Shown here: positions 1 through 64,000 of the stretch, piece after piece
Position numbering within the stretch: the stretch's first letter is position 1
Layout of the letters: each line of letters starts with the position of its first letter
From: Sialis fuliginosa
Lineage: Eukaryota; Arthropoda; Insecta; Megaloptera; Sialidae
Length of the DNA: 64,000 nucleotides
Direction: 5' to 3'
Assembly: GCA_961205875.1 (NCBI GenBank)
Contig: OY540813.1
Span: 11,999,001-12,063,000 of the forward strand
The notes under the pieces: generated by a model
Seen by the model: only the letters and a program-made list of their open reading frames with translations
The model's database searches: none
What the model was told of the DNA's origin: nothing
Made by a program: the position numbers and the translations under genes

Positions 1-19
1 AACTGAACAAAAAATATTT

Positions 20-172
20 CTACTTTTTGTTTTGATTCGTTTTTGTTAGGTAATTCAGGTGTTGATTAGTTATTATAATAACTAATCGTATTTGTATTTT
101 ATTCAATTATATTTTTGAAAAATCCTAAACAATAAGTCCGTAGTCCACGCGAGCGAAGCCGCACGGGTACAG
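20..172 (+). mobile_element. Helitron-like 3' end fragment
   Basis: This segment matches the reverse complement of 55651-55805 almost base for base. The shared motif is CACGCGAGCGAAGCCGC, a GC-rich short hairpin close to the element end. The better copy ends in CTAG followed by T, as expected of Helitron 3' ends (hairpin, then CTRR); here the terminus has decayed (gggtacagtta). A perfect 24-bp palindrome lies inside at 64-87. It is non-coding and its 5' part lies outside the window or is lost. Assignment to Helitrons rests on the terminal hairpin and CTAG only. Confidence 0.5.
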
Positions 173-1147
173 TTAATATAATTATATAATGAAATGATGA
201 AATCAAAGAGAATTGTGATACATATATATTTAATTATTAGACGAGACAAATTTAAAAATAATATTTTTTAGTGAGGATTTTTTAAAACAGCTAGTCGCGC
301 GGGCACTGACCGATTTCGAAATATACGCGATCGAAACCGCGAGTAAATTATAGTTAATAAGAATTGAATTGGATTAATATGTAAATAATAAGTATTTTTC
401 GCATAGTATACTAGTACAAGTAGTAGCTAAAACAAAAAATATATTCATCATCATAAAATTAGTCGATATTTATTTATTTTCTTTGTATTATAAAACATTC
501 TACATTATTGAATTAAAATTAAAACCCTATAAAGTAATTCAATTCTAACCATTCCACATCACCCAAAAGTCATTTTTCCAATCAAAAGACATTTCCTTTT
601 AACCCATTATCACAATTAATTCATCAACATTTTGAATCGAGGCGACAGTTAACCGCTCACCGGGGCATTCGCTAATCTGCAAAGAATGATCCACAGCAGG
701 GTGAGGTAGTTGCGCCGAGCCAATCAGGTCATCTCATTAGCACACATACACACTCACAGGCAGATACTGTATGATACATAGCTAGCTGCGATCCTCAGTT
801 ACGTTTAATTTAATTAAACATTTATCTGCTCCTGACTATATGCAAATGCGGGGTTTAAAGGGGGGGGAAGGTTGTATGGGTTGAGAGGAGGTTAAATGGT
901 GACCCTGAGAGTGTTGTCCCCGCGTTTGTAGCCGCGGTCACCTCTTGCGACATCTGGCATGGACCCGGAGTGGTACAGTAACCCATTTGCTATGGAAGGG
1001 GGACTTTTGATTCTCTAACCTTTGTTGTTGGTCATGACGGATGGGCGAAAGTCAGTTTGCATATTTTTAAATAATATTCTCAATCAGTTTAATTAATGGT
1101 TGCGGTATTTTTGGCATGGCCGTGTTACTCGGTGTACAATAAAAAAT
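173..1147. other. No gene seen; GC-richer island at 630-1050
   Basis: Mostly AT-rich and featureless, except that about 630-1050 is clearly richer in G+C than the flanks. It contains CCAATCA, a run of eight or more G near 860, and CCGCG motifs around 915-935. One plus-strand frame is open for about 40 codons (about 837-979) but has no ATG and no convincing splice borders. It could be a promoter or untranslated exon, a conserved non-coding element or an old transposon; nothing in the sequence decides. Confidence 0.35.
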
Positions 1148-1660
1148 AAGTGTAAGTATAAAACAACATCTGCTAAGTAAATGCACAGTGCTTCCTCATG
1201 CTAAATTCACCAAAAAGTTAGTTAATTATTGAACAATTTAAACAAAAACCGATAAAGTGTTCAGATAAATTGCCTGGCGTTGGTTAACAATTTAATTTTT
1301 ATACAATTTTACTAAAAAAATATTAGATCGACATTTTTCTTAAGACGCACCTGATTATTTTTTCGTATATTTTTAATTTTTTGACAATTTAATATGTCAA
1401 AGTAAATATCAATTTAAAAAAACAATGACGATTTTTTAAAGCAAATTGAGATAAATTTTTGTAAGAGAATATTTTATTTTTAATACAGACACAAACAGAC
1501 AGACAGATACGGAACAAAAAGTGTTTATCTTGACTTGAAACGGAAAGATCAAGTTAAAATTTTGAAATCGGAGAACAATTTTTTATCTCATTTTAAAACG
1601 ATCACAAAGCTTCACGTACCTTCGATATTGCGAGAAAGCAATAACTCTAGTTTAGCAAAA
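1148..1660 (+). repeat. Dispersed repeat family A, copy 1 (partial)
   Basis: It shares long matches with 13985-14640 (same strand) and with 11465-12150 and 57345-57568 (opposite strand). Landmarks in order are AGTGCTTCCTCATGCTAAAT, AACCGATAAAGTGTTCAG, a CAGACAGACAGA tract and TCTTGACTTGAAACGGAAAG. This copy lacks the middle block with the ACCCAACCATCCAAC segment that copies 2 and 3 carry. No open reading frame is preserved; the class is unknown. Confidence 0.75.
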
Positions 1661-1950
1661 TAAAAATGTGTATTAATGATAATAAATTATATATATGCTT
1701 TCAGCATAAACAATATACACAAATAAATCGTAGACAGCAAATCTATGAGTTCCACTATAGACATTTGTAATACATAAATAACCATCCCTTATAACGTGAA
1801 GGAATGCAGTTCATTGCACAAACACTAAAACATTACCCTGAAACCACATATGAAAATTTGACACAAATATATGTGGATGAAGACAGAGGACTATCAACTT
1901 CATTAGCAGCAAAATAGACGACGAACAGCAAGTTCGTGCGCGTGAGCGAG

Positions 1951-1959
1951 TGTGTATGT

Positions 1960-2008
<49 letters not shown>
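1951..2008. repeat. TG/CA microsatellite
   Basis: A dinucleotide run of TG with two early A interruptions ends at TTTATG. The His-Thr-rich open frames on the minus strand here are simple translations of this repeat and are not genes. Confidence 0.97.
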
Positions 2009-2009
<1 letters not shown>

Positions 2010-2369
2010 ATGTTCGCCATCACCATTCATGCAGAAGAATGCTAAGGAGGATATGGAAATGGCTTCTGTGACATTCATTTGTTCTCGGAGATGACCCTGT
2101 GTCCATGGCAATTCAGTTTGGAGGTCGTACAAAATTAAATAGCGTTTTTTGATGACATATAGTTTTGGACCGTATTAAATAATGATGTGTATTTGAAGTG
2201 AGGTTCATACTAATAATAAAAATAAATTTATCATATATTGTCAATAAAGTATTATGCAGAATTTGAAGTTTAAGGCAGTATCAGCATTTTTAAAAGGAAG
2301 GAATTCAAATTTACACATTTACAATCTATACACAAATATAATAGTTTGTATTTTGATTGTAAGAGTCCG

Positions 2370-2478
2370 TTCACACGGCGCCGCGCCGTAACGGTTTTTA
2401 CCCGTGCGCCTAGCAGTGGTAATGCATTTTATATGAGAGTGTTCACACGACACACGGCTGACCGTGTGTCGTGTGAAC
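2370..2478. mobile_element. Small foldback element with GTTCACACG ends
   Basis: It starts with GTTCACACGGCGCCGCGCCG and ends in CGTGTGAAC. Its right part (2441-2478) is a perfect hairpin: 17-bp arms beginning GTTCACACGACACACGG with a 4-base CTGA loop. It is strikingly GC-rich for this window. Target duplication is not clear, so the class is open. Confidence 0.55.
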
Positions 2479-5400
2479 AGTGTTTTATTGGGTGCATGAG
2501 CATTTCAGAAACTTGATGTAACGCGCAGAGATCAGTTTGGCGCACTAGCGTAAATTTATAATTAGTATATCTCGACACTCAGAGTAGCTACCACGCGGAT
2601 TTTGGTTTTAAATTATAAATCTCGATTAGGTCTACGACGTAAAAATCAGAACATTTAACAAGTTTTAATGAGTGATAAAAATATAACCTATACAAAAACA
2701 ATAAAAAAGTAAATTTTTCATTTTTACGATTACGCTTGTAATATCAATTAAATGAATTGAAAAAATAATAGCAGGATATTAAAATATATTCACTACGACC
2801 TAACGTTTTTAATTTTTTGATTAGTTTTTTTAAATTGAATAAAAAAATAAAAAGTTAATTTCGTATTAATTAATTAATTGTTTTTATGTTCGTATAAATC
2901 ATAAGAAATAACTATATTATACAATACTAGATATACATATATTGCTTTATAAAAACAAAGTTTACGTCAACATTCCAAGTCCATTTTACAAAGATTCAAA
3001 CAAAAAAATAAAGATGTATCATCCATTAACAAAACAAATAAATCCAGATGTATCCATTAATCTGAGTTTTATTCAACCCCACTTGCACGTATTCACGTCA
3101 ATCCCTCGACTGTGCATCCCGGCACAGTCACAATCATTTTTTGAAGTTATTTGGGTTTGTCATTTTAATTGGCTCACCCTATGTATATTAATTAATTTAT
3201 CACTAAATAAATTCCTAAAACACATAAAACTACATATATCCTACATATCATATTTGTATCCTGCCTCGTTTTCACATTCACAAGTGTGTTATATATGTCT
3301 GTAGAGAGGGTTTAAAACGTAGGTGTGAGGGTATCTTGACACCATACGTCATCGTTTATACATGATTCATGAAAGCTTCCAGCACCTCAGCGGATAAATT
3401 TTAGATGAAGCACGCTATACAATAGCGGAAAAATTTAAAGAATATATGAATGTTGTATGTACAAGATTTGGTACACACATTATATTAAAATATAGTTTGG
3501 TACAATAGTATAAGAAGAAATGTAAATGTCAGTCTTCTTTAGAATTCATGCGAAGTCTTGGTATTCAAATTGGGTAATGCGGAGGAAGGTCACATATACG
3601 GAAATCTTTTTATTCGAGTTATATCAACGTTCAAAATTGGAGTCCATTAGGCTAACAAGGTGACTTCAGTGAAAATAAATAAAATTAGTATGGTATGTGA
3701 ACTTGATACTGATTTGAGACCTCATTAATTTTTTTAATCTTAACTGAATTAATACCATACAAGAGAAAATTATGTTTTAGTAGTTTAAGTTTACTTATTA
3801 ATTATATTATTAACAAATTTCGTTGTTATAATATTTGTATTCACATTTATGTTTGATTGTTAATTGTTTAAAGTTCTAATTATATTAAAATTGGGTAAAT
3901 TTGAGATTAGATTACAATGAAAGATACATTAAATTTATAGATTAAACTAAAAACCTTAATTATTATTGATTTTGTTATATCAATAGACAGTAAAATATTA
4001 ATTGAACAATGAATCTGACCAGAAAAGTTAAATTGAAAAGGAATCATGTAAAATAAAAATCATTTATAATTCAAACATTTAAAAAACATATTACAGTAAA
4101 ACTTCTCCAAACTGAAAAGTTTTGATTACTTAAAACATCGCTTATGGACAGTTATATTGGGAATTTTTAACAAATAGTTTCATGCGCAGTAGGTAAGTTG
4201 ATTTTTACCGTTTTTACTTTAGATTAGTAAATACACTTTAGTAAATATACTTTACATACCTTTGTTTTTACTTCCTATTGATGAAACTATCTGTCAAAAA
4301 CTTCAATAGAACTGTCATATAAGTTTAATACCCCATTTGAAAGTGCTTGCAAGCTTGCAAATTTGCGAGCTCCTTTATAATACCGGACATTAGTGTTGCA
4401 ACCTTACGCCCCTCTTCCCTAGAAGTAAACATTAAGAAGATGAAGGAAGATGCAATATTCAAATAAATATGTTATTTTAATTTTATATATTTTTTACTTT
4501 TTAAACTACTTTATGTAGATAGAAAAAAATAACAATAGATTAATTGAATTCAAATAAAAAGTGTATATTTCATTATTATATATAGTATGTGGATACATAG
4601 AGAGAGAGGGAAAAGTACTCTGGGGCAATCAGGGCAGACAACGCTTATGATACCCTTTACTTCACAGGCAGTTTTCTAGAATCTTACAATGGGAATTTAT
4701 TCCATACCATAATACCGAATTTTATCTTATACGATTTTCTGTAGACTATTTCTGATAAACCAGTGAAACTTGTTGAATTGATTGCTTCCTTAAACGACCA
4801 GCATGTAAAAGTTTCACTGTACATTTATTGAAATCTTAAGTAATAACTACGCGACAGTAAAAAGAAAAACAGCGAATCGCATTTTAATAAACTCGTAGTT
4901 TTGTGTTGAAAACAAAATGAAATGAACATCTAGTTGAGAACGAAGTCTGAAACCACCGAAACGTAAAGGGTTAACATAATCCTGAGCCGGCTAATACCGG
5001 ATTAGCACCCAGATCATTTTCTTTTCAATATTAAAATACTGCGGCTTCATCGTCCAAAATTTATCTTGGAGGTAAAGTGTTATTTTTTAGACGCGGAAGT
5101 CGTAATTCCAGTATAATAAATATTTATAAAATTTTATCTCTGTTTTATATAAGATAATATACATACGTTTTTATACTTGCTATTGTTAAGGTTGGGCGTC
5201 TAAAAATCTCATTTTTCTGTGATATTTTTAAGTTATTTAAATCTTAATTAACGTTTGCTGTTTGCTATGAAAAATTACTTTAACTCTAATGTTTATCAAA
5301 CAATTTATTATTAAGTTTGAAGTCAGGATTTAAACTGCATTATTATTGAAGTAATAATCGAAACTAATGTAAGTACAGTCATTCCCTTTAGTTATGTACA

Positions 5401-6734
5401 TTACTTTCGGTTCCAGGCACATGCATAACTCGAAACTGTCAGTTTCGAAGGACCAAACATTATATTCAAAAATGGCTTAACTTAGAGATATGTTACGTTT
5501 TTGATGACGTAGTTACATTATTTTGCGTGACATTTAAGAAGGTAACTAATAATTGCCTGTACATTAGGGTGTGTCAAAAAAAAATTGATATTTTCTTTTC
5601 CTCGCTCTCGTTACGAAATAAGGTAGTTTATGACCCAAAATAAATCCCCCCCAAAAGGATTACACTGTAGTTCAATTTTATGAGATGCCACAAGGGGGGT
5701 TTGTTTCCCATTTAAATAACATGGAAAAATATTTAGTACTAAAGTTGGTATTACTGATTCATGATAACTGATGAAAAAATTTTAAGGACGTCATTTTGTA
5801 GAGAATGTGGTATGAAAAGTGGACATCATTTCAACTGTTTAATTAAACATTAAACTGATTTCAAAAAAATGTTTTCTTTCGAATCTGGGACATTGTGTAT
5901 GTATAAATTATCTAATATAATATTAAATTGGAACATGGCGTTAAATCCAACACGCAAAACATAATGAAGAAATATGAAAAAACCTTACATTTTTAATGAA
6001 CAACGGTTAAAATATTTTCTGTTTTAAATGAACGGCAGAAAAATACAAAAATAACTAATTTAAAAGAATCACAGTTTAATATAAATTAATACATTTGTTA
6101 TTATATAGTTGAGAAAAAACTCTTAAGAACATTGAGTCGCATTTCAAAGTCAATGGAATAAAAAGATAAGCTAATTTAAAGTACTTAATCGAATTTAAAC
6201 TGATACAGGGAGAAAGTAATTTCCTTGAATTTATTCATAATGTTTACAAGTTTCCCTAAAGTTTCTGTGAGACCTATCACAATGAGTTATAATTCAATAA
6301 CCGTCACGACACGAACAGTTTAAGAAAATCTCTCGTCATAATTTTATATAATTCATTTAAATGAGATAAAAATATCCGAATGTATATAATTGTATTTTAA
6401 TTAAAATTAGAATATGTATTATTAGAATTTACATTTTTCTGATATCGTAAATTTATGTTTTTTATATTTATTTTTATTTGTTATAAGGACCCCACTCGGC
6501 GGGATTTAATTTAAAAAATGTGCCCTCCTCCCCTATTTTATAATTTTATTCTTTTATTGGTTCATTATTTACTACAAAAATGCCAAATCTCAGTTTTCTA
6601 GATCAAATGGTTCAGAAGGCTGACAGTCAGATATGATTTCATACAGATTTCGGTATGAAACATTAATAATTCGGGCATACATGAGTGTATGCCATAAGGG
6701 TTCCGAAGAATGTACTACATGGAACCACAGGTGC
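2479..6734. other. No gene seen; AT-rich non-coding DNA
   Basis: I see no coding signal or well-bounded element here. An open frame at 2942-3304 (120 codons, no ATG) is low-complexity and of a length expected by chance at this composition. Near 3170-3185 the motif GGCTCACCCT resembles the TACAGGGTGAGCC end of small insect DNA transposons. Near 5570-5720 the motif GGGTGTGTCAAAAAAA and a run of C also look transposon-derived, but neither has a second end that I can identify. Confidence 0.5.
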
Positions 6735-6900
6735 ATTTTTGAGTTAAAAAATAATATAAAAATAGGGTCATATTTTACTAATTGAAATCTACATTTTGTC
6801 ACCCCACATGTTTAGATATGAAAATAAAAATAAAAAATTCTATGGGGCCACTTTCTATTTCTCCAAAATTTTAAATGATATTGTTTTTTAATAATTTTCC
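6735..6900 (-). repeat. Dispersed repeat family B, copy 1
   Basis: The reverse complement matches 49277-49400 closely. The landmark is ATCATTTAAAATTTTGG, followed by a TTTTATTTTTATTTTCATAT block and ACATGT. It is non-coding. A GGTTCCG motif just outside (near 6700) fits the ACGGAACCCTAA-type ends seen at 16826 and 48782, so this may be part of the same larger element. Confidence 0.65.
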
Positions 6901-8289
6901 AATTCATTAAATCCTTGATACGCTACTGAAACCTACGTATAAGTAAGTTATGAAAAGAAAAAAAATATATCTGAAATAAATTTATATTGTTCAACATAGG
7001 ATATTACTTTTCTTTGATCACGTTTCATCTTCTACATCGATTTCTGTTTGTATCAGATATATCAAAGTAGCATGTATTCTGTTGTGAACATGAAACATCA
7101 ACATATCCAGATGACGATGGCGCACATATGTACCAATAAACTATACCTATAGGGGAGAGGTAAATGTAAAAATTTTGAAATTAGAGACGATTTTCTTGCA
7201 CAGCTCTCCTCTCAATCCTATGGGAAAAGTAAATTACGGAAAGTGAGTGTCTTGGTTCAAAGAATATTATTTTATGTACCTTGTTTATTTGTTTGTATAG
7301 GAATTGTAGGAAATGCAGTGTATTGTTTTTGTGTTTTATTTATAATGGGATTTCTTGTTGTATATCTATAACGTTGATCAAAAAAAATCTATTTATGAAT
7401 AATCACAGCCACACAAAAAAAGTGTGAGGTACCACAAAAGCGACCTATATAGCATCGCAGTATTGGTCGAGCATAGTCGAAATCTAAATTTTTGGAATTT
7501 TCTGCATAGCAGTCAAAGTTTGAGTTTTGGGTTTAGGTTGAAATTTTCCAAGTTGGTTTCGGTCGCGAACAAATTTTTTTTCGCAAAAGTTATAAACAAT
7601 AATATTATAATGTAAACACGATCAACATTTTTCTCGTTAACGGCAACAAAATTTCTGTATATATGTATAAACATCGAGATTGTTTAAAAAAATATTAATT
7701 GTTTATAAACAAATTTAAAATTTTTTTACTCAAAATTTTTTTTAGTAGAACTTTTTTTAATTTGTTTATAAATGAGTTCTCTCATTTACCGTGTATTAAA
7801 AACTCTATTTTTAACATCCAATTACTCAAAACCATACGTCCGCATATTTTAAAAAAATTGTAAAATATATGAGGTATCCAAAAATAACATATTACATTTT
7901 TAGACTTTTATCTATACATTGGCCTAACGATCGAATAACCTTAATTACGCACATGTACTAGAAAAGTTGTTTGGCGAGTTATATAATTTAATTTTTTTAA
8001 AGTTTCTTGAAAATACAATTACAAAAAGAACTCATTCAATAGTAATATTTTCAAATATTTTTTCCTCTCACGAAAGATAACCATTATGAATGGTCTGCTG
8101 TCCATGGAATGAAAACAAGAAACTCGGTGACCTTTTATACTTTTGTTCATTCTTCAATAAACGAGCGCCTGGTGGAACATAATAGGTCAAGAGGCACCCT
8201 TCATTGTAAAAGCTCCACAACGCTTGCGTCTAGAGCTTTCAATGAGCATTTTTAAAATATAAACTAAAAATACACATCCAAACAGCATG
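6901..8289. other. No gene seen
   Basis: AT-rich sequence without a convincing open frame, element boundary or RNA gene. A 63-codon frame around 7424-7615 has no supporting features. Confidence 0.5.
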
Positions 8290-8470
8290 TACTTAAGTAC
8301 TTGAACAAACCAAAGTATTTTTATTTGTACTTAATTAAATACATTTATTGGAAAGCCATTGTACTTTACTACTTATATTAAGTACTGTTAAAAATACAAA
8401 TATAATTGTGATTCAAATTACAAAAATTTAAGTATAATTATTGAAAGTACTTGTGTTGTATTTAAGGAGG
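8290..8470. repeat. AGTACTT-rich segment, possible hAT-related remnant
   Basis: Repeated short motifs (AAGTACTTG, AGTACTT, TTAAGTACT) occur on both strands. The same style of sequence forms both ends of the hAT-like element at 27797-28799. No terminal CAG or target duplication can be fixed here, so this is a tentative fragment. Confidence 0.35.
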
Positions 8471-8959
8471 TTATTCTATGAGCTAAATTCAAGATTAAAT
8501 TCTAATAATTGTTTTATGTGATAGATTAATATTATTAAAATTTAAATTTAATTATGTTTCAATTTTTACCACATCGTTATGAAAATATTAACTTTTGAAA
8601 ATTGTCATTTTAGTATTACCAGTATATTTGTAGAATTTTTGCAAAAGTAGGTAATTTTTTGTATCAAATAATTATAAATAAATTGAAATTAGAGAAAATT
8701 TAAATGAAAACGTCAAGATTTCAAGTATTTTATGTATTTAGATAATATTTTATGTACGAGAATGTATGCATACATATGTTTGTTTTGATAAACAAATTTC
8801 AGTTTGAAATTATGAAGGATGCTCATGGAGTTATTGGCTTTTCCAATGTATGTGTTATTCTATGCAGTATAAATAATATTAACTGTTTGTTTATACAAAA
8901 GTATGCTATTGTTTTGTTTCATGGTTTTATGTTTGACGTTGTAGCAAAACAGTCGATCG

Positions 8960-9135
8960 ATGTAAAGTCGTATGTAGAAGTGGTCGACCACTTTTAATTC
9001 AAATTCACTTATCACAAATAGGCTCCTCCCATTTGACTATTATAATATTTAAATCATTTCTCAATGTGCCAAACAAAGGTAGATATTTTGAAATTCATTT
9101 GCTAGATAAAGAAGTACTCTTCGTTTACAGTACTT
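8960..9135 (+). repeat. Dispersed repeat family C, copy 1
   Basis: It matches 18425-18595 on the same strand. Shared landmarks are GTAGAAGTGGTCGACCA, AGGCTCCTCCCATTTGA and TTATAATATTTAAATCATTT. This copy carries the perfect 16-bp palindrome AAGTGGTCGACCACTT near its left end; the second copy has lost one arm. Boundaries are approximate and no inverted ends are visible. Confidence 0.8.
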
Positions 9136-11464
9136 TAGTTTCGTTTTATAGTACAAAATATTTTTTTTGTAAATTGTAAGTAAAAATAAGTCCTTAACGT
9201 GCGTTCTCGAACGTTGAGTAAAGGGACTAATTGAAAACTATACCTATATACAAAATTTCGTAAATATCAGTCAACTTTGCAGAAATGATTTATTTCTTTA
9301 ACTTTTTTTGTTTGTAATATAGATAAATCTTATTCAAAAAAGTTATTTAGAACAATAAATTATACCTTTATACTCAATTTCATAAATATCAGACCAATTC
9401 GTAAAAAAATATAATTTTAACGAATAGGTTTTAAACATATCGTTTTGAATGTATTAAATTAAAAAAGCTCACATCTTTATTTTTGTCATGTCATAAAAGA
9501 TACTTTATCTGAATAAAGCTATGTATTTTTTATTCTAACGGGGCTTAACCCCAAAGGACAACCTCAACTCAATTTCTTTTTATCTTTTACATCTATTCAC
9601 GAGTCGCATGATTCAGGAACACACTGTATATTTGATAGTTTTAATTTTTTCAACTCTTTAAACCATAGATTAGAAAAGTATATATATATTATACGAAACA
9701 TGATTTTTCTCAAATACTGTATTCATTGCAGGTGTCGGTTTAAAATTTGTATTATGCTTAAAATTACAAATATATTTGACTGGTAGGAAAGATAATGTAC
9801 TTAAAAAAATACACCACCGACTTTAGGGAGCACAATTTTGCGGAGTATATTGGCTTCAATGTTAGGTATCGTATTATGAGTCCTATATCTTTCCTTCTCT
9901 AACAATAAGTTCTAAACAATCATGCATTCAAAAAACAAATGACGGACTGAAATAAATATTATTTTATTAAAATACCTGCTGGTTTCTAATTAAAACATTC
10001 CCTTTAAAAGCATTCCCAGTATTCATAAAATGGAATCTGAGGAGGTGAAATTCCGCAACTCATAATGAGTTCATAATAATATTCATATAATATATTTCGA
10101 GTAAATGAACAAAAGAGAACCCATCTAGCAACGTTTTGTTGGTGTTCGGGTTTTTTGAAAAAGAGCTCGCTACTGTCAAGCTCCTGTATGTAATAAACGG
10201 AATGGCCAACAAATAAAATGCAAACGGGTTTTAATAGCTCCAAAAACCAGGATGTGTATTTGTAAATACCAGAAAAGTACTTTTTGTAAAATTTAAAGTT
10301 TCTCTTTTTGAAGTTTTACTTTAAAGTGAAATTTAATCAAACGTGTGTTGCATGAAACAATTTAACACCTTGAAGTTTGGTTAGGTGTAGATAATACAAA
10401 TTTCTGTTATGATAGTCAGCACAACAGGTTTTTTAGTTTTCTGACAAATTCCACAAAAATTTCTTATATTATATTTATATAAATTTCTTATATTATATTG
10501 AAATCGTGTATAGTTCTTCATACCATTTTTTAATACTTTAATAGAGTTAAAAAAATAGATAAATTTTTTGAACACTGGAATTCTAAATAATCAAAATAGA
10601 AATCACTGATTTAAAAATAATGGTATAGAAAAACCAACGACAGTTGTTTTATAACTCGCTGAAGTTTGTCATTACACATTCTGGCCGTGCGGTATTGTCA
10701 TCGAGGAATTAATTACAGAACGAATCGACTGTGTCATGGAAAACCGAGGCAGCCAACGTGTGGGGATGAATTTTTAAGTAATTACGAAAGAATAAATATG
10801 TTTTACCTTAGAAGTATTTTTTTAGTAACAAACTATAAAACATTATAACATAACGTAACAAATTAGAACAATAACCCAGTGTAAGATTTAACAATAATAA
10901 ATAATTAAAATACCTTAATTCCATTGAAGTATTATACAATCATTAGTTGATCTTAACGTAATCCAAAACAACAACAAAAACGAACCGTGCACAATTGTAA
11001 CAAATGTAAACACAAAAAAAAACAGTGATATAATTAATGTAATACCAAAAACACTAGTTTAAAAACTAATATGACAATTTATAGCGTATCACTAATGATT
11101 TTAATGTTGATGTACACCGAATAATCATATGAATATATAAATGTTTTCATAAATATAGAGAGAAAACACACAATCAAGAATTTACAATATAACACTTAAA
11201 AATTACGATAATTTAAAACTCAATCACTGGAAGAATAGGTTAAAAGGAACTCCCGTGCAGTTAGTTATTATTGACTTGATTTTAAGAACTCCGTAAACTA
11301 GGTACATATATCTTGTTAGGAAGCCAAAATTGTACTGTCGTCTCTGTTCCTTACGTTTTTCAAAATTATTCAATTCCCTCCTCTACGAGGTTACGTGCGT
11401 ATTTATTTCTACGTGGAACTTCTAGTTAGATAATATTGCTATAATAAAATTTAATTATTTTTTA
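9136..11464. other. No gene seen
   Basis: AT-rich non-coding DNA. Small items only: a GGGGCTTAACCCC self-complementary motif near 9540 and a short direct duplication of AAATTTCTTATATTATAT near 10455-10500. Open frames at 10004-10243 and 10666-10848 show no motif or exon border. Confidence 0.5.
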
Positions 11465-12150
11465 GTTTTAGATTGAGAAAAAAATTGTTCTCCGATTTAA
11501 AAACTTTAAATTGATCTTTCCGTTTCAGGTCAAGACAAACACTTTTCGTTCCGTGTCTGTCTGTCTGTCCGTCCGTCTGTCTGTTTGTCCCCTGAATCTT
11601 TGTCACACTCATGAACCACTAAACCGATATTAATGAAACTTAGTTGGATGGTTGGGTCTGGTTTGAGGACGGTCCATTTTAAAATCATCAAAATCGTGAC
11701 ATCCTAAAATATTTATTTTTTTAAATATCTCAATAATAACACATGTTACGTGAAAATTTTATAGAATCTATAAAATATATATGTCTACAACGTTTGTTGT
11801 AAAATATTCCCTTACAAAGATTTATCTCAATTTGCTTTAATAAATCTTCATTTTTTTAAATTGATATATACTTTGATATATTATGTCATTTTGACGTTTG
11901 CATAGATTTAGATAATATTAAAATTATCAAAAAATTAAAAATATACGAAAAAAAAATCAAGTGCGACTTAAAAAAAAATTTCGAACTAATGTTTTTTTAG
12001 TAAAATTGTATAAAAATTAAATGGTTAACCAATGTCAGGCAATTTATTTGAACACTTTATCGTTTTTTATTTAAATTGTTCAATTATTAACTACTTTTGG
12101 TGAATTAAGCACGAGAATGCAATGTGCATTTACTTGAAAGATGTTTTTAT
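11465..12150 (-). repeat. Dispersed repeat family A, copy 2
   Basis: This is a near full-length copy, inverted relative to 1148-1660 and 13985-14640. It contains the CTGT/CCGT tract (11560-11590), GACATCCTAAAATATTTAT in the middle, and the AGCACGAG...GTGCATTTACTTG end. Nothing in it reads as protein. The strong similarity of copies 2 and 3 makes these two the best pair for deriving a consensus. Confidence 0.85.
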
Positions 12151-12634
12151 TTTTCACTATCAAATAAAATTAACTTATTTTATTTTTACATAATACAATT
12201 AAGTATACACTATTTTGCTTTTTATGATTTTTAATGCATTTTCATCCATTCAAGTATTTACTCTATATTATAAGAATTATGGCCTATATTGAATTCATTA
12301 CAAATAGACAAAATATATACCATTGTTCCTACAACAAGAAAAATCCATTAAGAAGTTTATAAAGAAAATATGGCTTCTATTTGTAACTTTTTGTACAAAG
12401 TTTTTTTTATTACTAATCCACAAATAAAAGTTTTGAAAATGTTTCTAAAATTAATAAATTGAAAATATTTAAGCTTGAATCTAGAAATGTTTATTCGTTT
12501 TTTAAAAGCCATTTTATGAAATTTACATATTGAATACCGGAAAGTATTTTTCTTTTCGAGTTTTTCAATAACGTGTTTGCATGAGAGAAGATAATTTTTT
12601 GCTGGAAAGATTAATTTGACAATGAGATTTTATA

Positions 12635-12994
12635 CAGTGTTTTCCAAGTTGATTAAGACATAGGAAATTTAACATGGGGGCAATTAGAAGTGTTGTAGTA
12701 ACCTTTGGTCAAATTTAACGATGTGTCATTGGTGCATTTTGAAATGCCGTCACAAAATTTATTAAAATAGTAATTAGTATTTTGTTTTCAAATTTATATC
12801 TGCAAAAAAATATTATTATAATTTTATCTATGCTTTAATTAAGGTTGAAAACAAAATACAGTTGATTAATTAAAAAATCAGTTAGTTTCGAGGCGGAATT
12901 TCCAAATGCACCAATCACACATCGTTAAATTTGACCATTTTCTAATTGTCTCCATATTAAATTTCCTATGTCTTAATCAACTTGGAATACACTG
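12635..12994. mobile_element. MITE with about 110-bp inverted repeats and TA target sites
   Basis: The left end reads CAGTGTTTTCCAAGTTGATT and the right end is its near-exact reverse complement. The symmetry continues through AAGACATAGGAAATTTAA and CAAATTTAACGATGTGT for more than 100 bp. Both ends are flanked by TATA, so a TA duplication typical of Tc1/mariner elements fits. It is 360 bp long, has no coding capacity, and would fold into one long hairpin. Confidence 0.85.
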
Positions 12995-13984
12995 TATAGA
13001 TACGGGTTATAGATATATTCTTTTAATTACATTTATCACTTGGGAACTAAATATCTATTTTGTTAAATGAGCTAGTTGTAAATAATAATATATTGAATTA
13101 ATATTTCTTTCTGCAAACTCTTAATTTTGTTGAAACTGTGCCTGCAACCATTCTTTACATTTTCAGTATCGTTTTTAAAATATTCATTCTAAAATCATTT
13201 AGTTGTTAAACAAGGCTTTAAAATTTACACTGAAAACAGTGAACGTGTATGAAAAATCTTTTACATTATCGAAAACAAATATCAGCCAGGTACGCTATTT
13301 CCATTATTGGGTCTTTATTTTTCACGAGAAAACGGGAAGAGTATAGAATCAGTATACGTAAGTAAATAAAATTCAAGATAATAGACGCGCTCGTGTTTCG
13401 TAACGTTAACAGAATTTCGTTTTACAGCCGTGTATTTTATATTTTCTTGTTTGGTTAGTTAAGTATCTAGCGTATATTTTAGTTAAAAGCAGTAAAACGT
13501 ATATTGATTTAAATATAAATCTTGATTTTATGTAGAACATTATAATTAACTCAATCGTTCCCGAGGTTTTTTTTTGTTACCGATATTGCTGATTTTTTCT
13601 GTCATCAATTCATATCTATTTATGTATACTAAAACTCCAGAACGTTGGTAATTGTATTGTTGATGTATTCAGTCCAATACTCGAAAATAAGTATGATTTC
13701 AAACCCATTCGAATTAAAATAATCTTACATCAAACGCAAAATCTTAACAAAAGCGCTCTGTTACATACTCGTATATGTGATGCTGGGCACGATTGGGTTA
13801 ACATTAGGTTTTCCTTTGTAATGCATGGTTCACACCTATTGATATATGTATTTTCTTTCATATCATTTTTTACCTTACAATTTTTACCAACCAAAGAAGA
13901 ATAATACATAGTTTTTCAATTTATAGGACAATTTTAGGTAATGTAATGTTGAAATTTATTTTTCATATATTAAATCAATTTAAA
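12995..13984. other. No gene seen
   Basis: AT-rich sequence. I found no exon-like composition, repeat pair or element ends. Confidence 0.5.
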
Positions 13985-14640
13985 AAATATCTGCCAAGTA
14001 AATTCTCAGTGCTTCCTCGTGCTAAATTCACCAAAGGTAAAAGGTTAATTATATTATTGAACAATTTAAATAAAAACCGATAAAGTGCTCAGATAAATTG
14101 CCTGGCATCTAAATCTATGCAAACGTCAAAATGACATTAAATATTTCAAAGTAAATATCAATTTAAAAAAACACGATTTTTTAAAGCAAATTGAGATAAA
14201 TCTTTGTAAGGGAATATTTTACAACAAACGTTGTAGATCTATATTATAGGAAATTGAAAGCTCTACAAAAAAGATTCTATAAAATGTTCACATAACATGT
14301 GTCTTGGAAAAATAAATATTTTGGATGTCACCCCTCTCCTTACACACGATTTTGATGATTTTGAAATAGGGCCGTCCTTAAGCCAGACCCAACCATCCAA
14401 CCAATTTTCATTAATATCGGTTTAGTGGTTCATGAGTTATGCGTGTGACAAGGATTCGGGGGACAGACACACACACAGACAGACAGATAGACAAACACGG
14501 AATGAAAAGTGTTTGTCTTGACCTGAAACGGAAAGATCTATTAAAAATTTTGAAATCGGAGAACAATTTTTTTCTCATTCTAAAACGATTACAAAGCTTC
14601 TTGTATCTTCGATATTGCGAGGAAGCAATAATAGAAAAAT
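13985..14640 (+). repeat. Dispersed repeat family A, copy 3
   Basis: This copy is in the same orientation as 1148-1660 and carries the block missing there (ACCCAACCATCCAACC, 14388-14403). The CA/CAGA tract lies at 14465-14495. Short overlapping open frames on both strands at 14411-14675 are products of the tract and not genes. Confidence 0.85.
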
Positions 14641-15060
14641 ACTTTAAAATTATTACAGTTATTTTTAACAACTAATCCAACTATAATTTTTATATCACCC
14701 AAAATTATCCAAATCCTCTACGGACACCATTATTTAACTGGTAAAATTTTGCTGGCGATATTATGAACATCATTTTTGACGTGTTCGGTTCCAACTTTGA
14801 TGATATACAAATATTCAGAGATTATGTGCTCACTTTCATGGACATGAATATTTAATACCAACATTAAATATTTATACATTAATAACGCAGTGATGTGTTT
14901 AAACGCTATCTTTGTTCCGACAAAACAACACTATCTTCACAATGATAAATGTTGGCATATTATTTCCTTTATACTTTGTCTTTAAAGTGGTAAATCGAAT
15001 GCACATATACTTTAATTTAATTTTTCTTGATTTTTTTCGTTTGCTTTCTCATTAAAATTT

Positions 15061-15252
15061 TACAGAACTGTATGCCAAAAACAAGATCTATTCATAAAAT
15101 CAATAAAAAATATATATTATGTTGTCATTAAAAGAAATAGTTGGACGCCATAGCAATGTAACTGATAGCACTAAAATTAGCATTATATAGGTAATAATTT
15201 CTCTAAAAACTAAAATATCAGCAATATTCCATATTTTTTACCCATGCACCTG
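15061..15252 (+). mobile_element. Right half of a MITE related to 58527-58954
   Basis: Landmarks shared with the complete copy are AGATCTATTCATAAAATCAA, CATAG..A.GTAACTGATA and GCAATATTCCATATTTTTTA, ending near CCTG followed by TATA. The left half is absent. TA lies at the preserved end, consistent with a Tc1/mariner-type target site. Confidence 0.75.
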
Positions 15253-16699
15253 TATATATATAGTTAGCAATATATTTTATTTGGAAAAGTGTATCAAGTA
15301 TTGTTAATATTATTATATTTATTAACGCCAAAAAAACATATATAGTATAATGTTTAATAAAAGATAAAATATGCTCCTATATTTATTAATATAAAGTAGC
15401 CCAGCTAGACACATTACATCATATTTAACTCACGCTCATCACTACTTGCAGCAACGTTCAGGTGCGCCTTATAAGTGCGCACCTGAATGTAAACTTTACT
15501 GCATGTTATGTTTATGTAATTTTAAAGTAATATTTGATTCATTTTTGCCCGAACAAATGATAAATTTGTAAATGATGAAAAAATTAACAAATGGTGTAAT
15601 ATAAAGTTTGCATAGACATGAAGTACTCAAAAATGTTTAACTCATGTTGCTATAAATTTTCTAAAAATTTATTTTATCAACTCGTGATCATCATAGGTGG
15701 GAGTATAAACAATAAACTGTATCATAATGACCTTGATTGGATATTCACAATTCAGTATTGATTGTAATCTATAACGTTTTATTTAACTAAAAGATGAAAG
15801 ATAAGTGGAAATTTAATCTTACAAAGGTAAAGGTTATATTTATTTTATCTACTCTCTATAGTCAAGGTAAAAATGTAAAAACCCTTTCAAGCAGTGTTCA
15901 AATAATGATTTCCTTTTTGATTTTTATGATCGGAATATCTTCTCTATAATATTTCCTTAGCCGAGGTAGAAGTATACGTACCAACATAGAAAGTGACGTT
16001 TTTTTGCAAAAACCATATTCATAAAAGAACCGGTGAAAAATGAAAAGAGTTATAGAAATTGGCATCAATATTTGAGAATAAATATACATTCGGTAGAAAG
16101 AAGTTCAACAAAAGAATTCTATTGACAAATACATGAAGAATTATTTTAAAACGATTGTATGTACAATTTGTAAGATCTGAAGCTTATTTTACTTCTTTCA
16201 GACAGAAATCACAAAAGTTAAACCATTTTGTTTTGTTTATTCAGATATTCAAAAAGAATCAAGTGAGCGCAAATCGTAGATATAGTACAATTATTGTATC
16301 TGGTTTCTGCAAGTAATTTGACATTGTATGCTTTTTAGACAAAATATTATTTTGAATAAAATATATTACATTTATTTAATACCTTATATGTTTCTGTAGA
16401 AAAATTGTTATTTTCAGTCTATGGGAGGTGGGTTAAAACAATTTTTGACAGTGTTCGTTATAATTTTCATTGAAAGTACTAATTAAAAGCTACATTCTGG
16501 ATTTTTTACATCGATAGTTTAGAAAATAGAGGGGGGGGGGGCTCTAATAACGACTTTGAACACAACTATATCGTGAATGAAGGGTTAAAATCAAAAGGTC
16601 ATCTAACATTTTTTGATGCATTTTAGAAAACCTATCTAAAAATATCTCACTCAATGGAATAAGTGAAAAAAAATGTTTGAATATTTTTTTTTTAATTTC
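15253..16699. other. No gene seen; short hairpin at 15457-15487
   Basis: The only structured item is an inverted repeat: TTCAGGTGCGC at 15457-15467, its exact complement at 15477-15487, and a 9-base loop. It is GC-rich against an AT-rich background. An 11-base G run lies at 16531-16541. There is no coding evidence. Confidence 0.6.
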
Positions 16700-16826
16700 A
16701 TCATTTCTGTTTTTAGGTTATCAATCTACGTCTGTATACCAAATTTCACCTTAATCGGTATAAATTTATAGACGGATGGACAGAGCGAATCTATAATGGT
16801 TCCTAGTTTTCTACGGAACCCTAATA
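16700..16826 (-). repeat. ACGGAACCCTAA-type element end
   Basis: It contains TAGACGGATGGACAGAG and ends in CTACGGAACCCTAA. Read in reverse this gives TTAGGGTTCCGTAG and CTCTGTCCATCCGTC, the same arrangement as at 48782-48845 (GGATTCTGAAGGAATC, then CCGTCCATCCGTCCGTC). It is a dispersed non-coding repeat seen in many insect genomes; I cannot assign a class from this fragment. Confidence 0.55.
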
Positions 16827-17253
16827 AGATGGGAATCTACTGAACTACGTAGTTAAAAAAATAATAATAATATATCAAGGTTTTAAACGAATCAATATAT
16901 TTTACATAAATAGATCTCTTATAAGAAATGATTGGTGAAAAGGAAAATTGCCAAACAGCCCTTACCCTATCACTTGACTGAACGTGAATAGATGAATCCT
17001 AAACGCAAAAATACACCGCCCATGTAAATGTCACATTCATCAATTGATGAGTTGGGGAAAAATCACAAGAAATGATATTCATGTAAAGAATTTATATCAC
17101 TTTAATTTTAAAATCTTTTTAAAATTTATATTTTTTACAATTTTTATATTGAATTCTTTGAAATATTAACAAAGAATTTATATACTAATGATATTTTTAC
17201 ATTCATATAAAATTGTTTTTATGTAAATAGAATGATAAGTAGAAAAAATACAT

Positions 17254-17820
17254 AAGTAGTACCAGTTATGGCCGCTATAAGAGCAAGGCTTACTATTTTT
17301 GTGATTGACGGGATTATTTTTTGTAATTCTCATGAACTCATGTTACTAATAAAACAAGTAACTCTTTATTTAATCAATTTAATTACCAAAGTCCGCAAAT
17401 ATAATTTGTTTTTTAAATTATAGCCTTTTATTTTGTTTTTTTTTCCAGTAATGGATAAAGTAAAACCAGTAATGAGCACGTAGTGGTGGACACTTGCTAA
17501 TGATTACAAAATAATAAGTACTACGACACAAAAGATACAAAAGAAAGTATCGTCAAATTTGAAACAATGTAAAGTAGTTGCTATGATAATATAATAATTA
17601 ATTAATAATTTATACTAATAAATCAGTTTAAATGTCCACCATTTTGACACCTATTGGCAGATTGTCATCAAATCATGCTCTAAGACAGTTAAATGTATGT
17701 AGATTAATATTCAGAAATGGTAATAATCAAATAACATATCAACAAATATTTCTAATTCAGTACATTTAATTAAAAAATAGCCATTACTGGGGTCATATCC
17801 AAAACTGGTGCCAGTACCTT
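17254..17820 (-). mobile_element. AAGGTACTGG MITE, copy 1 (inverted)
   Basis: The right end CTGGTGCCAGTACCTT matches the inverted ends of 24854-25382, 43197-43376 and 59370-61140. The left end (AAGTAGTACCAGTTATGGCC) has a small deletion. Internal landmarks include CATTTTGACACCTATTGGC and AGTAATGGATAAAGTAAAAC. It is about 567 bp and non-coding. The bases outside the ends are often AT, but the target-site rule is uncertain. Confidence 0.85.
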
Positions 17821-18424
17821 TTAGAGTTACATTATATGTTGATAATATATAAATATTTTAGTCAGAGAGCTAATAATTAACTAAATGGACTAAATGCCTA
17901 TATTTGATAATTAATTCCACTTGCAAATACTAAATTGTACCATACTCCCACATTTCATGAAATGTATCGTGACAGCTCCTGGACTAAAATAATGTTTTGA
18001 ATATTATCAACACTGTTTGTCAAACTTAATTTATTTGTTATTTCATACAGAACTATAAACGTCTAAATGTAGCTGTGATGTCCAACTGACAAAAAAATAT
18101 ATAATAAAAAAAACATGTATACATATGTATGTACTACATACACATAAAAAATTATATGAAAAGATCCAAATTATTCTACTCACTTCCAGAAAATACAATA
18201 TGCTGAATTTTGATACGATTATTGATTAAAATGCACATAAGAACACAAAATACGGAATTATTAAAATATTGTATTAAAGTTTTCACATTTTTAAATTAAA
18301 GTTTTGCAAAATAAACAAACCAATACACAAACTAACTACAAAACTCTTTCTTTGTCGCGTTAAATTTGAAAAAGACAGAGAATAAAACCATAAGATGTGA
18401 CGATTAATACTGTATTATTTTTGT
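17821..18424. other. No gene seen
   Basis: AT-rich filler between two repeats. No open frame, hairpin or element end is visible. Confidence 0.5.
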
Positions 18425-18595
18425 AGAGTCGCATGTAGAAGTGGTCGACCAGTTTTCATTCAAATTCGTTTATCTCAAACTTAGTAGGCTCCTCCCATTT
18501 GATTATTATAATATTTAAATCATTTCTCCTTGTACCAAACAAAGACAGACATTTTGAAACTAATTTGCCAGATATAGAAGTACTTTTATTTTAAA
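18425..18595 (+). repeat. Dispersed repeat family C, copy 2
   Basis: This is the second copy of the 8960-9135 repeat. It differs by substitutions and a short insertion (CTTAGT before AGGCTCCTCCCATTTGA). The GTGGTCGACCA centre is kept but the right arm of the palindrome is mutated. Confidence 0.8.
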
Positions 18596-20631
18596 TTATT
18601 ATGTAATCTATTGAAAATTGTATAAGTAAATTTTGTGGCAATAAATATTTGATATTCCGAGTATTTAAATATGTTAAACTTGATATAAAATTAAATAATG
18701 AAATGTGTTTTTATTTAAACTATAAACTTTTAACTATAAAGCTCCGCCCTAGAAAAAGATAACCGATGATGTTTGTCTTAATATATTTAAAATTTGTTAT
18801 AAGCAATTTTGACCTTTCGGGTGGCAGATGACTTCTGCAGCCTATAGTACATAAGCCCCTACTTAATTTTGTTTACAAGTTAGTTTGAGCACATAATAAA
18901 TATAAATACTTTCTTATACTTATTTGCGTGATATCGAGGAAAATGTAATTTTATTGAAAACCATCATGAACTTATAAAAAGTTTCAAATCCAATATTTAT
19001 CCAAAAGCTATACTGATATTTTTATTTAATAATGTATTATTATTTATGGATATTGATACAAAGTGTATCGATAACAGTATTGAATAAACCATATATTGAA
19101 ATCTGAAATATTGGTTCAGATGTTTCATTTGAAATGTAAATCAGTTTTTGCCGACCCCTTTTTAGTTCATGCGGACATATTGTATTATGTTATACTGTAA
19201 TAGGTACTACTGAATATTAATGTAAATGAAACTTTGATTCGTAAAATTTTTAATGTGCACTATATTTTTTCATAAATAAATACTATCCTGTTATTTTTGT
19301 TAAAAATTGATAGATGAAATTTTGAGCATTAAATAAAATGTATTTGAGCAATAACATTTTGAATTCTAAGCATTATACTAAACGTAAAATGTGATATTAA
19401 ACATAATTTTTTTAAGCAATAACATTTTCTGTTTTGAGCATTAAAATTTTATTTTGCGCAGTAATATTTGCGTTCGTTATTATTGTATAATTTAATTTGC
19501 TTTAATTTTATAACTTTTATTTTTTAAAGAGGGATGTTATATTACCCCCCCCCCCCCCCAAATAAAATAAAATAAAATAATGGTATTATTCATTTAGTCA
19601 TTTTAATGAGCAATTTTTTTTCTATGTGTCATTTTATTTCTTTAATGACTAAAAAGTATTTTCTTAACGCTTGTTTATATAATGATTAAGTGTTAGAATA
19701 GTTTATTTAATGTTCTTCACTATTTCTCATTTCATTTAAAGTAGTGCGCGTTTAATTTGTTCTCTTAATTACCTTCCTATTTCTTTATAATGTCTTTATC
19801 TACATTTAAAAATACCACAGAAAGGTACGCTGTCGCTAATGTTGATATTATAAAATTATAAATACAACAAAACATTTACTGTTATTTTAATTGTTTATTT
19901 TCTCTTTCGTTATATTTTACACTTGAAGGGTTAACTGAAAAGAGCACGAGTGCTTTTAGATAACAGAATAAATCAAATGAAAAATGAAACGGTTCAATCG
20001 TCCAGATATTTTTTGTAAATTTTATTTATTTTTGTTTGTTTTATTTGACGTAATAGCATTTAACATCAATGTTCGCCGAATTGTGTTTGATTGATTGTAT
20101 TTCTGATAACGGACAAAAGGTCATAAGTCAAATCAATCAGTGATTCGAAAAATGTTTATGTTTAATCATCTCATAAATAACAGTTAAGCTTTTCAGCTGT
20201 CAAACCAACTAAGTCTACTCGTTTTAATTTTCGATACTTGAAATGTGATACATGTTCTGTGTCAGACTGGCAAGTTTTGAAGTATCAAAAAAAATATTTT
20301 TTGATCCCCATTTTTTTTCAGAATATTTATATAGGTAGTACAAAATATTTTAATGCAAATTCTTTTTGGAAAATGAATTTTAAAGTAGTTTATTTAAGAA
20401 ATGTTGAATATCCTAATTTAAGTTAGTGTAATGTAATTTAAATGTAAATTCTGAAGCCATTTTTTTAAGGAATTTTGCTGAAATTTTAAAGCAAATACAG
20501 GCACTCAAAAGTTATTTATAGAATCAATAAAATAAAAGTGTTTTCTAGTTTGATATTAATAATTATTAAATTAGTACTCAAGTAAATTGAAGGGAAGGGG
20601 TTCATTTGTCTGGTTGATTCAGTTAGACACT
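18596..20631. other. No gene seen; homopolymer and AAAAT run at 19545-19580
   Basis: AT-rich. A run of about 15 C (19545-19559) is followed directly by four AAAAT units, the kind of simple sequence that can mark an old insertion point. The weak repeated phrase TTGAGCA(T/A)TAA occurs several times between 19320 and 19450. The 62-codon frame at 20238-20426 has no supporting feature. Confidence 0.55.
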
Positions 20632-20673
20632 GTACACTATTGTTCATAGTTGCAATTATGAACAATAGTGTAC
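20632..20673. other. Perfect 17-bp inverted repeat (hairpin)
   Basis: Arms GTACACTATTGTTCATA and TATGAACAATAGTGTAC are exact complements around an 8-base loop (GTTGCAAT). Long open flanks on both sides do not continue the symmetry. It could be a tiny foldback element or a structured RNA; no promoter is recognisable. Confidence 0.9.
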
Positions 20674-21689
20674 CTACGGATTTTTGTATTTTTTATTATC
20701 ACTTACAAAGAATTCAATTATACGAGTAAGATTAAATTTTTGACATTTGGAAAATATGAAACTGAGAACAGCTTATGAGATTTTATTTACTCTATAAAAC
20801 TTTTTATACTTATATTATATTGAACACTGATATATTTTCTAGTGTTTCAATTTAAATTTAATATTTTTCTTTATCTTTAAAAATATATTTCAATATAAGT
20901 ATAGAATTAATAAACAATTCGATCGTGTTTTCTTTTCATAAGACCGTTCTATCCCAAATCAGACAAGAATCGCTTTAAGTGTGCAAAGAATTTGAAAAAT
21001 TCCATAAGAAATATTTAATTTTAAACTGTTTTTATAATATTAAAAAAATTATATACATAATAAAATTATGTAATTTTAGAAAGCTTCTCCAAATTGTGTT
21101 AGTGTATTCATTACAAAATTATTTAAGTATATTTAATTTAAGAATCTTCAGTGCCATCGCATAGTGCCTACATAAAAAATCTACAAAAAAATATCCCTCT
21201 ACCATACCACAAGATATCAACGAGTCAATTTTTATTTTTAAACGTGTTTTTTAGCCGTTTTGATTTGGAACATGTCATTCTTACATATTTATAATTATAA
21301 GGAATATCTTTTCCCAAAATTTTATTAAAATCGATTTACTATATTATTAGTCCTTGTAAAAAAAAGGACTAATGGTTTTTTTAGATTATGTAATAAAATT
21401 ATATTTTTTTAAATACTTTGTTTTATAGGGAAATTCATAACGAAGAAAATGCATTTTTATTTTTGCAATCCGGGCAATAGAATTGAATATATTTAAAAAA
21501 AAAACATACACGAAAAACCGTAAAAATGGTCGTTTTTACAAGGTACAAAAAATTTCGCTAATATAACTCCATTATAAATAAATTTTATGCAGCTTGATAT
21601 GAGAAATTATTGTTTGTTTTAAAAAAATTTTTTATTGGTGTAATTTAAGTTAAATAATCACATACATGAAAATTGTTCAAAAATCTTTT
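20674..21689. other. No gene seen; small hairpin at 21346-21373
   Basis: AT-rich non-coding DNA. ATTAGTCCTT (21346-21355) pairs with AAGGACTAAT (21364-21373) across an 8-base loop. Open frames here are AT-rich and unremarkable. Confidence 0.5.
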
Positions 21690-21757
21690 ATAAGAGGCCC
21701 CACGATCACTTGTTGCCCCGGGGTCCCAGAGCCTCTAATTACGGCTCTGAGATTATA
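21690..21757 (+). repeat. Dispersed repeat family D, copy 1
   Basis: GC-rich segment matching 34945-35010: TTGCCCCGGGGTCCCAGAGC here and CTGCCCCGGGACCTCAGAGC there, both followed by CTCTA.TTACGG(C)C. The phrase resembles the ends of transposon families with GGGCCC-type termini, but no second end is visible. Confidence 0.65.
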
Positions 21758-22947
21758 ATAAATTTATCTATCTATCAACTATGCTATAAGGGAAAGAGTC
21801 AATGTGCCCAACACTCTTTCCATTTTAGTTACGCCATTATCTGTAACACATACATATATATAATGACAAATAACTCCCGTTTCGTTTTTTCCTTGTACGA
21901 CAATGCTCCGAGAGAAATCGCACGAAAATCGATGGTTGACAGAAAATGAGTTTTCGTACGATATAGGCTCGTATTTTGTGTGCCGAGGGAGATCCTATGT
22001 GTCATTGGTTCTCACCTGTTCTTCGCTGAATCAGGTATTGTATGGATGTTGAAGCAAGCGCTGTAATATACTTTCGCAAAATATATGGTCTTGCTAAAGT
22101 CTGATTGCAAACCCTTTCTGAGAGCTTGTTTTATTTTTCAATATGTTTTATTTTTCAATTTGATAGTGATGCGAATTTGATGTTTTTCAGTTTATGTATC
22201 AAAATCGTAATTCTTTGGTTTTTGGGACATAAAATTTATTTGAAAGAGCATGTTAAACATTGCAAAAAAAATAACATGGCTTGGCCATAAAATGCACACC
22301 TCTTAAACTTTTTAAAATGTATTAATTAATAAAGTAATTTTCAAAACTTTACTTTTATTTTTTTATTTAAAAAGTGATTATTTAAGTTAAATTTATGCAT
22401 TACAGTCTCCACTTCAATACATGGTGAAATGTTTATTAAAAATACTACCTTGAAAACAGATACATGTCAAAATATAGTTAATTTTCAAATTAGCATTATA
22501 GATAATAATCAGCGAAATTTTTAGAACCAATATTCATAGCACGCCACTGTTTCCACTAAAACGGAAAACGCAATTAAATATAATGCCTAAGAAAATGAAC
22601 ACCGTGTTCCAATAAATGGAATCGAAATTAGAAACAAAATGTTATTAAAATTAAACTACATCGATACTACTCGAATAAATAAGTGATTTAATGGAATCCA
22701 TTCTGAGCTTGCTATTCCAAAGCTCGATATAATTTTCAATTCACTCCGGTAATATTGCTTGATCTTGTTATGTTCCAAATTCTAAAGAGTTCATAAATTT
22801 TTTTTTAAGATCATTATATTATTATAGTAAAAGTGAATTTTCGTCGATTACGGAATTAAAACATCGAGTTCAGAATTACATATATCGACTTTTAATGTTA
22901 TTCAATCATTAGAGTAATATATTGATAAAAATCTAAAATTCTAATTA
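21758..22947. other. No gene seen
   Basis: AT-rich. A short stretch at 21880-21990 is slightly more balanced in composition and has a 79-codon frame (21710-21949) that begins inside repeat D, so it is not credible as a gene. Confidence 0.45.
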
Positions 22948-23287
22948 GTCCAGTAATTTTAGATTTCAACTGCGAAAAAAATAGCAGTTAGCTGAATTTT
23001 TGTATACACCTTCGTTACAGTATTATAAATAACGTGTAAAACCTTTTTTCTTAAGAATTTAATAATACACCATTTATATAATAACCCCCATTGACCTCTA
23101 AGTTATAGGAAGCGAGATATTCGCGAATAACCGTTTTTCGTCACGTTAGACTTTCAATATCTCGCAACGCCGACACGATATCGTTGGGGACTTTTTACAC
23201 GTTATTTATAACATTGTAACGAAGGTGTATACAAAAATTGCTGTTTTTTTCCCAGATTGGGTGCATTAATATCTAAAATTACTGGAC
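22948..23287. mobile_element. MITE with GTCCAGTAATTTTAGAT inverted ends
   Basis: Terminal GTCCAGTAATTTTAGAT is repeated inverted at 23271-23287. An inner pair, GTATACACCTTCGTTACA with TAAATAACGTGTAAAA, is also inverted, leaving a unique centre with TATCTCGCAACGCCGACACG. TA lies on both sides (22946-22947, 23288-23289), consistent with Tc1/mariner targeting. It is about 340 bp and has no coding potential. Confidence 0.8.
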
Positions 23288-23289
23288 TA

Positions 23290-24853
23290 AATATATTATT
23301 TATGAATAGCTCATATATTTTACTTTTTTTTAATATTGGACGTACGATTTTTGAGTCATTAGATACTAAAAATAAAGTTTTTAATTGAAATTCTACACAA
23401 AAATTCTATACAGAGACGTTTTAAACACTGATTATTCGAAACTTCAACCCTTTTAAATACTATAAAAATTATAAAACATAAACATTCACGTGTAGTTTCA
23501 GAACCAGGTTTATTCAAAGTAATGAAAAACTAGAAATACAACGTTGCCATGACAGCATTTTTGTAAGACGCGTGAACACATCATTCGTAAATGTAATAGA
23601 GTGCGATTTACATGCAAACAATGTGTTCGAGTGCAACATCTATAGGCCATAGTATATGTATATTAAAGATATAGTCTATATGTACTGTGGAAAAGAGATA
23701 GTCACTTGGGAATATATACATATATATTGCACAATCTTTTGTATGAAATATACTGCGATCGCCAAATTATATTTAATTTTTTACTTTTAATTATTAACAA
23801 AGTAAAAAATTCCTCCAAAAGTTCTGCATATAAATTAAAAACTAAATTTTTCGAAATCAAATCTTTCTTTTATTGAAAAAATATGGATAGTTCACAACTT
23901 AGGCTAATAACTTTAAATCAATTCAAAATGTATCGAACTTTTTTTTACTTCTATAAGATCTATAAATAAAATAAGAATGAAATAAATAATTTTGGGATAA
24001 GGAAATATATAGCTTAATTTAAAATCTGAATATATTTAAACCCCGAGTTACCACAATTCCCTGAAGTTGCGGCATTTTCTCTCTATTCCATTGACTTTTA
24101 ACTTATAAAATAATAGTTCTTCAATTAGCTTTCAACTTTCTTTTGAATCGAAGATTTGGGGTATGAATCTATTTAAAAAAGCTTAAGATTGTTATATGAG
24201 TTTTATTGCTTTTATTAATAATTAATAAGCTTCAAAAATAAAAGACACGTTTTATTAGACCATAACAACCTCTTTATAAATCTTAAATTCTACGAAGTGT
24301 ATTTTTATACGATCATCTTTTCAATAAAGCTCCCTTTTTGCAGTAAACTGCCAGACGAATCGTTAGAAATCTATTTCTGCCAATATCAGTTATAATCATC
24401 GAAGTGAACTGGAATAAAGTCGTTCGATTGAAGTGACTTAAAAATAGATTCTCATTATTATCGAATCAACAATATGTCTCGTATATTCACTACTACTGAA
24501 TAATATAGATTTTTATATACGTGTGCAGGTATTTTTAGGTATTTGAATTAAATTTTTCCAAACGGTTTAATGCAATGATCATTATTTATGCTATGCTTAC
24601 GACAGCTAAAAGATGGGTTATATAACTTCCTACAGAGATTCTGCGGTTGTTTTCTAAATATGAATGTAACACTTATTTGCAGTATGGTATTTATTTTTTT
24701 ATTTATTTGAGAAACCAATGAAACAACGCATATATTACTCAAACTAAATATCTTAACCACAATAAAACAATGTCACTAGAAACGTGTTCTGACTTCACAA
24801 GAAGTCCATCAGGAGCCTAATAGTTCCATAATTCGTTTTCTAGTAGCGCATAT
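23290..24853. other. No gene seen
   Basis: AT-rich DNA without repeat partners elsewhere in the window that I could find. The minus-strand 70-codon frame at 24548-24760 has no motif or signal sequence. Confidence 0.5.
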
Positions 24854-25382
24854 AAGGTACTGACACCATCTTGGATCATACCCCATTGTTGGATTCTTGT
24901 TTAATTAAATGTACTAAATTAGAAATATTTGTTGATATTTAATTAATGCTATTACTGAATCATAATCTGTAGATACTTGACAGTAAAACAGCTTAATTTG
25001 ATGATAATAGATGTCAAAATGGTGGACATTTAAACTAATTATTAGTGTAATTTATTTATTACATTGTTTCAAATTTAACGATTATTTATTTTATAACTTT
25101 TGTGTCGTAGTACTTATCATTTAGTAATCATTTGCAAGAGTCCATCATTGGGTGCCCGTTACTGGTTTTACTTTATCCATTACTGGAGAAAAAACATAAA
25201 CAAAAACAAAATAAAAGGCTTTAATTTAAAAAAAACTATATTTTTGGACTTTAGTAATTAAATTGATTTAATAACGAGGTAATTCTTTATTAGTAAGATG
25301 AGAATTTCAAAAAAGAAGCCCATCAATCCTAAAAAACAATATATCTTGCTCTTAAAGAGGCCAAGACTGGTGCTAGTACCTT
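24854..25382 (+). mobile_element. AAGGTACTGG MITE, copy 2
   Basis: Starts AAGGTACTGACACCATCTTG and ends CTGGTGCTAGTACCTT. It is the most complete uninterrupted copy in this orientation. Internal landmarks are TTGATATTTAATTAATGC, GTCAAAATGGTGGACATTTA and ACTGGTTTTACTTTATCCAT. It contains no transposase, so it must have been moved in trans. Confidence 0.87.
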
Positions 25383-25999
25383 ATTAGTTTTAGATATTTC
25401 AATTATTATAAGGCTTGATATGTATGTACATATATTAGATCAGATAATTTTTAGCCGTTTAAGAAATAAAAAAAAAGTATATTATAAAATATATTTATAT
25501 GTAGGTATTCTGAATTGATATAAAACATTTTAACTTATCCTTTCTATAAATACATATTACACCAGGAATCAACAACCTTTTTGAGAAGAGGGCCACACAT
25601 ATATTTTGAAGAAAAAAATTTATGAATGTATATAATTGATCAAAAATATAGATAAGAACAGGTACCTTTAAATTAGACGGTCTTACATATCCCTAATTCA
25701 TGTACAGTACATGTTCTTTTCCTTCCTCGGGTAAAGTTTCTTCTTAGTTTCAAGGTCGCGACCATATGTTGATCCAAGATGATGGAACCTTAACCGGAGC
25801 AGACTGTGAATCACCTCAGGGTATTCTCCCGGAATGCTCCGGTAAATCCGGTTGGGGATAAAACTAAATAGAAATGTAATGTAATAAGATACGGCAGCTC
25901 GCACCTGGTACATATAAAACATGTTATCCTGTACCAACCCCCCACCCCCCTGAAACCTACGCGCGCACTACCACCTGCCGCGTCATTCAGGATTCTTCT
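25383..25999. other. No clear gene; mixed-composition segment at 25690-25940
   Basis: Around 25565 the phrase CAGGAATCAACAACC followed by GAGGGCCACACA looks like a hAT terminus, but no partner end is seen. The stretch 25690-25940 is GC-richer and includes CCGGAGCA...TGCTCCGG as a 45-bp-scale inverted pair. A minus-strand frame of 79 codons runs through it. I do not recognise the peptide and would treat it as transposon-derived until shown otherwise. Confidence 0.35.
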
Positions 26000-26085
26000 C
26001 CTGTTGCATCATGAGTGATCTGAAATAACACGTGACTGTTTTACGAAAGTGATCAGATTTATTAAATGCAATATTTTTCCAGGAT
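26000..26085 (+). repeat. Direct repeat pair, copy 1
   Basis: Shares TGATCTGAAATAACACGTGA, CTGTTTTAC and ATCAGATTTATTAAATG with 27062-27150 on the same strand, about 1.06 kb away. The two copies are moderately diverged. They may be ends or parts of one old element whose centre includes the hAT end at 26844. Confidence 0.7.
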
Positions 26086-26579
26086 GATGGTTAGGGAATC
26101 TTGTTGTAAGTTGTATCAAAAATGATTGGATATCTCAAATAAATATTAGTTGGCTATAGAATTTTTATGCAATTTAAAAAAACGTTGATAAAATCAAAAT
26201 ACAAAACGAAAAATCAGTTTGCTAAAATTATTAAATACATCTAGAATATATTTGTTTAAAAATGGGTTTGGATAGATCTAATATCTTGTTATTTAAACAA
26301 TTAATTTTACTAAATCAATTATTTTAGTTTTGAACTGTTAAATTACGACCTATAGAATGCACACATATACTTACATTACCTATGTTGCACGGAGACCCAA
26401 TTTCACGACAACATATCTCCGGTTGTATTAGTGGTAGAGAGTTCAAACTAAGCTCATTTTATTCGCAATGTAGTCTAGTATAAATTAAGTTCTATGATTC
26501 TTTTTCGTCAGAGTCGATAAAAAAATGTGTGAGATGATATACTGAGATATTAACTATTCAAATTATTTTTGTTAATTTA

Positions 26580-26844
26580 TCAATTCTAATTTGTTAAGAA
26601 TAGGGGAAGGGGGTCTCGACGGTCTTAGGGCATTTGATATTCTTAAAGTAAATGCTGTAAGCTATATTCTAAAAAAATTTGAAGTCTGTAGGATCGCGCC
26701 AAGCTGCGATATTAACTATTCAACTTATTTGTTAATTTATCAATTTTAATTGACATTTTCGGTGTTTTTTAAATATTTTTTAGGGAGAGAGGGGGCGGAA
26801 AATACATCTCGCCCAAGGCGCCAGACTTGCGAAGGCCGGCCCTG
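26580..26844 (+). mobile_element. hAT-type terminus (CAGGGCCGGCC end)
   Basis: Right end reads CTTGCGAAGGCCGGCCCTG; in reverse this begins CAGGGCCGGCCTTCGCAAG, the CAGGGCCGG start frequent in hAT elements. Next to it are GGCGCC and a G-rich GAGAGAGGGGGCGG block. Within it the phrase GATATTAACTATTCAA occurs twice (about 26550 and 26710). The left end and target duplication could not be located. Confidence 0.5.
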
Positions 26845-27061
26845 CTCAAATACAATATATTTAATACTCAAAGTATATCAAATATTGCGCGCTTAATTAC
26901 TACCCGAATATATTTATTGCTTCATGAGTGGACTTAGTCTTGGCGTCTACCTACATTAAGATTTAATTAAAATATACCTATATGACTGTAAAATAAAATA
27001 AATGGGATTAAAATTCCCATCATTCTATTCTATGTAATCCTCCCTCCTCTCTACTCCAATC

Positions 27062-27150
27062 TCTCTGATGTTGCATCGATACTGATCTGAAACAGCACGT
27101 GACTGTTTTACAGAATATATCAGATTTATTAAATGTACAAAAATTCTGAT
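27062..27150 (+). repeat. Direct repeat pair, copy 2
   Basis: Partner of 26000-26085 (TGATCTGAAACAGCACGTGA and ATCAGATTTATTAAATG). Same orientation. Non-coding. Confidence 0.7.
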
Positions 27151-27554
27151 ATGGTATTTCGGAAACTCTGCTTTATTATACTCGTAATAAATGAAATTAA
27201 AGTGGTTGCATACTTGACATTATCAAAGTTTATTTATTTAATCTGGAATGTTATTAAACCGGATTTGATTGTTATTGTTTTTTAAATACGAATAATAAAT
27301 TGAGTTTCAGCTTTTATCAACTCAAACCAATTTTGAAAAAGCGCCCTGTGTTTTGATATATATTTTTTAATTGAATTAATTAATTTGACTCATTAATAAT
27401 AGCAACAAAAGAAAAAAAAATTATTAAGTTAGATAGAAAGTAAAAAAACATTATATTAAATTATGAACTAGTTGCTTTAAATTTTAATTGTATTAAATAA
27501 TTGGGTAATGCTTGTATTTAGAAAAATCTACAGTAAACTTTTTCTAATAAAAAA

Positions 27555-27600
27555 ACTGCCGTGGGTGCCACGGTACTTTCTTAATACTGACAAATGAACA
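27555..27600 (+). repeat. Fragment of family E
   Basis: CTGCCGTGGGTGCCACGG followed by TACTTTCTTAATAC resembles the left end of the inverted-repeat element at 46406-46877 (CTGCCTTGGGAACCACGGG, then ACTTTCTTATAC). The first 18 bases are close to a perfect palindrome. Confidence 0.45.
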
Positions 27601-27796
27601 GTATATCCAAAACAAATATTTCTGGTTTACTGATACGAGAAAGAAAATGAATGGAAAATAAAAAGATATTTATTTTTCTAATATTATATTTCTAACGTAT
27701 TTCACGTTTCATATTTCAACATGACGTAAATTGATAATGTGAATCACTTTGGATGTTCTACTATAAAATGCTATCAATAGTTTTTTTCGTAGCACA

Positions 27797-28799
27797 CAGA
27801 GCTGTCAATACTTCGTGTAAAATACTTGAAAAAGTACTTCAAGAACTTTACTTCAAGTACATTTAAAACCAGGAAGAAGTATTTGATACTTCAAGTAATT
27901 TTTGAACGTAATACTTGTATTAACAAGTATTTCACATTTAATAAACTGTCTTGGTCGGCACAAGACTTTTTTATACATCATGATACAGAAGAAATTACAT
28001 AAGTTAACACTTTCTGCTAAGAAATTGAATATAAAAAACTACATTATAATTATTGTTGTTTTCGTTAACTTTTGAGATATATTTTAATTCTATTGTGTAA
28101 TTTTATTACAAACGTTTTTATTATAAATCGGTATAGTAATTTTTCTATTTAAAAAAATGTTGTTTTGCCAGAGGCTTCTTATTTATTTGATATTTCAACA
28201 GTTTAACACGTTTTCGAAATTATTATTATTGTACATCACATCTATTTAAAATTGACAGTTGTAATAATAAATGCTTTTATTTTCATAGATAACTAGATTG
28301 TCCATATTTATTATTAAAATTATTTTTAAATAAAGACTAAAATTATTATTATTTTATCAATTCATAAAAGATATAAAAAAAATAATAGGGCATAAAAAAA
28401 TATCCGGTTTAGTGATGGTTTTCAAAAATAGGAGGCACACATCTACAGTATACAAGAACCTTAAGTTTTAAATTTCATGTTTGTAAGTCTCACCGTTTTT
28501 GCTGTAGAGCGTTCACAGACAGACACACACAGAAACATTAAGATAATGGTCGTACGTGATTCAGTGACCCTCAAAACGTGTAATTCCGTTAAAATCTTGA
28601 ATTCGAATTTTTTCATGATCACTATACTTTATTAGGTATAGTTATTTATTTCATGTATGTATGTATAAAAAAGTAAAAATCGAAATAGCTTGAAGTAGTC
28701 AATACTTCAAGTACTTTTTCATAGTATGTACTTGAATTTAATACTTGATTTTAACAAGTAAAGTATACGAAGTACATTTGAAAATATCAACAATTACTG
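27797..28799. mobile_element. hAT-like element, about 1 kb, eroded
   Basis: The left end is CAGAGCTGTCAATACTTCGT. The right end, read in reverse, is CAGTAATTGTTGATATTTTC, then more AAGTACTT-type sequence. Flanking octamers are GTAGCACA (27789-27796) and GTACTACA (28800-28807), 6 of 8 identical, as expected of a decayed 8-bp hAT duplication. The subterminal AAGTACTT repeats on both strands may be transposase-binding sites (inference). The centre contains a nested copy of repeat F and no transposase. Confidence 0.55.
28415..28680 (+). repeat. Dispersed repeat family F, copy 1 (nested)
   Basis: Matches 47060-47365 on the same strand: GTTTTCAAAAATAGGA at the start, CAGACAGACACACAC in the middle, TAATTCCGT.AAAATC, a TTCGAA motif, CACTATACTT, and a tail TATAAAAAAGTAAAAA. 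It lies inside the hAT-like element, so it inserted later or was carried in. Confidence 0.75.
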
Positions 28800-28807
28800 G
28801 TACTACA

Positions 28808-30404
28808 CTTCAATAAACGTTGAACCTAATATAGAATATTCTTAAATAAATGATAAATTTGACATAATTGTTAAAATACGTTTAGTATGTATAATAAGCA
28901 AACTTTGTTACAGGGAAGTTAACAGAACTGATTCGAACAAACAAAACAAATTAACTCTTTCCAAATTAACGACTATTATTGTTTTCACGAGCCAGTGAAT
29001 AAAGGGTTAATAAGTAGATTAAGGGGCTGTAATTTTGTTAATGAGCGCAATGATATTTTACACCTTTGATGTACCACGTACGTTTTATTTGGTTTCTGTG
29101 ATAAAAAGCGAGGAAAAAACCTCGGACCGAAATAAAGAAATTAATTTAAATAAACCCTGAAATTATATTTTCATTTATGCTTGGTAAAAATTAGAAGCAG
29201 ACATATTTTTAATTATGTTAAAGCTTTACTGTTGGTAAATATTTGACATTTTCTTTTGCCGTATTTTCAACACATGAAGTGTAATGAAAATAAATGAAGG
29301 AATATTTTTGTTAATGGCCTTTTAAAAGCGTATTATCTATGTACTTGTATTTAGGTATATTTTTCTTACATGTTGTTAAATTTTTTTTTGTTATTCGTAC
29401 CGAAATCGGAATAAAGAAACATTTATGGAATTAACACTATCTGTCTATCACAGCCTTCTAGCTATTGATCCGTTTGACCTAAAAAGCTGAAATTTGACAT
29501 AATTGTAGTAAATGATGTACCAATAATAGACCTAAGTTATAAAAATTAAATTTTATAATTTTGCCCATTTGCAAGGGGGAAAACTGCTTACCATTTTTTA
29601 AATCTTATTTTTATTAAATTCTTTTTAACAAATTTAAAAAAAAAATTAAAAATATTTTGCCCCCTGCCCATGTCTCCAAAAGTAATATGTAGGTATATAA
29701 TGATATAGAGAAAATTATCAGCACTTCCTATGTATTATTTTGCAAAAATAATTAAAAATCTTAAATATACTTTTTACGATAATTTTTTTTTCTATGTAAA
29801 AGAGACCGATCCCTTCAGACAGCTGTGTTTAAAATCTAATTAAAAAGTTTGTGTTACCAATTCAAAAATAATCAAATAAATTGAAAAACTATAAGTTATG
29901 GGACACTTATACGTGAAGTTCGACTCGCATTTAACAATTTTTTTTATGAACAGCCAGGGCCCAAATTACAAAATTATTGAAAAACAAGCCGTGGGTTCGA
30001 CACTTGAAGTCCACACAACCAACTTTCCAATATGTGTAAATATAATATATTATAGTAGTGTAAATATACTAAAGTGATCTCGAAACATAAAAATATGTTG
30101 ACATTTTTTATTTTGATTACAATAACTTCTTAATGGGAAGTTAAAAAAAAGACAGATACGAATCGAATGAACACTGTTCCAATTTACTACGATACATTCC
30201 GAACCCTGTGTATAACTAAAGAATAAATTCAGATATAGAATCTTTAACACTTTCTCTAAAAAATTCAAATGTAGTTAAATTCAAATTATTCTAAGCTCTA
30301 CTAAACCACGATAAAAATAATATAAAGCATAAAAAAACTCGCCGTAACATTTCCATGTGAGAAAACAGATTTAACATTTAATAAAAATAAATTTCAATGC
30401 AATT
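28808..30404. other. No gene seen
   Basis: AT-rich. Around 29440-29620 the sequence (CTATCACAGCC, GATCCGTTTGACCTAAAA, AAGGGGGAAAAC) has the style of non-coding transposon DNA. A GGGTTCGAC motif near 29994 is not part of a tRNA: there is no A box or cloverleaf around it. Confidence 0.5.
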
Positions 30405-30434
30405 CACTATGGGCCAGGAGACCCTGTTCTATGG

Positions 30435-30846
30435 CCAAAAGTCCAGAAGTTATCCGTTTTAATTAAAATTCATTTTATAAGGTTTTTTTTGGACGCTGAT
30501 TTCAAATTTTTAATAAAAATTAAAAAATTCAAAATGGCGGAACCAATATGGCGACTAATATATTTCAAAAGTTCTCCAATTTAAATAAAATTCATTTTGT
30601 AAGGTTTTATTGGGACGCTAATTTCAAATTTTTTATGAAAATTTAAAAATTCAAAATGGCGGATCCAATATGGAGACCAAGATATTTCAAAAGTTATCCG
30701 ATTTTAATAAAATTCATTTTATAAGGTTATATTGGGACGCTGATTTCAATTTTTTTATAAAATCTAAAAATTCAAAATGGCGGATCCAATATGGCGACCA
30801 AGATATTTCAAAAGTTATCCAATTTAAATAAAATTAATTTTATAAG
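30435..30846 (+). repeat. Tandem array, about 3.4 units of 121-122 bp
   Basis: The phrase AAAATGGCGG recurs at 30531, 30653 and 30774, giving spacings of 122 and 121. Each unit also has a TATTTCAAAAGTT(A/C)TCC phrase, AAATTCATTTT(A/G)TAAGG, GGGACGCT(G/A)ATTTC, and a second CAATATGG(C/A)GAC(C/T) motif about 7 bases after the first. Units differ by scattered substitutions. The array starts just inside the left inverted repeat. Confidence 0.92.
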
Positions 30847-31039
30847 GGTAAGCACGCGGTGTAAAAAAATAAGAATCTAAATACAAGTAATCTCCTTACA
30901 ACAATCCATAACAAAGTTTCGCTGTAACACTATGAATGAAACTATTGCAACCCTTCATACGTGACAAGGGATGAAATATTAAATTTTTTGTTTTTATCAC
31001 CTATAAATAATTGTAAATATCTCGGATCTTAGTTAAAAA

Positions 31040-31620
31040 TTGCATAAACCCACCCCCTGACTACCCCGGCCATTAGGGGTTGAATGTCCATTTTTTTTTA
31101 TTGAAGACTATTTTGACCAAATTCATCTGTATAACTAAAGAAACTATGCAGATAAACATATCAAAAACCCACCCTCGTCCACCTTTTACGCTATTAGGGG
31201 TTGAAATTTTTATTTTAATTGAATATTATTTTGTCCGAATTTACCTTAATATCGTAAAAAAATATGTTAATAAATATATCATAATTTTGAAAATTAAACA
31301 CCAATAACCCCCCCCCCCCCTCCCATCTCTTAGGGGTTGAATTTTCGAAAATGCTATTTGTCTTGTACAATATGTGTGCAATGTTTCATTCGAGTGAATA
31401 CAAACAAATTTTTTTCGACATATAAACTTTTCCACCCCCTTGCACCCGTTTAATTTTGGGAAATACTTATGTAAATACTAGTTTCATTATTTGTATTGTA
31501 GAGTATTCATTTTAAGTTTCAAGTAAATCCAACCAAAAAATATTTTCCCATTCAAAATTTTACACCCCTTTTTACCCCCGTAGGGGTTGAATTTAGAAAA
31601 ATATTTTCTTAATGGGTGCT
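31040..31620 (+). repeat. Degenerate tandem units with TAGGGGTTGAATTT
   Basis: Near-identical phrases at about 31072, 31193, 31331 and 31586 (ATTAGGGGTTGAA, TTAGGGGTTGAATTT, GTAGGGGTTGAATTT) are each preceded by a C-rich block (ACCCACCCTCGTCCACC and similar). Spacing is about 120-260 bp. This is an older, more diverged array than the 122-bp one. An 11-base C run at about 31310 is part of it. Confidence 0.75.
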
Positions 31621-32259
31621 TAGATCATAAAAGGAAGACGCCCCTCAAATTTCACGGTCCAGAGAAAGTGTGTACACTCGTAGTACTATATTCGTTTATA
31701 CAATGTGAAATAAATATATGTACATTGTACATATCATTCTTGTACGTTTAGAAGAGTTTCACAGTCAAGCAAATGAAAACGGGCAAAAAGGGGCAGATCT
31801 AGGCTGAAGTGCACATCCTAGAGAAGACATTCGTGGGTTTCATTACTTAATACAAGGCGGTATCTTTCAGTATTCGTAATCGGCAGCAGGTGCTTTGCTG
31901 AAAAATCTTGTTTTTTTATACTAAAAATGTGGTTTTACTTCAGTAAAACTGAAAATAACGCATTCATATGACATTTAAAATAATTTTTGAACTTCCACGA
32001 ATGAAATAATCCAAATATACGGCTTGAAATTTATGACTTTACAATAAATATTACATTTTACAAGCGACAGTAACATAATTTTTTTTATACATTTTTCAAC
32101 TTTGCGCCCCTGTCATTTGAACAGGAATTGATTAATCAACATGTAATTGTCATCATAACTACTTCAATTAATACCGAATTCAGTGGTCTAATTCGTTTTC
32201 TCAAATTCGAAAGTAGACTTTTGGCCACAGAACAGGGTCTCCTGGCCCATAGTGCAATT

Positions 32260-32726
32260 CACTGAACAAAAATTCCTACCTGCAAAGAAAAATAGCATTT
32301 GTGTGTTTTATATATAAAAAGGGACGGGCAGACTCCTTTTACTCTCCCTCGGTGCTTTAGAAATAAAATCAAATAAAAATCGTGTAAGTTTGAATTTCTG
32401 TTTATTGTGCATTTAATCGTGACTGAATAATGAAATGATTTTCCGCGATATTAAATTTAATTAACACAAAACCATAAGTAAACATGACAAAGTTGTTCTG
32501 AAAGTAGCATTATGTTTATTTTATTGTTATTATTATTAATAATTTACATTGTGATACGTAAAGCCATTCACAATTCGCTATAATAAAACTATACGAAATA
32601 TTTCTTGCAATTGTATTATAACAGAAAATAATTTGTTTCAGAAAGGAACTTTTCAAATAGTAAAATGATAATTTAATATTTAAATGTTGATAAAACAATA
32701 TTTTTCCCCTGTGAATACGAAGAAAG
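32260..32726. other. No gene seen
   Basis: AT-rich. At 32310-32350 a TATATAAAAAG box is followed by a pyrimidine-rich stretch (CTCCTTTTACTCTCCCTC), which resembles a core promoter. No start codon with a credible frame follows, so I do not call one. Confidence 0.4.
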
Positions 32727-32728
32727 TA

Positions 32729-33046
32729 CAGTAGCACCTCGTAATAACGGCGTAATTGGGACCGGACCCTCGCCGTTAAGTGAAAAACGCCGATAAGTGA
32801 ATTAAGTCTTTTTTTGTGCCTCGCGAGTGTTTGAAGAAAAACTACGTACTATGTACTAATATACATATATTAAGTGTGCAATAACACTAACTATAAAATA
32901 ACCAACTCAATTATAAAAAGGGAAATTTACACAATTTTTACCTTTAAATATATATTTAGTAGGTACAGTACATGATTTACAACTGAAAAAGAAATATATT
33001 TAAGAGAGTCGTTATTACGAAACGCCGTTATTGCCAGGTGCTACTG
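32729..33046. mobile_element. pogo/Tigger-type MITE, 318 bp
   Basis: Left end CAGTAGCACCTCGTAATAAC and right end GTTATTGCCAGGTGCTACTG are imperfect inverted repeats. Both are flanked by TA (32727-32728, 33047-33048). The CAGTAGxACCTCG start with TA duplication is characteristic of the pogo branch of Tc1/mariner. The GGACCGGACCCTCGCC block next to the left end is shared with 35355-35405. There is no transposase. Confidence 0.88.
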
Positions 33047-33048
33047 TA

Positions 33049-33684
33049 TATCGTTAATTTTAAATCACCTACAAAAAGTTTTAAAACTAAATATTTGCAA
33101 AATTATATCAGAAAAACAAAAATTTCAGTCATTATTTTAATATTTATTAAAAAATCGTTTACTCAAAAATAATACTTTTTTTAAATATGAATCATTTTGT
33201 CCCTTCCCTGGGGTAAAAAGGAACGGTGTTTGAAATGTGATGAAGTGGTGGGTGCATATAATTTATATGTCATTTTAATCAGATATTATTAAAACAAATA
33301 AATACAAATCGTATAACTGCCGATAATATTTGATCACTTTAAGCCATGTTTTTTTAAATTAGTGTTATACTTATTTAAGATATGAATTTTGCACCATTCG
33401 TCTTACAGATGTTGTAAGATATCAAGATGATTTTTAAAATGTTAAAAAACTTTCAAAAATAATTTGTGAATAATAACAATTAATTATAATCCTTATTTGT
33501 AGGAACGCATAAAAAATATCATAGGTAATTATATAGTTTTCTATATTTTAACAAATTAATTCGAATATAAAAAAATTGTTGACACGTCAATATAACAATA
33601 ATTATTGTAATTATATGAGGTAGATAGCGTAGATAGCATAAGCGATAATTAAAGTAAAAACCTGTACCATCTTGCCCTCTCTTG
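33049..33684. other. No gene seen
   Basis: AT-rich non-coding DNA between two MITEs. CCCTTCCCTGGGGTAAAAAG near 33200 has the look of a transposon end but has no partner. Confidence 0.45.
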
Positions 33685-33692
33685 CCCTATAT

Positions 33693-34022
33693 CAACGATT
33701 TTTAATCTTATGTATAAGGACCCTCTTTTGAACAATCATTTTTCAGGGACCTCTCCTGACAAAAAAAGTCATTAGATACTAATTAATCATTTATGTTTCA
33801 CCGACTCCTGGCAAGCGGACTCTAGTTTAAGAACTGCTAACTTATGTGGTCTAGGGATCCAATTATTTTTCAGGGACCCCCTCCTGACAGAAAAACGAAA
33901 AAAAATCGTTATGTACTAATTAATTATTGGTAAATAGAAATGTAAAAGCACTTTAATTTATACCAAATATGTTTCACGGACCCTTGACAAAAGTTCAGCG
34001 GACCCTAGTTTAAGAACCACTG
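33693..34022. mobile_element. hAT MITE, 330 bp, with 8-bp target duplication
   Basis: The octamer CCCTATAT is present exactly on both sides (33685-33692 and 34023-34030). The right end in reverse is CAGTGGTTCTTAAACT, a standard hAT terminus. The left end CAACGATTTTTAATCTT is a diverged match. Inside, the phrase TTTTTCAGGGACC(T/C)C(T/C)CCTGACA is tandemly repeated at about 33742 and 33868, and GCGGAC(T/C)CTAGTTTAAGAAC at about 33818 and 33998, so the element contains an internal duplication of its own end. It is non-coding. Confidence 0.9.
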
Positions 34023-34030
34023 CCCTATAT

Positions 34031-34944
34031 TAATACTATACTCCATGATAATAGCTAAGAGTTGGTTGCGTTGTGAACATGGCTTTACAAGATCAACACA
34101 ACACATGTATTTGAAATTGATCCTTAGGCAAGATGCGGTGATTCGAAGAGGAAAATTTTCGAATCCTTACATATCCTTGAATATTAACTAGATCTGTTAT
34201 TAATATGCCGTCAGGCTGCTTCCTTTCCAATTAAAATACACTTCGGAAGAAACATCCTTTCTGTGGTGTTGTTGTTATGTATTTTGTGTTTTTCTCAAAC
34301 CGGGTGGCGATTTAATTATTCTTTTTGTGTTGCAAAAATTGATGTAAATTCTGATGCTAGAGAAAATGTTATTTTTATAAGCTTGGTTTTCTTTTTTGAA
34401 TGTTTTATTCGCGTGGGTTGGGCATTGTTCTTAAAAATTAGATTTTTAAATATGAAAATAAAAGGGAAAATTAATGAAATGTTTCCATTGGTTTTATATT
34501 TCAGCATTAATATTTAATGTCTTTAACTAAATGTTTTAAAAATACATTTGTGCAGAGTGGTGTTTTTCATTTTCATAGTTAAATGTTTAATTAACTGATT
34601 ATAAAAATTAACTAAAAGCCTCTATATATTTGTTCAGCTATCATGTATAATAGAACTGATTGCGTCGACGAGGTTCACAATATAGAACGCATATTAACAT
34701 TTTTATTAAGATTTATTTTGGGTTGTTAAATATAAATATGAGGACGAAAATCAAGGTTAAAGGAGTAGGAACAAATTTTGGAGCAACTCTTGCGAATTTT
34801 CGTAAAGTGATCAGCCGGAGCAGTGTCCCGGGCCCCCAAAGCAGCGTACAAATTGGGGTCTGAAAAAAAAAGTAATTAAAATTGTAGACTGAGGTAGCAA
34901 CGAAAAAAAAGCTCTTCAATTTTTATATTTATATTTTGCATATA
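34031..34944. other. No convincing gene
   Basis: AT-rich DNA with open frames at 34263-34517 (both strands) and 34660-34863 that lack exon borders and motifs. The region 34790-34865 is GC-richer (CCCGGGCCCCCAAAGC) and leads into repeat D, so it is probably transposon DNA. Confidence 0.45.
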
Positions 34945-35010
34945 GTGGAGGTCCCTCGGTCACTTACTGCCCCGGGACCTCAGAGCCTCTAGTTACGGCC
35001 CTGATAGTGA
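34945..35010 (+). repeat. Dispersed repeat family D, copy 2
   Basis: Partner of 21690-21757: GGTCACTTACTGCCCCGGGA then CCTCAGAGCCTCTAGTTACG and GCCCTGA. Same orientation. Non-coding. Confidence 0.65.
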
Positions 35011-35354
35011 TCAAATATGCGGTATTCATTTATAGTACACAAACGTTTTAAACTCATTCCAAATGCAATAATCGACCGGATTAATATTAAATGATCGAGA
35101 TGCTACTGTTTCGATTATGATGACTCAAAAACAATTGTGCTATTAACATGGACCTAGTAAATTAGTCACAAGCTCATTGGAGTAGGGTCATTAGGGATAT
35201 GGCATATACATTCGATTATGGATATTTTTGTTTGTTTAGGTTTCAGATATTGATTATTATTACATACATCATGTATTTGCTTTTGTCCGCAGTTTGAGTC
35301 TCTGGGCTCAAGCAACGAGTAAGAAACTATTGGAAATAATATCCAAAATAATTA

Positions 35355-35405
35355 ATTAACGGCGAGGGTCCGGTCCCAGTTATGTCGTTATTGCGCAGTG
35401 CTACT
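35355..35405 (-). mobile_element. Solo end of the pogo-type MITE
   Basis: ACGGCGAGGGTCCGGTCCCA followed by GTTATTGCGCAGTGCTACTG is the reverse complement of the first 50 bases of 32729-33046, ending at TA. The rest of the element is missing or too diverged to see. Confidence 0.85.
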
Positions 35406-35407
35406 GT

Positions 35408-36449
35408 ATATATATAATAGTTCCATAGTACTATGTCACCAAACAGGAGACATTTTTTTGTTTATCCGACCGGTATCTATCCGATTTAATTAAAAATCCA
35501 TATTTGGTACCTCAACATTTTCCTTAATAATAAAGATCACACTGCACTGACAGATTATGCAAAAGCGAAGCGGGGTAACAGAGAGAAGTAGGACGATGGA
35601 AGAGAACCGACAGATAACGAGTTTTAATGAGCTACCGCTAGATGCCAGCAGCTTCATCGAAACCCTATACATCAACAACAACCGTCCTTTGTTTCGGAGA
35701 TTCCTTTTTATAGACGATTAGCGAAGGCGGCTGTGGCTTTGTTCAGAGAACTATCGAAGTAGGCTGGTGACATTACTTGTCGAACAATCAAATATTCACG
35801 TGTGTGTGTGTGTTTGTAGATGTAGGTGTGGGCAGACGTGTCTGAGAGTCTATAGAAGGAGGGGGAAGGTGTTTAATAATGTAGGCGTTAGAGAGATAAT
35901 TATCACATATGTGTGTGCTTATTGACTTAATTATATAATCAATTTAATTTGGTGGATGTGTCTGATTGAGAAAATGGAATCAGATTTGTAGTACATTGGG
36001 CTTTATAAACAGCATGCAATATTCGGTGCTTATATAATATGTAAAATGTGTTATCTAAGATCACTCTCAAATCTTTGTTTAAAATAAAAGTTAAAAAGAC
36101 ACTGTAAAAAATACAAATTGGGTCGCCCCATAGAAAATATTCCCTACTCTTTTTATAGATTGTACATAGATACACTCGTGGAAAACGCAGAAAAAGAAAA
36201 TATAGACTGTAAAAAGTGTATTATTCAGCCATAAGCCAAAAAAAAATTAACTCCGCCACACCATATATCTAACTTTTATATTTAATCCACAATAACTGCT
36301 TTTATGTACAAAGAAAATTAGGTTCTGTTTACGTGGACATATTAAAACATTATTGAACTAATTTTGTATTTTTATTTGTTTATTGGTAATATAAATGACT
36401 TTATCTAGTTCTGAAACTTCTGTAAAAATTTACCGGTCACCCCGTACCC
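35408..36449. other. No proven gene; mixed-composition segment with a 54-codon ORF
   Basis: The plus strand has an ATG-initiated frame at 35557-35721 (54 residues, beginning MQKRSGV and ending FLFIDD, then TAG) in a segment with balanced codon composition unlike its AT-rich surroundings. A stop lies 3 codons upstream of the ATG. The segment continues GC-richer to about 35790 and is followed by TG-rich simple sequence (35800-35850). I recognise no domain. The minus-strand frame 35490-35681 overlaps it and is likely its shadow. Confidence 0.3.
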
Positions 36450-36535
36450 CTCCTCACGTGTATTTTTTCATGAAGAGGGGCGCATTATTGCTAGTAGCCC
36501 ACGGGCGCCTAATATCTTAGGACGACCCTGAACTG
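36450..36535 (+). mobile_element. Possible hAT-type end
   Basis: Right end CTTAGGACGACCCTG reads in reverse as CAGGGTCGTCCTAAG, close to the CAGGGCCG(T/G)CC starts of many hAT elements, next to GGCGCC and GAGGGGCGCATTATTG. No second end or duplication identified. Confidence 0.4.
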
Positions 36536-36741
36536 AACTAAATTATTGCTCCCGTGTATGTATAGTATTGAAAAGTATAGAATAGTATAGTATATAGTAA
36601 ATTATAATTACTAAAAAATATGGTTTTTAATATATTCGAGTTTGCAAAATATGAACATATACTAGAAACTGAATTAATAGAGTAGTTTAAAAAATATAAA
36701 TATAAATATCACAAAAATAAGATGAATTTCGAATACTTTAA

Positions 36742-37197
36742 GGTTCTGTCAAACAGGAAGCGGACTAGAGTGGTCAAATAGAACACGCAAGTGATGACGA
36801 ACCAGGGCAAATTCTTTCTTCATCTAGTGATCATCATATCCAGCAGTTCGTCTGACGAAGAAGAATTACTTCTTTTGTTAGCTGTGAGTTCAGCAGCAAG
36901 ACGAAAAAACAAATGGGTATGCCACAGTCAATGTGTATAATGCAGGCATTCTATATAGTGACTAGGCATTCTACGTTCGAGAGGGTTGTTTTCCGAGCTA
37001 TATACTTAAGCGATGTCATACAAACAACTGCACTACCGCACAAAATCAATCAACTTTTCATTATTATCTCATTTCATTATTATATATTTACAACCTGTCC
37101 GCTGTCCGCCGCGGTAGTCCGCTTTCTGTTTGACCAGGATGATGCAAAATTACACGATACAGAGTTCGCAGCAGTCCGCTTCCTGTTTGACAGAGCC
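36742..37197. mobile_element. Inverted-repeat element with GGTTCTGTCAAACAGGAAGC ends
   Basis: The left GGTTCTGTCAAACAGGAAGC continues with GGACT; the right end is its reverse complement with one change. The pentamer TTTAA flanks both ends (36737-36741, 37198-37202), which includes TTAA. A third, inverted copy of the terminal motif (AGTCCGCTTTCTGTTTGACC) lies 50 bp inside the right end. The TTAA suggests piggyBac and the end sequence suggests PIF/Harbinger; neither is firm. The 118-codon frame at 36913-37269 crosses the right end and is spurious. Confidence 0.82.
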
Positions 37198-37202
37198 TTT
37201 AA

Positions 37203-38022
37203 AATATTTTTGCGTTACTTTATCCAGCATTTATTGTTTATAATTCTCATAAAAAAATTGAGTAACTGAAGTAACATAGGGACAGGAGCAAAACTATTTG
37301 TTAGTATAACGTCAACATTGTTTTATTCTAAGAACACTTAATCATTTTGCGATATTATAGTAATATCATAAGTGGTGTTTCTACATAACAATGCACTTGA
37401 CAAATTAATTCGTTGTTTACCATCTATACTAACAACTATATACGAGTAGATAGATATGGATATTCATAATACACTGTATAATACCTGCATTAAAATCTAA
37501 TGCACTGATTGAAGTGTTGTGGTATGTATACACCAGTGTATTAATTTGAATATTGCTGATCTATATTGTGTACACATATTTTAACTTTATATAGTCTGTT
37601 TGAAACCTTCAGGCTTGTTTAACCTTTAACCTGCTGTATATAATGTTGAATTCTACAAATATACATATATATGTATACCTACACATAATCATGCATACGA
37701 ATATGACTATTTACTATTTTAGTAATAATACTTTATATTATACAACAAACATATGTACATTACCATGCAAACAAGACTTGCAAAAAATAATTAAAATTGA
37801 ATAATTAATATTCATATTGAACTACTTGATTTTACTTCCATGTTCTGAAAGAAATGGAAGTATTGTACTAATACCGTTGAAAAATCGTGTCCGAGATAAG
37901 AGCAGATTCTGATTGTACTACCTTCAAAACGCAAAGAAAAATTGATTTCCGCTTAGCGGCTGTGCGTGTGTTTGTATGTAAAATTTTCATTCGTTCACGA
38001 TAACTATTGTAAAAATGCACCG
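37203..38022. other. No gene seen
   Basis: AT-rich non-coding DNA. Nothing bounded or repeated is visible. Confidence 0.5.
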
Positions 38023-38298
38023 ATTTGAATTATTTTTGGGGAAAATATATTTTTCTCAGTTAGTACTCCAGACCTATATTTTGGTGCTATTCAGATTAGG
38101 GGTTTTAGAAATATTTGAATTATTTTTGGGGAAAATATATTTTTCTCAGTTAGTACTCCAGACCTATATTTTGGTGCTATTCAGATTAGGGGTTTTAGAA
38201 ATATTTGAATTATTTTTGGGGAAAATATATTTTTCTCAGTTAGTACTCCAGACCTATTGATTTTGGTGCTATTCAGATTAGGGGTTTTAGAAATATTC
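38023..38298 (+). repeat. Tandem array, three 90-bp units
   Basis: The phrase GGGGAAAATATATTTTTCTC starts at 38037, 38127 and 38217, an exact 90-bp period. Units 1 and 2 look identical; unit 3 differs by a small insertion (CCTATTGATTTT instead of CCTATATTTT) that adds 2 bp. Because 90 is divisible by three, a frame stays open through the array (30-residue repeats) until the insertion. This is a geometric effect, not evidence of a gene. The near identity indicates recent expansion. Confidence 0.96.
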
Positions 38299-39346
38299 GA
38301 AATTTTGTAACTTTTATCGTGTAAAAAAAGTGAACGTTGCGAGTATTATCTCACTCATTTTTGTAGTTCAATTTAACCTAAGGAACATTTATTATTTGTA
38401 CGTGCCTAAACAGCTATTGAAGGGGTTAAAACTACTCTCAAAATTTGAATTTTAAATATTAATTAATACGTCACTAATTTATGTTGCAACTAAATTCAAA
38501 TTATCAAATCCAAATTAATTATTCTACGAATGTGTATTATGTTTGTGACATTAGGACATTAGAAAGCTAATATTTATAATACAAAGGTGAGTTTTATTTC
38601 TGACAAATGCCATTTAAATTTTTCATATATTAAAAATTATTTATAAAGATATTAAAGAAAATTGAAATCATGTATGGTTCTCCATAGCGATATTTTAATA
38701 AAAAATCAACATTTTACGATGCATAAATAATAATGAATACTTGCCCGCATTTTTCAATTATGAAATAAATCATATGTTAAATAAAACGATAATGGAATGT
38801 GTGATATATTTCAAAATATCTACAAGATGCTGAAGACTTTGAAGTTTGTTCCTCTGTAAATTTCTGTAGTATAATATACCTACAATATAACATATTAAAG
38901 AAAGTTGTTACCTGTTTACTATTCACCCGAACAATTTTGATAATAATTAAGATAGATATTGGATGTTCGGTACTGAAACTATAACTAATAATTAACAACT
39001 AATCGATCTCTTTTCATTAATCAGCAAATTCAAAACGCTATTTTATATTTCTAGCATACAAGATATTTTATTTTCCAATAATTTTTCTTTAAATATTTAA
39101 CCACTCTATCAAAAAGGTCAGTTACTTGAAAAATTAACAAATTCCTATAAAAAAAACTACACGTTTCTATAAAAACAAACGTAGGTTAATTTTAAATTAT
39201 TAAGGCCACCTTCTCATTTTGCCTGAAATATTTATGCCTATAAGATATTTGAATGGATTGATTAAAATTCTTACAATTATAATTGAAAACAAATATTTAG
39301 GTTTTTAGTTTTTACACACTGTTTTTATCAATAAATAAAATAAAAT
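38299..39346. other. No gene seen
   Basis: AT-rich DNA with no repeat partner or element end found. A 73-codon minus-strand frame at 38777-38998 is unsupported. Confidence 0.5.
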
Positions 39347-39348
39347 TA

Positions 39349-39830
39349 CAGTAAGGTCTTCTTTTATGCGGTAGATTCGTTCTACAGGGATTGCGTATAA
39401 AAAATTGCTTGAAAATCAATCAATTAAAATAGGACTAAATTCGCGTAAAAAAGATTTCTGAAAATTCACGGAAATAAGAATGTCTAAAAAAAAACGCAAA
39501 AAAAATTAGTTCGAAAATCAGAAAGAAATTGATGTAAAACTTAAAATAAAATAAGTTTCTTTTTCAATTTTATTTATTTAATTTTATTGAAAAGTAACAA
39601 TACTTTTTATATTTTTTCATCAAAATTATCATCATTATCTGAAAATACAACTCGACGCCGTTTATGAACTGGTGCGAAATCGAATCAAAATCGAAGATTT
39701 TATTTTTAACAAAACGTTTAAAAATTTAAATTCTTTGAATTGTCAGCTTTCATTAGAAACGGAGAACCCCTGAATTTAAATGAAAATCTCACCGCGTAAC
39801 TTCAAATCCCTGTAAAAAAAGATCCTACTG
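39349..39830. mobile_element. pogo/Tigger-type element, 482 bp, internally deleted
   Basis: Left end CAGTAAGGTCTTCTTTTATG and, in reverse, right end CAGTAGGATCTTTTTTTACA are imperfect inverted repeats flanked by TA (39347-39348, 39831-39832). Subterminal GCGGTAG...CTACAGGGATT and CCGCGTAACTTCAAATCCCT are also symmetric. This is longer than the 32729 MITE and has different ends, so it is a separate family. It contains a possible transposase tail on the minus strand. Confidence 0.82.
39607..39684 (-). pseudogene. Possible C-terminal tail of a pogo-type transposase
   Basis: The minus strand reads FDFAPVHKRRRVVFS then DNDDNFDEKI and a stop, preceded directly by a stop codon. A basic KRRR patch followed by an acidic Asp/Asn/Glu tail just before the stop is a plausible C-terminus, and its position inside an element with inverted ends supports a transposase origin. 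The DDE domain and HTH are absent. It is only 25 codons, so chance cannot be excluded. Confidence 0.35.
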
Positions 39831-39832
39831 TA

Positions 39833-40741
39833 CTAATAAGTCTTTAAGAATCAAAAAATAAAAGGTAATATAAAAACAATGAATCGTTAGTTGCCTATAT
39901 TTTTTTCTGTAATCCGACGCCACCAACAAAACAACATAATCTCTACATCTAAATTTATCTTTAGCTTCAAGCATTAACACATTTTACTCGGTGTATAAAA
40001 AGTACGCATTTTTATTACAAACATTACATTATGTACATACGTATCATTGCCTGCGAAATATAAACACACACATACCTACACATATTGATAGCGTTCCATA
40101 AAGATAACACGAGATAGTTCTGTAGGTGCGAAACTTCACACACGTGGATATGATAATCTAGATAATACGGAAATCGTTAGAAATCCCGGCGTATCAAAAC
40201 ATAATGCTGTTGAAGTCATGTCCCCAGTTGTTATCGTGTACAATTTGTGTTGTATTCATTCGCTACCAACTTTCATCTAGTTATGTATGCTTGGTCTTTG
40301 ATTAATCTTACTCGTCGCTATACAGGGTGGATAAAAAAAAACGTCGCAAACTTTGAATTGGTTTTTAAATGTTCGTTATAATTTATTTTTTTGTATTTTA
40401 TTTTAAAATCATTTCGACAAAAGCTATAACCGGGTAAGCATGCAAAACATGCCTTTACATAGATTTGGCTGATTTTTTTTTTTTTGAAGTCACAATCTAT
40501 TTAACTTTCAACCAGACCAAATATTAGCTTCCAAAAATTTATAATTAAAAAAAAATGTTTTTTTTTGATAGTCTGTCAGTCGAGTTTGACGGTGCTTGTA
40601 GTATATTATAGAGGTACTTATGACTCACCAGAGTTAATTTAATTATGATCCTCTGCACATAGTAAACCAGAAAAAAAAAATTTAAAGTAAAAAAATATAA
40701 CATACTCGTATAAATTCGCATGCGGTTGTATCGGCACGGCG
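39833..40741. other. No gene seen; TACAGGGTGG motif at 40322
   Basis: TATACAGGGTGGATAAAAAA near 40320 resembles the left end of TACAGGGTG-type small DNA transposons. I could not find the matching end before the LINE fragment begins. The rest is AT-rich. Confidence 0.4.
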
Positions 40742-40974
40742 CGGGCGTCGCGATATCGAATAGGGTTAGCGACAACTACTTACTGCCAATATGACAAAAA
40801 ATCTATATGCGATGCAGAACACCTGATAATTTAATGTCCATTATACAAATACTAAGAGAAAACCTACAGGACAATAACATCACCTGGCAGAAAGAGTACA
40901 GTGAACTAATAAGAAATAAAATGGCCTACACACAAATTATAGAATACACAAAAAACTACAATATAAAACAATAA
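40742..40974 (+). pseudogene. LINE ORF2 C-terminal remnant (Cys/His motif)
   Basis: The frame from 40742 reads ...SRYRIGLATTTYCQYDKKS then ICDAEHLII, a stop, and CPLYKY. This matches the usual arrangement at the C-terminus of non-LTR retrotransposon polymerases: a hydrophobic RIGLA-like turn, a Cys-x2-(Cys) pair, EHL(I/L), and CPxY. The expected glutamate before CP is a stop here, and after CPLY the reading continues one frame over as LRENLQDNNITWQKEYSEL and ends at TAA (40972-40974). One stop plus one frameshift make it non-functional. The reverse transcriptase and endonuclease parts are not upstream, as usual for 5'-truncated insertions. Confidence 0.75.
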
Positions 40975-41178
40975 ATGTAAAAAAAAAACATTTTCATCCA
41001 TATACCAAAGTGAACCTAACCCTCATTGGCCCATCTGCAAACTCCCATTCCATCAGGCATCCTTTGTGAAACAACCCCTTCATAAAATAAAATCAAATGC
41101 ACAAAAAAAAACACCACTGAGTTGTTGGAAAAGTAGTAATCCAGCTGACAAGAAATTCATCTCATCATCATCATCATA
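40742..41178 (+). mobile_element. 5'-truncated LINE insertion with 3' tail
   Basis: The ORF2 remnant is followed by about 185 bp of A/C-rich 3' untranslated sequence, ending in a short ATC repeat (CATCATCATCATCAT) at about 41159-41175. Short simple-sequence tails of this type occur at the 3' ends of several non-LTR clades (I, R1, Jockey-like). The clade cannot be fixed from so little protein. Confidence 0.7.
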
Positions 41179-41792
41179 AACAAAATACCTATTTTACTTA
41201 TAAAAATGTAAAATTAAATTATGTGATACCTAATACAAAAGCACTAATTACTCGTAATACAAAATACGTAGTGAATTATATAATTAATGTAAACCAATGT
41301 ACAATAATAGAAATAATTAAGGCCCATTTACCAAACTCGCCGCATCGATTTACCAGTTGTTTACTATAATACCTAAATTAATCGGAAAATTTAACAAAAA
41401 CAACAACAAAAAAACTAAACTCATTTACTCCCCTAATTTTTGTGAATATTTTACGTTGGCCACTTTACAAATATAGACATATGTACATGCACACAAACAC
41501 CGGGCGTATTATTCATACAAAAGAGTAAACTAACCAAACCATCAGCAAGCGCTATTGATGTATGTGTACGTAAACAAATACGGCAAATAGTGTAAAAACA
41601 TTGAATTTACGTTTGTAACTCACACGTATATACAATGTCATACAGGGCTGTGCTGAAACTACATAGTTGTCATTGACTCCTTTCAATTTTTATCTGATAT
41701 TAATGTCTAAATCAGTATATAGAAAATATTTCCTTTCAAGAAATTTCGCCGTTTTCTGAATTGTAAAGACTTTATACTACTACTATACTAGC
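41179..41792. other. No gene seen
   Basis: AT-rich; no coding or structural signal. Confidence 0.5.
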
Positions 41793-41793
41793 A

Positions 41794-42540
41794 GACCTGT
41801 CCCGGCTTCGCACAGGAGTTAATATTTCACCCCCTATCAAGTATGGAGGGTTGTAATTGTTGTTTTAACTGACCCGGCAAACGTTGTTCTGCAACATTTT
41901 TGTAAATATCTCGATTCGAGCGTCACCTTTTTTTCTGTCGAGAAAAATGGACCATGCACCATCAGGGGGCCGTCTTGCATCTCCCGGTGTTTCGGATTCT
42001 AACCGACTAAAAAACTCCCAACCACAGGCATTTATCCTCCCCGGAACCGTCGCTTAGCATTACTTCGGGAAGGCGCCTCTGTTAGCTCTCAAAGAGCTTC
42101 ACCTTCATTTACCTGCCCTGCTCCGCCTTTTTTTCACGGAGTACCTCTTCCACGTATATGGTGATATAGTGCCAGTATTTGACTCTAGCGTCACCTACCA
42201 GGTTCATTTTTTCTAATAATATTTCTTTCCACGTAACCATATTCTGAATATGAGCCAAATCAAACCATAAATTCACATTTTCGTAAATATTTCGACTCCA
42301 GCGCCATCTACCGGGTCCATATTTTCTAATAATATTTATTTCCGCGTAACTAACATATATTCTGAATATAAGCCAAATAAGACCATAAATACACATTCTC
42401 GACCCCAGCGCCACCTACCGAGACCAAAAAATCTATAAACTTATCGGAGTACCAAACGAACATATGGTTTGAATATGTCTTCTATACGTCCAGTGGTTTA
42501 GGCCTAATGAAAACGTATCAACATCAACGTTTTTATATAT
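41794..42540 (-). mobile_element. Composite repeat with Helitron-like CTAG end
   Basis: Read on the minus strand it ends GCGAAGCCGGGACAGGTCTG then CTAGT, with CCTGT...ACAGG as a short hairpin just before the terminus, as in Helitron 3' ends. Towards the other side it contains GACCCGGCAAACGTTGTTCT, a GC-rich block (41945-42165) and a tandem array (42165-42420), then GTCCAGTGGTTTAGGCCTAA. The GC-rich block includes GGGAGTTTTTTAGTCGGTT in reverse, reminiscent of LINE 3' untranslated regions, so it may be a separate nested insertion. Confidence 0.5.
42165..42420 (-). repeat. Tandem array, about 2.2 units of 107-113 bp
   Basis: The phrase GCG(T/C)CA(C/T)CTACC recurs at 42188, 42301 and 42408. Between them TTTTCTAATAATATTT, CGCGTAAC, TTCTGAATAT(G/A)AGCCAAAT and ACCATAAAT(T/A)CACATT repeat in order. 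The related single phrase TCGATTCGAGCGTCACC at about 41912 suggests the array began there and was split by the GC-rich block. A 101-codon minus frame (42109-42414) simply follows the array. Confidence 0.85.
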
Positions 42541-43196
42541 ATGTATATGTATTAAGATAAAAAATATATTCGTTCAATTTATTTTAAAATACATTCTTTC
42601 TATTTAAATATTTCACAAACTGCGATCTTAATATTTAATTTGAGTTCACCTAACATAAGTTCCAAGTGACAACACAATTTGTTTATAAGAAAAACATGCT
42701 AAATATAAAATATTCTATAATTTATCGAAATATAGTAGCGGAAATCAGAGATTATTTTTTTCTGAAGTTTCATCAAAGATTGCTCTCTTTGATAAATTTT
42801 CGTAATAATAATGTTTACATCATATTTATATTTATTTTTTGCTTTTATATACTTACTAGGGTATTTTCACTAACTCATTTTCTAGAACACTTTTTGCTCA
42901 CGTAATATTGTTCTGTTTATAGAAAATGTAATTAAAAAATAATGAATGTTTTAATCAAAGAAAAATTATAGAACTGCGATTTATTAATTGTTTATTGTAT
43001 CTGTTTATTTGATATTCATATTTTCATATACAGTATTATATAGTATATCAATATCATGCAATTAATAATTAATAACTTTCACTTGAAGAATAACTTTCAA
43101 ATTACTGTAACTTAATATCATTAATTTTAACTGGCGTTCTTCCATAAGAGCAATTAATATCTTACAATTAGTTAAATCTAGTCGATAGAAATGTAT
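42541..43196. other. No gene seen
   Basis: AT-rich. The 79-codon frame at 42666-42905 is low-complexity and unsupported. Confidence 0.5.
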
Positions 43197-43376
43197 AAGG
43201 TACTGGCACCAGTTTTGGATATGATCCCAAGACTATTTTTTAATTAAATGTACTGAATTATAAATATTTGTTGATATTTGATTACTACCATTTCTGAATA
43301 TTAATCTATATACAAATACTGTCACAAAAACAGTGAACCTTGCTCTTATAGCGGCCATAACTGGTGCCAGTACCTT
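43197..43376 (+). mobile_element. AAGGTACTGG MITE, copy 3 (180-bp deletion derivative)
   Basis: The two ends are the best preserved of the family: AAGGTACTGGCACCAGTTTT on the left and ACTGGTGCCAGTACCTT on the right, both followed outward by AT. The left 130 bp and the right 50 bp are joined directly; about 350 bp of centre seen in copies 1, 2 and 4 is missing. This shows that the ends are sufficient to recognise the family. Confidence 0.92.
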
Positions 43377-43639
43377 ATCTATTTTTAGTGATGAAGCAAA
43401 TGGTATGGCATGGAATATGTGTATTTTTCAATAGTACCAATTACCAATACAAATAGTGCCATATATCATTCCATAGAGTGGGAGCATTTGAGTGGTAAAC
43501 AATTTTTATTTTATTGATACTAATGAAAATGGTAAATGATACCATATCATGTGTATGGTGGGTACTTGCAATAATGAAGAAATATAAGTAAATATTTTTT
43601 TTAATTGACAAACATTGAAGAAATCAAAGTATGTTGTCA

Positions 43640-43890
43640 GGCCCAGATAGAGGAGGAGGCTAGGAGGGCCATTTGGCCCGGGACCCTGGTCTTCAGGGAC
43701 CGTGAAAATGATTTACATATATTTTACATAAATAATTATAATTTATATTATCGAGTTCAAACTAAAATTAAGAGTAATACGGAATTAGTTAACAATTTAC
43801 TTACGCTCGCGAAACGGGGAGATATAGGGCCCCGATAATGATGTTTGGCCCGAGTCCCATTGAAGTTCTCTCAGGGCCTGCTTGTTATTA
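43640..43890 (+). repeat. Dispersed repeat family G, copy 1
   Basis: Matches the reverse complement of 52199-52330 in DNA and in translation. Read forward, both give SN.E.V.N.L.LAK(R/Q) followed by FGP(S/G)PI(E/D)V..GP.C, with a frameshift and stop here between the two blocks. Conserved DNA phrases are TTTGG(C/T)CCG(A/G)GTCCCATTGA and GCTCGC(G/A)AAAC(G/A)G. It could be decayed coding sequence of a transposon or a transposon end with GGGCCC-type composition. Confidence 0.65.
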
Positions 43891-44361
43891 TATATTTTTT
43901 GTTAACTTAATACTTTTATTAAAAAAATCAATTGAAACAGAACCACCATTTGAAATTTTAACAATGCACCCCTGCTCACTGACTCATACATACTCACATA
44001 CACACATACACAACAATGAGTAAATATATGCCTTCGTGTTCGTGTTGTGTGCCACTAATTAGCAAATATATAATTTCAAAAGCGTTAGGCAAAATTTCCT
44101 TTGATTAGGATTTAATGAAAGAAAATTAGGAAGGTATGATGATATATAGAAGTTTCTAATGATAGTATTTTGTTGTTAAGAACGTAACAAAGAAGTTTGT
44201 GTTATTCTATTTTTGAAATAATCTTGCAAAATGTATATTGTATGAATGATCATCAAAACCAACAGTTTTTGTCCTGCTTTGATGTGGTCTTCTTCAAGGA
44301 TCTTCAAAATAAAAATAATTTACAATTTATTTATTGTATACGCAAGATTTGATGATATAAT
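43891..44361. other. No gene seen
   Basis: AT-rich, with a short CA-rich stretch (ACATACACACATACAC, about 43995-44010). Confidence 0.5.
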
Positions 44362-44992
44362 TCTCTACATATAAAAATGTTCGTTTGTGTGAGGTTTATA
44401 GACTCGGGAATTACTGAACCGATTTCAATGCGGTTTTCACCAGCAGTCAGATAATTTTTCTGTGTAAATTTATGGCTATTAATATTTTATGTTAAACTAA
44501 AATTTAACATCAAAAGACTAACAAATCTTTATCAAGTCGTGTTTTGTTTCCATGATGTCACAGCATACAACTGTCATTTATACAAAAGCCGCAGTATAAA
44601 ATAAAAACATGGAATACAGAATTCTATGATTTACAGTTTCAATAATTGAATGATTTTTGACAACTATTAACATTTAAATATGTGGAAATACTTATATTGA
44701 TTGAAAATGATTGTTGTTTACCTATTTATTTTTATTTTTTGATTTTCATGTTTCCTGGGAGTTTGAAAAAATATTTTTACACGATTTTCTCAGTAACTAC
44801 TGAACGGATTTTATTCCGGTTTTCACTAATGAGTAAGTTAGGTTTTTTTGTGTAAATTTCATGAAGTCAGAAAAAAACAATTCGTGGTGAACCGTGTGTT
44901 GTGGGCATATTGAGTGGACATTTCGAATGGACATGATTACTTCATGTTTAATTAAATTAATATCCCTGGGTAACACCGGGTCCAATGCGCTA
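44362..44992 (+). mobile_element. Helitron-like element, non-autonomous, copy 1
   Basis: Starts TCTCTACATATAAAAATG and ends ACCGGGTCCAATGCGCTA before T. The 3' part CCCTGGGTAACACCGGG forms a short imperfect hairpin about 10 bases from the end. TC start, 3' hairpin, CTA(G) end and T as next base fit Helitrons, which insert between A and T without target duplication. Inside, ACTGAACCGATTTCAATGCG and ACTGAACGGATTTTATTCCG are two diverged copies of one phrase. Related copies lie at 53672-54283 and 52640-52874. No Rep/helicase sequence is present. Confidence 0.65.
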
Positions 44993-46405
44993 TTTAATAA
45001 TAAAACATAATATGTACATTTTTATTGGTAATTTAAATTTTAAAAAATAGTCAGTTAACGCTAATTAAATGATATTTAAGGATTCAATTATCTGAAATAA
45101 ATACTAACAATTATAGTAATTTATATACAGGATTGTTCAAAATTGTCGGAACACCTTAATATTTTTTAAACCATAAACAGTTTCAAGAGTTGATAGTAAA
45201 TCGTTAAATAAAGGTAAAGTAGATACTTTTAAATTCCCTGTGAACATATCTAACAAGCTAATATATGTATGTATATGTACGTAGAAGTATAGCCCCCATA
45301 TTCTATCGCTAGCCTTCGGGCCAGGATTTTCAACAGCCCGAGTTGAAATATAAAACCAGGTCTTAACGTTTACGCGATAAATGAAGTTTTGTACTTTAAG
45401 AATTGTTTTCGGAATAATGTAGTTTGTATGATTTGTCCTCTTATTCCATATTTACCGTGAAATCTGTTTTCTTTACTCAGCAATGGACACACATCATCAT
45501 TATAACGTCGTATAAGTTATCTTTTTAGATGTTACACTTTAAAACTTGGTTTCTTTTTTAAGCGGTTAAATGAACAACGAAGGAATTTATGCTTAAGATC
45601 GTCAAACCAAGATTTATTTTTCGACTCGGGAGGTTTCCTCCTGCTAAGAAACCTAAGACATTTTTACAACGACCAAAAAAAAACGCTTATTGACTCATCG
45701 TGACGGAACCATCATAGCTTCAGGCTAGAACCCTGTATCCCCCCCTCCCGACCATACGTAGAAGTGCTATAACTAAATAGAAATTATCTTATATTTTAGC
45801 TAGTTAATCAAAAACACTCTAAACAAAATAAATAAATCATGAGTACCTAAGATCGTAAAACTGCTGGGTCATATTAAGAATCCCGCTAACTTTTAGTATC
45901 CAACATTTAATGATTCCATGACAATTTAAGATTATTTAGACTATTAAATATCTCCTAGGATGTTACCCATAAAGACCAAGAAAAGCAGCTTACATCAAGA
46001 AATCCAGATACATTGTATGTTTATTCGCTTCGATAAACTTTAATATGTTTCAACAGTTAAAACTATAGTTGATTACACCATTTATATCTTTCCAAAAATA
46101 GATTTAATTTAACGGCAATATATTCAAGAGTCATAACAAAAGTTGTGTGAGTTTATCGACACATTTATTGTTACCATAAAGTTCATTTTATACCGTTAAT
46201 TATTCCATTAGCGTAAATATACCAGTCGTAAAATCAGCGCGCCGGCCCCCGCTATGTGTGTGCGGTTAAATTACTTTTGGACGCCTCTAAAATATAATGG
46301 TTTTGTTGCAAAACGCAGGTGGATCATCGTGGTTGTGATCGTTGGTGGAACGTTTCACACTGACCCAAAGAAATACAGTTCACAAACTAAAACGACTGTC
46401 TAAAA
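44993..46405. other. No gene seen
   Basis: AT-rich with a few GC-richer patches (CGCTAGCCTTCGGGCCAGGA at about 45307; GCGCGCCGGCCCCCGCTATG at about 46236). ATACAGGATTGTTC near 45128 and CTAGAACCCTGTAT near 45727 could be opposite ends of one TACAGG-type element of about 0.6 kb, but the match is too short to call. Confidence 0.4.
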
Positions 46406-46877
46406 ATATCTGCCTTGGGAACCACGGGACTTTCTTATACCCAACCTAATCTAACCTAACAGTGAATTGTATACGTGATTCTTTGTTTATTAAAACATTT
46501 CTAACAAACTAACAAGAAAGAACAAAATGAATAATTTTATATTTATATAACAAGTGATTTTTTCTAACGTAATAACTGAAAACGGATACTCTTGTAAATT
46601 TTTGGATTTTTGAATTATTTTTGAAATAAGAAAAAAATGTTTTAGATAAAAAATGTCGAGTATGTTATTATCTATAATTTATTCCCCATACATTTTTTCC
46701 AACATTTATGATTTAGCCAGAAAGAATTTTTTTATGTATAATTATTTAGATTCACCTACACAGTTCACTCTCAGTATTACGTATAAGAAAGTCCCATGTT
46801 ACCTACGGCAAATACACACACTGTTCAATCTCTGTAATACGTATAAGAAAGTCCCATGACACTCATGGCAGATATTT
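46406..46877. mobile_element. Inverted-repeat element (family E), about 470 bp
   Basis: AAATATCTGCCTTGGGAACC then GGGACTTTCTTATAC on the left is repeated inverted on the right (GTATAAGAAAGTCCCATG...CATGGCAGATATTT). The right end is also tandemly duplicated: TTACGTATAAGAAAGTCCCA-type phrases at about 46778 and 46838, period 60. Next to the left repeat is CCTAATCTAACCTAAC. A further fragment is at 27555-27600. Exact termini and target duplication are uncertain. Confidence 0.7.
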
Positions 46878-47059
46878 CTCCTCTGTTATGAACCATTTGA
46901 ATTATAATAATTTTTTTTTTCAAAAATTCGTTTTTACAAAAAAATGAATAGAACATAAATTATAGATATAGATATTGCCTACATTTTTTAACTTGACCAT
47001 TTTTCTCTATTTTGCACTGTTTCAGAGTAATTTGAAAAATTAAAAAATCGACGTAGGTA

Positions 47060-47365
47060 AACATCCGTATCCGGTTGAAAGATCGTTTTCAAAAATAGGA
47101 CGTTTTCTTCCCAGCCAAAAATTAATCTTAAATATAAAATATCACCCTTCTACGATTTGTCGTATTTGAGTTACAGCGCTTACAGACAGACAGACAGACA
47201 GACAGACGGACACACAGACATCATGGCGAAAATAGTCAGAATGGATTAAGGGAAGGTCAAAATAGATAATTCCGTCAAAATCCGAGGTTCGAAAAAAATC
47301 GGCTTCACTATACTTACTTATACTAATGTATATTTCATATACATGGTATAAGAAAGTAAAAAACA
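47060..47365 (+). repeat. Dispersed repeat family F, copy 2
   Basis: Better preserved than the copy at 28415-28680. It holds a CAGA tract of about seven units (47183-47210), TAATTCCGTCAAAATCCGAG, TTCGAAAAAAATCGGCTTCA, and the tail GTATAAGAAAGTAAAAA. The overlapping minus frame full of Cys-Val-Ser codons comes from the CAGA tract. Confidence 0.8.
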
Positions 47366-47435
47366 ATTAATTAATTCGCAAATAAATTAAATAATTCATA
47401 ACCTGCTTTGTTCTTGAAAACATATTTTGTAGGAC

Positions 47436-47700
47436 AGGGCTTCTTAAGGCCTCTATACATCATCCAATCTGCAGGGCCGATTTATCGGGAGGTAGAGTTG
47501 GGATACTGCAGATTGGGACATGTATAGGCAAATCGGACTTTTCGCGGAATAATCGGCCCTATTCGCCTATACACGACCCAATCTGCAGTACCCCCACTCT
47601 ACCTCCCGACAAATCGACCCTGCAGATTGGGTGGTGTATAGTGGCCTTTAGAGAGGTGGGCCGTGGCCTTCCCACAAGGAAGCCGTGAAGAGCAGCGACA
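47436..47700 (+). mobile_element. hAT-like end interrupted by a MITE
   Basis: CAGGGCTTCTTA before the nested MITE and GAGAGGTGGGCCGTGGCC after it read together as one sequence typical of a hAT left end (CAGGGCTTCTTAA...GGGCCG). A second GGTGGGCCGTGG phrase at about 47910 and GGTGAGCCGCGAC at about 47941 may belong to the same old element. Confidence 0.45.
47447..47647. mobile_element. Palindromic MITE, 201 bp, Harbinger-like
   Basis: Nearly the whole element is one inverted repeat: AGGCCTCTATACATCATCCA and ATCTGCAGGGCCGATTTATC on the left pair with their complements on the right around a short centre (CGCGGAATAATCGG). The trinucleotide TTA flanks both ends (47444-47446, 47648-47650), which matches the TWA duplication of PIF/Harbinger elements. 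It is much GC-richer than its surroundings and would form a strong hairpin as DNA or RNA. Confidence 0.85.
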
Positions 47701-48781
47701 ACTTTGTTAAAACACATAAATATTAAAATGATTGTAATTTTACAACTACTTATAATATAGCCGTATTAATTTCACGCGTTATTTTTTATAAACTGTTGGT
47801 GCGAATTCTAAATACTTCCTTTACGGCTAGATAGTACGATAGTTGTACAGAAGTGAACATGAAACAAATAAATTTTGTTTGACCAACCTGGGTCCCAAAA
47901 AAAATATAGGTGGGCCGTGGGTTATCGATTTAAATTGCAGGTGAGCCGCGACATAAAAAATAGAGCTATTTGCTGTTGCTTCTGAACAACTTATAAGAGA
48001 TTGTATATATAAAGACAGTGAACCAGCCGAAAACGATAACTCTCGGTAGAAAGAGAAAGAACAAGATTATGGACCACAGAATAAAGATACTCCAGACACG
48101 ACAGTCCACGTCACGTAGATACTCAATATTTTCTTTCTCGAGCGATTTTGAAATTTTGCAAAAATAAAATATTTTATTAAAATGAATTTTTATCCTGTAA
48201 AATATTTTTTCATATTTATTCCGATATTAAAAAATTCAAATAAATTTTTTAATTTGAATAAGTATAAAATCATACCAGGAGCGTGACTAGCCATGAGTGA
48301 TCGGTCAAAAGTAAAATAATATAATTCGCGAGCGTGCGTGATCGTAATATTTCTTTCTATATTTGAATGTGATTGGTCATAAATAAAAAAACTGTGAAAA
48401 TGAAATTATAAAAGAAATAAAAGTGATAAAAATAATAAAGCAAGGAAAGAAAAACGATAGAAATAAAGAAGAGATATAAAAAATTAAAAATATTAAAGAA
48501 AACAAACAACAAAAAAAAGTTGAAAATAGAAAAATGTATTATTAAAATGTAAGGAAATGGAATATATAATCGCATTGAGTGTTTTGAAATGGGTAAATGT
48601 GCTTGTGTGAAAGGACACTAATCATTTAATCAAGCCATAAAGCGTGTTATAATGCTGAATATAAAAGCGGTATTTAAAAACTTTTGATGCGATTTTAGTA
48701 TTTTCTGTGTTGTAAATGAATACCAAAAAAATATGTATTACATAAATACAAAATCTATTATTTTTAATACATTATAATTCA
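47701..48781. other. No gene seen
   Basis: AT-rich. At 48007-48120 a TATATATAAAG box precedes a purine-rich, more balanced stretch (GAACCAGCCGAAAACGATAA, CTCCAGACACGACAGTCCAC). This could be a promoter with an untranslated leader, but no frame follows. The Phe-rich minus frame at 48357-48575 is a low-complexity A-rich strand read backwards. Confidence 0.4.
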
Positions 48782-49410
48782 TTTTTAGGATTCTGAAGGA
48801 ATCTTATTAATCTCACTTTGTCGTCCGTCCATCCGTCCGTCAGTCAAAGCAAAATATCTTGTAAGCCATATAAGCTAGAAACTTGAATTTTTTACTGAAC
48901 ATTTAAAATGATGCCCTCTAGTAAAATATGTACTTTGTTGAAAAAATATTTTTTTTATACCAAGGTATGTGGCATGTCAAAAAGTATAACCAAACCAGTA
49001 GAATTTGACCCTCTTTCTTATTTTTTTCTAAATCAAAAATGGCACCTGCAGGGGGTTTGAATACATTTTTTTTAATCGTATGCGAAGGCATGTGGGATGT
49101 CCAAATGTAGATCTTTATCTGTAGAATTATTTATTTAAGTCAAAAATCGCGTCAGTAGGAAGCTCCAAAGAGTATTTTATCCCCCCCCCCCTTACTCACG
49201 GTTACTACTGGCTCAAAAAATCTGAAAAAATTTAGTAGCGAGGCTTTGTTGCGATTACCAAAGACAAATACTAAAGACAACAATATCATTTAAAATTTTG
49301 GAAAAATAGGAAGGGGCGTCATAGAATATTTTATTTTTATTTTCATATCTAGACATGTAGGGTATCAAAATATATCAATTAGTAGAATATAACCTGTAAG
49401 TGGCTCCAAA
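48782..49410 (+). repeat. Dispersed repeat family B, copy 2
   Basis: Begins GGATTCTGAAGGAATC with CGTCCGTCCATCCGTCCGTC about 30 bases on, the same end type as 16700-16826 in reverse. Its right part (49277-49400) is the partner of 6735-6900. Internally GGTATGTGGCATGTC and AGGCATGTGGGATGTC are diverged tandem phrases (about 48963 and 49085). An 11-base C run lies at about 49182-49192. Non-coding. Confidence 0.65.
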
Positions 49411-50449
49411 CAGTCTACGTATAGTACGTACATACATAGGAACTCTTTTGGCATACACCCGTGTATCTCTTGACCGAATTTTTTAACATTTAAATAACGT
49501 CAATAAAGTCAAAAATAATTGTAAAATAAATGTTTTTCATATGTTTAAACACAGAATAATAAAGTGATTATAATATGCTTATTTATTATTTTAATTTTAA
49601 ACGTTTTGAAATATTTTACCTTTTCATTATTAAAAAAATCGCTTTGCAGCCAAACAATATCAATATTAATATAATTCCTTGAGATATACGTGTAGGTACA
49701 TATATAATACATTTAGTCAATATAATTTTTAAGAAGAACAAGAAATCATTAAATTTAAATCAACGCAAACAAAAACAACCATTTAATACACATAAATATC
49801 AACGAGCCTATTATACAACTCCGTGTCGCAAACATCGCAAAGCCTACTATGTGAAAATGTAATTACCGCAATTAAGGTATTGTAGTGGAATATCTGGTAC
49901 AGATAAGAAGCACTAAGTGAATAACAGAGAGAGGTGTTTATTGTCAAACTGTGTCCTCATTTCCCTTCCAGGATGCGTAAAAAGGATAATGCTAAACCAC
50001 GAACGAGCGTCTTTTGTTCCTCTAATCGGTGAAATATGTTCGCGATTTGATTTTTAATTAAAACTTCATTTACTTTTATGTTTTCAGCAGATTTTCGATG
50101 TTCTAGTTTTAAACGTTAAATCGTAAATGAGTAGGTTAGTTTATTAATATTGAAGTACCTCAATAAAATTAGGGAGGTACATTACTATAATCGTTAATCG
50201 ATTAAAAATGTCATTTCAGGATCTTATTGCTAGTTGTAAGTTATTTTTATTAATAGTCAATTTAATTTTGTAGTTTCCAACTGAACTTCCAATATTAATA
50301 TTGGTTTCAGATTAAATCTTCTGCAACCGCTATTTTGCTGTAGTTTTCATTCAATGTTTATCTTATGACAGAATAGTTTTAATTTTAATTTTCCAAAATA
50401 TTTTCCAATATATATTTTATTTTTGATACGTTTATCTGTATAACTGCTT
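49411..50449. other. No proven gene
   Basis: AT-rich. At 49955-49970 a pyrimidine run ending TTTCCCTTCCAG precedes GATGCGTAAAAAGGATAATG, and CG/GTGAAATAT follows near 50027, so a 57-bp exon is conceivable. The frames are short and unrecognised, and the match is not better than expected by chance. Confidence 0.35.
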
Positions 50450-50637
50450 ATACATATTATAAAGATGAGTATCATGCAAAATATTCTTCTATTAAAAAAA
50501 ATACATGTTACGCGATTTTTTAAAGTTCAAACCTAACAGGGATAAAAAAAATCTAGATTTAACTGTACAAATTCTATAAAATTTTATAAATTATAAAAAC
50601 GAATACAACGAGGGTGAAGTAGCCGGCGGGTTGCTAG
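50450..50637 (+). mobile_element. Helitron-like 3' end fragment
   Basis: Ends GGGTGAAGTAGCCGGCGGGT then TGCTAG before T, the same terminal style (GTGAAGCCGCGGG, CTAG/T) as 55651-55805. The left part (CATATTATAAAGATGAG) resembles the start of short elements of this kind. Degenerate and non-coding. Confidence 0.45.
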
Positions 50638-52198
50638 TTATATACATTTACATATACATATTTTATATACATATACAATAAGATACATACATAGGTATAT
50701 ATATATATCTAAAACGCTTGGTTATCATGACATCAGTATAAACAACATGTTTACATATACCGGATGGTCTATGTATTTATTCTGAAAGTATAATAATATA
50801 CAAAGAATAAATCAAAACAGAGAAAAATATAAGAAAAAACAAAAAGACAAAATGCATAAATTAAAGTATCATCTCAACAAATTCTTTTAAACTGTAAAAG
50901 TTTTTTTTATACCGTTGTGACAATATTTTAAAAACAAAATATGTTAAAATTGAGGTTTTCTAAAAAAACTTCTTTCTTTTTTTCTGTTGAGTACGAATAT
51001 GCAAAAAAAGAAATAGGTTTCCATCCAAAAAAATTAGGTTACTCAATATTACCTAGAAACTTTCTCTAAAGGTCAAAAAATTTACCCCTGTTGGTTTTCC
51101 CCACTGAATCTTTTGTACCAAACATTTCCCTGAAAATCCACTTTACTTACTTTACATACTTTTACGATATTATAAAGATTACCAAAAACAATAATAAAGT
51201 TCAGAATTGGGTTAGTTTTTATTAAAACTTTTATAAAGGCGAAAAAATACTTTTTGATATTCTAAAAATGTTTTTTTAATTAAAAATACCAATATTTCGT
51301 CAAACACAAAAACGCCTTATATAAACAAAAATTGACATTTAACAAAATTATTATTTTAATGTTGGATGTTAATTATAAAAAACCACCTCATTTCCAGCTT
51401 AGGTTTTTACAGAATCAATTTTACGTTGAAGCTTTTTAATTTTAATTACAAAACCCGAGGCCAGTATCACATCTTTCGTTTTGAATATTTTCAAGAAATA
51501 TACTATTATAACAATGTTACAAAAAGTTAACGCATATTCGAGTTTTTATTATTTAAATCTATATTGCTAAAAAATAGAATGAAAAATTTCATTTAAACTC
51601 AAAAATTTCCTTTTATTTTTATATGAAAGTTATATAGTATAAAAATGATTTTTTTTTCATTTTTATCACTGTTAATAAAAAAATCTAGATACTATCTTAA
51701 TTAAGTAAAAAAAAACATTATATTAATAGTCCATAATTAAATTTTCTTTATCAGATCTCGTTTTATATGTATTTTTTAATAAAACGTAATTATACTTTGA
51801 AAAAGAAAATACAGTAAAGGGAAAAAAACATTTCATTTTAAATTAATCGAAGTCAAGTAATAATAATCTTATACTTTTTCATAATGGTAGATAATTATTT
51901 CAGAATTATGCAAGTTAATTTATGACTAAATCATCATCTCCGAAGCGAAATGAAGAGAAAATAACCAGTGGCGTAGTTTTTATTAAGATACTTTGTTAAT
52001 TTACTATACTAAATTATATTCAACACAAACGACAAAAAAACACTAACGGCCATAGTTAACATTTTTTGCAATTATTTATTATTTGTATTTATTTTACTAT
52101 AGAATTTTACTGTGCCTTGATTATAAACGGAATTGTTATACCTCTTTATTACGTTAAATTGTTTAATGATAATTAGTAATATAATCATACAGACAGGT
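50638..52198. other. No gene seen
   Basis: Very AT-rich, including TATA-type simple stretches near 50640-50710 and many A/T homopolymers. No bounded element, hairpin or coding frame found. Confidence 0.5.
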
Positions 52199-52330
52199 CC
52201 TAAGAAAACATCAATGGGACCCGGACCAAACAACATTTCAGGGGCCCTCTGTTTTGCGAGCTTAAGGACATTTCTAACAAATTCCGCATTATCCTTAAAG
52301 TTTGAACTCATATTATGTAAGATAATATAA
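52199..52330 (-). repeat. Dispersed repeat family G, copy 2
   Basis: The minus strand is open from an ATG: MSSNFKDNAEFVRNVLKLAK followed by QRAPEMLFGPGPIDVFLGP. The aligned part of 43740-43880 gives the same pattern with a frameshift. The open frame then runs into AT-rich sequence without similarity. The conservation of the reading frame in this copy is notable but short. Confidence 0.6.
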
Positions 52331-52356
52331 ATTATTAATATTTATGTAAAAGATAA

Positions 52357-52600
52357 ATGGCTTGTAGGTTTGTTAGCTTGTTAGCTTCTTAGCTTGTAAA
52401 CTAGTCGTGTGTCATCATAGTAGATAGTTCGCTAGCTGCTAATATCTCGGTGATTCCTGGTTTCAGTGTCTATAAAATGTATTCACAACACGTGGTTTAC
52501 TCGCTATTTAGTTGGCTACTGAGCGAGTGGAAAGTTTTGTGTGTCATCATCACTATCTTACAAGCTAACAAGCTGGCTTGTTAGCTTGTAAACTCGCTCA
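52357..52600. repeat. TTAGCTTG cluster with perfect hairpin
   Basis: Direct TTAGCTTG/TTAGCTTC units occupy 52370-52400. At 52559-52590 TACAAGCTAACAAG and its exact complement surround a 4-base CTGG loop, followed by TAAACTCGCTCA, whose complement TGAGCGAG lies at about 52518. The whole forms a nested inverted arrangement. Class unknown. Confidence 0.8.
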
Positions 52601-52639
52601 ATGTAATTGACCCTAAATTAATAAAATAAAATAGTGAAA

Positions 52640-52874
52640 CCGTAAATTATAAAATTCTGTATTCCATAGCTATAGGTACTGTTTTTATATACCTACATAA
52701 AGACAGTTGTATGCTGTGACATTATGGAAACAAAATACGACTGGATAAAGATTATTTGTAGTCTTTTGATATTAAATCTTAGATTTTCATAAATTATTAA
52801 TAGCCACGATACTGCTCAGAAAAAATATCTAACTATTGGCCTCATTCAAACAAACATTCATTTTTATATATAGA
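52640..52874 (-). mobile_element. Helitron-like element, 5' fragment
   Basis: Read on the minus strand it begins TCTATATATAAAAATGAATG and continues through ATGTCACAGCATACAACTGTC-type sequence shared with 44362-44992 and 53672-54283. The 3' half is missing. Confidence 0.65.
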
Positions 52875-53671
52875 TATGACCAGTTTTACCATAATTACAG
52901 AGCTTTTGTACTATTAATACCTCAATTGTTTTGATGAGTGTATACAAAAATAGCCAAAATCTAAATTTTAATATCTATTTGATGATGTGCAACGCAATTA
53001 AGACGATGCGTCACAAAAGTCGACTACTCTTGATATATTGCTAACATAATTATCACTTTGATTCTGAACAGCTCGATTTCAGAATATATGTCTAATAGAC
53101 ATATATTGTCTATATACCTATAAGTCTAGGTCTTCTATGTACAGAAAATATTTCCGAGCTAAACTTTCCCTTATCATTCGATACACATGACGCCCATGTT
53201 GATGACAACAATGTACAACACAGGACACGGTCTCATTTTACAGTTGTGATGTTCGGCGGTGTAACGGAGTAGCAGTGATAAATACGATGCATTTGTTATG
53301 GCTTCGGGAGAAATCACAGCAGGCTGTGAGACGCTTTTTGTTTGTCGTTTTGTTTTGCTCTACGACACACGTCTCGATAAGAACTGTTAAAAATGTGCAC
53401 AAGACGCGCTCGTCTGCTTTTTGCGGATATGTAAATGTATTTTTTTTAAATACAGATTGGTGTAAGTTTATTTGATTTTTTTATTTTTGTTTGATTAAAT
53501 AGAATATGTGCTTTATCTTTAATTTAAATAAGATTTGATATATAATTATAATAATATAATAACATGAAAAGAAGTTACTATAGTTCACAAGTTTTAACCT
53601 TTTTCAGTCAATAACACCATATGAACAAAATAACAAAAAGAAAATTCATTTCTTATATAATTTATTATCAA
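52875..53671. other. No proven gene; possible first exon at 53287-53430
   Basis: From 53150 to 53460 composition is more balanced than around it. An ATG at 53287 opens a frame of 62 codons (MHLLWLREKSQQAVRRFLFV then VLFCSTTHV). The start combines basic residues with a short hydrophobic core, as a secretory signal would. A donor-like GTAAAT at 53431 would end a 144-bp coding exon in phase 0. That phase does not fit the exon at 59094, which needs one base from upstream, so the two are not simply joined. Evidence is too thin for a gene call. Confidence 0.25.
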
Positions 53672-54283
53672 CTAGCGCATTGAACCCAGTGTTATCCGGG
53701 TTAATACTCACAAAACCATAGTGACCTAAAATATTCAACATGCTCACCCAATATACCTACCCAACATGCCCACAACACACGATTCACTGCGAACTGTTTT
53801 TTCCCAACTTCATGAAATTTACACAAATAATACACCTAAACCTAACCTATCCATTAGTGAAAACCGAATAAAATCCGTTCAGTAGTTACTGAGAAATCGT
53901 GTAAAATTATATAAAATAAATAAAAAAATAGGTTAGCAATAATCATAATCAATTTCGATATTTTACCTTTCTTGGAAGTATTATATTTCAAAATATTTAA
54001 TTGTTAACGTGTATCAAAAATTTAACCATAAATTATAAAATTCTTTATTCAATGGCTACTATATTTTTATATAAATGACAGTTGTATTCTGTGGTGTATT
54101 ATGGAAATAAAACATGAAAGTTTTTATTGTCTTTTGATGTTAAATCTTTTCATAAAATATTAATAGTTACGAACATGCACGAAGAAATTATCCAACTATT
54201 GATGAAAATCGCATTGAAACCGGTTCAGTAATTCCGAAGTCTATAAGACTAATACAAACGAACATTCATTTTTATATATAAAG
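53672..54283 (-). mobile_element. Helitron-like element, non-autonomous, copy 2
   Basis: Read on the minus strand it starts CTTTATATATAAAAATGAATG-like sequence (54283) and ends CCCGGATAACACTGGGTTCA then ATGCGCTAG before T (53672). The hairpin, CTAG end and internal GAACGGATTTTATTCGG phrase match 44362-44992. It is the best copy for the 3' end because CTAG is intact. Confidence 0.7.
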
Positions 54284-55650
54284 TTATATTATAATTAATT
54301 GATTGATATTGGAAAAAATATATAGGTACTTTTTATCCAGTTGAACAACTCCAATTTTTGTCGATTTTCTAATTTTGATACTTGAGTACCTACCCTTCTT
54401 TGACAAAATACTTATTTATTTATTAAAATTTGATTAAAATTTATCTAATTCAGGAATATTTTTAACTCTGTTGCATGTTTTTAAAAAGTTGATGGTAACA
54501 GAACCATAATATCGTAGATACCCGACCAACAACTGTTTCTTTTTGTTATTTATGTACAAATAAGTTTGTTACTCCAATGGATGGAGATTATCCTTGCAAC
54601 AATGCAAAAATAAAATAAAAATGTTTCTTGAATGTGGACAAAAAGTTTACACTTACTGAAATTCCTGAACAAAATGTTTATCAGTGTTTCAACAGTAGAA
54701 TTAGTATCATCAGTACGTTATTTATTTAATATATACTACATTACAATTGTAATTTCCAGATCTTTCATTGAATTAATTAAAATTCAATTCAATGTTGATT
54801 TTGTTAGAATTCTAAAAATAAATAAACAATCAACAAAGCTAAAACTAAAATACTGTTTTCATAAAGTACGATATATGTCGATCTATATTGTTGTGTTTTT
54901 CTATTGTTACGTTAATTTATTTTCTATTGCACCTATAAGATAATCCACCACTGATAACAATTGCAAATGCAAAAATAATTAATAGGAATCAGTGGCTGTA
55001 GTCATGACAAAAACAAAAGAATTTATTAATCAAGCATAGATAATGAAAAAGTATCACATAATGGGAATTAAAAAAATATATCACAGGTTTCATAGTCAAC
55101 AATAACCTCCATTTCTACAATAGGCGTTTGCGTCGTCGTATGGTACGTCACATTGTTAGAACATTCAGAGAGAGAGGATTATGAAAATATTATTTAACAT
55201 TCATTCGCACGTATTTGCTATAATCCTGAATATAGAGTGGAAAAAAATACTATCCGCAATCTTTTTTCTCGCTCTTCTCACTAAAACATATAACTTATAT
55301 ATATGTATATGTGTAGAATGTAGATATATATATTTTGGTTTCGCATATGCAAAACAATGGAACGTCAACTACCATAGATACGATTGTTTTCAACGCCACA
55401 ATGCGCCATCTAGCGGTGTGCGAATGTACTATGTATGTGTAAGACAATGAATTTAATAATATGACTATGCTCTCTATATACTGGTTCTCGTAAAGTTTCT
55501 TAATCTATTTCATGGTTACTTAAACCAAATTAGCTATTTCAACTCTTATTGATGTATAATACTGCAAATTGAGATATTGTTGTAAATATATAAGACACCA
55601 TATATTAATAATTGCTATTTCATTAAATATAATGAATATTATATTTTATA
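54284..55650. other. No proven gene
   Basis: AT-rich. A 103-codon frame at 54632-54943 starts without a strong context, is rich in Ile/Phe/Lys/Tyr, and its length is about what this composition produces by chance in a window of this size. A short GC-richer patch at 55370-55430 (GCCACAATGCGCCATCTAGC) has no partner. Confidence 0.4.
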
Positions 55651-55805
55651 CTAGTTGTGCCCGCGGCTTCGCTCGCGTGGACTACGGAATTATTGTTTAG
55701 GATTTTTGAAAAATATAGTTGAATTAAGTACAAACACCATTAGTTATTATTGTAATAATAACTAATCAACACTTAAATTACCTAAAAAGTAAAAATTTCG
55801 AATAT
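55651..55805 (-). mobile_element. Helitron-like 3' end fragment
   Basis: This is the best copy of the window-start repeat. On the minus strand it ends CGAGCGAAGCCGCGGGCACA then ACTAG before T. CGCGAG...CCGCGG forms the terminal hairpin, and CTAG is intact. Homology to 20-172 covers the palindromic TTAGTTATTATTGTAATAAT-type core. Confidence 0.6.
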
Positions 55806-57344
55806 AATAATAATTACTATAAATTAATTGTAAGTCAATACAAAAATAGAAAACTTAACTTAATTAATGAAGGTCTCATTCGATGTCAATACAATTTCTT
55901 TAAGTTTAATTCGAATTAACATTATATGCTATTAAAACTACTTCAAAGTGTATAAATAAGTAATTAAGAACAATCTTATTATTTAATATCAAGAATCAAT
56001 AAAATTAGTTTAAATATTTTATGAACACACTGTACATAAAGGGCTTTATAGAACAGTTTATTGCTGAACGAATGTGTAGAAAAATGATGGAGGAGCCACT
56101 TCTGTACCGATTGTATTTAGTTATGGAATAATAGAATTGGATTCTCCATCCCACTGTTGTGTGTGATTCATTGTCTGTCTAGAGAGGTATATGGGAAATA
56201 TTTACCTTACCCCGGTCTCGTTTTCAAACTCGGTTTGTGTGGGTCTCTTTTAAAAAACTATTTGTCTGCGTCAATATATTATATTTTTATCCTATAATGA
56301 TTTTATATGTCTCTACCAGAGAAAGACTTGATTCATTATCCTAACTTAAAATTAAATGAAAATAGAATTTGCATTTAGTAAAATGATTTATTATTTTATC
56401 GTTAATAATGTCGCTCAATCATTTTCAAATCATTTTTTTAACGGCAATACATAGAATATTAAAATTATTTAAAATAATATCTACCTATACGTATAAACAA
56501 CGTTTCGATTCACAAAATCAACATCAAGCTAAAAACTTCTTGCAATATGTCAATATTTTGTAACTAGGCATAGTTTTAGATATTATAAATTGTACAACAT
56601 GAAAAATATGAAAAACTCCGCACAAAAATAAAAATAAATAGATTCTTAGCACACCATTACCTTGGTTAGTATAAAAATATACATGAACATTGAGATGAGG
56701 TTAAAAGTAACCACAGGCCGAATATAAATATTTATAAATCAACTTTTTATAATACGTAAAATAAGTATTTAACTACATAGAACATAAAAAATGATTAACA
56801 AATTTATAACCTTACTTAAATCCAAATTTTAATTAATTTAATGTATCAATCTTAAAAACAGCATTCATTCATATAAACATAATTTTGGACAATCTAGATT
56901 TTTTTCTTTTATCGAAATTTTCGCGGAATTCAATTCCAGAAATTTAATTAATTTTTTATTTATTTACATACACGTTACTGAAAATGCCTAATTACACTTG
57001 TTTGTAAAAATTTTGTGATTTAATTAAATTTAATTACGTAGTACACGAATATTTGATATTTCAAACAGCGACAGTTCTTAAAATTGTAATTCCTCGGATT
57101 TATCTGTTAATGTGATATTTAATTTGATTTTCAAATTAAATTCTCTTTCCATTTGTTAGCTTCTTAATAAGTCTAATCCATACTTAAAATGATAATTTGA
57201 ATAACATTTTCGTATGTTATATTGGTATATTGCACACTGTGCTTTACGCAGTACAGTGCGTGGAGAGATTAAAAAAAATGGAGCAGCATTTTTATTTATT
57301 CAACTTTTTTTTTAATGATTAATAATTTAATTTAGATTCAGATT
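55806..57344. other. No gene seen
   Basis: AT-rich. 56040-56260 is somewhat more balanced (GGAGGAGCCACTTCTGTACC, CCCGGTCTCGTTTTC) without a frame, repeat partner or splice signals that I trust. Confidence 0.45.
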
Positions 57345-57568
57345 GAAATTGTCAAAAAATTAAAAATATACGAAAAAATAATCAGGTGCGTCTTAAGAAA
57401 AATTTCGAACTAATATTTTTTAGTAAAATTGTATAAAAAATAAATTGTTAACCAATTCTAAGCAATTTATCTGAGCATCGGTTTTTATTGAAATTGTTCA
57501 ATAATTAATTATCTTTGGTGAATTTAGCACGAGGAAGCACTGTGCATTTACTTGGCAGATGTTTTTAC
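57345..57568 (-). repeat. Dispersed repeat family A, copy 4 (partial)
   Basis: Contains only the AGCACGAGGAAGCACTGTGC end and the CGAAAAAATAATCAGGTGCG block of family A; the part with the CTGT tract is missing. Inverted relative to copies 1 and 3. Confidence 0.8.
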
Positions 57569-58526
57569 TATATTGTGTTGAATTGTATTTAGTATTTTTT
57601 AAGGTCTTTAGGTTTGTATTTGTTAGGAAGTAATTGTTCTCATTTAAAACTACTTACAAAATATAATCCTCTCTTTTAAGGTAGATATACAATTTATACA
57701 TACATTATTCCTTGTTTCAAAATGTTCATACTTCTATTGTTTTGTTTAAAATAACAGATTTAATTATATCAATCGTAACAAAAAAAATTATTATAATTAA
57801 TTATACTATAGTATTAAATTATATTACTATATAAAAGTTATAGTATCTTGATTAATAAAATAATACTAATAAATATTTCAGATGTATTTCTATAAAAAAT
57901 ATAAATAAATTTTCAAATATAACGAAATATTTTTAATTAAATTTTAATTTATTTAATAATATAAAAATAAATTTTATTAATTGTAAAGGAAGATTTTCTT
58001 AACGTATTCAGTTTGTCACAAAATTTGTTTTACAACTGTTTGCGTACTTAAAAACTTTAAGACTAAAAGCTTTGACATTAATTCAGGAATTTATTTCAAA
58101 GCAGAAAAAAACTATTAATCATTTTTAATATTCCATAAAATTTTTCATGAGAAAAGTAACTCATTAATTACAAATCACGAGGAACGAAGTGAACAGAAAT
58201 ATTTTATTATTTTAATTAGTTTTAAAAACCATCTGTTATGTAGGTACATTTTTTATTTATATGTTGCGCAATTTATTTGACAGTATAAGTATAATATAAG
58301 TTTTATTATTTACGACATATGAAGTTCTCAATACCAATTTCGAAATATAAATACCTTACTACGAATGAAGATGGCATGTGAACGTATTAAAGAAGACATT
58401 TGGCAAAAATTCCAGAAACTAAATTATTATATATTTATAGACATACATAGTTAGTTTATCGTTTTTAACATATTTTTGTTTTTATCATAGAATACGTCTT
58501 AAACACACTGTTCACCTTTTAAAATA
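57569..58526. other. No gene seen
   Basis: Extremely AT-rich, without identifiable features. Confidence 0.5.
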
Positions 58527-58954
58527 CAGGATGAGTAAAAAATATGGAATATTGCTCATATTTTCTAAAATCTTCATTATTTAAAAACAATGTTTTAGTA
58601 AAAGTTTTTAGAGAAATTATTTCCTATGTAATGCTAATCTTTAAAAAATACTTGGTGCTCTCAATGGCATCCAACTCTATTTTTTTCTTATTTAAAAAAA
58701 AAATCGTATGTAATATCATTAAAATTTTCAGGGTTGTATGCAAAAAAAAATAAGATCTATTCATAAAATCAATAAAAAAGACATGCTGTTACTTAAAAAA
58801 ATAGACTTGGGTACCATAGTAAAGTAACTGATAACACCATTTTTTAAAGAATAATATTACAATTATTTTCTCTAAAACCATTTACTGAAATATTTTTTAA
58901 ATAATGGATATTTTCGAAAATACGAGCAATATTCCATATTTTTTACTCACCATG
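58527..58954. mobile_element. MITE with inverted ATATGGAATATTGCTC ends
   Basis: Left end CAGGATGAGTAAAAAATATG then GAATATTGCTC; right end is its complement with few changes (GAGCAATATTCCATATTTTT then TACTCACCATG). Symmetry continues into TATTTTC/GAAAATA. TA flanks both ends (58525-58526, 58955-58956). It is 428 bp, with a partial relative at 15061-15252. The 69-codon frame at 58544-58753 lies inside it and is spurious. Confidence 0.85.
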
Positions 58955-59093
58955 TATAATTTGTACTTAAATGCAAATTTAGAGTACATTTTATGATTTA
59001 AATAATCTATAACGATAAAATAAAATTTCATTTATATAATAAAATTAAAATCTAACTTGAATTTTTATTACAAATTTAATTTTTTGTTCACAG

Positions 59094-59305
59094 CACCGTT
59101 GGTGGTGGCGCCGGGTATTAGTGGCAACAGTAACGACATCACAAGCAACCCCATCTCTGTTTCGCCAACGGCGTTTGAGGATGACGACACGAGTGTTCAA
59201 GCGCCGTTCTATACGCCACAAGAGTCGGCACAGGCTATACTCAGCAGAGTCGGTTCGGCAGCCACCTGTTTAGCGGCAGGTGTCGAGTACACGCATGGAC
59301 AACAG
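59094..59305 (+). CDS. Internal coding exon of an unidentified gene
   Basis: This 212-bp exon is much GC-richer than its surroundings and open in one frame throughout. A strong acceptor precedes it (AATTTTTTGTTCACAG, ending at 59093) and a GT donor follows (CAACAG/GTTAAC at 59306). The first codon is split: one base comes from the previous exon and the exon supplies CA; it ends in phase 0. The translation is about 70 residues: PLVVAPGISGNSNDITSNP, an acidic EDDDTS patch, then TPQESAQAILSRVGSAATCL and AAGVEYTHGQQ. The first half is Ser/Asn/Pro-rich and probably unstructured; the second half looks like an amphipathic helix. I do not recognise the protein and claim no function. Upstream exons are not identifiable in the window; the next exon must lie beyond the transposon complex. 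A frame extending to 59371 reads through the donor and is not coding. Confidence 0.8.
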
Positions 59306-59504
59306 GTTAACCATTTGTTCTATAGATTACATCCAATGTTAAGAACATTTACGTATAAGGTTTCAATATAAGGTAGTGGCACTAGTCTTGGATCATACCC
59401 CAGGCCCCAGTGTTGGACTCTCGTTTAATTAAATGTACTAAAATATAAGTATTTATTGATATTTGATAACTGCCACTACTGAATCATAATCTATAGACAC
59501 TTAA
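59296..59504 (+). repeat. 209-bp tandem duplication, unit 1 (exon end and donor)
   Basis: The unit starts at TGGACAACAG, the last 10 exon bases, and includes the donor GTTAAC, about 64 bp of intron and the first 135 bp of the MITE. It repeats exactly 209 bp downstream. I see one difference between the copies (GCCACTACTGAATC here, GCCACTAATGAATC in unit 2). The junction has the microhomology ATGG. Confidence 0.95.
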
Positions 59505-59699
59505 TGGACAACAGGTTAACCATTTGTTCTATAGATTACATCCAATGTTAAGAACATTTACGTATAAGGTTTCAATATAAGGTAGTGGCACTAGTCTTGG
59601 ATCATACCCCAGGCCCCAGTGTTGGACTCTCGTTTAATTAAATGTACTAAAATATAAGTATTTATTGATATTTGATAACTGCCACTAATGAATCATAAT
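59505..59699 (+). repeat. 209-bp tandem duplication, unit 2 (interrupted)
   Basis: Second copy, with an identical CAACAG/GTTAAC donor at 59514/59515. It runs to ATCATAAT (59692-59699), where the hAT element enters, and resumes at 60718 with CTATAGACACTTAATGG, after which the MITE continues uniquely. Use of this second donor would add 209 bp (not a multiple of three) and reach an in-frame TAA at the end of the intron segment. Confidence 0.95.
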
Positions 59700-60709
59700 T
59701 AGGGTTTGCAATCCCGCAGACTTTTTTTTCCCGCGGGAATTTTGCGGGAAATCTGTAAATCCCGCGGGATCCCGCGGGATCCCGCACTTTTTCCAAAATT
59801 TTTCCAACATTTTTATTATTCATGCTTAAAATTACTATTATTTAGTTAACATGACAATTAAATAATGAAAAATAGTTTCATAGCGGTAACATATGATACA
59901 TAAACGTAACATGTACTGTATAGACCGACGTAAAATCCATAAAATACACCTGTGAATAGGATTGTCTAATATGTTAGGTACAAGTACAAGATGCTTCTAA
60001 CTACTTTTGTCTTTTTGTTCGATTATCCATTTCAATTTTTTTAAGTCCTTCGTTGCTTATAAATTAGCCCTTGTTTTATACGTAGGTCGCCTTTTACGCC
60101 GCGCTGGTATATACGGTATGTCACTAAAACTAAACCATTAAATATCATTATTTACGGTTGTATTTTAGGGACAATCTGTTAAAAAATATCGTGTAGATCG
60201 TATAGAAAAAGATAGTTTTGAGAAAACACGAATTTTGTGTATTAAATTTTTGTGGTTAACTTTCATTTAATCTGCCATTCTTCTTCTAAATTTTTGTATT
60301 TCGTATTTTTTATGTTTTTTTTTGTAATCTGCGGGCTGTTCGAGCTTCTTTCGTCGCCTGAGTCGCACGAATCCTGGCATGTTTTAATCGGTTGTGCGGT
60401 CACATTTTTCGAACGTTTTTTTTTTTTAATTCTGGAGGTATGTAACCACTTAACTAATCGTGAACAATATATAATTTATTTCACTAGTTTCATATTCAGT
60501 CATCTCAACCTTAATTTTTTTTCAAAATTGTTACCTTTTTTTATCCATATTTACGCTTTATAAGTATTCAAAACGCACGCGACCTACAAATTTAATGTTC
60601 AAAAAATTCCGCGCGGATCCCGCATTTTCAGTGCGGGATCCGCAGATCTCCAAAACGTGCGGGATCCCGCGGAAATGCGGGATCCCGCATTGCGGGATTG
60701 CAAACCCTA
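59700..60709. mobile_element. hAT element, 1010 bp, with perfect 8-bp duplication
   Basis: Ends TAGGGTTTGCAATCCCGC and its exact complement GCGGGATTGCAAACCCTA. The octamer ATCATAAT is duplicated on both sides (59692-59699, 60710-60717). Subterminal GCGGGATCCCGC-type palindromes are packed within about 80 bp of each end (59725-59785 and 60610-60690); they may be transposase-binding sites (inference). Too short for a full hAT transposase, it is non-autonomous. A frame on the minus strand may be a transposase fragment. The AT-rich plus frame at 60252-60563 is likely its shadow. Confidence 0.93.
60263..60475 (-). pseudogene. Possible transposase fragment inside the hAT element
   Basis: The minus strand is open for 70 codons (no ATG at the start), with CSRLVKWLHTSRIKKKKRSK then NVTAQPIKTCQDSCDSGDER and ending EEEWQIK and a stop. 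The mix of a basic stretch and a Ser/Asp/Glu-rich linker is like the region after the BED zinc finger in some hAT transposases, but no finger or catalytic motif is present. The assignment rests on location more than on sequence. Confidence 0.3.
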
Positions 60710-61140
60710 ATCATAATCTATAGACACTTAATGGTAAAACAGCTTAATTTGATGACAATCGGCCAATGGGTGTCAAAATGGTGGACATTTTAATTAATTA
60801 TTGTACCTATTATCATAACATCTGCTTTACATTGTTTACAATTTTACGATTCTTTATTTTATAACTTTTGTTTCGCAGTACTTATCCTTTTGTAATCCTT
60901 AGCAAGTGTCTATCACTAGATGCCCATTACTGGTTTTACTTTTCCATTACTGAAGAAAAACAAACAGAATAAAAGACTATAATTAAAAAAAACTATATTT
61001 GCGAACTTTGGTAATTAAATTGATTTAATAATTGTTTTATTAGTTACATGCGTTCATGAGAATAACAAAAAAGAAGCACATCAATCTCAAAAAACAGTAT
61101 ACCTTGCTCATAAGGCGGCGAAGACTGGTGCCAGTATCTT

Positions 61141-63113
61141 AGGTGTGTGTTTTATTAAATATTAATATTTACGTTGCGGGTGATAATTATTTGTATTTTT
61201 ATTTGGAGGCGATATTTGTTTTGAATACATAAAATATAAAAAATTAAAAATCGTAAACTATCCAGCTCAACGTGCGCTCTACAGCATGAATAATTGTAAT
61301 TCCACTTTGTCCATCTGATCTACTGAATGTCCAATAGAACTATTGCTTCAAAGCAATTCAATATACATACTCAATATCAATTGATTGTCTAATTAAGCTT
61401 TTATTAGTACTCACACGTTCGAATAATCAAAGAGATACATATTATATGCATATATATAATATGCAATAATGTTATTAGGAATAGGAGGGGGCGGTCTGCC
61501 CCGGCTGACACCCTCAAGAAGGTGACACCCATCTGATATATTGAAAAACAAGGCCTATTTACCTTTTTGAGGTTATTTAAAACTTTCAGGGGATAAAATG
61601 TATAATAATTAAAGTCAATTTGCATTTTTTTTTTTGGTCGTAAGGGATGATAACCGTCTAATTTATAAATAATAGAGACCACTGATATTTTTTTTGTCGT
61701 TTAAAACTCACAGATGGTGACACCCACATTATGTGCAAAAGCTAAAACCTACTAGTTTTTTGGAGGGGAGTAACACGCGACTTCGCCCGGGTATCATCCC
61801 CCCTTGCGACGTCGCTGAATATATGTAGGATCAACTGGGGTAAAAGTGAAACAAAACACAAATCTTTAATGTTTTTTGACAGTTAACGATACAAATTCAT
61901 ACTTTAATTTTTTCTACTAGATGCGCTTATGAATAACCATTTTAAATACTAACGTCATTTGAACTATGTACGATACAACACGGATTTAAAAAATGAAAAA
62001 AGTGTGTTTTATTTTTAACCTCTAATTTAGAAAAAAGTGAAACAGGTAAGGGAAAAAGTGAAACAGGCCTCTAATGGAAAATATTTCTCGAAAAATTAAA
62101 AGAAAAGCTACTTTGGCAACTTTAATTTCCATAGACATTTAAAAAATTTAATAGTGCCTCATAGCAACTTGAAAATCACTCAAACTGTTTTTTAATATTA
62201 ATAAAATAGTCACTAATATCTGCACATAGGTTTAATTTTATAAAACTTTGTGTTGGATATATTTTATTAGTTCAATTAATTTTAAAACGAATTACGTACT
62301 TGGTATAAGAAAGCATTTTCCGTTTTATTGTGTAGCGCCTCATAAATAAAAATAAATTTTCATAAGTGCATATATGAGAGAAAGAGAGAGTAGAGGTCAC
62401 ACGGGTTTTTTATTTACTGCCTTCAGCTCCACAGTTTGTAGGTGACCACTGGGGCGATGTTATAAATCACATCTTAAGTAGGGGTTAGCGAGCCATATGT
62501 TAGGCACAGTGATATTTAAATTGTTATTATAAAAATACTGTATAGGTTCTATATAATATAAAACATAAGTCAACAAATCAAGCGTAAATGCATAAATTTC
62601 GCGGTATTAATTATTTTCATATATTTAAATGAGATTTTTTTGATCTGTAATTGATAAATTGCACACCCCAAGCAAGCTATATTTGGATGTGTGTTATTTT
62701 CTCGTCCTAAATATTTTTTCGTATGTATATTGATAAAATTAGCATTATATCGTAAATTTCTTTAGTAACCCACTTAAAAGTTTACATTTTCTGAAAGAAA
62801 ACATTACAGTCTCCATATTTACTTAGTTTAATATCGATTGGTTTTAATTTTATCTTATAAAAATATAAACAAAAATCAAATGTCGAGAAATTGAAATTTT
62901 TAAATGACGGCAACATGCTACAGGTCGCAAAACGTAATAAATTTACAGAAATCATTTTGAACAGAAGCGAGGCGTGAAATTTTTAAAAGGGAAGCATATT
63001 TTGTCAATCCTCCCCCTCCTATTAACAAAAAAAACTAGTTATGAAACAGCTTTAGTTCAAGCTTTTACTTTTTTAAATAAATTCTTATATATTTATATAG
63101 TAACTAAATGATT
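61141..63113. other. No gene seen; scattered transposon-like motifs
   Basis: 61490-61530 (GGGGGCGGTCTGCCCCGGCT then GACACCC) and a second GGTGACACCCA at about 61715 are transposon-like. CTAGTTTTTTGGAGGGGAGT next to ACACGCGACTTCGCCCGGG (61752-61790) is a degenerate relative of the CTAG/GCTTCGC Helitron-like ends. Between 61845 and 62070 AAAAGTGAAAC recurs four times. Otherwise AT-rich; no exon of the 59094 gene is recognisable here. Confidence 0.4.
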
Positions 63114-63813
63114 CTACGTCTTATTTTCTTATATTTTAGTCAATATTTGTATGACGAGTTGAAGTTAACTGCATTTTTGATGATTTATTGTATAGAAAAT
63201 GACGTGAAAAGTTGAAATTTTCAAACCGCAGGTCTGTATCTCAAACCGTTCTCGAGATATAGCCTCTTAAAGTTTTAGTTTTTTCAAATTTTTGGAGAAA
63301 AAAGGCCATAACTTTTGAACGCGTGGTCGGAATTGATTTTAGTTGACGGATTTGAAATCAGCGTGTCAAAATCTATATAATGACATGTATAATACTTTAA
63401 AATCCGACAAAAAAAATTTGGTCAAAAATCGACATTTTTTTAAGGTATACCCCTTTGAATTTTTTTCGATTTTTCACAAAATTTTTTTTTTCGAGTTTTA
63501 AGGTATTATACATGTCATTATATAGATTTTGACACACTGATTCCAAATCCGCCAATTAAAATCAATTCCGACCATCCATTCAAAAGTTAGGGCCATTTTT
63601 CTTCAAAATTTTGGAAAAACTGAAACTTTGATAGGCTATATCTCAATAACGGTTTGAAATACAGACCTGCGGTTTGAAAATTTCAACTTTTCACGTCATT
63701 TTCTATACAATAAACATACTTTTAACGAAATCAAAAATTCAAAAAAAATTTGTGAAATTTCTTGCAGAAATTTCATACAAATATCGACTAAAATACAAGA
63801 AAATAAGACGTAG
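63114..63813. mobile_element. 700-bp foldback element
   Basis: Starts CTACGTCTTATTTTCTTATA and ends with the complement. Arms of over 300 bp pair with about 10% mismatches: AAATGACGTGAAAAGTTGAA, AACCGCAGGTCTGTAT, GGTCGGAATTGATTTTA and GTCAAAATCTATATAATGAC are each found inverted in the other arm. The centre is near 63448 (AAGGTATACCCCTTTG). The right arm has a short extra segment near 63715-63775. There is no clear target duplication. Transcription through it would give a long hairpin RNA. Confidence 0.92.
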
Positions 63814-64000
63814 AGGTATTATAGTTTTATAATTAAACGTGTAAATTAATATTAAATGTTATTTTTGACTTTTGGTTAAAATGTTTGGGTTGCGCATAAA
63901 GATGAATATTCTAATAATATTTTTAAATTATTTATTAACTAAAAACACAGATTTGTATTAATTTACCCAAAAAGAAAAGAAAGCACTGCTTCCTCTGCTT

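Follow-up and report, generated by a model that had tools for sequence, protein, structure and literature searches.

The exon at 59094-59305 of the stretch of Sialis fuliginosa DNA analysed here is followed by two identical copies of its 5' splice site (donor). This raises the question of whether the donor has indeed been duplicated, by which route, and which RNAs such an arrangement would yield. The stretch, hereafter the window, comprises 64,000 nucleotides (bases 11,999,001-12,063,000 of its contig; the genome amounts to 392 Mb in 20 contigs), and all positions are given in window numbering. An earlier note on this DNA had proposed that the exon end and its donor were tandemly duplicated together with a MITE.

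The sequence ATGGACAACAGGTTAAC begins at 59295 and recurs at 59504, an offset of 209, and the same two starting points are found for ATGGACAACAGGTTAACC. Each of the two units contains ATGGACAACAG/GTTAAC (the slash marks the exon-intron junction) and the first 133 bp of a MITE-like repeat. The parts concerned are as follows.

59295-59503, plus strand: unit 1, 209 bp, made up of the last 11 nt of the exon, the donor, 63 nt of intron, the target-site TA and the first 133 bp of the repeat.
59371-59503, plus strand: the first 133 bp of the repeat in unit 1, shortened by the duplication.
59504-59699, plus strand: unit 2 up to the hAT-like insert; the remaining 13 bp of the unit are at 60718-60730.
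59580-61139, plus strand: the full MITE-like repeat, 542 bp without the hAT-like element, TA-flanked, with family ends AGGTACTGGCACCAGTCTTGG.
59700-60709, no strand assigned: hAT-like element of 1,010 bp with a 19-bp perfect terminal inverted repeat (TIR), TAGGGTTTGCAATCCCGCA, which interrupts unit 2.
60731-60734, plus strand: third ATGG, the 3' breakpoint inside the repeat.

Comparison of 59295-59503 with 59504-59699 showed 195 of 196 bases to be identical (99.5%, E=7.3e-98), which is far beyond chance. Over 59295-59490 the only mismatch is a C at 59479 facing an A at 59688. The two identical donors 209 bp apart and the single mismatch reported in the earlier note are thereby confirmed, its coordinates being off by a few bases at most. 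The start of the repeat is present in both units, as claimed (133 bp in each, where the note has 135 bp); the repeat, of about 542 bp, runs past the interval given there (59094-60732) and ends near 61139. We also searched the genome itself with 59094-59500. Among the 42 matches listed, the exon end is included in just two, both of them at this locus. A tandem donor duplication is defined by two adjacent copies of the exon-intron junction derived from one event; this is what is present here, and the copies have private changes in common. As read from the assembly, this is a single 209-bp tandem duplication that runs from within the exon to within a repeat already residing in the intron.

The repeat itself has at least 40 matches outside the locus, and all 40 of those listed start at or after about 59360. 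This copy number is a lower bound, because 40 of 3,474 candidates were scored. For comparison we used 23 relatives, namely the first 20 of the 40 listed matches and three window copies. In 21 of them the match extends well beyond the duplication breakpoint; that of one relative (L022) ends about 10 bp past it, and that of the window copy at 43194 breaks off just short of it. The far end of the repeat (near 61139-61141) is reached by seven of the 23 in one match and by an eighth in a second piece, several other relatives being cut by the ends of the fetched stretches. The repeat is thus short (about 542 bp), its two ends form inverted repeats (at or near AGGTACTGGCACCAGTCTTGG), and it is present in many copies (at least 40 matches elsewhere), as is characteristic of MITEs. 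Of 22 rows, in which L008 and L014 are one place, 20 have a TA, itself a short palindrome, outside the left end of the repeat; of the 12 rows that show the right end, 10 have it there. TA is likely to be the target site.

Further TA-flanked copies of the repeat are present in the window at 24850-25383, 17261-17839 and 43194-43377, the last with an internal deletion. A fold-back element at 58524-58957, with 64-bp arms that are 91% complementary and 306 bp between them, stops about 137 bp 5' of the exon and is possibly a second MITE-like element beside it. Elsewhere in the window, an open frame at 37982-38260 repeats ELFLGKIYFSQLVLQTYILVLFRLGVLEIF in tandem, perhaps as a minisatellite, and 55650-55685 contains GTGCCCGCGGCTTCGCTCGCGTGG, which is typical of butterfly and moth repeats and may hint at Lepidoptera.

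The relatives allow the history of the locus to be read. Three substitutions common to both units are seen in none of the 23 relatives, and a 7-bp insertion common to both units faces nothing in 22 of the 23, the other (L012) having a different 7-mer. These private changes imply that both units descend from one inserted copy of the repeat. The abundance of the repeat would make two independent insertions conceivable in place of one duplication; however, the duplicated stretch also includes exon and intron sequence beyond the repeat, and the private changes common to both units rule this possibility out for practical purposes. It is also very improbable that the animal has one unit and that the second is an artefact of assembly. 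The units differ at 59479 and 59688, the hAT-like element with its proper target-site duplication (TSD) is present in unit 2 alone, and the 20 large contigs suggest that the assembly was made from long reads, which would easily span 209 bp.

At the mismatch position all 23 relatives have C, so unit 1 is ancestral and the A of unit 2 is derived; the point change therefore arose in unit 2 after the duplication. The hAT-like element is flanked by the 8-bp TSD ATCATAAT (59692-59699 and 60710-60717), which together with its TIR identifies it as such. Its target is intact in unit 1, and hence it was inserted later than the duplication. The reverse order was considered and rejected: the target in unit 1 is uninterrupted and without a footprint, and precise excision would be required. 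The order given in the earlier note (insertion of the MITE, duplication, insertion of the hAT-like element) is thus well supported by what the 23 relatives and the intact target in unit 1 indicate.

The same note ascribed the duplication to microhomology at an ATGG. The breakpoints do have ATGG in common, but this is not what the repeat family has at that position, where AATGG is found in 0 of the 23 relatives and AACTG in 14. The 4-bp match therefore relies on changes private to this copy. Of 100,000 points drawn at random with a spacing of 209 bp, 3.5% have a tract of at least 4, and we regard the case for microhomology as fair but not strong. A longer homology at the breakpoints (ATGG-ACAACAGGTTAA versus ATGGTAAAACAGCTTAA) was rejected as not compelling, its local score being reached by 6.4% of 3,000 random 36-mer pairs.

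The divergence between the units, one difference in 196 bp, amounts to 0.5% with a 95% interval of 0.013-2.8%. With an assumed butterfly mutation rate of 2.9e-9, the duplication would be about 0.9 million generations old (interval 0.02 to 4.9 million). Conversion between the units would make it look younger than it really is. With so wide an interval, the description of the duplication as young is not established.

To what kind of gene does the duplicated donor belong? The host exon was recognised from its open frame, its splice sites and its in-phase joining to exons downstream.

59094-59305, plus strand: internal coding exon, 212 nt, phase 1 in and phase 0 out, encoding ...CLAAGVEYTHGQQ and the start of a VWC-like module.

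Its GC content is 56%, versus 28.7% for the window. Three downstream exons, which were placed by eye, are at 67895-68042, 70683-70940 and 71411-71574, beyond the window (locus L029). Joined across GT-AG introns, the four exons form one frame that continues to a stop codon, which upholds the exon status assumed in the earlier note. Against Pfam VWC the joined protein scores 22.9 bits (E=1.1e-4), short of the curated cutoff of 27.6 bits, and on this sequence comparison we call it VWC-like without filing it as a member of VWC. The match falls in two stretches at E<=1, the better of which covers residues 59-111. Exons 1 and 2 alone match VWC with E=0.0035. Searched alone against Pfam, exon 59094-59305 gave no VWC match and a weak match to VIGSSK (E=0.11), and the last exon gave no match at all, so that the second VWC module is a reading by eye. 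The other Pfam matches of the joined protein are weaker and concern extracellular modules (FnI_RECK, Fn1_2, TILa and PSP94). A PDB sequence search with the exon returned three NMDA-receptor chains at E 0.65-1.2, which are not useful; the same search with the longer joined protein returned nothing at E<=1, and a literature search on insect VWC and tenectin found nothing related. The duplicated donor sits within the first VWC-like module, between EYTHGQQ and IYRADPCEFCLC. Among the top-ranked rows of a GC-based scan for upstream exons, which covered the window, 10 kb before it and 40 kb after it, there was no convincing candidate; the scan missed the real exon at 67895-68042 and is therefore weak evidence on this point.

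Four sites in and around the units bear on how the transcript may be spliced. The U1 duplex energies given for them and below are predictions for pairing with the U1 5' end.

59306-59311, plus strand: donor 1, CAG/GTTAAC, predicted U1 duplex -5.6 kcal/mol, giving an in-phase junction with the next exon.
59369-59371, plus strand: in-frame stop TAA, formed by the target-site TA and the first base of the repeat.
59373-59378, plus strand: donor-like site in the end of the repeat, AAG/GTAGTG, predicted U1 duplex -7.0 kcal/mol, with a second copy at 59582.
59513-59520, plus strand: AG/GTTAAC of copy 2, which is donor 2 and whose AG is also a potential 3' splice site.

Downstream of the two donors, 185 nt of sequence are identical except for one base. 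The predicted pairing of donor 1 with U1 (-5.6 kcal/mol) compares with -7.5 and -6.9 kcal/mol for the gene's next two donors, and of the 417 GT sites in the intron, 28 (donors 1 and 2 among them) equal or exceed donor 1 in predicted U1 pairing. The best predicted pairing among the GT sites in 59306-59514 is that of the site at 59373. Predicted accessibility from local folding is low for both donors (0.03 for donor 1 and 0.01 for donor 2). The donor-like motif at the end of the repeat reads AAG/GTA(C/G)TG, and the many genomic copies of the repeat could supply cryptic donors in other introns. Segment 59306-59514 starts with GTTAAC and ends with ACAACAG, and it is thus bounded exactly by GT and AG, with AG/GT at the join. 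Neither this GT...AG-bounded unit of 209 nt nor the donor-like site in the repeat formed part of the earlier note's reading; because of the former, donor-2 use may be just one of several alternatives to normal splicing.

Splicing from donor 1 to the exon at 67895 gives the normal mRNA and removes an intron of 8,589 nt. Use of donor 2 retains 209 nt and adds 21 codons before the TAA; the earlier note had rightly predicted an in-frame stop but placed it after about 22 intron-encoded codons. Use of the first donor-like site of the repeat (59373) would retain 67 nt and reach the same stop. Under the distance rule of nonsense-mediated decay (NMD), a stop lying 143 nt before the donor-2 junction makes the donor-2 RNA a likely NMD target.

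We consider it probable that the duplication is near-silent, with donor 1 as the main site and RNAs from donor 2 or the repeat site mostly cleared by NMD. Donor 1 would stay the main site because it gives a 212-nt exon, against 421 nt with donor 2, and because the full-length protein needs the donor-1 junction. A minority of transcripts would use donor 2 or the donor-like site at the repeat's end; these would carry the stop at 59369 and mostly be removed by NMD, so the net outcome would be a modest loss of mRNA. For this outcome, with probable loss of donor-2 RNA to NMD, the 8-bp donor duplication of human OCT1 is the nearest measured parallel that we found. Against dominance of donor 1 speak its own modest strength and the poor accessibility predicted for both donors. 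Donor choice, NMD and fixation are what we infer from sequence.

Classical in vitro work has shown that, of two equal donors, the intron-proximal (downstream) one can be favoured. Donor 2, which is nearer the acceptor, might be heavily used, and the allele would then be a strong loss of function or a polymorphism on its way out. The identity of the donors and of nearly all the sequence that follows them would allow this, as would the OCT1 minigenes, in which about half of the splicing used the downstream copy (PMC8137991). Yet heavy use of donor 2 requires recognition of a 421-nt exon whose end lies in AT-rich repeat sequence, and the duplication has outlasted both the hAT-like insertion and a point change while the downstream exons have stayed open; we consider this outcome unlikely. 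Somewhat less likely still is that the 209 nt behave as a nascent intron or recursive splice site, donor 1 being joined to the AG of copy 2 so that CAG/GTTAAC is remade and spliced onward; we give the same low credence to the variant in which a donor-2 transcript is spliced a second time. Since the exon's own CAG closes the copied unit, the 209 nt could be removed either ahead of the main intron or once that is gone. Both orders of splicing restore the normal mRNA, and the duplication would therefore correct itself. It is thus a slim possibility that the duplication of the donor itself made a GT...AG intron, and with it a self-correcting recursive site at an exon end, in a single step.

Apart from the exact GT...AG bounds and the AG/GT at the join, this last reading can draw on the widely cited model in which tandem copies holding AGGT give rise to new introns, exemplified by the potato RdRp gene (PMC4974935), and on Drosophila, where re-splicing can use very weak sites and one cDNA construct was re-spliced at a 3' site that offers nothing but an AG (PMC8184009). 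In the same work, however, the exon junction complex normally keeps weak regenerated sites silent, although they can be re-spliced (PMC8184009). The acceptor is also poor: pyrimidines make up 0.40 of the 20 nt before the copy-2 AG, against 0.55 for the acceptor of the next exon and 0.65 for that of this exon, the latter value measured one base out of register. By the branch-site consensus, the only branch-like sequence noticed is CTTAAT at 59500-59505, which at 8-13 nt before the copy-2 AG is too close to it for a good branch site. A recursive splice site combines AG/GT with an upstream polypyrimidine tract; here the AG/GT is present and the tract absent, and the corresponding motif Y5+N0-4YAGGT (PMC10156609) does not occur on the plus strand of 59300-64000. 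The self-correcting nascent intron would thus be permitted by the sequence without being favoured by it, and the near-silent duplication with donor 1 as the main site remains our preferred reading.

Donor duplication is a known type of mutation, and this locus is a further instance of unusually clean design. Because precedents exist, what makes it valuable is the test it offers, not the kind of mutation. The two donors are identical and their downstream sequences nearly so, and they differ solely in the upstream sequence and in the distance to the acceptor. Minigene studies have to construct such donor pairs; a natural one in an animal gene would allow the effect of exon context and position on splice-site choice to be measured in native transcripts, and it could also show whether a donor duplication seeds a recursive site or a new intron. 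None of the papers listed from the open-licence PMC literature describes a comparable donor duplication that carries a transposon.

The closest counterpart is the human SLC22A1/OCT1 variant rs35854239, an 8-bp duplication of the exon 7 donor, for which alternative splicing is given as 38-52% in minigenes and 0.3-0.6% in liver, with the original donor slightly preferred (PMC8137991). Both cases are tandem duplications of an exon-intron junction that yield two donors, and use of the downstream donor brings a frameshift and a premature stop in OCT1, as predicted for the present case. They differ in length (209 bp here versus 8 bp), and the parts of the OCT1 paper on which we draw mention no repeat element; moreover, OCT1 is a measured polymorphism, whereas the present case comes from one assembly and from its sequence.

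In the potato RdRp gene too, a tandem copy bearing AGGT puts GT and AG around one unit and crosses an exon-intron boundary. There, the duplication spans the 3' splice site and takes over a genuine acceptor, whereas here it is the 5' splice site that is crossed, the acceptor is a weak exonic CAG, and splicing of the unit is putative. For the fungal [D] stwintrons of the Lipomyces reticulon-like gene, a duplicated donor has been proposed as an intermediate towards an intron nested within a donor, as could be the case here, and one-step as well as two-step removal is possible there in one species (PMC7138796). Those duplications measure 4-7 nt, and distinct 3' sites arose within the intron, unlike the present case, in which the copied exon end supplies the AG. 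Finally, the copy-2 junction resembles the recursive and re-splicing sites of Drosophila in its juxtaposed AG/GT, which is able to regenerate a donor (PMC8605326, PMC8184009). The ratchet points of flies are conserved and mostly lie in long introns (mean of about 50 kb), unlike this recent duplicate without a pyrimidine tract in an intron of 8.6 kb. Recursive exons are influenced by donor competition and exon sequence (PMC8605326), and in humans distal exon ends with YAG/GT can serve as recursive sites (PMC10156609).
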